This document shows, piece after piece, positions 1 to 34,554 of a stretch of DNA of 34,554 nucleotides. Both the position numbers and the translations under genes were made by a program. Numbering within the stretch: the first letter of the stretch is position 1; each line of letters opens with the position of its first letter. Source of the stretch: Saprospiraceae bacterium (GTDB lineage: Bacteria > Bacteroidota > Bacteroidia > Chitinophagales > Saprospiraceae). The notes under the pieces were generated by a model. It did not search any database, was not told the DNA's origin, and worked only from the letters and a program-made list of their open reading frames with translations. Where the stretch lies: contig JALSKB010000006.1 in the NCBI GenBank assembly GCA_026989035.1, positions 1-34,554 of the forward strand, in the 5' to 3' direction.

Positions 1-3000
1 GATGCGGATGCGTATCTGTACGGTTGGATCGACTTCAACGGCAACGGCGTATTTGATGCGTCGGAGGAAGTGATAGCCGGCTTCCAGGTAGGCAGCGGAG
101 TGGTAGGCAACCAGGTGAGCGGCAACGAGAGCTTTACGATCAGCGTGCCTGTGGATGCGAAGTGCGGTACGACCTATGCGCGCTTCTACATCCACGACGA
201 TGCGGGCATAGGAGCTACGGGCTTGTACGGAGACGACGGCGAGGTGGAAGACTACGCCTTGGAGGTATTGAGCACGGTGGTAGTAGATGCGGGAGCGGAT
301 CAGTCGATTTGTTCGGGTGGCAGCACGACGGTGAGTGCTCAGGCTTCGGGAGGCACGGCACCGTACACGTATGAGTGGAACGAGGGCTTGGGCGTAGGCC
401 AGAGCCATGTGGTAAGCCCTGTGGTAACGACGACGTATGTGGTAACGGTAACGGATGCGAACATGTGCAGCGCAGTGGATACGGTGGTGGTGAGTGTGAG
501 CGAGTTGAATGCTCCGATTATCCAGACGGATTGCAATGACAACGGCACGCCCTCGGATCCGTCGGATGACACCTTCACCTTTACGATAGAGGTGAATGGG
601 ACGAACACGGGAGCTACGTACACGATAAGTGGCGATGCAGGTGTGATAGCGAATCTGCCGTTCAACTCGCAGCAAGGGCCGTTTGGTCCGTATGCGATAA
701 CGGGCGGAGATTTGAACATCACGGTAACGATGGACGAGGAGCCGATGTGTAGTGTAGATGCGGTAGTAGAAGCTCCGGCGAGCTGCTCGAACGAGTGTCA
801 TATTGATGGTGATCCCATGGTCGTGGCGACTTGCTATGACAATGGTACGCCTACGGATCCGAGTGACGATTACTACGAATTTACGATTGTAGTAACAGGT
901 TCAAATACCGGAGCGACTTATTCGATCAGTTCACCAAACTTTGGTCCGATTACCGGCCTACAGTATGGTCAGGTTGAGGGTCCGTTTGGTCCGTTCAACA
1001 TTTTGACGGTAGGTGATCAGAATATTCTGATTCAGGACGAAGACGATCCGCAGTGCCAGCTGACTTATACGGTAACAGCGCCACAGGCTTGCTCCGATCA
1101 ATGTGAGATTTTGCAAGTGAACTACGAAGTGACTTGTGATGACAACGGTACGCCCAGTGATGACACGGATGATGTTTATTCCTTTGTGATCGAAGCAACA
1201 GGAGTAAATACCGGTCAGACCTTCTCCATTACGGGAGACGTAGATACGAGTGGTCTTGCTTATGGCATCCAGCACACGATACCCGGGCCGTTTGATGTAG
1301 GTACAGATTTGAATATCACGATTGTCGATGATGATTCTGCGAGCTGTACCTACGATGTCGTTATTGAGTCGCCGGCACCTTGTTCGAGCACTTGTCAGTT
1401 GGACGATCCCATTGTAGAAGTGAAGTGCAACGACAACGGTACGCCTTATGACGATTCGGATGACATTTTCTATTATCGCTTGACGGTAACCGGCGTATTC
1501 TTGAGCAACTGCTACAACATTACCGGTGGCGACACGCAAACGGGAGTGCCTTATGGTGAGTCCGATTGGTTTGGTCCGTTTGATATTTCGGCCGGAGGTT
1601 TTGATCTGTTGATTCAAGATTGCGACGATGCAGGATGCTCTACTACGGTAAGCATTGTGCCGCCTGAGCCTTGTTCTTTGAATTGTCAGATCATTGATGT
1701 CGTCATTACGGATGTATGTAGTGACAATGGTACGCCTCAGGATCCGGATGACGACTATTACCAGTTCAACATTTATGTTTCTGGTCAAGACGTATCTGCT
1801 TCAGGCTACCATGTAAGTGGCGATTATGTGGCCAACGGTTTGCCGTATGAAGTAGTGAATGGGCCTTACGGAAACTTTGCTCCGGGCTCGACTATTACGC
1901 TGACGGTAACGGATGCCGATGATGCCGGTTGTGAACAGACAGTGAACTATACTTTCCCGACAGCCAGTTGCTCGAATCAGTGTTCGTTGAACTTCCCTGA
2001 GATTGTAACTTCTTGCGACGACAATGGTACGCCTTCCGATCCGACGGATGATACGTATTCTTATACGGTCTTCCTTACGGGAAATGCCACGGGAAGCACG
2101 TATTCGATTTCGGGTGACGACACCCAAACAGGCTTACAGTATGGCGTAGTAGAAGGGCCTTTTGCTGTGGGTACGCCTATTGGCACCAACTTGCAATTGA
2201 CCTTTACAGATGATCAGGATCCGAACTGTCAGATCACGTATGAGGTGGTATCGCCTGCAGCTTGTTCCAACACTTGTGCCATAGATCCGAATCCGCAGGT
2301 GCAAGTGAGTTGTAACGACAATGGCACGCCGGCAGATCCCTCGGATGACATTTGGTACTTTACTTTGCTGGTAACGGGTAGCAACACCTCTACCACCTAC
2401 TCTTTGTCGGGCCCGAATCCGGTTGGTGCTCAGGGTCAGAACTTGCCTTATGGCATAGAGACGAATGACATTGGTCCGTTCTCTATCCAAGGGCAGCAGC
2501 AGATTGCGATAGTCATTACAGATGATCAGGATCCGAACTGTACTTTATCGCTTGTGATTGAAGCACCGGATGCCTGTCCTTCCGATTGTGCGCTGTCTGA
2601 TCCGTTCTTTGCCTTTGAGTGCGACGACAACGGCACGGCTGATGATCCGACTGACGACTTCTACCATGTACGGATTTACGTCGATGGGGTGAACGTTAGC
2701 GGCACATATACGGTAACGGGAGGCTTCTTTGCTGCCAATCTGCCCTATGGCCAGCTCAATGGGCCTATTGGCACGATTAACCCGGGTGAGATTGTCTTCG
2801 TGGACATTACGGATGATGCTTATCCGAGCTGTAATTTGCAAAACGTCGCTGTGATTGCTCCGACAAATACCTGTTCCTTTGAGTGTGCTTTGAATGAGCC
2901 GCTCATAGCTACGGATTGCGATGACAATGGTACGCCTGATGATCCTTCCGATGATCAGTACTATTTCACCATTACCGTAACGGGCAACAGCACGGGCAGT

Positions 3001-6000
3001 GGTTATGCCATCAGTGGTGACTTGAACGAGCCGGGCCCCTGGCCTTATGGACAGGCAGTTGGACCTTTCGGACCTTATGATTTGGATGTGGTCTTGAATC
3101 TGGATATCCAAGATGTGGACCACGAGACTTGCAGTACTTCGGTAACTGTTACGGGTCCCGAAAACTGTATTGAAGCCAATGGCAGCATTGGAAATTACGT
3201 CTGGGAAGATTTGGATGGCGATGGCATTCAAGACGCCAATGAACCGGGCATCCCGGGTGTTACGGTAGTCTTGACGGGTACCACAGTACTTGGCGATCCG
3301 GTTATGCTGACTCAGACGACCGATGCAGATGGCTACTATTTGTTTGACAACTTGCCTCCGGGTACGTACAAGGTAACCTTCCCGACCATACCCGGTTATG
3401 CCATGACGATCCCCAATGCACCGGGCAGCAATGATGCCAATGATAGCGATGCTGATCCGGCTATGGCTGGTATGACGGAATTCATCGTCTTGTCTAGTGG
3501 AGAGGATTATTTGGATTTCGATGCCGGTTATTATCGGTACGCGGCTTTGGGTAACTACGTATGGCACGACATCAACGGCAACGGTTTGCAAGATGCCGGA
3601 GAGCCGGGTATAGGAGGTGTACAAGTGGTCTTGGTAGGTTTTGATGGAGCTGGTAATCAGATTACTCAGGTAACCTTTACCGATCCCGATGGCTACTACT
3701 TGTTTGACAACTTGCCTCCGGGCACGTATAACGTAACTTTTGATACGCCGGATGGAGGCTTCGTGACCACTTGGCTTGACCAAGGTGCGGATGACACCAT
3801 TGACAGCGATGCCGACCCGGCTATGGGCAACATGACTATTAACGAGCAACTTACCTCGGGTGAGGAAAACCTCACTTACGATGCAGGCTTCTACATTCCT
3901 GCAACCATAGGAGACTTTGTCTGGTCAGACAACGACGCCGACGGCATGCAGGATGCTGATGAGCCGGGCATTCCCGATGTAGAGGTGGCTTTGATTGGTT
4001 TCAGCAACATTGGTCAGCAAGTAGTGCTCTTCACCACTACGGATGCAGATGGCTACTACTTGTTTGACAACCTGGCTCCGGGCAACTACTTCCTGGCCTT
4101 TACGACGCCGGCCGGTTATACGCCCACGCAGCAGGATGCTACCGGAGACGATACCAACGATAGCGATGCCGATCCATTCTCCGGATTTACCGCTACGGAA
4201 GAGTTGCTCTCCGGAGAGACCAACCTGACGTATGATGCCGGTTATATCCCGGGTGAAGAACCGCCGGCTTCGGTTGGTGATTACGTCTGGGAGGATACCG
4301 ATGGTGATGGCATACAAGATGACGATGAAAACGGTATCCCGGGTGTTTGGGTATATCTCTATCCTTGTGGAGATCCGAATAACCCCATCGACAGCACCCA
4401 GACGGATGCCAACGGTCATTACGCCTTTACCGGATTGGAGCCGGGTGATTACATGATCCAATTCGTTTTGCCGGAAGGCGACTACAGCTTCACCACGCCT
4501 AATGCAGGCGATGATGCAGTGGATAGCGATGCCGGCAACGGTGGATTTACCGACTGCTTTACACTGACGCCGGGAGAGAATAATGAAGATGTGGATGCCG
4601 GTATAGTACCTTGTGGCCCGATGGGAGAGTTGACTTGTGTGGGTGATGTTCAATTGCCGGTGGATGAAAACTGCCAGTTGGTTATTGATCCCTTGAATTT
4701 TGTAGAGGCTACGGGTAGCTGTTACACGGGCTTGATTGCCGTGGTGACGGATGCCGATGGCAATATCCTTGGAGAAGTGATTTCCTCTGACTATCTCGGA
4801 GAAGAAATTACGGTAACCGTGATAGATACCCTCTCAGGGCAGTCTTGTTCTACCGGGGTAACGCTGATAGACAATACGCCGCCTGTTATAGATTGTCCTA
4901 CCGATACCTTGGTTGTCGGCTGTAAACTCCTGCTGGATGAACTGGACGTCCCGGTAGCTTATGACAACTGTACAGAGGTCGTTGCTGTCAATCTAATTGA
5001 TCAGATTTTCTTGGATGGCGATCCCTGTGATGACGGCATGATGGTGGTCGAGCAGGTTTGGGTCGCTGTGGATGAATGGGGTAATGAATCCGATCCTTGC
5101 ACGCGCATCGTGCAGGTAAGCCGTCCTGAGCCGGTCTTCCCACCGGATGTAAGCTGGACTTGCGAGGAATATGCCCAGTGGCCTCAGATTATCGAGCCAG
5201 GGCCTTACAAGCCGGAAGATCCCTGCTGTAGCGGCTCCGGTTTCCCGGATGTGCAAGGTGCTTATTGCAATTACGATGTGAACTATACGGATGAGATTGT
5301 GCCCACTTGTGGTGATAACTTCATGATCATTCGTACCTGGACTATCACGGATGATTGCAACGGCAATGTCATTACCCACGAGCAAATCATTGAGATTGTG
5401 GATGAGGTGCCGCCTCTGGCAGAAGTAGAGGATGTGCTCATCGAAGTGGATGGCGAATTTGAGTGTGAAAGCACGGGACCCTTGCCCGGCCCGACAAACA
5501 TCTCGGACAATTGTTCGGATGAATGGACGGTGCAAATCATGACGCCTTTAGGTGAGGCTATCTACGTCAATGGCGTCGATGGAGCCGATGGTGGCTATAT
5601 CCCGAATCCGGGCTTGTCGGTCGGAGAGCACGAAGTGGATTACATCATTACCGATGCCTGTGGTAACGATACCACCCTTACCGTAACGGTTACCGTAACG
5701 GAAAGTACACCGCCTGTGGCCGTTTGCCAGGATGCCCTTACCGTAGAACTGCAAGGTAGCTTGCAGGAGTTCCCTGCTTCCTTCTTCGACAACGGCAGCT
5801 TTGACGGTTGTTGCTTTGATGAGGTGCAGGTACGTCGTATGGATCCGGGTTGTGGCGCTCCCAACATGGACTTTGGGCCTTTAGTAACCTTCTGTTGCAG
5901 CGACATCGACAATGGGCCGGTGATGATTGCCCTGAGGGCATTGGATTGCTCCGGCAACTTCAGTGAGTGCCAAATGGAAGTTACCGTTACGGGTGATGTC

Positions 6001-8409
6001 CTTTCGGTAAATGAGGTCATGGTTCCGGAAGATACCGTCATCACTTGTGAAGAGTACTCGTATTACGTCGCTCCCTGGTTGAATATCGGCGAGTACGGTA
6101 TTCTGGATGCTTACGGTATCCTTACGGCAGACGACGGCTCTTGCGTAGAAGTTGCTGAAATGATTGTCGATGTGGATATTGACATGTGTTTTGAAGGTAC
6201 GATAACCCGCACTTGGATTCTCAGCGATGGTCAGACGACCTGTACGCAGGTGATTTACGTCCATCAGGAGTCTGACTGGGTAGTGTCCTTCCCGCAGGAT
6301 ACCATGGTAAACTGTAACGACCTGCCTTTGGCTTACGGCGGAGAGCCGGAGATCTTCTTTGACGAGTGCGAGCTGATAGCCACTTCGTATGAGGATCTGG
6401 TTCTTACGGCAGTAGATGATGCTTGTTACAAGATTGTTCGCACTTGGATTGTGGTCAACTGGTGCTTGTTTGAAGACTTTGGCTACGACGCTTACCAAGA
6501 GCTTTCCGAGGCTGAGGTAGGCATAGACTTCGACGGTGATGGCGATATGGACGACCACACCTTCCAGGAAGGCGTTACGGTTGAAGGTGAGGCCGACGGC
6601 TACATCGCTTACACGCAAATCATTAAGGTAATCGACAACGAAGCTCCGGTACTGTTTATCTCCGACTTGCAGCTTTGCACGACGGATGCCGAAAACTGCA
6701 TGGGAACCATTGAGTTGCCCTTGCCGGACAGCGTTCAGGATTGCAGCGATGATTTGACCTACTGGGTCTTCACCAACCTGCCCAACGGCGATGGCTTTGG
6801 CCCGTACTACGATGTGCCGGCAGGCTCCTACTTTGCCCTGTATTCAGCAACGGATAACTGCGGCAACGTCGGTTCGAAGTACGTGAACATCGAGCTTATT
6901 GATTGTACGCCGCCTCAGGCCCAGTGTATTAACAATGCCACGGCTAACATCAACAGCCAAGGTGTAGCCAATGTCTTGGCCATAGCCCTTGACGGAGGTA
7001 GCTATGACAACTGCTCGGATGTATTGAACTTCTCCTTCTCGGAAGACATCTCCGATCAGATCATGACCTATAGCTGTGTCGATCTGGGTACCTATACCGT
7101 AGATGTTTGGGTGACGGATGAATCGGGTAACCAGAGCGTTTGCCAGACCCAGCTCTCCATTGTGGACAGCCAAGGCAATTGCGACGGTCTGATGAACTTC
7201 TCCGGTACGGTGGCCCGTGAAGATGGCGATGGCCTGCTCAATGCCGAGATTTACGTGAACAACGACATGAGTGATATGACTAATGAAGACGGTCAATATG
7301 CGGTTGCCCTCTACAGTGGTTATGACTATACCGTCAAGCCGTACAAAAACGACGACTTGCTCAATGGCCTTTCTACTTTGGATATCGTATTGCTCAAGCA
7401 ACACGTGTTGGGTATCAACCCCTTGAGTTCACCTTACCAGCTCATTGCTGCCGATGTTGATCGTTCGGGTTCTGTTACTACGTTGGATGCAGTATGGCTG
7501 AAGAAAGTCGTTCTGTATCTCGAAGACAAATTCCCCAACGACAACACTTCTTGGCGCTTTGTGCCGGCGAGCTTTGTCTTCCCCAATCCGGCTAATCCCT
7601 GGGTGGATGGAGGCTTCCCCGAGGAGTTGAATTTCTACCCCTTGAACGGAGCTGTAAGCAACGCCGATTTCGTAGCCATTAAGATCGGAGACCTCAACGG
7701 CACGGCTCTGACGAACTTCACCGGTGCTACAGGTCAAGAGCGTTCTTCAACAGAGCCCTTGCCCTTGCACATGCCCGATTTGGAATTCCGCAAAGGCGAT
7801 CTGCTGGAAGTTCCGGTGCGTCTGGATGAAATTTCTCTCTTGGGCTTGCAATTTTCCATGAAATTTTTGGAAAATAAGTTGGAATGGGTATCTTTGTTGC
7901 CGGGAACTATGGAGGAATCCGATTTTAGCTTGGAAGAGCTTGCCGAAGGCCTGGTCATGGCCAGTTGGAGCAAGGAGAAGCTCGTCCGGCTGAAAGAAGG
8001 ACAAATCCTTTTTACCTTGGTTTTCGAAGCGGTCGAAGACGGTCGCTTGAGTGAGGCTTTGAAGTTTGATTCGCAGTATCTCAAGCCGGAGCTTTACTCG
8101 GAAGCGACTGAAGTACATGAGCTGTACTTGCAATTCGACTCAAGGGAGGATCGGCTCTTTGCACTTTATCGCAATGCACCTAACCCTTTCTCTGGCAAGA
8201 CCAGGATAGGCTTTAGCTTACCTCGGGCTGAAGAGGTTTACTTCACCATTACTTCTGCCACAGGAGAGGTGTTGCGCCGATGGAGTGCTGTTTATGAAGC
8301 CGGTTACAACGAAATTGAACTGGATATGTCGGGCTATTCCGGCGTGTACTATTACCGCATAGATGCAGGCGACTATACCGCTACGCGTAAAATGGTCGTC
8401 TTGCGTTAA
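1..8409 (+). CDS. Giant T9SS-secreted surface/adhesin-like protein, 5' truncated
   Basis: The frame is open from base 1, so the gene starts upstream; about 2,802 residues are visible. Domains in order (numbered from the window start): a GEVED domain (about 1-90), a PKD/SprB-like Ig module (about 93-168), nine Asp-rich Cys-containing modules beginning C-x-DNGTP (about 177-1057), four SdrD_B modules of the form GNYVWxDxDGDGIQDxxEPGIPG (about 1060-1537), a long Cys-rich HYR/Ig-like region (to about 2395), a dockerin-like segment (about 2440-2507, with DVDRSGSVTTLDAVWLKK), a cohesin-like beta domain (about 2584-2710), and a C-terminal T9SS type A sorting domain (about 2720-2802) starting NAPNPFSGKTRIGFSLP. 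Known T9SS substrates with such C-termini are exported across the outer membrane and often anchored to the cell surface. Many Asp loops suggest calcium-stiffened stalks. A role in adhesion or gliding is inference. It stands alone with its own terminator. Confidence 0.9.
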   Translation, partial: DADAYLYGWIDFNGNGVFDASEEVIAGFQVGSGVVGNQVSGNESFTISVPVDAKCGTTYARFYIHDDAGIGATGLYGDDGEVEDYALEVLSTVVVDAGADQSICSGGSTTVSAQASGGTAPYTYEWNEGLGVGQSHVVSPVVTTTYVVTVTDANMCSAVDTVVVSVSELNAPIIQTDCNDNGTPSDPSDDTFTFTIEVNGTNTGATYTISGDAGVIANLPFNSQQGPFGPYAITGGDLNITVTMDEEPMCSVDAVVEAPASCSNECHIDGDPMVVATCYDNGTPTDPSDDYYEFTIVVTGSNTGATYSISSPNFGPITGLQYGQVEGPFGPFNILTVGDQNILIQDEDDPQCQLTYTVTAPQACSDQCEILQVNYEVTCDDNGTPSDDTDDVYSFVIEATGVNTGQTFSITGDVDTSGLAYGIQHTIPGPFDVGTDLNITIVDDDSASCTYDVVIESPAPCSSTCQLDDPIVEVKCNDNGTPYDDSDDIFYYRLTVTGVFLSNCYNITGGDTQTGVPYGESDWFGPFDISAGGFDLLIQDCDDAGCSTTVSIVPPEPCSLNCQIIDVVITDVCSDNGTPQDPDDDYYQFNIYVSGQDVSASGYHVSGDYVANGLPYEVVNGPYGNFAPGSTITLTVTDADDAGCEQTVNYTFPTASCSNQCSLNFPEIVTSCDDNGTPSDPTDDTYSYTVFLTGNATGSTYSISGDDTQTGLQYGVVEGPFAVGTPIGTNLQLTFTDDQDPNCQITYEVVSPAACSNTCAIDPNPQVQVSCNDNGTPADPSDDIWYFTLLVTGSNTSTTYSLSGPNPVGAQGQNLPYGIETNDIGPFSIQGQQQIAIVITDDQDPNCTLSLVIEAPDACPSDCALSDPFFAFECDDNGTADDPTDDFYHVRIYVDGVNVSGTYTVTGGFFAANLPYGQLNGPIGTINPGEIVFVDITDDAYPSCNLQNVAVIAPTNTCSFECALNEPLIATDCDDNGTPDDPSDDQYYFTITVTGNSTGSGYAISGDLNEPGPWPYGQAVGPFGPYDLDVVLNLDIQDVDHETCSTSVTVTGPENCIEANGSIGNYVWEDLDGDGIQDANEPGIPGVTVVLTGTTVLGDPVMLTQTTDADGYYLFDNLPPGTYKVTFPTIPGYAMTIPNAPGSNDANDSDADPAMAGMTEFIVLSSGEDYLDFDAGYYRYAALGNYVWHDINGNGLQDAGEPGIGGVQVVLVGFDGAGNQITQVTFTDPDGYYLFDNLPPGTYNVTFDTPDGGFVTTWLDQGADDTIDSDADPAMGNMTINEQLTSGEENLTYDAGFYIPATIGDFVWSDNDADGMQDADEPGIPDVEVALIGFSNIGQQVVLFTTTDADGYYLFDNLAPGNYFLAFTTPAGYTPTQQDATGDDTNDSDADPFSGFTATEELLSGETNLTYDAGYIPGEEPPASVGDYVWEDTDGDGIQDDDENGIPGVWVYLYPCGDPNNPIDSTQTDANGHYAFTGLEPGDYMIQFVLPEGDYSFTTPNAGDDAVDSDAGNGGFTDCFTLTPGENNEDVDAGIVPCGPMGELTCVGDVQLPVDENCQLVIDPLNFVEATGSCYTGLIAVVTDADGNILGEVISSDYLGEEITVTVIDTLSGQSCSTGVTLIDNTPPVIDCPTDTLVVGCKLLLDELDVPVAYDNCTEVVAVNLIDQIFLDGDPCDDGMMVVEQVWVAVDEWGNESDPCTRIVQVSRPEPVFPPDVSWTCEEYAQWPQIIEPGPYKPEDPCCSGSGFPDVQGAYCNYDVNYTDEIVPTCGDNFMIIRTWTITDDCNGNVITHEQIIEIVDEVPPLAEVEDVLIEVDGEFECESTGPLPGPTNISDNCSDEWTVQIMTPLGEAIYVNGVDGADGGYIPNPGLSVGEHEVDYIITDACGNDTTLTVTVTVTESTPPVAVCQDALTVELQGSLQEFPASFFDNGSFDGCCFDEVQVRRMDPGCGAPNMDFGPLVTFCCSDIDNGPVMIALRALDCSGNFSECQMEVTVTGDVLSVNEVMVPEDTVITCEEYSYYVAPWLNIGEYGILDAYGILTADDGSCVEVAEMIVDVDIDMCFEGTITRTWILSDGQTTCTQVIYVHQESDWVVSFPQDTMVNCNDLPLAYGGEPEIFFDECELIATSYEDLVLTAVDDACYKIVRTWIVVNWCLFEDFGYDAYQELSEAEVGIDFDGDGDMDDHTFQEGVTVEGEADGYIAYTQIIKVIDNEAPVLFISDLQLCTTDAENCMGTIELPLPDSVQDCSDDLTYWVFTNLPNGDGFGPYYDVPAGSYFALYSATDNCGNVGSKYVNIELIDCTPPQAQCINNATANINSQGVANVLAIALDGGSYDNCSDVLNFSFSEDISDQIMTYSCVDLGTYTVDVWVTDESGNQSVCQTQLSIVDSQGNCDGLMNFSGTVAREDGDGLLNAEIYVNNDMSDMTNEDGQYAVALYSGYDYTVKPYKNDDLLNGLSTLDIVLLKQHVLGINPLSSPYQLIAADVDRSGSVTTLDAVWLKKVVLYLEDKFPNDNTSWRFVPASFVFPNPANPWVDGGFPEELNFYPLNGAVSNADFVAIKIGDLNGTALTNFTGATGQERSSTEPLPLHMPDLEFRKGDLLEVPVRLDEISLLGLQFSMKFLENKLEWVSLLPGTMEESDFSLEELAEGLVMASWSKEKLVRLKEGQILFTLVFEAVEDGRLSEALKFDSQYLKPELYSEATEVHELYLQFDSREDRLFALYRNAPNPFSGKTRIGFSLPRAEEVYFTITSATGEVLRRWSAVYEAGYNEIELDMSGYSGVYYYRIDAGDYTATRKMVVLR
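532..3170 (+). repeat. Nine tandem ~99-residue Asp/Cys-rich modules inside the giant surface protein
   Basis: Modules begin near 532, 832, 1132, 1426, 1717, 2014, 2308, 2620 and 2917, a period of 291-312 bases. Each starts C-[ND/Y/S]-DNGT(P), continues with xDxxDD, then an aromatic-rich strand, a G-x-TYxISG-like strand, a G(P)FGPF-like turn, a second Asp cluster ending in Cys, and a CSxxC-like close. The protein pattern is well kept, while the DNA differs at many synonymous positions, so the copies are old or under diversifying pressure. I do not recognise a named family for this module. Confidence 0.85.
3180..4610 (+). repeat. Four tandem SdrD_B-like modules
   Basis: Modules begin near 3187, 3550, 3907 and 4276 with G(N/D)(Y/F)VW-x-D-x-(D/N)-(G/A)-(D/N/G)-G, then IPGVxV and DADGYYLFDNLPPG. 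This is the SdrD_B/collagen-binding B type fold first known from staphylococcal Sdr proteins, calcium-binding in that family, here serving presumably as rigid spacers in the surface protein. Confidence 0.88.
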
Positions 8410-8439
8410 AAGTCTAAAATATTTAGGACACCCTTCGGG

Positions 8440-8483
8440 CCCTCTGTCTCCTTCCCCGGAGCGGAGGGTCTTTTTTTTCTTTT
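8440..8483 (+). terminator. Intrinsic terminator of the giant surface-protein gene
   Basis: CCCTC at 8440-8444 pairs with GAGGG at 8464-8468, and the inner CTCC pairs with GGAG; a run of eight T follows at 8471-8478. It lies 30 bases after the stop codon. Confidence 0.85.
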
Positions 8484-8519
8484 CTCGCTAAATCAAGTGG
8501 CTGAGGCAAGTGCTGAATG

Positions 8520-8532
8520 GCCTTTCGGCAAA
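8520..8532 (-). repeat. Iterated 13-mer TTTGCCGAAAGGC, copy 1
   Basis: Exact copy on the minus strand in the spacer between the surface-protein terminator and the PolX-like gene. The core GCC-GAAA-GGC can fold as a tiny hairpin with a GAAA loop. See the finding on the eight copies. Confidence 0.9.
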
Positions 8533-8649
8533 ATGTTTGCACGGCAGACTGAACAACATTGGCTATGGCTGATTATACCCATGGCGAAGTGTTTTGGGAG
8601 GCGTCAGCCTCCCAAACTCTCTATATTTTGCTCATTTTCGAGTTGTAAA

Positions 8650-8683
8650 TACCCCAAACCATTTCGGTTTGGGTATATCTTTG
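8650..8683 (+). promoter_or_regulatory. Inverted repeat abutting a TATCTTTG -7 element before the PolX-like gene
   Basis: TACCCCAAACC (8650-8660) and GGTTTGGGTA (8666-8675) are inverted around ATTTC with one bulged base, and the Bacteroidota -7 motif TATCTTTG follows directly at 8676-8683. The start codon is at 8688, so a start point 5-7 bases after the motif would give a leaderless or nearly leaderless mRNA. No TTG is seen at the -33 position; the repeat occupies it and may be an operator. Confidence 0.55.
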
Positions 8684-8687
8684 TGAA

Positions 8688-10343
8688 ATGATGGACAATC
8701 GCAGTATTGCTTCGGCTTTTCGAGAATTAGCCCGCTTGATGGAATTGCAGGGGGAGAATCCCTACAAAATTCGCTCCTATGAAAGGGCTTATCAGACTTT
8801 GCGCAATTTGCCTCGCCCTTTGGCTCAGATGAATCGTCGGGAGTGGCTTGCTATTCCCGGCGTAGGATCGGCCATAGCTGATAAAATCGGCCAGCTGTTG
8901 GAAAGCGGTACGATGCAAACTTTAGAGCGCTACCGAAAAATGACTCCACCGGGCTTGCGGGAATTGTTAACTATCAAAGGTATGGGGCCCAAGAAGTTGC
9001 GCACCCTGTGGCTGGAGCTGGGCATTACTGACCCTGGAGAATTGTTGTATGCCATTCAGGAAAACCGCTTACAGACCATTAAGGGATTTGGAAAAAAGAC
9101 GCAAGAAGATTGGAAGAACAAATTGGTTTATTATCTGCACAGTAAGGATCAGTTCCTCTATGCTTCTTTGGAAGCTCCGGCTCAAGCCTTGCTGCAGTAT
9201 TTACATCGCTTGTATTCAAATGCTCCGCTTTCTTTAACGGGTACCATTTGCCGAAAGGCCATAAGTCCGCGTCGTATAGATTGCCAGATCGGTTCTATGG
9301 AGAAGCCTCGAGAGCTTTTTGGCGATGAATTGCGTTTTCTTTCGGGCGATGAGGTGTTTATGGAAGCCATGTGGTTGGGGGAATATCCCGTAGGCCTTTA
9401 TTTTTGTGAGCCTGGCGAATTCGGGTCTCAATTGTTTTTGCACACGGGAGATGAAGCTTTTGTTTCGGCTTTCGCCAAACGAAACCCCGGTCAATCTTTT
9501 CGGGGACTTGCTCGGGAGGAGGAAGTTTTTGCTCGGACGGGTTTGCCGTACATTCTTCCAGAGTTGAGGGAGGGTTCTTATTTTCTGGAGCGCATTGCGG
9601 AAAGTGGGGAAGTTCCCAAACTTTTGGAGTGGGAAGATTTTAAGGGAGTTGTCCACGTGCATACGACCTACAGTGATGGAGCAGCCAGCTTGCGCCAAAT
9701 GGCAGAGCGCGTTCGGGAAATGGGCTTTGAATACTTGGGCGTGAGCGATCATTCTCAGGCTGCGTTTTACGCCAACGGCATGAAGCCTGCTGATGTGCGG
9801 AGGCAACACGAAGAGATTGATCGATTGAATGAAGAAATGGCTCCTTTTCGGATTTTTAAGGGCATAGAATGCGATATTCTCAACGATGGTCGTTTAGATT
9901 ATGAGGATGATTTGTTGGCAACTTTTGATTTTGTCATTGCCTCGGTACATTCCAATCTTCGCATGGATGAGGAGCAGGCTACGCGGCGTTTGCTCAGGGC
10001 TGTGAGGCATCCGGCGACGACCATTTTGGGGCATCCTACGGGGCGTTTGTTGCTCAGCCGGCCGGGTTATCCCGTGCGAATGGAAGAGCTTATTGCTGCT
10101 TGTGCTGAAGAGGGAGTGGCTATAGAGGTCAATGCCAACCCCTATCGTTTGGATTTGGATTGGCACTGGATTCCTTTGGCTTTGGAAAGAGGCGTTAAGT
10201 TGATGGTAAACCCCGATGCTCACAGCCTTGTCGGTTTGGAAGATATGCGTTATGGTTTGTATGCAGCTCGAAAGGGAGGGCTTACTGCAGCAGATTGTCT
10301 CAATTGCCTTTCGGCAAATGAGTGGCTTGCTGCCATGGGATAG
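8688..10343 (+). CDS. PolX-family protein: degenerate DNA polymerase X region fused to a PHP phosphoesterase domain
   Basis: 551 residues, near the usual 570 of bacterial PolX. The N-terminal 8-kDa/HhH region is present (KIRSYERAYQTL; IPGVGSAIADKI; IKGMGPKKLRTLW). The palm is aberrant: where family members have GSLRR...DxD, this has GTICRK...RRID, with Arg196 in place of the first catalytic Asp and only D198 kept; the third Asp site reads VGLYF (Gly236). The C-terminal PHP domain is complete: HVHTTYSDG (H323, H325), SDHS, GIECDI, VHS, GHPTGR and NPDAHS supply the metal ligands. Bacterial PolX works in base-excision repair with a PHP 3'-5' exonuclease and 3'-phosphatase activity. Here nuclease or phosphatase activity is plausible and polymerisation doubtful (inference). 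The start is ATG 8688 or ATG 8691. The gene contains two copies of the 13-bp iterated word. Confidence 0.9.
   Translation: MMDNRSIASAFRELARLMELQGENPYKIRSYERAYQTLRNLPRPLAQMNRREWLAIPGVGSAIADKIGQLLESGTMQTLERYRKMTPPGLRELLTIKGMGPKKLRTLWLELGITDPGELLYAIQENRLQTIKGFGKKTQEDWKNKLVYYLHSKDQFLYASLEAPAQALLQYLHRLYSNAPLSLTGTICRKAISPRRIDCQIGSMEKPRELFGDELRFLSGDEVFMEAMWLGEYPVGLYFCEPGEFGSQLFLHTGDEAFVSAFAKRNPGQSFRGLAREEEVFARTGLPYILPELREGSYFLERIAESGEVPKLLEWEDFKGVVHVHTTYSDGAASLRQMAERVREMGFEYLGVSDHSQAAFYANGMKPADVRRQHEEIDRLNEEMAPFRIFKGIECDILNDGRLDYEDDLLATFDFVIASVHSNLRMDEEQATRRLLRAVRHPATTILGHPTGRLLLSRPGYPVRMEELIAACAEEGVAIEVNANPYRLDLDWHWIPLALERGVKLMVNPDAHSLVGLEDMRYGLYAARKGGLTAADCLNCLSANEWLAAMG
9247..9259 (+). repeat. 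Iterated 13-mer TTTGCCGAAAGGC, copy 2
   Basis: Exact copy inside the PolX-like gene, read in frame as part of I-C-R-K-A, precisely where the degenerate palm motif lies. Confidence 0.9.
10306..10318 (-). repeat. Iterated 13-mer TTTGCCGAAAGGC, copy 3
   Basis: Exact minus-strand copy near the 3' end of the PolX-like gene, read as C-L-S-A-N, so the DNA word is used in the antisense direction here. Confidence 0.9.
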
Positions 10344-10386
10344 ACTTGCTCTTAACGTTTCTTTAACACTTTGCCTTTTGAGCATT

Positions 10387-10420
10387 AACAGCGAGGAGCT
10401 GTTGTGAATGTTTATCTTTG
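10387..10420 (+). promoter_or_regulatory. Hairpin plus TATCTTTG -7 element before the DUF1573 lipoprotein gene
   Basis: AACAGC (10387-10392) and GCTGTT (10398-10403) form a perfect 6-bp inverted repeat around GAGGA; TATCTTTG at 10413-10420 fits the Bacteroidota -7 consensus. No TTG lies at the proper -33 distance. The start point would fall near 10426, giving a leader of about 40 bases to ATG 10468. The hairpin could be an operator or a weak end to the upstream gene. Confidence 0.5.
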
Positions 10421-10467
10421 CGGGCGTTGGAAGCCATTTTTATTTCTTAACTAAAAGTCAAAGAACC

Positions 10468-11016
10468 ATGACGAATAAATTGTTTTTAGCTTTGCTGCTG
10501 GTTGCAGCTTCTGTTTTTGCAATGAGCTGCAAGAATGATGGTGAGGTGCGCGAAGAAGCAGCACAGGAAGCTGCCGGCCAGACCACCTCAACGGCTGCGG
10601 AGAGTAATTCGCTTTCTACGGCTACAAATAAACAGAATGCCAATGAGCCTGAGGTGCCTGCAGGGCCTACCACGACCATTGAGTTTGAAGAAACGACTTA
10701 TGATTTCGGTACAGTTAAGTCGGGGGAGAAGGTTTCACATATTTTCAAGTTTCGCAATACGGGTAATGAGCCTTTGATCATCAGCAACGCCAAAGCTACT
10801 TGTGGTTGTACGGTGCCCAATTGGCCTAAGGATCCCATTCCTCCGGGCGAGTCCGGAGAAATAGAGGTGGTCTTCAATACAAAAGGTAAGTCCAACAAGC
10901 AAAACAAGAAGGTAACCATTACGGCGAACACCAATCCGCCACAGTCGTTTGTGTACGTAAAAGGGTTTGTAGAAGCTGAGCCCAAGCCGAATAATCCCAA
11001 ACCGGCGAATCAATAA
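10468..11016 (+). CDS. DUF1573-domain lipoprotein
   Basis: 182 residues from ATG 10468. The N-terminus MTNKLFLALLLVAASVFAMSC is a lipoprotein signal with a lipobox ending at Cys21, so the mature protein is probably membrane-anchored. A low-complexity linker rich in Ala, Thr, Ser and Glu follows (about 25-70), then a DUF1573 Ig-like/ASH-like beta domain (about 73-172) with the typical YDFGTVKSGEKVSHIFKFRN, NAKATCGCTVP and PPGESGEIEVVF stretches, and a Pro/Asn-rich tail. DUF1573 proteins are abundant in Bacteroidota; their function is not established. The frame continues upstream to 10408, but that would bury the signal peptide and overlap the promoter, so the internal start is chosen. It is a single gene between a promoter and a strong terminator. 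Confidence 0.88.
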   Translation: MTNKLFLALLLVAASVFAMSCKNDGEVREEAAQEAAGQTTSTAAESNSLSTATNKQNANEPEVPAGPTTTIEFEETTYDFGTVKSGEKVSHIFKFRNTGNEPLIISNAKATCGCTVPNWPKDPIPPGESGEIEVVFNTKGKSNKQNKKVTITANTNPPQSFVYVKGFVEAEPKPNNPKPANQ

Positions 11017-11021
11017 GGGGT

Positions 11022-11058
11022 AAAAAGAGAAAGAGGCAAAGCCTCTTTCTCTTTTTTT
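11022..11058 (+). terminator. Strong intrinsic terminator after the DUF1573 gene
   Basis: A 16-bp perfect stem, 11022-11037 with 11041-11056 (AAAGAGGC / GCCTCTTT core), has an AAA loop and ends in a T run. It starts six bases after the stop codon. Confidence 0.93.
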
Positions 11059-11170
11059 ACTCAGCTTGGCGTGGTTTGGAGATTTGATTTGGCATGTCAA
11101 TGCCCGGAGATTAACTTCACCTTTGAGTAGGTCTGAGGGTTTTGTGAAGCGGTTGGTTTTGTCTGGCATT

Positions 11171-11178
11171 AAGGAGGA
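11171..11178 (+). promoter_or_regulatory. Unusually strong Shine-Dalgarno AAGGAGGA
   Basis: AAGGAGGA lies six bases before ATG 11185 and matches the anti-SD almost fully. Other genes in the window lack a comparable site, as is usual in Bacteroidota, so this one fixes the start of the prenyltransferase and stands out. Confidence 0.8.
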
Positions 11179-11184
11179 AAATTT

Positions 11185-12048
11185 ATGAAGGAGTATTTTT
11201 CTCTCATCAAGTTTAGTCATACGATATTTGCTTTACCATTTGCCTTGACGGGCTTTTTTTTAGCTGCTTATCGGCCGGGTTATCAGCTGGAGGTTTCTAC
11301 TTTGGGTTTGGTGCTTTTGTGTATGGTTTTTGCCCGTTCTGCAGCTATGGCTTTTAATCGCTATTTGGATCGGGATATAGATGCCGAGAATCCGCGTACA
11401 GCTGTACGGGAGATTCCTGCCGGGAAAGTTTCACCTGCTCAGGCCTTATTTTTTGTTTTTTTGAATGCCGCTTTGTTTGTCGGAACTACCTGGTTTTTAA
11501 ATCCGCTTTGTTTTTACTTGTCGCCTGTAGCCTTATTGGTGATATTGGGTTATAGCTATACCAAGCGGTTTACGGCTTTTTGCCATTTTGTATTGGGGTT
11601 GGGATTGTCTTTAGCTCCTATAGGTGCCTATTTGGCCGTAACGGGCCATTTTGCCTTTTTGCCTTTGCTTTTTTCTGCCGTGGTGTTGTTTTGGGTATCG
11701 GGTTTTGACATCATCTATGCTTTGCAAGACGAGGTTTTTGACAAGGAGCATGCCTTGCATTCTATTCCGGCCAGTTTGGGGCGTTTGCGGGCTTTGCGTC
11801 TGGCGCGTTTGTTACACGTGTTGAGTGCTCTTTTCATGTTGTATGCAGGGGTGTTGTTGGTAAACACTTATCCGGAGTTGGCGTGGTTGAGTTGGTTGGG
11901 TATTGGTCTTTTTCTGGCCTTGCTTTTCTATCAACACACTTTGGTTACGCCTACCGATCTGAGTCGGGTTAATCTGGCTTTTTTCACGACGAACGGCATG
12001 GCCAGTCTGCTTTTCGGCAGTTTTCTCATTTTGGATTTTTTGGTGTAG
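11185..12048 (+). CDS. UbiA-family prenyltransferase, probably the MqnP-type (futalosine menaquinone pathway)
   Basis: 287 residues with about eight or nine hydrophobic membrane spans. Both Asp-rich prenyl-diphosphate/Mg sites of the UbiA superfamily are present: NRYLDRDID (N58, D62, D66) and QDEVFDKE (D182, D186), the latter within GFDIIYALQD, followed by HSIPASLG, the pattern of 4-hydroxybenzoate polyprenyltransferase-like proteins. In bacteria without ubiquinone such UbiA-like enzymes are usually assigned to menaquinone synthesis by the futalosine route (MqnP). The exact aromatic substrate cannot be read from the sequence. The next gene is convergent and its stop is only 10 bases away; an imperfect hairpin (12050-12068) lies at the junction. 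Confidence 0.85.
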   Translation: MKEYFSLIKFSHTIFALPFALTGFFLAAYRPGYQLEVSTLGLVLLCMVFARSAAMAFNRYLDRDIDAENPRTAVREIPAGKVSPAQALFFVFLNAALFVGTTWFLNPLCFYLSPVALLVILGYSYTKRFTAFCHFVLGLGLSLAPIGAYLAVTGHFAFLPLLFSAVVLFWVSGFDIIYALQDEVFDKEHALHSIPASLGRLRALRLARLLHVLSALFMLYAGVLLVNTYPELAWLSWLGIGLFLALLFYQHTLVTPTDLSRVNLAFFTTNGMASLLFGSFLILDFLV

Positions 12049-12058
12049 GCGATTTGTC

Positions 12059-12463
12059 TTAGAAATCGTCTTTGTACTCTTTTTTGTAGAGGTATTCGAG
12101 TACGTCGTGAGAGGTAACGATACCCACGAGTTTGCCGTCATCATCGACAATGGGTAAGCCGTGGAAGAGGTTTTCGAGGAAGACTCGGGCTGCTCCTCCG
12201 ATAAGCTCTTCGGGGCGGAGGCTGGCTACTTTGGTGGTCATGACTTCTTTGACGGGGGTCTGGTCGTATTCGGACAGAGGGATGTTGAGTTTCATCAGGT
12301 CGTAGGAAGTGACGATACCGACCAGTTTGCCCTGTTCATCGGTTATGGGGATGTGATGAAATCGTTTGTTTAAGAAGATATCTCGAATGGTGGACAGTTT
12401 TTCATCGGGTGAGGCGCTTACGACCTGCGTAGTCATGATGGAGGATAGCGGTTTGTTCATCAT
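12059..12463 (-). CDS. Tandem CBS-domain protein
   Basis: 134 residues made almost wholly of two CBS motifs (about 5-62 and 71-127), each with the closing pattern HHIPITDEQGKLVGIVTSYD and HGLPIVDDDGKLVGIVTSHD. Stand-alone CBS pairs bind adenine nucleotides (AMP, ATP, SAM or c-di-AMP in known cases) and act as energy or ligand sensors on partner proteins. No partner is evident. It lies 45 bases after the MerR-type gene on the same strand, so co-transcription is likely. Start is one of two adjacent ATGs (12463 or 12460). Confidence 0.88.
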   Translation of the reverse strand: MMNKPLSSIMTTQVVSASPDEKLSTIRDIFLNKRFHHIPITDEQGKLVGIVTSYDLMKLNIPLSEYDQTPVKEVMTTKVASLRPEELIGGAARVFLENLFHGLPIVDDDGKLVGIVTSHDVLEYLYKKEYKDDF

Positions 12464-12508
12464 AGGGCGTTAGGTTTTGTTTTGTAAAGGAATAGACTAG
12501 AGGAGGCT

Positions 12509-12904
12509 TTATTTTGGTGATTGGATTTGTCGTTTCATTTCGAGCAGGAAGTTGCGCAGTTCTGCCAGTTCTTTAAGGGTGCGCTTGCGCTTTTTATCCC
12601 AAGATTTGTTGCGCAGAATTTCTTGTTTGGCACCATTGATGGTGAAGCCCCGTTCTTTGATGAGTTCATAGACTCGTTGTACCTGCATGATGTTTTCCGG
12701 GGTAAAGCGGCGATCTCCTTTGCTGTTTTTATGGGGTTTGATTTCATCAAACTCTTTTTCCCAGAAGCGAATGACCGAAGTGGATAGGCCCAAAAGTTCG
12801 GCTACTTCTCCTATGGAATAGTACCGTTTGGTGAGTTGCTTGGGGTCTATCTTGGGCATAGGTTGATTTTGTTTAACGGAGTTTGTTAGAGGGTTTTGCG
12901 GCAC
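12509..12904 (-). CDS. MerR-family transcriptional regulator
   Basis: Up to 131 residues. A MerR winged-helix domain (about 28-95) is clear: YYSIGEVAELLGLSTSVIRFWEKEF, then the wing region GDRRFTPENIMQVQRVYELIKERGFTINGAK. A short basic helical tail follows and there is no effector-binding domain. The Bacteroidota proteins of this type lack metal-binding cysteines; the target is unknown. The first 15 residues look unconserved, and an internal ATG at 12859 (MPKIDPKQLTKRYY) is an equally good start. On the minus strand a TACCTTTA element (12924 to 12917) resembles a -7 box and would initiate near 12910. The gene is divergent from the ECF sigma gene, so the two may share control. Confidence 0.85.
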   Translation of the reverse strand: MPQNPLTNSVKQNQPMPKIDPKQLTKRYYSIGEVAELLGLSTSVIRFWEKEFDEIKPHKNSKGDRRFTPENIMQVQRVYELIKERGFTINGAKQEILRNKSWDKKRKRTLKELAELRNFLLEMKRQIQSPK

Positions 12905-12940
12905 ATTTGGCAGCTATAAAGGTAAAAAAACTTTGAATTT

Positions 12941-12984
12941 TTGTGCTGTATTTTGAAATAAGGTCTTATATTTGCGAAAGCAAA
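12941..12984 (+). promoter_or_regulatory. Putative promoter and GAAA hairpin upstream of the ECF sigma gene
   Basis: TATATTTG at 12967-12974 matches the TAnnTTTG -7 consensus. The nearest TTG (12941-12943) is 23 bases upstream, longer than the usual 19-21. TTTGC-GAAA-GCAAA at 12971-12984 is a perfect inverted repeat overlapping the end of the -7 box. If used, the mRNA has a leader of about 205 bases. Confidence 0.55.
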
Positions 12985-13055
12985 AGCAGCGTAGATAAAG
13001 GGCTATGCGTTAAAATTGCGTTAAAAAAGGACGTTAAGAGGTACAGTTACCCTAA

Positions 13056-13075
13056 ATGCCCGTATATTTGGGCAT
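13056..13075 (+). promoter_or_regulatory. Leader hairpin with a TATATTTG motif in its loop
   Basis: ATGCCC (13056-13061) and GGGCAT (13070-13075) enclose a loop that, with its closing G, spells TATATTTG (13063-13070). It may be a leader structure or a second, proximal promoter; no TTG is found at the -33 distance. Confidence 0.4.
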
Positions 13076-13185
13076 GTAAAACAACTGAAACATTTTCTTC
13101 TCACCTCAAAACAAAGGCTTATAGACGGCAGCATTTACTAAATCAGCAAGACGAACACTTTCTTTTAACTAAAAGCGATTTAGTT

Positions 13186-13767
13186 ATGCCAGTTAAGCCT
13201 TTGAATGACCAGCAACTTATTCAAGCCTATTTAGAGGGTAATGAGCGTGCTTTTGAAGAACTTCTTCAACGGCATAAGCAAAAGATTTATACCTCTATTT
13301 ATCTCTTTGTCAAAGACCACAGCTTGGCTGAGGATATTTTTCAAGAGGTTTTTATCAAGATTATAGACACTTTGCGTCAAGGCAAGTACAACCACGAAGG
13401 CAAGTTTGTGCAGTGGGCTATGCGGATAGCTTACAACCTTTGCGTGGATTACTTTCGGCGTTCCAAGCGGCGTCCGCAGGTACATGGTTCGGATGAGTTT
13501 GACATTTTCGAGGTGTTGCGCGTAGATGGTGACAATGTAGAGGAGCGCATGATCAAAGAACAGACTTATGATCGAGTGCGTCAACTGGTGGATATGCTTC
13601 CTCCCGAGCAGCGAGAAGTAGTGATTTTGCGCCATTATGCAGATATGAGTTTTAAAGAAATTGCACAACTGACTCGGGTGAGCATCAATACGGCCTTGGG
13701 GCGCATGCGCTATGCTCTGATCAATATGAGAAAGATGATTGCTCAAAAGCAGGTCCAGCTGTCGTGA
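13186..13767 (+). CDS. ECF-type RNA polymerase sigma factor
   Basis: 193 residues from ATG 13186 (MPVKPLNDQQL). Region 2 spans about 20-90, with the core-binding pattern LAEDIFQEVFIKI and the -10-recognising helix WAMRIAYNLCVDYFRRSKRR; region 4 spans about 130-185, with LPPEQREVVILRHYADMSFKEIA and the HTH TRVSINTALGRMRYAL. There are no regions 1.1 or 3, so it is an ECF (group IV) sigma factor. No anti-sigma gene follows: the next feature is a terminator. The frame stays open back to 12943, but the extra 81 residues are Lys/His-rich, unlike any sigma factor, and overlap the promoter. It may be controlled through its long leader and the divergent MerR gene. Confidence 0.9.
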   Translation: MPVKPLNDQQLIQAYLEGNERAFEELLQRHKQKIYTSIYLFVKDHSLAEDIFQEVFIKIIDTLRQGKYNHEGKFVQWAMRIAYNLCVDYFRRSKRRPQVHGSDEFDIFEVLRVDGDNVEERMIKEQTYDRVRQLVDMLPPEQREVVILRHYADMSFKEIAQLTRVSINTALGRMRYALINMRKMIAQKQVQLS

Positions 13768-13903
13768 TTTGATGTTCGTTTGATGTTCGAACCAAGGGAT
13801 CTGATGGACGGGTATTTAACTGGCGCGCCTTTGATCTAAAAGACATTCGAGCGGCTTGTTTTGGAGGCCTGAAGCTAAAGATTGTTCCCTGAAACCGTTT
13901 TGA

Positions 13904-13938
13904 GCCGGTGGACATGCAGATGTCCGCCGGTTTTTTTG
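13904..13938 (+). terminator. Intrinsic terminator downstream of the ECF sigma gene
   Basis: CCGG-T-GGACAT (13905-13915) pairs with ATGTCC-G-CCGG (13920-13930) across a GCAG loop, with one T-G mismatch or wobble, and seven T follow. Confidence 0.9.
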
Positions 13939-14041
13939 TTTGCATAGGCGTAAAGAGGCTCGGCATTCGGGCTCCCGAGGGTCTTGGGTCAAGGAGGATT
14001 TGCGTTTTTAGATTTTTTTCAATTTTTTTTGAAAAAAGCTA

Positions 14042-14071
14042 TTGTGGTGAAAGATAAAAGTCGTACCTTTG
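14042..14071 (+). promoter_or_regulatory. Promoter of the ribosomal protein cluster
   Basis: TTG (14042-14044), a 19-base spacer and TACCTTTG (14064-14071) match the Bacteroidota sigma-A (RpoD) consensus very well. The start point is expected near 14077, giving a leader of about 57 bases before rpsL. Confidence 0.85.
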
Positions 14072-14073
14072 CA

Positions 14074-14092
14074 ACCGCTTTTGGCCAGCGGT
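14074..14092 (+). promoter_or_regulatory. 5' leader hairpin of the rpsL transcript
   Basis: ACCGCT (14074-14079) and AGCGGT (14087-14092) form a perfect 6-bp inverted repeat around TTTGGCC at the very 5' end of the predicted mRNA. A role in stability or autoregulation is possible but unsupported. Confidence 0.4.
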
Positions 14093-14133
14093 ATGGGCTA
14101 AAGGCGTTAAAGGCTAAAAAAAGACTGTATTCT

Positions 14134-14508
14134 ATGCCTACCATCAATCAACTCGTACGTAAAGGACGCAAAAAGATCGTCTCGAAAAGCAAATCGCGTG
14201 CCTTGGATGCTTGCCCGCAGCGTCGGGGCGTATGTACACGTGTTTATACGACTACGCCTAAGAAGCCGAATTCCGCTTTGCGCAAAGTGGCTAAAGTGCG
14301 TTTGACGAACAACATTGAAGTGATTGCTTATATCCCCGGGGAGGGGCACAATTTGCAAGAGCACTCTATCGTGTTGGTGCGCGGTGGTCGTGTAAAGGAT
14401 TTGCCGGGGGTGCGTTATACCATAGTCCGTGGTGCCTTGGATACCGCAGGTGTGGAAGGGCGTTTGCAGAGTCGTTCGCGTTATGGAACGAAGCGTCCTA
14501 AGAAATAA
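14134..14508 (+). CDS. rpsL: 30S ribosomal protein S12
   Basis: 124 residues, the same length as the E. coli protein. S12 sits at the decoding centre near helix 44 and the 530 loop and controls accuracy. The start [12 protein letters not shown] is the family N-terminus; earlier in-frame codons cross the promoter. [11 protein letters not shown] and [11 protein letters not shown] are intact, with Lys at both classic streptomycin-resistance positions. It is the first gene of the cluster, 49 bases before rpsG; the spacer contains the palindrome AAAAGGCCTTTT. Confidence 0.97.
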
Positions 14509-14557
14509 GTACAGGGTAATTTGATTGATGAAAAGGCCTTTTAACAGCTAAGAGCAA

Positions 14558-15025
14558 ATGAGAAAGAGAAAGCCAAAAAAGCGGGTGATTGCGCCCGATC
14601 CGCGTTACGGAGATCCGATGGTAACCCAGTTTGTCAACCACATGATGTGGCGTGGCAAGAAGAATGTCGCTTTCAATATTTTTTATCGGGCCTTGGATCT
14701 GGTCAAGGAAAAAACCGGAGAGGATGAGCATGCCATTTGGAAAAAGGCATTGAATAATGTCATGCCTCAGATGGAAGTGCGCAGCCGTAGAATTGGAGGG
14801 GCAACTTTTCAAATTCCGACGGAGATTCGGGCAGACCGCAAGTTGTCTATAGGCATCAAGTGGTTGATTCGCTTTGCCCGTCAGCGCGGAGGGCGTGGTA
14901 TGGCCGAAAAATTGGCCGCAGAGATCATAGCGGCAAGTAAAGGAGAAGGTGCTGCTGTGAAAAGGAAGGAAGATACCCATAAGATGGCAGAGGCCAACCG
15001 TGCTTTTGCGCACTTCAGGGTATAA
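14558..15025 (+). CDS. rpsG: 30S ribosomal protein S7
   Basis: 155 residues. S7 nucleates assembly of the 30S head and contacts the E site. [26 protein letters not shown] and the conserved [21 protein letters not shown] are visible. In E. coli S7 represses the str operon by binding the rpsL-rpsG spacer; here that spacer is only 49 bases with a small palindrome, so the same mechanism is uncertain. fusA follows after 56 bases. Confidence 0.97.
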
Positions 15026-15081
15026 ATCTATTGTACAGCCTTTGGGCATTTTCAAGCAACTCGATAGAGAGGTTTTACATT

Positions 15082-17217
15082 ATGGCAAGAGACTTAAAAT
15101 ACACGAGAAATATCGGCATTGCCGCGCACATTGATGCTGGCAAGACGACTACTACGGAGCGCATTCTCTATTACACCGGTTTGAGTCACAAGATAGGGGA
15201 AGTGCACGACGGTGCCGCTACCATGGACTGGATGGAGCAGGAACGCGAACGGGGTATCACCATTACCTCAGCCGCGACCAAAACGTCTTGGAAGTGGAAA
15301 GACCAAGAGTACACCATCAACATCATTGACACGCCAGGGCACGTGGACTTTACCGTGGAGGTGGAGCGTTCTTTGCGCGTCTTGGATGGTGTCGTGGCTT
15401 TGTTCTGTGCTGTATCCGGGGTGGAGCCGCAGTCTGAAACGGTATGGCGTCAGGCCGATCGTTATCGGGTGCCCCGTATTGGTTTTGTCAACAAGATGGA
15501 CCGCTCGGGAGCTGATTTCTTTGCCGTGGTAGAAGATGTAAAGGAAAAGTTGGGAGCGAATGCCGTGCCTCTTCAAGTGCCGATAGGTGCTGAGGAGCGC
15601 TTCAAGGGGGTAGTTGATTTGATTACCAATGAGGCCATCATCTGGAATGAGGAGGATAAGGGTATGACTTATGAGGTGGTTCCCATACCTGAGGATTTGC
15701 AGGATACCGTTGCGAAGTATCGCGAGAAGTTGTTGGAAAGCGTAGCCGAGTATGACGAGTCTTTGATGGAGAAGTATTTTGAGGATCCCGATTCCATCAC
15801 TGCCGACGAGATCCGTGCTGCCATTCGTGCTGCCGTCATTGATATGAGCATTACGCCCATGATGTGCGGTTCTGCTTTTAAGAATAAAGGCGTGCAGGCC
15901 GTATTGGACGCCGTGTGTGCCTTTATGCCTTCTCCGGTTGATATTGAAGCCATAGAAGGGACTAACCCGAAGACGGGAGAAAAGGAAATCCGCAAGCCGG
16001 ATGAAAAAGAGCCGTTTTCAGCACTGGTTTTCAAAATCGCTACGGATCCCTATGTAGGGCGTTTGGCCTTTATGCGGGTATATTCCGGTGTTTTGGAAGA
16101 GGGTAGTTATGTTTTAAATACACGCACAGGCAAAAAAGAGCGTGTATCTCGCCTTTATCAGATGCACTCCAACAAGCAAAACCCCATCAAGGTGGTAGGT
16201 GCCGGTGATATTGCGGCTGCTGTGGGCATGAAAGATCTGCGTACGGGCGATACCATTTGCGACACCAATCATCCCATTGTTTTTGAAAGTATGACTTTCC
16301 CCGAGCCGGTGATTGGCGTAGCCGTGGAGCCTAAAACGCAAAAAGATTTGGATAAGTTGGGCATGGCTTTGGCCAAGCTGGCTGAAGAAGACCCCACCTT
16401 TAAGGTGCGTTACGACGAGGAGACGAATCAAACCATCATCAGTGGTATGGGCGAGCTGCACTTGGAAATCATTGTGGATCGCCTTAAGCGGGAGTTTAAG
16501 GTAGAGTGTAACCAGGGACGTCCGCAAGTCAATTACAAAGAAGCGCTTACGGCCAGTGTCGTTCACCACGAGCGTTTGAAGAAGCAGACAGGTGGTTCCG
16601 GATTGTTTGCAGATATGCAATTTGAGCTGGGGCCGGCTGATCCCGAGTTTTTGGAGAGTGATGAGTTTAAGAGTGGTAAAGAGCGCCTGCAATTTGTCGA
16701 TGAGATTCGCGGAGGAGCTATTCCGCGGGAGTTGATAGGGCCTACGCGCAAAGGTTTTGAATCCATGATGGACAACGGCATTTTGGCCGGCTATGCCATA
16801 GAGAGCATGAAAGTGCGCCTCTTTGACGGAGCGACTCACCCCGTGGATTCCAAACCCATAGCCTTTGAGCTTTGTGCTAAAGAAGGTTTTAAAGCGGCTG
16901 CGCCCAAGTGCAAGCCCGTTTTGCTGGAGCCTATCATGAAGCTCGAAGTGGTTACCCCTGAAGAGTTTGTGGGTAACATCATTGGCGATTTGAACCGCCG
17001 TAGAGGTTTGCCGAAAGGCCAGGAATTGCGCACCGGAGGTGCTGTGGCTATCCAGGCTGAAGTTCCGCTTTCCGAAATGTTTGGTTATGTGACGGATTTG
17101 CGCACCATCAGCTCGGGCCGGGCAAGCTCAACCATGGAGTTTTCTCACTATGCCGAGGCTCCTGCAGGTGTAGCTAAAGAGGTGATTGAAAAGGCCAAGG
17201 GTGAAGTAAAAGTATAA
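15082..17217 (+). CDS. fusA: Translation elongation factor G
   Basis: 711 residues. EF-G is the GTPase that drives tRNA-mRNA translocation and, with RRF, ribosome recycling. The G domain has AHIDAGKT (15-22), RGIT (57-60, switch I), DTPGH (83-87) and NKMD (137-140); domains II-V follow, with the domain IV stretch ending [17 protein letters not shown] and the domain V motif [29 protein letters not shown]. The start at ATG 15082 ([13 protein letters not shown]) is the family start; the frame extends to 15031 without support. It carries one copy of the 13-bp word (17007-17019), read L-P-K-G. A GC-rich hairpin follows the stop. Confidence 0.97.
17007..17019 (+). repeat. Iterated 13-mer TTTGCCGAAAGGC, copy 4
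   Basis: Exact copy inside fusA in the domain V coding region, read as (G)-L-P-K-G, a different frame from the copies in the PolX-like gene and map. Confidence 0.9.
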
Positions 17218-17224
17218 AAAAGAG

Positions 17225-17258
17225 GAAGGGGACGCCCCCGGGGGCGCCCTTTCTTTTT
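17225..17258 (+). terminator. Terminator or attenuator between fusA and rpsJ
   Basis: GAAGGGGACGCCCCC (17225-17239) pairs with GGGGGCGCCCTTTC (17240-17253) with one bulged A, and CTTTTT follows. It begins eight bases after the fusA stop, so it may end or thin the str transcript before the S10 genes. No new promoter was seen before rpsJ, so partial read-through is likely. Confidence 0.75.
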
Positions 17259-17290
17259 GAGCATAAACGACTTAAATCTTTTTAAGGGTT

Positions 17291-17602
17291 ATGAATCAGC
17301 AGAAAATCAGGATCAAACTCCGCTCCTATGACCACAACTTGGTGGACAAATCGACGGAGAAGATCGTCAAGACGGTGCGCAACAGCGGAGCTGTTGTATC
17401 AGGACCGATTCCGCTGCCCACAAAAAAAGAGATTTTTACCGTACTGCGTTCGCCGCACGTCAACAAAAAATCTCGGGAGCAGTTTCAGTTGCGCACGCAT
17501 CAGCGTTTGATAGAGATTTATTCTCCGACGCCGAAAACCGTGAATGAACTTTCTAAACTGGAACTTCCCAGTGGAGTGGACATTCAGGTCAAGTTGACTT
17601 GA
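17291..17602 (+). CDS. rpsJ: 30S ribosomal protein S10
   Basis: 103 residues, as in E. coli, where S10 (NusE) both belongs to the 30S head and forms the antitermination partner of NusB. The family patterns [34 protein letters not shown] and [14 protein letters not shown] are intact. It is separated from rplC by an unusually long, structured spacer of 226 bases, the longest inside the S10 block. Confidence 0.97.
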
Positions 17603-17828
17603 GAAACAGTCTCAATTGTTGAACCCATTTGGGGTGTGCGAAAAACATGGTCGCTCGACCATGTGGCCTGGCAGGACGGTGGATTTCCCACCTTACGCAG
17701 AGCGAGCTTAAAAGTCCGACAAACCCTTGGTTGCTGTTGGGCATCTGATTCGAAATCTCGCTCATTTTTTTCGCAAATCCCGTTAAAACCAAAGTGGTTT
17801 TGAACCACCTTACAAAATAAGTAGTATC
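17603..17828 (+). promoter_or_regulatory. Structured 226-base spacer between rpsJ and rplC, candidate cis-regulatory RNA
   Basis: No gene is seen. Inverted repeats in order: ACATGGTC-GCTC-GACCATGT (17645-17664, perfect 8 bp); GGTGG/CCACC (17678-17692); GAGCGAG (17700-17706) with CTCGCTC (17757-17763), followed by A and seven T (17765-17771), which is terminator-like; then two mutually exclusive stems, AAAACCA/TGGTTTT (17785-17801) and GTGGTT/AACCAC (17794-17808), ending 20 bases before the GTG start of rplC. The order hairpins, terminator, alternative stems, weak start codon resembles an attenuator or ribosomal-protein autoregulatory leader. The ligand is unknown. Confidence 0.6.
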
Positions 17829-18452
17829 GTGAACGGTATTATTGGAAAAAAGCTCGGGATGACCAGCATCTATAACGATGCGGGTCAGAATGTTGCCTGC
17901 ACCGTTGTAGAGGCAGGCCCTTGCGTAGTTACGCAGCGCTTTGAGCAAGACAAAGACGGCTATTCAGCTCTTCAACTGGCTTTTGATGAAGCGAAGGTGA
18001 AAAATACGACCAAGCCCATGTTGGGGCATTTCAAAAAAGCCGGTACGACGCCAAAGCGCAAAGTGGTGGAGTTTCGAGATTTTGATCTGGTAGAAAAGCA
18101 GCCGGGAGATACGGTGCGTGTAGAAGAGATTTTTGAAGAAGGCGATATCGTCCATGCTGTAGGGGTGTCCAAGGGGCGTGGCTTTCAGGGCGTAGTAAAG
18201 CGCCATGGTTTTGGCGGGGTAAATGATGCGACACACGGACAGCACAACCGTCAGCGGGCGCCGGGTTCTATTGGTGCGGCTTCTTATCCGGCTCGGGTAT
18301 TTAAAGGCATGCGCATGGCAGGTCGCATGGGCGGTCAACGCGTGAAGATCAAAAACCTGGAAGTGTTGAAGATCTTTCCGGAGAAAAATCTGATTTTGAT
18401 CAAGGGCGCTATCCCCGGCCACAAAGGGGCGTATGTCATTCTTGAAAAATGA
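17829..18452 (+). CDS. rplC: 50S ribosomal protein L3
   Basis: 207 residues. L3 is an early assembly protein reaching toward the peptidyl-transferase centre. [19 protein letters not shown], the loop [16 protein letters not shown] and the [21 protein letters not shown] stretch are family hallmarks. No in-frame ATG precedes the conserved N-terminus, so translation starts at GTG 17829, preceded by alternative stems. 54 bases to rplD, with a TTGC-GAAA-GCAA hairpin. Confidence 0.96.
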
Positions 18453-18468
18453 GCAAATCGAGAAGGTT

Positions 18469-18480
18469 TTGCGAAAGCAA
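18469..18480 (+). repeat. GAAA-loop hairpin in the rplC-rplD spacer
   Basis: TTGC-GAAA-GCAA, a perfect 4-bp stem closed by a GNRA-type tetraloop. It resembles the core of the iterated 13-mer and the hairpins at 12971 and 27073. Confidence 0.6.
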
Positions 18481-18506
18481 CAACCCGATTATAAACTCTA
18501 AAGGAA

Positions 18507-19133
18507 ATGAAACTGGACGTTTTTAATATTCAGGGCGAAAAGACGGGTCGCAGTGTAGACTTACCGGATGAGATTTTCGGCATAGAGCCGAATGAACACG
18601 CCGTTTACCTGGCTGTGAAGCAGTATTTGGCTCATCAGCGCCAGGGTACGCACAGCAGCAAGGAGCGCAATGCGGTAAAAGGCTCGCGTCGCAAGCTCAA
18701 ACGTCAAAAGGGCACAGGTACGGCTCGTGCCGGAGACATTAAGAACCCTTTGTTTCGGGGTGGAGGACGGGTTTTCGGCCCGCGCCCACGCAAATATACC
18801 CTGGGCCTTCCGAAAAAGGTCAAGCGTTTGGCCCGCAAATCGGCCTTGGCGGCAAAGGCTCAAAAAGGGCAGCTGTTTGTGGTCGAAGACTTCTCCTTTG
18901 ATGCACCCAAGACCAAAGCCTATGTAGAAATTTTGGCCAAATTGGAGCTGGATGGAAAGAAAGTGATCCACGTAACGGCAGATAAAGAGGAGAATGTGTA
19001 CCTGTCTAGTCGGAATTTGCCCAAAGCAAAGGTTATGCGTGCGCAGGACTTGAACACCTATGCCGTTTTGAATTGTCAGACGCTTTTGCTTTCGGAAGGA
19101 GCTGTCGAAAAAATTGTGGAAACTCTATCGTGA
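18507..19133 (+). CDS. rplD: 50S ribosomal protein L4
   Basis: 208 residues, slightly longer than the 201 of E. coli. L4 has a globular domain on the 50S surface and a basic loop lining the exit tunnel; in E. coli it represses its own S10 operon. The loop is seen as GSRRKLKRQKGTGTARAGDIKNPLFRGGGRVFGPRPR. Whether it acts on the structured rpsJ-rplC spacer is an open possibility. 40 bases to rplW, containing an iterated 13-mer. Confidence 0.96.
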   Translation: MKLDVFNIQGEKTGRSVDLPDEIFGIEPNEHAVYLAVKQYLAHQRQGTHSSKERNAVKGSRRKLKRQKGTGTARAGDIKNPLFRGGGRVFGPRPRKYTLGLPKKVKRLARKSALAAKAQKGQLFVVEDFSFDAPKTKAYVEILAKLELDGKKVIHVTADKEENVYLSSRNLPKAKVMRAQDLNTYAVLNCQTLLLSEGAVEKIVETLS

Positions 19134-19139
19134 ATTCTA

Positions 19140-19152
19140 TTTGCCGAAAGGC
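19140..19152 (+). repeat. Iterated 13-mer TTTGCCGAAAGGC, copy 5
   Basis: Exact copy in the rplD-rplW spacer, extended to TTGCC-GAAA-GGCAA, a 5-bp stem with a GAAA loop, six bases after the rplD stop. Confidence 0.9.
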
Positions 19153-19173
19153 AACTTTTAAACTCAAGATACC

Positions 19174-19470
19174 ATGGCTAAGCAGATTTTACTGAAGCCG
19201 ATCATCACGGAAAAAGCCACCAACTTGTCGGAAGGCCTGAATCAATACACTTTTGAGGTCAACGGCAAAGTCAATAAACTGGAGGTGAAAGAGGCTGTGG
19301 AAAAGATGTACAACGTAACGGTAGTTGCCGTGAACACCATCAACATGCCGGGCAAGCGTCGGCGTCGCAGTACCCGTAGTGGCGTGTTCAACGGCATGAA
19401 ATCGCCTTACAAAAAAGCCATTGTTACCCTGGCCAAGGGTGAGGAAATAGATTTTTATCAGAACCTCTGA
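19174..19470 (+). CDS. rplW: 50S ribosomal protein L23
   Basis: 98 residues. L23 lies at the tunnel exit and is the docking site for trigger factor and SRP. The start MAKQILLKPIITEKATNLSE and the loop NMPGKRRRRSTRSGVFNGMKSPYKKAIVTL match the family. 44 bases to rplB with no notable structure. Confidence 0.96.
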   Translation: MAKQILLKPIITEKATNLSEGLNQYTFEVNGKVNKLEVKEAVEKMYNVTVVAVNTINMPGKRRRRSTRSGVFNGMKSPYKKAIVTLAKGEEIDFYQNL

Positions 19471-19514
19471 ACACATAAAGTTACAGAGCGCACAACACAG
19501 AAACAAACAGCGTC

Positions 19515-20348
19515 ATGCCAGTAAAAAAATACAATCCGATTACTCCGGGTACCCGCTTTCGGGTGGGCAATGCCTTTACCGAAATTACGACGGATAAACC
19601 CGAGAAGAGTTTGTTGGCACCGCTATCAAAGACAGGCGGGCGCAATCGCACGGGAAAGATGACGATGCGTCAGCGTGGAGGCGGACATAAACGTCGCTAT
19701 CGCATTATAGACTTTAAGCGCGACAAAGACGGTATTCCGGGTAAGATCAAAACCATTGAGTACGATCCGAACCGCACGGCTTACATCGCCTTGGTAGTTT
19801 ATGCCGATGGAGAAAAGCGGTATATCATTGCGCCCAATGGCTTGAAAGTGGGCGATGAGATTATGTCCGGAAAAGGGGCAGCTCCCAATGTAGGTAATGC
19901 CTTGTTCTTGAGTGAAATTCCTCTGGGTGCAGTCATTCACGCCATTGAAATGCAGCCGGGACGCGGGGCGGCCCTGGCCCGTTCGGCAGGTACGAATGCT
20001 ACTTTGATGGGGCGTGAAGGTAAGTACGCCATTGTGAAATTGCCCTCCGGAGAGGTGCGCCGCATTTTGCTTAGCTGCCGGGCTACCATAGGTTCGACCT
20101 CCAATCCCGATCACGCTTTGCAGGTTTTGGGCAAAGCCGGTCGGAAGCGCTGGTTGGGTCGCAGACCTCGAGTTCGCGGTGTAGCCATGAACCCCGTAGA
20201 TCACCCCATGGGTGGTGGCGAAGGTCGTGCTTCGGGTGGGCATCCCCGCTCGCGCACGGGCATTTTTGCCAAAGGCCAAAAGACCAGAAACAAGAAGAAG
20301 TACTCTTCCAAGCTCATCATTTCGAGAAGGAAGAGCAAGAAAAAATGA
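19515..20348 (+). CDS. rplB: 50S ribosomal protein L2
   Basis: 277 residues. L2 is needed for subunit association and supports the peptidyl-transferase centre. [14 protein letters not shown], the RNA-binding [30 protein letters not shown] and the C-terminal [21 protein letters not shown] with the conserved His are intact. 92 bases to rpsS; the spacer has CAGC-CCTG-GCTG and a GCAGC...GCTGC pair. Confidence 0.97.
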
Positions 20349-20440
20349 TGAGGGTAGCGGGGAAGCAGCCCTGGCTGGTTTTCTCGCAGCTTAAACCATA
20401 CGCTGCTCAGAACAGAGCATAACCACAAATGTAAGCTGAT

Positions 20441-20710
20441 ATGGCTCGTTCGATAAAAAAAGGACCTTACGTTCACCACAAGTTGCTCAAAAAAGTGCTG
20501 CAAGCACGTGAGAGCAATAAAAAGTCGGTTATCAAAACCTGGTCTCGCTCGTCCATGATCATTCCCGATATGGTGGGCCTGACCATTGCCGTGCACAACG
20601 GCAAGGCTTTCGTGCCCGTATTCATCACGGAAAACATGGTGGGGCACAAACTGGGAGAATTTTCTCCGACCCGTACTTTCCGCGGGCATGCAGGCAACCG
20701 CAAAAAGTAA
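20441..20710 (+). CDS. rpsS: 30S ribosomal protein S19
   Basis: 89 residues. S19 is in the 30S head next to S13 and the A site. [42 protein letters not shown] and [22 protein letters not shown] are the family blocks. 44 bases to rplV. Confidence 0.97.
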
Positions 20711-20754
20711 GGTGAATAAACGGTCTGATATAAACCTTTGAAGAAAGTATTGCA

Positions 20755-21174
20755 ATGGAAGCAACAGCCAAACTGAAAAACTGCCATATGTCGGCGCGCA
20801 AAGCGCGTTTGGTGCTCGACTTGATCCGGGGTAAGAGCATAGAAGAGGCCTTGGATATTGTGCGCTTCACCAATAAGGAGGCAGCCGAATGGATAGAGAA
20901 AGTCCTGCTTTCTGCCATCGCCAACTGGGAATACAAAACAGGCGGGCTGGAAAGTGCAGATGAGTACGACCTCTTTGTCTCCAAGGCTATAGCCGACGGA
21001 GGTATGATGATCAAGCGCATTCGCCCTGCACCGCACGGCCGAGCTCATCGAATCCGCAAACGCAGCTGCCACATCACCATCACCGTGGATAACCGCATTC
21101 CCTTGCCTGAAAACTACGAAGGTATGGGTGATGACGTAGCTGAAGTAGAAGAGGTTGAAACAACTGAAGAATAA
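20755..21174 (+). CDS. rplV: 50S ribosomal protein L22 with an acidic C-terminal tail
   Basis: 139 residues against 110 in E. coli. L22 lines the exit tunnel by a long beta hairpin, seen here around IKRIRPAPHGRAHRIRKRSCHITI. The extra C-terminal part, after NRIPLPENYEG, is strongly acidic (VAEVEEVETTEE), unusual for an rRNA-binding protein and probably disordered on the 50S surface. 45 bases to rpsC with a GAGC/GCTC hairpin. Confidence 0.95.
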   Translation: MEATAKLKNCHMSARKARLVLDLIRGKSIEEALDIVRFTNKEAAEWIEKVLLSAIANWEYKTGGLESADEYDLFVSKAIADGGMMIKRIRPAPHGRAHRIRKRSCHITITVDNRIPLPENYEGMGDDVAEVEEVETTEE

Positions 21175-21219
21175 ATGAAAGGAGCTTTTTGGGCTCTCCG
21201 AACTTTTTAATAACGCAAT

Positions 21220-21978
21220 ATGGGTCAAAAGACAAATCCTATTGGCAATCGTTTGGGAATTATCCGTGGATGGGATTCCTACTGGTATGGCGGTAAAAAC
21301 TTTGGCGATAAGGTCGTGGAAGATTACAAAATCCGCGAATACCTCCGTGCTCGTGTGCAAAAGGGCGGTATCGCTCGCATTGTCATTGAGCGCAACATCA
21401 AACAAATTACCTTGACCATCCATACGGTCCGTCCTGGCATCATCATTGGTAAAGGTGGCCAGGAGGTGGATCGCATTCGGGAAGAGTTGCGTAAACTTAC
21501 CGGCAAAGACGTGCACATCAACATCCATGAAATCCGCAAACCGGAAATGGATGCCCATGTGGTGGCAGAAAACATTGCCCGCCAATTGGAAGGGCGCGTG
21601 AATTATCGCCGGGCGACTAAAATGGCCATTCAGGCTTCTATGCGTGCAGGCGTACAAGGCATCAAGGTGCGCATCTCAGGCCGCTTGAACGGGGCTGAAA
21701 TGGCTCGTACCGAAGAGTATAAGGAAGGACGTACGCCTTTGCATACTTTTCGGGCCGATATCGATTATGCCTTGGTGGAAGCCCAAACGGTGTATGGCAA
21801 AATTGGCGTGAAAGTGTGGATCTGTCGGGGTGAAGTCTTTGGCAAACGCGACTTGTCTCCCAATGTGGGCATCACGCCTAAAGGCGGAGATAGCGGCCGT
21901 GGCGGCCGCGGTGGTCGCGGTGGCCGAGGTGGTCGTAGCAATCGCGGTGGTCGTGGTAACCGAGGCGGCCGCCGTTAA
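21220..21978 (+). CDS. rpsC: 30S ribosomal protein S3 with an RGG-repeat tail
   Basis: 252 residues against 233 in E. coli. S3 forms the mRNA entry site with S4 and S5 and has helicase-linked residues. The KH-type GxxG loop is GKGGQEV (about 73-79), and the C-terminal domain [38 protein letters not shown] is intact. The last 31 residues (about 222-252) are almost purely Gly, Arg, Asn and Ser, with about six RGG units. This RGG-box tail is coded by 21885-21975. The following spacer holds a terminator-like hairpin. Confidence 0.96.
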
Positions 21979-22019
21979 AAGCGCAAATTTTTCGCGCGAT
22001 CTCTATAGGCAGAGAAGAA

Positions 22020-22047
22020 AAAAAGCCGTACCTTTGCACGGCTTTTT
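22020..22047 (+). terminator. Perfect 10-bp hairpin with T tail in the rpsC-rplP spacer (attenuator-like)
   Basis: AAAAAGCCGT (22020-22029) and ACGGCTTTTT (22038-22047) are perfectly inverted around ACCTTTGC. The stem ends in five T and qualifies as an intrinsic terminator in the middle of the operon. Together with the flanking T the loop spells TACCTTTG, a perfect -7 box (22029-22036), but no TTG is found at -33. Confidence 0.65.
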
Positions 22048-22113
22048 GAAAAGGGGTTTAAGAGGCATATAGATCAGCGCTTAACCGCATAGCGAGGCAG
22101 AAAATATACGGAC

Positions 22114-22536
22114 ATGTTACAACCAAAAAGAACGAAGTATCGCAAGCAGCAGAAGGGGCGCAACCGGGGCTTGGCCTATAAGGGTAGCACGGTGGATTTC
22201 GGCAGTTTTGGCCTCAAAGCCATTACGCCCGGTCGTATCACCAATCGCCAAATCGAAGCTGCTCGTATTGCCATGACGCGTTATATGAAACGTGAGGGTA
22301 AGGTCTGGATTCGCATTTTTCCCGACAAGCCCATTACCTCTAAACCTTTGGAAGTACGTATGGGAAAGGGTAAGGGTGCTGTGGACCACTGGGTTGCCGT
22401 GGTGAAACCCGGCCGCATCATGTTCGAATTGGACGGTGTGCCTCGTGCCGTAGCTGAAGAAGCTTTGCGCCTGGCTGCCCAGAAATTGCCCGTCTTGACC
22501 AAGTTCACCGTTCGCCCGGATTATACCGGTGAGTAA
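22114..22536 (+). CDS. rplP: 50S ribosomal protein L16
   Basis: 140 residues. L16 contacts A-site t[22 protein letters not shown], the FGLKA block, [23 protein letters not shown] and the conserved C-terminal helix [16 protein letters not shown] are present. It is set apart from rpsC by 135 bases with a terminator-like hairpin, and from rpmC by 47 bases with CTGCC-GTA-GGCAG. Confidence 0.96.
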
Positions 22537-22545
22537 AATGTAAAT

Positions 22546-22558
22546 CTGCCGTAGGCAG
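22546..22558 (+). repeat. Short hairpin in the rplP-rpmC spacer
   Basis: CTGCC-GTA-GGCAG, perfect 5-bp stem, starting ten bases after the rplP stop. No T run follows. Confidence 0.5.
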
Positions 22559-22583
22559 CGAAATAGAAAACACAAAGTAAGCC

Positions 22584-22847
22584 ATGGCAACTAAGAAATT
22601 TTTGGAATTGAAAGAATACACCGACCAAGACCTCAAGGTCGAGTTGGATAAGTTGCGCGAGCAGTATCAGCGAATGAAGTTCGAGCACGCAACCCAAGGG
22701 CTCGAAAACCCGCTCTTGTTGCGTGAAGCACGGCGAGATATCGCCCGTCTGGCTACTGAAGTTCGCCGTCGGGAGTTGGAAAAGATGGATGAAAAACAGT
22801 TGGCCCGGCGTTCGAAAATTCGAGCCAGAAGAAGAAAACAAAAATAA
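22584..22847 (+). CDS. rpmC: 50S ribosomal protein L29, C-terminally extended
   Basis: 87 residues against 63 in E. coli. L29 stands beside L23 at the tunnel exit. The two-helix core MATKKFLELKEYTDQDLKVELDKLREQYQRMKFEHATQGLENPLLLREARRDIARLATEVRRRE is normal in kind; the last 20 or so residues (EKQLARRSKIRARRRKQK) are an added basic tail. Twelve bases to rpsQ. Confidence 0.93.
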   Translation: MATKKFLELKEYTDQDLKVELDKLREQYQRMKFEHATQGLENPLLLREARRDIARLATEVRRRELEKMDEKQLARRSKIRARRRKQK

Positions 22848-22859
22848 GCAGTAGATATC

Positions 22860-23117
22860 ATGAGCGAAAGAAACCTCAGAAAAACCCGTATAGGTGTGGT
22901 GAGCAGCACGGCCATGGATAAGTCCATAACCGTATTGGTGGAAAGGAAATTGCAACACCCTATTTACGGCAAGTTCGTCAAGAAGAAAAAGAAGTTTTTG
23001 GCCCACGACGAAAAAAACGAATGCCAGGTTGGAGATAAAGTGCGCATCATGGAGACGCGCCCTCTGAGCAAGCGCAAAAAATGGCGCTTGGTAGAGATCA
23101 TCGAAAAGGCCAAGTAA
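22860..23117 (+). CDS. rpsQ: 30S ribosomal protein S17
   Basis: 85 residues. S17 is a primary 16S binder of the OB fold. [34 protein letters not shown] and the closing [21 protein letters not shown] are typical. 69 bases to rplN; the spacer carries an iterated 13-mer extended to TTGCC-TTTC-GGCAA. Confidence 0.95.
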
Positions 23118-23136
23118 AGAAGACAAATGGTTTGTT

Positions 23137-23149
23137 GCCTTTCGGCAAA
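23137..23149 (-). repeat. Iterated 13-mer TTTGCCGAAAGGC, copy 6
   Basis: Exact minus-strand copy in the rpsQ-rplN spacer, 19 bases after the rpsQ stop; on the mRNA it would fold as UUGCC-UUUC-GGCAA. Confidence 0.9.
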
Positions 23150-23186
23150 TTTGCTTCCGGGCAATACTTATTAAAAGAGCGAAGTC

Positions 23187-23552
23187 ATGATACAGCAAGA
23201 GACCAGATTGAAAGTGGCAGATAATAGCGGGGCCAAGGAAGTCTTGTGCATTCGGGTATTGGGAGGCTCCAAACGCCGCTATGCCTCCATAGGTGATAAA
23301 ATCATCGTGACAGTTAAAGAAGCCAGTCCGGGGGGCATCAAAAAAGGTACAGTCTCTCGTGCAGTGGTTGTGCGCACGAAAAAGGAGATCCGCCGCAAAG
23401 ACGGTTCTTACATCCGCTTTGGCGAAAACGCCGTGGTTTTACTCAATGCTGCGGATGAACCGCGTGGCACCCGCATCTTCGGGCCTGTAGCTCGCGAACT
23501 GCGCGATAAAGATTTTATGCGCATCGTCTCTTTGGCACCCGAGGTGCTTTAA
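23187..23552 (+). CDS. rplN: 50S ribosomal protein L14
   Basis: 121 residues. L14 forms inter-subunit bridges and is the RsfS silencing-factor site. [28 protein letters not shown] and the closing [30 protein letters not shown] are invariant-type blocks. In E. coli this gene starts the spc operon; here no promoter was seen before it. 19 bases to rplX. Confidence 0.97.
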
Positions 23553-23571
23553 AAGATAAACCTTTCGAATC

Positions 23572-23916
23572 ATGTCGAAGAAAAAAGCAATGAAGCGATT
23601 CGCTCCCAAACTTCACATCAAAAAGGGAGACCGCGTGAGGGTGATGGCGGGAACGAACAAAGGCCGTGAAGGAGAAGTCCTTGAGGTGTTCCCCAAGAAG
23701 CAACGTGCCATCGTTGACGGGGTAAACATCGTCAAAAAGCACCGCAAGCCCATGGGAGATAACCCCGGCGGCATTGTAGAGATGCCTGCGCCTATACACA
23801 TCTCTAATTTGATGTTGCTTGACCCTAAAACGGGAGAACCCACGCGCATAGGTCGTAAGGAAGTGGACGGTAAGTTGGTCCGCTATTCTAAAAAATCAGG
23901 AGAAATCATTAAGTGA
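23572..23916 (+). CDS. rplX: 50S ribosomal protein L24
   Basis: 114 residues. L24 is an assembly-initiator protein with a KOW motif, seen as [23 protein letters not shown] (about 16-38), and the block [13 protein letters not shown]. Its TGA stop overlaps the ATG of rplE by one base (TGATG), a typical termination-reinitiation junction. Confidence 0.95.
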
Positions 23917-24473
23917 TGAGCTACGAACCAAGACTGAGGAAAAAATATCGGGAGGAAATTGTGCCTGCTCTGATGGAAGAGTTTCAATACAAATCCGTCA
24001 TGGAGGTACCGCGTTTGGTCAAAGTATGCCTCAACCAGGGTATAGGTGATGCCACCCAGGACAAAAAACTCATCGATTCCGCCTTGGAGGAAATGAGCAT
24101 GATTGCAGGCCAAAAAGCCGTGCCGACCAAAGCACGTCTTTCCGTTTCCAATTTCAAGCTGCGGGAAGGTATGACCATAGGCGTGCGCGTGACTTTGCGC
24201 AAAGAGCGCATGTGGGAGTTTATAGATCGCCTGATCGCCGTGGCCCTGCCTCGTGTACGGGACTTTCGCGGTATCAACGACAAGAGTTTTGATGGCAGAG
24301 GCAATTACTCCATGGGTATTACCGAACAAATTGTCTTTCCCGAAATTGACCTGGATAAGGTCAATCGCATTTCGGGCATGGACATTACGTTTGTCACTAC
24401 GGCTAAAACGGATCAAGAGGCCTTGGCCCTGCTGAAACACCTGGGTATGCCTTTTAAAAACCAAAACAATTGA
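23916..24473 (+). CDS. rplE: 50S ribosomal protein L5
   Basis: 185 residues from ATG 23916 ([23 protein letters not shown]). L5 joins 5S rRNA and contacts P-site t[30 protein letters not shown] and the closing [19 protein letters not shown] are the family blocks. The start overlaps the rplX stop; a GTG one codon earlier is less likely. 34 bases to rpsN with the palindrome AGCTCCTCGGAGCT. Confidence 0.96.
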
Positions 24474-24476
24474 GTC

Positions 24477-24490
24477 AGCTCCTCGGAGCT
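24477..24490 (+). repeat. Palindromic hairpin in the rplE-rpsN spacer
   Basis: AGCTCC-TC-GGAGCT is perfectly inverted over 14 bases, three bases after the rplE stop. Confidence 0.5.
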
Positions 24491-24507
24491 AAATCATACC
24501 TAACATT

Positions 24508-24777
24508 ATGGCAAAGAAATCAATCATTGCACGGGAAAGAAAGCGTCAACGCATGGTGGCTAAATATGCTGCTTTGCGCAAAAAACTCAAAGAAGAGGGC
24601 AATTACGAAGCTCTCGACAAATTGCCGCGCAATGCATCTCCTGTGCGTTTGCACAACCGTTGTAAATTGACGGGACGCCCTCGGGGCTACATCCGTCGCT
24701 TTGGAATTTGTCGTGTGAAGTTCCGTGAATTGGCCCTCGAAGGGAAAATTCCGGGTATCACGAAAGCCAGTTGGTAA
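24508..24777 (+). CDS. rpsN: 30S ribosomal protein S14, zinc-free type
   Basis: 89 residues. S14 is in the 30S head. The conserved C-terminal block [30 protein letters not shown] is present with only two Cys, so the CxxC...CxxC zinc ribbon of the short S14 type is absent and this is the long C-minus form. 64 bases to rpsH; the spacer has a CCCC-TTGT-GGGG hairpin. Confidence 0.95.
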
Positions 24778-24841
24778 GAGGCCGCTATCGGTCCGGGTAC
24801 CCCCCTTGTGGGGCCTACACAGAATTTTAAACCCAAAAGAA

Positions 24842-25246
24842 ATGATCGTAACAGATCCCATAGCAGACTTTCTGACGCGCATACGCAATGCGCAGAGCGC
24901 TGGTCATAAAGTGGTTGAAATACCTGCGTCTAAGCTGAAAAAAGCCATGACAAAAATTCTCTATGACCAGGGATATATACTCAAGTACAAATTTGACGAT
25001 GAAGCGGGTAAGCAGGGCGTAATTAAAATAGCCATTAAGTACGACCCCAAAGACAACAGTCCGGTGATTCGCAAATTGGAGCGCGTCAGTAGGCCTGGTT
25101 TGCGCAAATACGTCAAAGCCGCTGATTTGCCGCGTGTAATCAATGGCTTGGGTATAGCGATTGTTTCTACTTCTCATGGTATCCTTACGGATAAGGAAGC
25201 CAGAAAGAGGAACGTAGGTGGAGAAGTTCTCTGCTACATTTATTAA
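24842..25246 (+). CDS. rpsH: 30S ribosomal protein S8
   Basis: 134 residues from ATG 24842 ([18 protein letters not shown]), the family start; the frame is open further upstream only by chance. S8 is a primary 16S binder and in E. coli represses the spc operon at rplE. The closing [31 protein letters not shown] carries the conserved SxxGxxTDKEAR signature. 50 bases to rplF. Confidence 0.97.
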
Positions 25247-25296
25247 TGCTTTGTGGGATACAGAGCTTTTTGGTTGAGCCGTAAAATTGCAGCATC

Positions 25297-25851
25297 ATGT
25301 CGAGAATAGGAAATGCACCCATAGAGATACCGCAAGGTGTGGAGATTTCTATCAGCAAGGGCAATTTTGTTACCGTCAAAGGCCCGAAAGGAGAACTTTC
25401 TCAGCAGGTAGATCCGGATTTGATTCTCAAGATAGAGGATGGGGTGCTTACCGTACAGCGCCCCACGGAACAAAAGCGCCACAAAGCCATGCATGGGCTG
25501 TATCGCTCCTTGATAGCCAATATGGTTGAGGGTGTAACCCAAGGATTTAAGAAGGAACTGGAATTGGTCGGTGTGGGTTATCGAGCCAACAGCACAGGGC
25601 AATTGCTTGAGCTGCAGTTGGGTTATTCACACCCCATTATGTTTGCCATTCCCGATGAGGTGAAGGTAGAGGTCATTTCAGAAAAAGGTAAAGCTCCGCG
25701 GGTTGTGCTGGAGTCTATTGACAAACAATTGATCGGACAGGTGGCCGCAAAGATTCGCTCTTTCCGCAAACCCGAGCCTTACAAAGGGAAGGGTATTCGC
25801 TTTGTGGGTGAGCAAATTCGCCGCAAAGCCGGTAAGACCGTAGCAAAATAA
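25297..25851 (+). CDS. rplF: 50S ribosomal protein L6
   Basis: 184 residues. L6 sits near the sarcin-ricin loop and factor site. [35 protein letters not shown] and the C-terminal [12 protein letters not shown] motif followed by the basic end [10 protein letters not shown] are diagnostic. 61 bases to rplR; the spacer has AAAGCC-TT-GGCTTT. Confidence 0.97.
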
Positions 25852-25868
25852 AATAAAAAGGCGTTTTG

Positions 25869-25882
25869 AAAGCCTTGGCTTT
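25869..25882 (+). repeat. Inverted repeat in the rplF-rplR spacer
   Basis: AAAGCC-TT-GGCTTT, a near-perfect palindrome, flanked by a weaker outer pairing of GCG- and CGC-containing arms. Confidence 0.45.
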
Positions 25883-25912
25883 TGGAGCGCTTTTCAAACA
25901 CATGATCAAGGC

Positions 25913-26260
25913 ATGAGAAAGTTGAAGAGAAAAGCGAGAATTCGCTATAGAATCAGAAAGAAAGTCTCGGGTACGCCCGATTGCCCTCGTTTGAGCGTGT
26001 TTCGCAGCAACCACTACATTTATGTACAAGCGGTGGATGACACCAAGGGCGTTACGGTGGCAGCGGCCTCTTCTCGTGAGGCTTCGGTAGATCGCAATAA
26101 ATCCAAGGTAGAGCAAGCCCAAGAAGTGGGTAAGTTGATTGCCGAGCGCTTGCAAAACCAAAACATCACCTGCGCCGTGTTTGATCGTGGTGGCTATTTG
26201 TATCACGGTCGCGTAAAGGCCATAGCTGATGCTGCCCGGGAAGCGGGCTTGAAGATTTAA
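25913..26260 (+). CDS. rplR: 50S ribosomal protein L18
   Basis: 115 residues. L18 binds 5S rRNA in the central protuberance. The basic N-terminus [42 protein letters not shown] and the closing [27 protein letters not shown] match the family. 25 bases to rpsE. Confidence 0.96.
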
Positions 26261-26285
26261 AACGGACTTTTCATAATCAGAAGTT

Positions 26286-26810
26286 ATGAGCAACAAATTG
26301 CAGAAGAAAGTTAAGCTCACCGAGGTGAAAGGTGAATTGCAGGAAAAGGTGGTGAGCCTTAATCGCGTGGCGAAAGTAACTAAAGGTGGTCGCACTTTTG
26401 GTTTTGCCGCTGTCGTTGTGGTCGGCGATGGAAATGGCATTGTCGGGCACGGCTTGGGTAAAGCCCGCGATGTTTCGGAAGCCATAGCCAAAGGCGTAGA
26501 TGATGCCAAGAAGAACCTCATTCGCGTACCCATCTACAAAGGCTCCATACCCCATGAGCAAAAGGGAAAATTCGGAGCGGCAAAAGTGTTGATTAAGCCA
26601 GCCTCGGATGGTACGGGTGTTATCGCAGGGGGTGCCATGCGTGCCGTTTTGGAAATTGCAGGAGTACACAATGTTTTGGCCAAGTCACAAGGGTCTTCTA
26701 ACCCGCACAATGTGGTCAAAGCCACCATGGACGCCTTAACCAAGCTGCGTACGCCTATGGAAATTGCGCGTCAGCGAGGCATTACTATGGATAAGTTGTT
26801 TAATGGATAA
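26286..26810 (+). CDS. rpsE: 30S ribosomal protein S5
   Basis: 174 residues. S5 belongs to the mRNA entry and accuracy centre. The double-strand RNA-binding part [39 protein letters not shown] is intact, as is the C-terminal [21 protein letters not shown]. 38 bases to rpmD; the spacer has GCCTT/AAGGC. Confidence 0.97.
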
Positions 26811-26816
26811 GTGATC

Positions 26817-26832
26817 GCCTTTTGTATAAGGC
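26817..26832 (+). repeat. Hairpin in the rpsE-rpmD spacer
   Basis: GCCTT-TTGTAT-AAGGC, perfect 5-bp stem, beginning six bases after the rpsE stop. Confidence 0.5.
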
Positions 26833-26848
26833 ACAAAATACAGCAGCA

Positions 26849-27031
26849 ATGGCAAAGAAGATTAAGGTTACGCAGGTCAGAAGCATTATCAACAGGCCAA
26901 AGCGCCAAAAGGCAACCATGGAGGCCTTGGGCTTGCGCAAGCTGAATCAAACCGTAGAGCATGAGGCTACGCCCCAAATTTTGGGTATGATCGCCAAAGT
27001 ATCGCACTTGGTGAAGGTCGAAGAAAAGTGA
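26849..27031 (+). CDS. rpmD: 50S ribosomal protein L30
   Basis: 60 residues from ATG 26849 ([29 protein letters not shown]), the usual L30 size (59 in E. coli). The closing block [19 protein letters not shown] fits. Upstream in-frame codons lie in the spacer hairpin. 72 bases to rplO. Confidence 0.95.
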
Positions 27032-27032
27032 G

Positions 27033-27086
27033 AAAGGCCGTTTAGAAAAAATGGCCTTTAAAGGCAATCATTTGCGCGAAAGCGCA
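27033..27086 (+). repeat. Two hairpins in the rpmD-rplO spacer
   Basis: AAAGGCC (27033-27039) pairs with GGCCTTT (27053-27059) across 13 bases; then TGCGC-GAAA-GCGCA (27073-27086) is a perfect 5-bp stem with a GAAA loop. The second ends 17 bases before the rplO ATG. Confidence 0.6.
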
Positions 27087-27103
27087 CAAAAGATATCAAA
27101 GCG

Positions 27104-27553
27104 ATGGAATTACACAATCTGAAACCGGCAAAAGGATCCGTGCGTTCTCGCAAGCGCTTGGCACGCGGGCAGGGAGCTGGTACGGGAGGTACGGCAACCC
27201 GCGGTCATAAAGGCCAAAAATCCCGCTCGGGCTACAGCAGAAAACGTGGCTTTGAAGGTGGACAAATGCCGCTGCAAATGCGCTTGCCCAAAAGGGGGTT
27301 TAAGAACATCAATCGGGTGGAATACGTGCCTTTAAACCTCGCCCGCATACAGCAAATAGCTGAAAAATACGGTTTGGATGCTATTGATGTGGAAACCTTA
27401 GTAGCTAAAGGCATCGTGCGCAAGAAAGATCGCGTCAAGCTCCTGGCAGCAGGTGAATTGAAGAAAGGCATGACCATCAAAGTACATGCCTGCTCGGCCA
27501 AAGCTAAAGAAGCTGTGGAAGCTGCCGGAGGCAAGGTTGAGCTGATTGCCTGA
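27104..27553 (+). CDS. rplO: 50S ribosomal protein L15
   Basis: 149 residues. L15 is a late assembly protein. The Gly/Arg-rich N-terminus LKPAKGSVRSRKRLARGQGAGTGGTATRGHKGQKSRSG and FEGGQMPLQMRLPKRGF are hallmark blocks. 72 bases to secY; the spacer has AGCGG...CCGCT. Confidence 0.96.
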   Translation: MELHNLKPAKGSVRSRKRLARGQGAGTGGTATRGHKGQKSRSGYSRKRGFEGGQMPLQMRLPKRGFKNINRVEYVPLNLARIQQIAEKYGLDAIDVETLVAKGIVRKKDRVKLLAAGELKKGMTIKVHACSAKAKEAVEAAGGKVELIA

Positions 27554-27625
27554 AAGCGCCGAAGCTAAGAACAAGGTACAGAGCGGGCGTGTTGCGACCA
27601 CTCCTACCGCTAAAGCAGAAGATTC

Positions 27626-28990
27626 ATGAAACGATTTCTCAATACGCTGAAAAACATCTGGAAGATCAAAGAACTGCGCCAGCGCATCCTCTTTACTTTT
27701 GCTATGTTGGCTGTCTATCGCTTGGGTTCTTATGTGGTCTTGCCGGGTGTGGATCCTGCTCAGTTGAATGCCGGTAGTGGCAATGCCAATGACCTGCTGG
27801 GGCTAATTAACATGTTTACAGGTGGCGCCTTCCAGAATGCAGCCATCTTTGCCTTGGGTATCATGCCCTATATCACGGCATCTATTGTGGTTCAATTGCT
27901 GGGTTTTGCCGTGCCCTACTTTCAGCGTTTGCAGAAAAAAGAGGGAGAAAGTGGTCGCAAGAAGTTGAATCAAATTACGCGCTTTTTGACCTTGGCCGTA
28001 ACGCTGGTTCAGGGTAGTGGCTATTTGACCTATTTGCAAACCAGCGGAGCTATTGCTCCCGGTGTGTCTCCGGGGCTGTTCTGGTTTTCCAATATCATCA
28101 TTCTTTCTGCCGGCACCATCTTCGCCATGTGGCTGGGAGAACGCATCACCGATAAGGGAATCGGAAATGGTGTTTCTCTTTTGATTACAGTGGGTATCAT
28201 TGCCCGCTTGCCTCAGGCCTTGATCGCAGAATTTCAATTGCAATTGGCCCAAAGCGGTTTGATTCTCTTTGTTCTGGAATTGGCTGCCATGTACGCCGTT
28301 ATTATGGTTACGGTTTTGATTGTGCAGGGCGTGCGCAAAATACCCATTCAGTTTGCCAAACGGATGGTCGGGAGAGGTAACTCAGCTGTAGCCATGTCCA
28401 ATGTTCGGGATTATATCCCCGTTAAGGTAAATGCTTCGGGTGTGATGCCGATTATCTTTGCTCAGGCATTGATGTTTTTGCCGGCAACGGTGGTGGGCTT
28501 TGTCGCCGGAGGAGACCCTTCGGCTGCTCCGGCTTGGTTACAAGCACTTAGCAATCCCTATTCTGTGGCATCAGCCATCTTTACTTTCCTCTTGGTGGTG
28601 GTGTTTACTTACATCTATACGGCCCTGTTGGTGGATCCCAAAGAGTATGCCGATCACCTGAAAAGGCAAAATGCCTTTATTCCGGGTATCAAGCCGGGTA
28701 AACCTACTGCAGACTTCATCGATGCCATTGTTTCGCGCATCACTTTGCCCGGCTCGGTCTTTCTCGGCATTATTGCCATTCTACCGGCCTTCGGCGTGGC
28801 TTTTGGGGTGAACCCCTCTCTGGCACAGTTCTTCGGAGGTACTTCTCTGTTGATTTTGGTCGCTGTAGTATTGGATACTTTGCAGCAGATAGAAAGCCAC
28901 TTGCTCATGCGCCGTTATGACGGCCTGGTCAAATCCGGGCGCATACAGGGGCGGAGTAGTAGGATGCAAGGCATAGGAGCCGGTATGTAA
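27626..28990 (+). CDS. secY: Protein translocase subunit SecY
   Basis: 454 residues, close to the family's 435-445, with ten hydrophobic spans. SecY is the channel of the SecYEG translocon in the inner membrane. Visible hallmarks are the plug/TM2 region with NMFTGGAFQNAAIFALGIMPYITASIVVQLL, ERITDKGIGNGVSLLI (TM4 area), and the cytoplasmic loop YAD-x-L-K-R-x-NAFIPGIKPGKPT before TM9. It is needed for the first membrane step of export of T9SS cargo such as the giant protein. 19 bases to map. Confidence 0.97.
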   Translation: MKRFLNTLKNIWKIKELRQRILFTFAMLAVYRLGSYVVLPGVDPAQLNAGSGNANDLLGLINMFTGGAFQNAAIFALGIMPYITASIVVQLLGFAVPYFQRLQKKEGESGRKKLNQITRFLTLAVTLVQGSGYLTYLQTSGAIAPGVSPGLFWFSNIIILSAGTIFAMWLGERITDKGIGNGVSLLITVGIIARLPQALIAEFQLQLAQSGLILFVLELAAMYAVIMVTVLIVQGVRKIPIQFAKRMVGRGNSAVAMSNVRDYIPVKVNASGVMPIIFAQALMFLPATVVGFVAGGDPSAAPAWLQALSNPYSVASAIFTFLLVVVFTYIYTALLVDPKEYADHLKRQNAFIPGIKPGKPTADFIDAIVSRITLPGSVFLGIIAILPAFGVAFGVNPSLAQFFGGTSLLILVAVVLDTLQQIESHLLMRRYDGLVKSGRIQGRSSRMQGIGAGM

Positions 28991-29009
28991 ATCGGTTTGT
29001 TCTTTTGAC

Positions 29010-29843
29010 ATGATTTATTACAAGACACCCGAAGAAATAGCTCTGATGCGGGCCAGCAATTTGTTGGTCTCTCAGACATTGGCCCATCTGGCCCAAACGC
29101 TTCGTCCGGGTATGAGCGGAGCCGATATCGATCGCGAAGCGGAAACCTTCATCAGGGATCATGGGGCAGAACCGACCTTTAAAGGGTACCATGGCTTCCC
29201 TGCCACGCTTTGTGTGTCGGTCAATGAAGCCGTGGTGCATGGCATCCCTTCAAAAGAACAAGTGTTTAAAGAAGGCGATGTGATTTCCATCGATTGCGGT
29301 GTTTTGCTCAACGGTTATCACGGAGACAGTGCTTACACCTTTGCGTTGGTGGATACTCGCGAGGAAGTGTTGCAATTGTTGCGGGTGACGAAAGAATCGC
29401 TGTATCGGGCTATTGATCAGGTGCGCGTGGGTAACCGCTTAGGGGATATTGGATTTGCCGTGCAAGAATTTGCCGAAAGGCAGCACGGATACGGCATTGT
29501 TCGCGATTTGGTGGGCCACGGCATAGGTCGAAATTTGCACGAAGAGCCCGAAGTGCCCAACTACGGGCGTCGAGGCCGAGGCATAAAACTGCAGGAAGGC
29601 CTGGTGATAGCCATCGAACCGATGATTAACCTGGGTGCTAAAGAAGTGCGCCAACTGCCCGATGGCTGGACCATCGTGTCTAAAGATAAAACGCCTTCAG
29701 CTCATTACGAACACGTAGTGGCTGTTTTTAAAGAAGGCCCTGCCATACTCTCGGATTTCTCCATCATTGAGGAGGCAGAGCGCCAAAACGACTACTTACA
29801 CGAGGTAAAAGTACTTCGTGCGGTGAAGGACGAAATGCCATGA
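29010..29843 (+). CDS. map: Type I methionine aminopeptidase
   Basis: 277 residues. MAP removes the initiator Met from nascent proteins. The five metal ligands are visible: the two Asp in ISIDCG and GYHGDSAY, the His in GHGIGRNLHEEP, and the Glu residues in AIEPMIN and YEHVVAV. A C-terminal extension of about 38 residues after the last ligand makes it slightly longer than the E. coli enzyme (264). It carries one 13-bp word (29469-29481), read F-A-E-R. No terminator follows; the infA promoter lies in the next spacer. Confidence 0.96.
   Translation: MIYYKTPEEIALMRASNLLVSQTLAHLAQTLRPGMSGADIDREAETFIRDHGAEPTFKGYHGFPATLCVSVNEAVVHGIPSKEQVFKEGDVISIDCGVLLNGYHGDSAYTFALVDTREEVLQLLRVTKESLYRAIDQVRVGNRLGDIGFAVQEFAERQHGYGIVRDLVGHGIGRNLHEEPEVPNYGRRGRGIKLQEGLVIAIEPMINLGAKEVRQLPDGWTIVSKDKTPSAHYEHVVAVFKEGPAILSDFSIIEEAERQNDYLHEVKVLRAVKDEMP
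29469..29481 (+). repeat. Iterated 13-mer TTTGCCGAAAGGC, copy 7
   Basis: Exact copy inside map, read F-A-E-R, in yet another frame from the copies in fusA and the PolX-like gene. Confidence 0.9.
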
Positions 29844-29887
29844 GGTGCTTTTTTTCCTCTCGCTTGACGGGCTGTTTTTTGCGTGGT

Positions 29888-29918
29888 TTGGAAAAAAAGA
29901 AAAAAAGTTGTACCTTTG
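29888..29918 (+). promoter_or_regulatory. Internal promoter before infA
   Basis: TTG (29888-29890), a 20-base A-rich spacer and TACCTTTG (29911-29918) match the Bacteroidota promoter consensus. The start point near 29924 leaves a leader of only about 13 bases before ATG 29937. It gives the infA-to-rpoA part its own transcription. Confidence 0.82.
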
Positions 29919-29936
29919 CAGCCCTAAAAACGGTAT

Positions 29937-30155
29937 ATGGCTAAAAAGAACCTCATTAAGCAGGACGGCGTCATTGAAGAGGCTTTGTCGAATGCTATGT
30001 TTCGGGTGCGTTTGGAGAATGACCACCTGATTGTAGCAACCATATCCGGGAAAATGCGCATGCACTACATCCGCATTCTGCCCGGAGATAAGGTCTCCGT
30101 AGAGATGTCGCCTTATGACCTCACGCGCGGGCGAATTGTGTATCGCTACAAATGA
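29937..30155 (+). CDS. infA: Translation initiation factor IF-1
   Basis: 72 residues, the family length. IF-1 is an OB-fold protein covering the A site during initiation. [44 protein letters not shown] and [15 protein letters not shown] are diagnostic. 120 bases to rpmJ with no clear site. Confidence 0.97.
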
Positions 30156-30275
30156 GCAGGTTTTGTCGAGAAGTTTGGTGGAGCGAGGAGGCAACCAACG
30201 CCTGTATTTTTGGGCAGGCCGCAAGCACAAATGCTTAAGGGCTTTTGCCGATTGGACCTTTTAACTTTTTGAGCA

Positions 30276-30392
30276 ATGAAAGTAAGAGCATCGGTCAAGA
30301 AAAGAAGTGCAGATTGCAAGATCGTCCGTCGTAAAGGGCGTTTGTATGTCATCAACAAGAAGAATCCCCGCTTTAAGCAGCGTCAGGGATAA
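30276..30392 (+). CDS. rpmJ: 50S ribosomal protein L36, zinc-free type
   Basis: 38 codons, the exact family length, too short for most gene listings. It starts [15 protein letters not shown] and ends NPRFKQRQG. Only one Cys (C14) is left; the CxxC...C...H zinc site of the usual L36 is lost (RSADCK in place of CEKCK, NKK in place of CENP-type). 50 bases to rpsM, with a CGCC...GGCG hairpin. Confidence 0.95.
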
Positions 30393-30442
30393 GGAAAAAA
30401 TTTTCGCCCTTTTGGGGTGGCGTAAAAAAACAGACACAAGCA

Positions 30443-30820
30443 ATGGCTCGTATAGCAGGTATTGATTTACCCAAGAACAAGCGTGGCGTCATTGGATTGA
30501 CGTACATCTTTGGTATAGGCAAATCCCGTGCACGGGAAATTTTGAACAAAGTCGGTGTTGATGAGAACACCAAGGTGAAAGATTGGAAGGACGAGGAGGT
30601 TCGCGCTATTGCAACGCTCATCCAAAACGAATACAAGGTTGAGGGTGAGTTGCGGGGTGAAGTGCAGATGAACATCAAGCGTTTGATGGATATTGGTTGT
30701 TATCGGGGCTTGCGCCACCGTAAGGGACTGCCTGTACGTGGTCAACGCACCCGAACCAATGCGCGCACCCGCAAAGGGCGCCGCAAGACGGTAGCCAACA
30801 AAAAGAAAGCAACGAAATAA
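30443..30820 (+). CDS. rpsM: 30S ribosomal protein S13
   Basis: 125 residues. S13 is in the 30S head and bridges to the 50[31 protein letters not shown] (helix-hairpin-helix) and [26 protein letters not shown] are typical. In E. coli the alpha operon starts here with the S4-binding leader; here infA and rpmJ come first. 84 bases to rpsK. Confidence 0.97.
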
Positions 30821-30904
30821 ACACAGCTGGTTGTTGTGGCTGGCAATTAAAAGCATCTATTCCTTCTTTCCGAACAGTGTGGATTCGGGCATAAAAAGAA
30901 AGCA

Positions 30905-31300
30905 ATGGCGAAAGGAAGAAAATCAGTACGCGCAAAGAAGCGCAAAGTGAAAGTCGAACCGAATGGCAAAGCCTACATTCGGGCGAGTTTCAACAACATC
31001 ATCATCTCTTTGACCAATGCCAAAGGCGATGTGATATCTTGGTCTTCGGCCGGCAAGGCAGGTTTCAGGGGTGCTAAGAAGAATACGCCTTATGCCGCTC
31101 AACGAGCTGCCGGAGAGGCTGCTCAAATCGCTTATGATGCAGGTTTGCGCAAGGTAGAGGTCTTTGTTAAAGGCCCGGGAAGTGGTAGGGAAGCGGCTAT
31201 CAGAGCTATAGATGCTGCAGGCATCAAAGTGCAGCGCATTGTAGATAAAACACCTATTCCGCACAACGGATGCCGCCCGCCCAAACGGCGCCGCGTGTAA
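30905..31300 (+). CDS. rpsK: 30S ribosomal protein S11
   Basis: 131 residues. S11 lies on the platform near the E-site m[49 protein letters not shown] and the C-terminal [19 protein letters not shown] are hallmark blocks. 91 bases to rpsD, containing two terminator-like hairpins. Confidence 0.97.
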
Positions 31301-31314
31301 TGAGAGGTGTCAAA

Positions 31315-31365
31315 GAGCTTGCCTCAATAGCGAGCTCGTTTTTTATGCCTTTCGGCAAATTTTTT
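31315..31365 (+). terminator. Two successive terminator-like hairpins in the rpsK-rpsD spacer
   Basis: GAGCT (31315-31319) pairs with AGCTC (31333-31337) and is followed by GTTTTTT; then TGCC-TTTC-GGCA (31346-31357) is followed by AATTTTTT. Both stems are short, so any effect would be partial attenuation before rpsD. Confidence 0.4.
31347..31359 (-). repeat. Iterated 13-mer TTTGCCGAAAGGC, copy 8
   Basis: Exact minus-strand copy in the rpsK-rpsD spacer, followed on the plus strand by a run of six T, giving it a terminator-like look. Confidence 0.9.
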
Positions 31366-31391
31366 ACAACAAACTCACAAGCTGAAACAGC

Positions 31392-32006
31392 ATGGCAAGA
31401 TACAGAGGCCCCAGAGCGAAAAAAGAAAGAGCCTTCGGCGAGCCCATTTTTGGCGGCTTGCGCGCTTCCGACAGAAAAAAGTATGCTCCCGGCATGCACG
31501 GCAACAAACGTCGCCGTCGCCAAAAATCGGATTATGCTCTCCAGTTGATGGAAAAACAAAAGGCCAAATACACCTATGGCGTACTGGAACGCCAATTTCG
31601 CAACCTCTTTGAAAAAGCCAGCCGCCGCGGGGGCGTTACGGGTGAAGTGTTGCTGCAGTTCCTGGAAGCACGCCTGGACAATGTCGTGTATCGCCTGGGA
31701 ATAGCCCCGACACGGCGCGCTGCCCGCCAATTGGTCTCGCATCGACATATCCTATTAAACGGAAAGGTGAACAACATCCCTTCTACTCAGGTAAAACCGG
31801 GAGATGTCATCAGCGTGCGACCGAAATCACAAGGCATAGAAGCTATTCGCGACAGCGTGGCCGGCAATGGCTCCAATGTGCGCAAATTTCCCTGGTTGGA
31901 GTTCAATCAGGATCAAATGACGGGTAAATTCCTGGAATATCCGGAGCGGGAAGCTATCCCCGAAAAAATCAACGAGCAGTTGATCGTTGAGCTTTACTCG
32001 AAGTAA
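31392..32006 (+). CDS. rpsD: 30S ribosomal protein S4
   Basis: 204 residues. S4 initiates 30S assembly and in E. coli represses the alpha operon. [22 protein letters not shown], the [24 protein letters not shown] block and the S4 RNA-binding domain [35 protein letters not shown] (about 92-126) are present. The N-terminus has no Cys zinc site. A 314-base spacer separates it from the first rpoA gene. Confidence 0.97.
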
Positions 32007-32320
32007 GCGGCTCTTCATGACCGAATCCCGAGGAGTTGGTACAGCGGAAGACCGCATGGCTTCGGAATGAAAAAAGGGATTGCCAGCCGGTATTATGCAA
32101 ACCATGCCGTAGAGCATGTATAGACAGCAAACAAAGACCGAAAAAGCCCTTTTCCCCCGAGGCTTTCCGCCTATCAAAGGTCAATGGAAGAAAACCAAAA
32201 AGGAAAAGCACCGGGGGCCGTTGAAAAGCCTTCGGCTGGTCTTTTTGGATTTAGTTGGCGGTTGCAGGTGCCACAAGGCATAAACAACGGCTTTCCTCAA
32301 TCAAAAAGTTCTTCGCAACT
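32007..32320 (+). other. 314-base spacer between rpsD and the first rpoA
   Basis: I see no credible gene: short open frames here lack recognisable sequence. It has several inverted repeats: AAAAGGG near 32068-32076 with CCCTTTT near 32147-32153, CATG...CATG around 32102-32119, GCCG...CGGC and AGCC-TTC-GGCT in 32217-32241, followed by TCTTTTT. No TAnnTTTG box was found. It is the longest spacer of the cluster and may be an untranslated control region for alpha synthesis. Confidence 0.5.
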
Positions 32321-33316
32321 ATGAATATTCTCGCTTATCAAAAACCCGATAAAATTGCCGTTCAAAAAGCCGACGAGTTCGAAGGCGTTTTTGAATTTCA
32401 GCCACTTGAACCGGGTTTTGGGCAAACTATAGGAAACGCTTTGCGCCGTGTCTTGCTCTCTTCTCTGGAGGGCTTTGCAATTTCAGCTGTACGCATTACC
32501 GGCGTAGATCACGAGTTTTCAGCTATTCCAGGCGTTGTACAAGATGTGGTAGATATCGTTTTGAACCTCAAGCAGGTCAGATTAAAGCAATTGCTCAACG
32601 ACGATACCACCAATGAAACAAAAACTTATTTGACGCTTTCTGGAAAAGAGGTGTTTAAAGCCGATGAAATCGAAACCGTGACCAACATGTTTAAGGTCAT
32701 GAATCCGGATTTGGTCATCTGCGAAATGGACCCCTCCGTAACGCTGGAAGTCGAACTGACCATTACTCGCGGTAGAGGTTATGTGCCTGCTGATGAGAAT
32801 TTGCCCAAAGATGCACCTTTGGGCGTTATCCCCATTGATGCCATCTACACACCTATTAAAAATGTGGCTTATCGGGTTGAAAATACCCGTGTGGGAAAAC
32901 GCACCGACTTTGAAAAGCTCATTCTCGAGGTGAAAACCGACGGCACGATTAACCCGCAAGATGCCGTCAAAGAAGCAGCCCGCATTCTCATTGAGCATCT
33001 GATGCTCATTACCGATAAAAACATAGCTGTTGAGGAGGGTGGAGCTACTACCGATGAAGAGCTGGATGAGGAAATCCTCCAAGTGCGCAAATTGCTGAAA
33101 AAGCCTTTGGAAGACCTGGAACTCTCCGTGCGCGCCTTCAATTGCCTCAAAGCTGCTAAGATCGACACCTTGGGTGAGTTGGTCAGATACGAAACCAGTG
33201 AGCTGTTGAAATTCAGAAACTTTGGCAAAAAGTCTTTGGTGGAACTTCAGGATATGCTTGAAAAACTCGGCTTGGCTTTTGGCATGGATTTGAGCAAATA
33301 CCAATTGGACGATTGA
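32321..33316 (+). CDS. rpoA: RNA polymerase alpha subunit, first copy
   Basis: 331 residues from ATG 32321 ([12 protein letters not shown]); a GTG-led extension to 32255 is not supported. Alpha dimerises through its N-terminal domain to seed beta/beta' assembly; its C-terminal domain binds UP elements and activators. The N-terminal domain has the family blocks [19 protein letters not shown] and [24 protein letters not shown] (the conserved HEFS), GRGYVPADE and [29 protein letters not shown] flexible acidic linker (about 231-250) leads to the C-terminal domain with [12 protein letters not shown] and [12 protein letters not shown], keeping the DNA-contacting Arg, Asn, Lys, Gly and Lys of E. coli R265, N268, K271, G296 and K298. 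This is the canonical-looking copy. Fifty bases to the second copy, no terminator between. Confidence 0.96.
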
Positions 33317-33366
33317 CCTTCTGACCTCAGCTTCCGTTTTTTCCTCCATCAACAAAAAAAAGCACA

Positions 33367-34362
33367 ATGAATATTCTGCCCTATCAAAAGCCTAATAAAA
33401 TAGTGCTCCAAAAGTCCAGCGACTTTGAGGGTGCTTTTGAATTTAAACCGCTGGAACGTGGTTTTGGCCAGACGATAGGCAATTCTTTGCGTCGGGTTTT
33501 GCTTTCCTCTTTGGAAGGCTATGCCGTATCGGCCGTACGTATCCATGGCGTGGATCGTCAGGAGGCTCAGTTGAAAGGGGTGAAGCAGGATGTCGTAGAT
33601 ATGATCCTCAACCTCAAACAACTGCGCATAAGACCGGTTGATGAAGCAAAAGTTGATAAGGAAACCAAAATTTACATAGCGGTCTCGGGCCAGGAAAAGT
33701 TTACCGGAGCAGATATTGGAGCAGTAACGAACTTGTTTGAGGTGATCAACCCCGAATTGGTTATTTGTGAAATGGAGCCTTCCGTCAAACTGGAAATGGA
33801 GCTATTCATTACCAAAGGACGGGGCTATGTACCTGCCGATGAAAAAGCCGCCAAAAAACTCGGGTCAGGCGTTATGGCTATTGATGCCATTTATACCCCC
33901 ATCGAAAATGTGGACTATCGAGTGGAAAATACGCGGGTGGAGCAGCGTACAGACTACGAAAACCTGACCATCGATTTGAAAACCGATGGCAGCATCAAAC
34001 CCGAAGATGCCGTTAAAGCAGCTGCTCGCATACTCATTGAGCACTTCAGCCTTATCGCCGATGAAAAGGTGAAATTGCCAAAAGGCGAAGGTGCCGGTTC
34101 AGGAGATGAGGATCAGGATCACGAAATTGCAGAACTGCGCAGGCTGTTGCAAAAACCCTTGGAAGAACTGGATTTGTCTGTGCGTTCCTACAATTGCCTG
34201 AAGGCGGCAGATGTCAAAACCTTGGGCGATTTGGTGCGCTATGAAGCTAATGACTTGTTGAAGTTTAGAAATTTCGGCCGCAGATCCTTGGCTGAATTGG
34301 AAGATTTGCTCCAGAACCATAACCTGACCTTTGGCATGGATCTGGATAAATACAACTTGTAA
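33367..34362 (+). CDS. RNA polymerase alpha subunit, second (paralogous) copy
   Basis: 331 residues, the same length as the preceding alpha and, by my hand alignment, about 60% identical, covering both domains. N-terminal blocks [56 protein letters not shown] and AARILIEH are kept, so dimerisation and assembly look feasible. It differs at positions that are normally conserved: HEFSxIPGV reads RQEAQLKGV, and the C-terminal FGKKSL reads FGRRSL (the E. coli K298 position is Arg). The linker is distinct (KGEGAGSGDEDQD). Two full-length alphas in tandem are rare; Francisella is the known case of a heterodimeric bacterial alpha. Function as a heterodimer partner or alternative alpha is inference. 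rplQ follows after 159 bases. Confidence 0.95.
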   Translation: MNILPYQKPNKIVLQKSSDFEGAFEFKPLERGFGQTIGNSLRRVLLSSLEGYAVSAVRIHGVDRQEAQLKGVKQDVVDMILNLKQLRIRPVDEAKVDKETKIYIAVSGQEKFTGADIGAVTNLFEVINPELVICEMEPSVKLEMELFITKGRGYVPADEKAAKKLGSGVMAIDAIYTPIENVDYRVENTRVEQRTDYENLTIDLKTDGSIKPEDAVKAAARILIEHFSLIADEKVKLPKGEGAGSGDEDQDHEIAELRRLLQKPLEELDLSVRSYNCLKAADVKTLGDLVRYEANDLLKFRNFGRRSLAELEDLLQNHNLTFGMDLDKYNL

Positions 34363-34521
34363 AACCTGTTGCCCCCTATGTTAAAGTGGCAATAACAGGA
34401 CTGCCGGGCGAATGGGAAACGAGGGGCAAGTTTCCTCCCGAGGCGGATTGTTCCTTAAGGAGCATCTGCAATTTGGCGCTCGAGTCTTGTGTTGCGAGGT
34501 TAACCTTAAAAACTAAAACTC
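34363..34521 (+). other. 159-base spacer between the second rpoA and rplQ
   Basis: No gene seen. TTGCC (34369-34373) can pair with GGCAA (34388-34392), and TCCTTAAGGA near 34452 is a palindrome. No T run or TAnnTTTG box is present, so rplQ is probably read from upstream. Confidence 0.45.
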
Positions 34522-34554
34522 ATGCGACACGGCAAAAAATTTAACCACTTGGGC
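34522..34554 (+). CDS. rplQ: 50S ribosomal protein L17, first 11 codons
   Basis: MRHGKKFNHLG is the family N-terminus of L17, and rplQ follows rpoA in almost all bacteria. The gene runs off the window end. Its position confirms that the two alpha genes occupy the single rpoA slot of the alpha operon. Confidence 0.9.
   Translation, partial: MRHGKKFNHLG

Follow-up and report, generated by a model that had tools for sequence, protein, structure and literature searches.

What does a PolX protein do once the active site of its polymerase has gone, and what made that site go? The question is raised by a gene in a 34,554-nucleotide stretch of DNA (the window) from a Saprospiraceae bacterium, which forms contig 6 of a genome (G000) of 3.12 Mb and 97.2% completeness. 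An earlier sequence-only reading described an intact frame for a PolX-like protein that had lost its polymerase site and kept its PHP domain, and raised the possibility that an iterated 13-mer had contributed to the loss. The frame is indeed open at full length, from 8688 to 10343 on the forward strand, and encodes 551 amino acids; the coordinates of the parts of this gene refer to the same strand unless stated otherwise. The protein combines an 8 kDa HhH domain, a Pol beta-like core and a C-terminal PHP domain, as bacterial PolX of the PolX1 type do. The N-terminal 8 kDa-type HhH domain spans residues 2-75 (8691..8912; Pfam HHH_8, 80.9 bits against a cut-off of 30) and a second HhH domain residues 91-144 (8958..9119; Pfam HHH_5, 39.5 bits against 27). 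They are followed by a degenerate palm (residues 158-247, 9159..9428) and a PHP domain with its metal ligands kept (residues 318-545, 9639..10322), the limits of both being our own choice. Pfam places its PHP match at residues 323-483 (44.4 bits, cut-off 26.4); a thumb match is present, under its cut-off, and the NCBIfam PolX model PRK08609 scores 380.8 bits, under its cut-off of 426. By whole-length phmmer comparison, the closest solved proteins are the PolX of Deinococcus radiodurans (2w9m, the best PDB sequence match, E 7e-90) and Thermus thermophilus. A search of the genome for a second, canonical PolX found none, with a single HHH_8 match genome-wide. The nearest relative at the locus among the contigs searched is a Saprospiraceae MAG (L002), with a PolX of 77% identity over residues 70-548. 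Downstream of the window gene lie a DUF1573 protein and then a UbiA-family protein, and the L002 gene is trailed by the equivalent pair (UbiA-type 82% and DUF1573-type 74% identical to those of the window).

In canonical PolX the palm carries a D-D-D triad, which in the window PolX reads R196-D198-G236. In the alignment, window positions 196, 198 and 236 lie over D-D-D of T. thermophilus PolX and A-E-E of D. radiodurans PolX; the latter agrees with the triad printed for that enzyme in PMC9226535, which checks the alignment. On these columns, two of the three palm Asp are replaced exactly as the sequence-only reading had it, the first by R196 (codon CGT, 9273-9275) and the third by G236 (codon GGC, 9393-9395), with the middle D198 (codon GAT, 9279-9281) kept. 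No intact Asp is seen elsewhere in the alignment with the T. thermophilus and D. radiodurans enzymes, and because the window row runs gap-free from GTICRK through D198, no neighbouring Asp takes over. GTICRK (G185-K190, 9240..9257) is the counterpart of the GSxRR motif. Its letters had been read correctly, in place of GSLRR, but the second Arg is kept as R189 and only the first is changed, to C188. R189 is the counterpart of Pol beta R183.

The changes extend beyond the triad. The dNTP-binding motif is degraded to LHTGDEAFV (9438..9464), compared with YFTGSKEHN-like sequences in the D-D-D rows: the Tyr of the steric gate has become L251, GS has become GD, the Lys has become E256 and the Asn or Ser V259. 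The palm span from 185 to 236 counts 52 residues against 57-64 in nine D-D-D rows, a small deletion of five residues relative to T. thermophilus, and the fingers span from 237 to 290 counts 54 residues against 67-72 in the same number of rows, 13 fewer than in T. thermophilus; both spans follow our own residue limits, which may differ from the domain limits of PMC9226535.

To place the window PolX among its relatives, we used 49 PolX rows: the window, L002 (a Saprospiraceae, whose membership in the sampled family is assumed) and 47 genomes of the window's family. Twenty-eight of these (L057-L084) come from the 30 best matches, of which L056, the window itself, and L085, with an internal stop, were left out. 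The other 19 were hand-picked, four as rich in the 13-mer (G132, G138, G028 and G075) and 15 to cover lower identities. L090 (G081, same genus) contains just the PHP part and stands outside the alignment. From 54 loci, L011, L050, L053 and L055 were dropped as partial or PHP only, and the set of remaining loci differs between alignments. None of the 49 rows retains D-D-D. An acid stands at position 196 in one row, at 236 in two and at 198 in 42, and L002 itself reads R-T-R where the window reads R-D-G. In the other Bacteroidota rows the triad is altered in all 26, with an acid at 198 in just 14.

Could the window PolX nevertheless still be a DNA polymerase, working through other acids or through D198 alone? 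The middle acid is kept, here and in those 42 rows, and residual metal binding by the palm through D198 is conceivable from the sequence. Weak activity was also once reported for D. radiodurans PolX with its A-E-E triad (cited in PMC9226535). However, according to the same source that activity was not reproduced and was ascribed to possible contamination, and one triad substitution abolishes the polymerase activity of Bacillus subtilis PolX (PMC9226535). The window protein lacks two metal ligands, the steric gate, both Lys and Asn in its dNTP motif and, relative to T. thermophilus, 13 fingers residues, and we hold polymerase activity to be very improbable. Palm and fingers would rather form a predicted Pol beta-like fold; with one metal-binding Asp left of three, a lost dNTP motif and reduced fingers, it is probably incapable of DNA synthesis.

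Such proteins have been described. Prostova et al. 2022 (PMC9226535) report noncanonical PolX whose main cluster is formed by Bacteroidetes and Deinococcus-Thermus, name Saprospiria among the classes with truncated palms, and list as features a substituted triad, palm deletions, substituted dNTP-binding residues and a fingers deletion, the palm and fingers deletions occurring in many members, not all. All four are found in the window PolX, the palm deletion being small. Judged by its sequence, the window PolX is therefore an ordinary member of an already described class, and the core of the sequence-only reading, a lost polymerase site next to a retained PHP domain, fits what has been published for that class (PMC9226535). 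A 2026 survey (PMC12926913) again describes PolX polymerase sites as conserved less well than PHP sites. In assays reported there, the D. radiodurans and D. gobiensis enzymes had no polymerase activity and a strong Mn2+-dependent 3'-5' exonuclease. They resemble the window PolX in HhH domains, degenerate palm and fingers, intact PHP, altered triad and full-length fold, and differ in reading A-E-E and A-R-E, respectively, where the window has R-D-G; the D. radiodurans protein is 33-34% identical to it in the fold alignment. Bacteroidota noncanonical PolX, from the main cluster of PMC9226535, share with it the altered triad, Leu or Met at position 424 (see below) and shortened fingers. Canonical PolX (T. 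thermophilus 3au2/3au6, B. subtilis) have the same domain order, PHP ligands and basic PHP DNA path, but the triad, dNTP motif and fingers length are intact there and lost or shortened in the window protein. Stand-alone PHP proteins, YcdX (1m65) for example, have only the PHP fold in common with it, being without HhH, palm and fingers. An AlphaFold2 model of the window PolX (45-row alignment) has a mean pLDDT of 95.1 with the palm folded, and superposes on T. thermophilus PolX with DNA (3au6; Z 44.9, rmsd 5.2, 539 residues, spanning 3..551), on D. radiodurans PolX (2w9m; Z 40.8, rmsd 10.8, 473 residues) and on YcdX (Z 27.7, rmsd 1.8, 217 residues).

The PHP ligands had been described as visible in full, and the alignment bears this out: H323, H325, D330, D354, H355, E394, H421, H449, D510 and H512 are all present, and E480 is invariant across the alignments. 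The HHHEHHEDH metal site is intact as H323, H325, H355, E394, H421, H449, E480, D510 and H512, where E480 is our assignment of the seventh letter, by order. Across the 49 rows the ligands are complete in 48; the exception, L087, stops early at the end of its contig and misses the last ones. In B. subtilis PolX, R469, R474, N498, R503 and K545 guide DNA into the PHP domain and are needed for nucleolysis (PMC6616362). The corresponding R453, R458, N482, R487 and K529 are kept in the window protein, as mapped by the constant offset of 16 seen at six metal ligands and not by alignment.

One residue at the edge of the PHP active site differs. B. subtilis F440 is predicted to detect AP sites, and its F440A variant loses exonuclease efficiency 32-fold and AP-endonuclease efficiency 480-fold (PMC6616362). 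By comparison, the window has L424 (9957..9959) at this site, and in altered Bacteroidota rows the position holds Leu in 71 and Met in 4, that is 75 of 75 with no aromatic residue, whereas D. radiodurans PolX retains Phe. Among D-D-D rows, 14 of 17 have Phe and the other three Q, Q and T, so that the aromatic is no absolute requirement for a canonical PolX; the Q or T rows are PolX of Planctomycetota (L043, L042 and L047). A text search of PMC9226535 returned no mention of this exchange of aromatic for Leu. Given L424 in place of F440 and the losses of the F440A variant, PHP activity in the window protein, exonuclease included, could be weaker than in Deinococcus. Its AP-endonuclease activity should not be assumed, being uncertain and perhaps weak. 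An exonuclease III-type xth match is present in the window's genome (L108, G000:C123:4780-5532), so PolX is not the sole candidate AP endonuclease there, although this in itself shows nothing of PolX function; a search for nfo in the same genome gave no match at E <= 0.001.

How old the polymerase loss is, and whether the palm still matters, can be approached from the relatives. Of the 150 family genomes sampled, 140 have a PolX match, the window's included, and 48 of these are represented in the alignment; in G020 the match covers residues 3-148 only, the HhH part. In a 70-row tree, a single branch separates all 62 altered rows from the 8 D-D-D rows (UFboot 96, SH-aLRT 82); the altered rows form a clade only in a tree rooted across that branch from them. 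The window PolX groups among the altered Bacteroidota rows, and the single Deinococcus row forms a long branch of unsure placement. In a MAG labelled Bacteroidia (HBSIN02; L031 5001-6704) the PolX is canonical (D-D-D) and clusters with an Ignavibacteriales protein, which would mean either a transfer or a wrong label. The PolX match of G106 (L085) contains one internal TAG.

The simplest alternative for the palm is that it is a decaying remnant without function, so that only PHP and HhH count. It is the least conserved part of the protein, with a mean pairwise identity of 28% against 68% for PHP over the 49 rows, compared with 41% and 52% in seven canonical rows. Position 196 is more variable than most palm columns (rank 80 of 90). 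By parsimony on the 70-row tree pruned to 49, it underwent 28 class changes and 236 underwent 22, with 6 at position 198, a palm column median of 19 and none at eight PHP ligands. In G084 (C48), G088 (C30) and G089 (C62) the PolX match is split into HhH and PHP pieces within a single open frame of 545-595 amino acids, which indicates a palm too diverged for matching. On the other side, the palm is present in all 49 rows, though about 16 residues short in L079; G185 is retained in 49 of 49 rows and R189 in 46, in addition to the acid at 198, and the palm is a high-confidence part of the model. Between the window and L002, palm pN is 0.232 and pS 0.689 (pN/pS ~0.34), against 0.086 and 0.637 in the PHP domain, with pS near saturation in both. 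Palm pN lies well below pS, hence changes continue to be selected against, less strictly than in PHP, and on these sequence comparisons the palm remains under purifying selection. We consider a functionless remnant unlikely; the palm is probably not useless, and a scaffold or end-holding part is the simplest reading.

The 13-mer had been proposed as a possible cause of the loss. One copy of TTTGCCGAAAGGC lies at 9247..9259, an exact match that encodes I187-A191 and overlaps GTICRK, with its equivalent at 355-367 of L002; a second, on the reverse strand, lies near the 3' end of the gene (10306..10318) and is also found at the equivalent site in L002 and L011. The sequence-only reading had placed a copy in the region of the first loss and raised its insertion or fixation as a contributor. 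The copy does overlap the GTICRK motif, but it covers neither lost Asp codon: 13 bases separate it from the codon of R196, and G236 is far away. Among the loci compared, of which L011 and L090 stop short of the site, the exact word at GTICRK is found in L002 and in the window's own copies alone, and C188 is likewise confined to the window and L002 among the 49 rows, a coincidence of word and changed motif that would speak for the 13-mer. However, it fits the PolX alignment without length change, and the triad is also lost in the 47 rows that lack the word there and in the 26 further Bacteroidota rows. In the PolX of G132, a genome with 861 copies, it sits elsewhere in the gene and in a different frame (FAERR; L086 665-677), an indication that the reason for its presence is to be sought in the DNA and not in the protein. 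As all 49 rows, and 26 Bacteroidota rows besides, have lost the triad, the 13-mer is not the cause, and we give next to no credence to its having broken the polymerase site.

Conservation of the two gene copies between the window and L002 is suggestive. At fourfold-degenerate sites the two genes are 39% identical (155 sites), but identical stretches of up to 35 bases without the word occur in the same gene, so that conservation of the copies would not be proof. The window holds eight exact copies in all (8520-8532, 9247-9259, 10306-10318, 17007-17019, 19140-19152, 23137-23149, 29469-29481 and 31347-31359) and its genome 660, against 0 for a backward-read control. In the family, at least one copy is found in 84 of 150 genomes and none in 66, and the word is common in a few genera (G132 861, G081 390, G138 322, G028 278, G037 167 and G075 103 copies). 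Apparently this is a highly iterated word specific to a lineage, of the kind that HIP1 represents in cyanobacteria. A literature search for the 13-mer gave only a match that is by its title on an unrelated subject, and in a search for HIP1-type iterated palindromes and Bacteroidetes, all of the matches listed concerned cyanobacteria or gene transfer, as far as titles and abstract starts tell.

If the protein does not synthesize DNA, which pathway does it serve? For noncanonical PolX in general, a role in Ku/LigD-type end joining has been proposed, and altered PolX co-occurs with NHEJ in Bacteroidetes (PMC9226535). In the sampled family, Ku is present in 39 of 140 genomes with a PolX match and in 0 of 10 without (Fisher p 0.064, kinship ignored). 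The window's genome also encodes a stand-alone LigD-type primase-polymerase of 288 amino acids (L109, G000:C8:31288-32031; frame L111 3750-4616), which scores 209.6 bits for ligD_pol, just under the cut-off of 214.7, and 215.9 bits for Pfam LigD_Prim-Pol. A ligD_pol match occurs in 49 of 150 family genomes, mostly in frames of ~600-900 amino acids; short frames of ~280-340 are a minority, for example in G000, G081, G132 and G028, and were also noted in G026, G041, G061, G069, G008 and G020. Against such a role, profile searches of the 97.2% complete genome gave no match for Ku (PF02735), LigD_N or the NHEJ ligase domain, and Ku is absent from 101 of the 140 genomes of the family that have a PolX match. 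No ligase was found in the two frames flanking the primase-polymerase. Some end-joining-like pathway in the organism is conceivable, but given these negative results for the genome, and with Ku missing in 101 of 140, PolX is unlikely to act mainly in Ku-dependent end joining, and we rate it as quite improbable that the window PolX serves it.

We therefore regard the window PolX, with high confidence, as a noncanonical, polymerase-dead PolX that would act as a nuclease. The two HhH regions would bind DNA, as expected from the family, and PHP would remove nucleotides from the 3' end as a Mn2+-dependent 3'-5' exonuclease, an activity shown in the Deinococcus members; a nuclease role that uses the HhH regions, as the sequence-only reading suggested, fits the published class. 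The palm would probably serve as a scaffold holding the DNA end. The polymerase loss is old, common to the altered Bacteroidota rows and unrelated to the 13-mer. The likely role would be to clean up 3' ends during DNA repair, preferably excision or recombination repair, rather than Ku-dependent end joining; this role is our preference and is unproven. The window PolX warns against annotating such genes as DNA polymerases.

To the published picture, the comparison adds two testable observations. Within the family the dead site has retained its middle acid, whereas the two outer positions have drifted, and no altered Bacteroidota row examined has an aromatic at the PHP position. Hence, what was found in Deinococcus may apply only in part to Bacteroidota, which together with one other phylum forms most of the published cluster (PMC9226535). 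As a tentative and rather doubtful extension, Bacteroidota PolX might differ from the assayed Deinococcus enzymes in being a 3'-end trimmer with little AP-endonuclease activity, independent of Ku and with the palm as a pseudo-active site. After the polymerase loss, the AP-site-sensing PHP aromatic would have been swapped for Leu or Met; in the window's family, one palm acid and GxxRR may have been kept for DNA-end holding or nucleotide sensing; and in the window's genome the stand-alone LigD-type primase-polymerase could fill gaps instead of PolX.

Two further observations concern the upstream side of the gene. Just ahead of the PolX start codon sit two perfect hairpins (8593-8616 and 8653-8673), one with 10-bp arms and a 4-nt loop and the other with 8-bp arms and a 5-nt loop, and they can cross-pair, as 7 bases of one are complementary to the other. 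Positions 70-8409 encode a 2779-amino-acid repeat protein that has SdrD_B-like domains and a match to dockerin; its C-terminal secretion-tail match falls slightly below the cut-off.

Follow-up and report, generated by a model that had tools for sequence, protein, structure and literature searches.

RNA polymerase contains two copies of the alpha subunit, which occupy non-equivalent positions and have different jobs. To our knowledge, nearly all bacteria have a single rpoA gene in the slot between rpsD and rplQ. An alpha homodimer with such differing jobs is a model for the division of labour between duplicated genes, and experimental work on the subject comes essentially from one genus, Francisella. 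A solved structure whose two alphas are named alpha 1 and alpha 2 (PDB 6wmp) is presumably the Francisella enzyme. Paralogous alphas with subfunctionalisation have been described in that genus, with experiments, and two non-identical rpoA genes are also present in Chloroflexus and Streptomyces avermitilis (PMC3294249). A second independent case, in a genus that also includes single-copy relatives, would let the steps of duplication, relaxed constraint and beta-surface loss in one copy be ordered and tested by reconstitution.

The locus described here belongs to an uncultured member of the Saprospiraceae (Bacteroidota), whose genome has two different intact rpoA genes side by side on the + strand, 3' of rpsD. 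The window, meaning the whole stretch of DNA analysed, is the entire contig C6 (34554 bp) of a draft genome of 215 contigs and 3.12 Mb, estimated to be 97.2% complete and 0.3% contaminated. Two members of the same genus, G001 and G002, serve as points of comparison.

Layout of the locus and identity of the two genes

The rpsD gene (ribosomal protein S4; 31392-32006, + strand) is a 204-aa ORF with 94% identity to rpsD of G001. It is followed by a spacer of 314 bp (32007-32320) and by rpoA1, the slower-evolving of two full-length RNA polymerase alpha genes (copy 1; 32321-33316, + strand, 331-aa ORF). A 50-bp spacer, A-rich ahead of the ATG (33317-33366), separates it from rpoA2, the fast-evolving full-length alpha gene (copy 2; 33367-34362, + strand, also a 331-aa ORF). 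The next spacer, of 160 bp (34363-34522), is in part alike to the rpoA-rplQ spacer of G001 and G002. Finally, rplQ (ribosomal protein L17; 34523-34554, + strand) is represented by 32 bases at its start before the contig end cuts the gene, which continues on contig C138.

The first-pass annotation had placed the pair between rpsD and rplQ. Its upstream half is seen directly in the window, but the downstream half depends on the 32 bases of rplQ and on the remainder of that gene on C138. The first 145 bases of C138 overlap the end of C6 with 1 mismatch, which does not alter the product of rplQ in the ten codons compared, and the sole rplQ of the genome lies at the start of C138. The gene order rpsD-rpoA1-rpoA2-rplQ is well supported, with its last step read across the contig join. 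No further rpoA was found in the contigs of this genome beyond the tandem pair.

In terms of family membership, both proteins score above the cut-off of the RpoA family NF003516 of NCBIfam (384.8 bits for copy 1 and 357.6 for copy 2, cut-off 353) and of TIGR02027 (364.1 and 331.5, cut-off 227.8). Both contain PF01193, PF01000 and PF03118, corresponding to the dimerisation, insert and C-terminal domains, so that ORFs, family cut-offs and domains agree with the earlier description of two consecutive 331-aa genes with complete domains. Over 331 residues the two proteins share 62% identity, close to the 60% first counted by hand, and 80% similarity (E=2e-154); copy 1 shares 81% identity with RpoA of G001. 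Structure models reach only modest confidence (pLDDT 74 and 67, with 7 sequences in the alignment). The model of copy 2 matches RNA polymerase alpha chains in the PDB with a poor global superposition (TM 0.35-0.39), for which reason it serves as fold-level support only.

Between the copies, the NG86 estimates are dS 3.8, meaning that synonymous sites are saturated, and dN 0.26. Saturated synonymous sites together with constrained proteins indicate that neither copy is new or decaying. Judging from these substitutions, both copies are under long-standing purifying selection, and the protein-level constraint that had been proposed for them is borne out. The genes are very probably real and selected as alpha subunits. 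The duplication had also been called old; this fits the synonymous change, but the event is confined to one genus clade.

The spacer between rpsD and rpoA is 314 bp here versus 9 bp in both single-copy genus members. Within the genus, no homology to it is detectable past the end of rpsD. It has no match in Rfam, and its predicted fold (z=-1.08) gives no convincing structure. The promoter box TAnnTTTG is absent from rpsD to rplQ, and no promoter-like box was found on the + strand of the 50-bp spacer. A structured RNA or a promoter in the 314-bp spacer was considered and set aside, as Rfam, RNA folding, the TAnnTTTG search and genus homology returned no convincing match.

Elsewhere in the window, a very large ORF of about 2,800 aa (1-8409), open at the contig start, precedes the ribosomal cluster. 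It includes SdrD_B-like repeats as well as a dockerin-like stretch and weakly matches a secretion tail, and its product is likely a giant surface or secreted protein. A gene for a sigma-70 family (ECF-like) factor (12943-13767) lies immediately upstream of the rpsL-rpsG-fusA cluster.

Distribution and history of the duplication

Matches to PF01000 were counted in relatives and in 398 family, 399 order and 393 phylum genomes (the phylum set being at least 90% complete), for a total of 1,033 different genomes, G000 to G1032. Among the 1,033 Bacteroidota genomes sampled, the one that contains the window is alone in having two full-length rpoA genes in a single slot. In both G001 and G002 a single rpoA occupies this slot, separated by 9 bp from rpsD and by about 127 bp from rplQ. 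Double hits in three further genomes do not represent pairs: in G151 they lie on two contigs with 94% identical DNA and are likely strain variants, in G397 one gene is split across two contigs, and in G762 the second hit falls under the family cut-off. A scan of named genomes returned only distant single relatives, and the open-access literature searched describes neither an alpha pair in Bacteroidota nor a tandem pair, subscription papers being outside its scope. The survey and the literature are thus in line with the first-pass statement that no tandem pair was known in this phylum. Several genomes rated 99-100% complete, including G237, G189, G683 and G735, have no PF01000 match; their rpoA has perhaps been lost at contig ends.

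A maximum-likelihood phylogeny built from 83 RpoA proteins places the two copies with G001 and G002 at a support of 100/100. Furthermore, at ten sites the copies share with G001 a residue that is rare in the remaining family. This genus clade and the ten shared derived residues indicate that the duplication most likely arose within the genus lineage.

As to the order of events inside the genus, the best tree joins copy 2 to G001 and G002 (100/85), and the data do not reject a topology that pairs the two copies (AU p=0.336). Shared derived sites conflict, with 12 uniting copy 1 and G001, 8 uniting copy 2 and G001, and 2 uniting the copies, and different parts of rpoA give different tree pictures. 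A tree had been suggested as a means of dating the duplication; it puts both copies inside the genus clade and is compatible with an event on either side of the split from G001 and G002. The ends of the single rpoA of G001 (L033:2152-3159) are more like copy 2, and its middle is more like copy 1. This mosaic likeness could reflect recombination between former copies, or merely uneven rates.

As for evolutionary rates, we counted the changes proper to each protein against those of G001, taking the family majority as the ancestral state. The counts are uneven for rpoA1 (28:13) and rpoA2 (64:12) and even for rpoB (31:26) and rpoC (42:42), each of which is present once in the genome. This points to an acceleration confined to alpha and most pronounced in copy 2, whose branch in the tree measures 1.06. 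At sites invariant in other family members, rpoA of G001 and G002 (L033 and L034) shows about 5x more change than rpoB plus rpoC, and copy 1 shows the same. This ratio does not exceed about two in most other genomes, G009 being one of the exceptions. By these counts, rapid change of alpha characterises the genus as a whole, and the present possession of two copies does not by itself account for it. A genus-wide fast rpoA would be in keeping with a duplication older than the split and a subsequent loss, although this is no demonstration.

Contact surfaces, working model and alternatives

Positions in E. coli numbering come from aligning both copies to an E. coli alpha sequence that we assume to be correct; the list of DNA-contact residues in the C-terminal domain is likewise assumed. 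The regions of alpha protected by beta are 30-55 and 65-75, and those protected by beta-prime are 175-185 and 195-210 (PMC3294249). Of 25 conserved sites in the beta regions, copy 1 has kept all and copy 2 has altered 5, one of these changes being shared with G001. The changes in copy 2 include residues 64-66 (E. coli positions 66-68), where HEF is replaced by RQE; these positions are HEF or HEY in every relative with the stretch aligned. In the beta-prime regions, 1 of 15 conserved sites is changed in copy 1 and 2 of 15 in copy 2. Copy 2 shows departures within these regions at E. coli positions 181, 200 and 210. Adjoining this region, copy 1 has a Lys in place of an invariant Gln at 194.

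Permutation gives no significant contrast between beta and beta-prime surfaces of the two copies (p=0.37), and comparing the protein's ends with its middle gives none either (p=0.18). A clean split of the two surfaces between the copies was set aside on this ground, as was a division of the changes by protein part. The proposal that each alpha is dedicated to beta or beta-prime therefore stands in part: it agrees with the lost HEF of copy 2 and the unchanged beta sites of copy 1, and is weakened by the beta-prime changes of copy 2, by the permutation result and by Arg45 in both copies. The other first-pass proposal, two polymerase populations, finds neither backing nor contradiction here; the genome has one rpoB and one rpoC.

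Residues Arg45 and Lys86 and the dimer residues F35, T38, I/V46 and S50 are identical in both copies, so homodimers could still form. At positions 35, 38 and 46 both have F, T and V, as do most single-copy relatives. In the C-terminal domain, the DNA-contact residues R265, N268, C269, G296, S299 and E302 are kept in both, K298R in copy 2 being the only change. Copy 2 also departs at C-terminal sites invariant in relatives (K260Q, K280D and K304R, in the numbering of the window protein).

The reading we favour, with a probability of about 0.5, is that a tandem duplication in the genus lineage left two alphas that both serve one beta/beta-prime set, mostly as an alpha1-alpha2 heterodimer with copy 1 at beta. 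Under this model, rpoA was duplicated in tandem inside the genus lineage, and each copy retained its function as an alpha. With two non-equivalent alpha positions available, duplication would have relaxed the constraint on each copy, after which both would have sped up, copy 2 far more. The two genes are probably co-transcribed in the alpha operon; their common strand, the 50-bp spacer and the absence of a TAnnTTTG box are counted in favour. Most polymerase would then hold the heterodimer, in which copy 1, with its entire conserved beta-contact region, would sit at beta, and copy 2, having lost the HEF motif, would take the beta-prime position. The C-terminal domains of both copies are predicted to still bind DNA. 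A further, doubtful elaboration is that the duplication preceded the genus split, that the single-copy relatives subsequently reverted to a lone alpha, which may be a mosaic, and that an oriented heterodimer, tandem-encoded in the alpha operon, evolved here independently. If true, sister species would record the acquisition of a two-alpha polymerase as well as its reversal.

The identical Arg45 and dimer-interface residues of the copies would equally allow both alphas to dimerise freely, giving up to four core enzymes whose C-terminal domains differ in their preference for activators or promoter elements. K260Q, K280D and K304R in copy 2 are compatible with this, and the Chloroflexus alphas are thought to be still equivalent (PMC3294249). 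The strong rate asymmetry and the loss of HEF in copy 2 only suggest, however, that the copies are not interchangeable, and we hold free dimerisation to be a tentative alternative. The long branch of copy 2 and its departures at sites invariant in relatives, HEF included, could also mean that it is no normal core subunit and acts as a free or sub-stoichiometric alpha-like regulator competing for activators or DNA. Such a role seems unlikely for a protein that keeps the three RpoA domains, Arg45 and the dimer residues, encoded at the position and on the strand of a housekeeping gene.

The remaining explanations concern the source of the second gene. Joining of rpoA genes from two related bacteria of a mixed sample might be suspected in a 215-contig draft with a contig break just past rpoA2 and one overlap mismatch, the more so as rpsD and rpoA are 9 bp apart in G001 and G002, the genus members with one copy. 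Both genes lie within one contig, however, and a false join would need shared sequence in the 50-bp spacer. The genome has no alternative rpoA or rplQ contig, the copies are alike in GC (45.6% and 46.6%) and the estimated contamination is 0.3%, which makes an artefact of assembly quite improbable. Even less probable is the gain of copy 2 by horizontal transfer from another bacterium. Its long branch and an identity to all others of 68% at best would be expected of a foreign gene, but its place within the 100/100 genus clade disfavours a source outside the genus, it shares derived residues with genus members, and no closer donor is present in the 83 tree rows, in plasmid records (best 52%) or in the scan of named genomes (best 57%).

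Comparison with known two-alpha systems

The pair resembles that of Francisella in several respects. Both systems have two divergent full-length RpoA proteins that stem from a lineage-specific duplication and are both faster-evolving, with one copy altered in the beta-contact region and a single beta and beta-prime. By analogy, the Saprospiraceae pair may work like the Francisella pair. The differences concern position and interface: the second rpoA of Francisella lies outside the ribosomal operon, whereas the Saprospiraceae genes are in tandem between rpsD and rplQ. Francisella alpha2 is without Arg45, which both Saprospiraceae copies keep, and dimer-interface residues differ between the Francisella alphas but are the same in both copies here. 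Heterodimerisation has been shown experimentally in Francisella and is proposed for the present pair. Since the loss of Arg45, the change of the dimer interface and the location of a second gene elsewhere are all lacking, we do not file the pair as Francisella type.

In Chloroflexus, the paralogs have no drastic interface changes reported, and in S. avermitilis they are fairly recent; in both, the second copy lies elsewhere in the genome (PMC3294249). Eukaryotic Rpb3/Rpb11 and archaeal Rpo3/Rpo11 are also two different alpha-like subunits, of which the larger contacts the beta-like subunit, and the likeness is one of analogy only. Those pairs are very ancient, of very different sizes and need extra small subunits for assembly, whereas the Saprospiraceae copies are both full-length RpoA. 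On the genomic comparison, the Saprospiraceae pair is an independent, tandem, Bacteroidota variant of the known paralogous-alpha arrangement.
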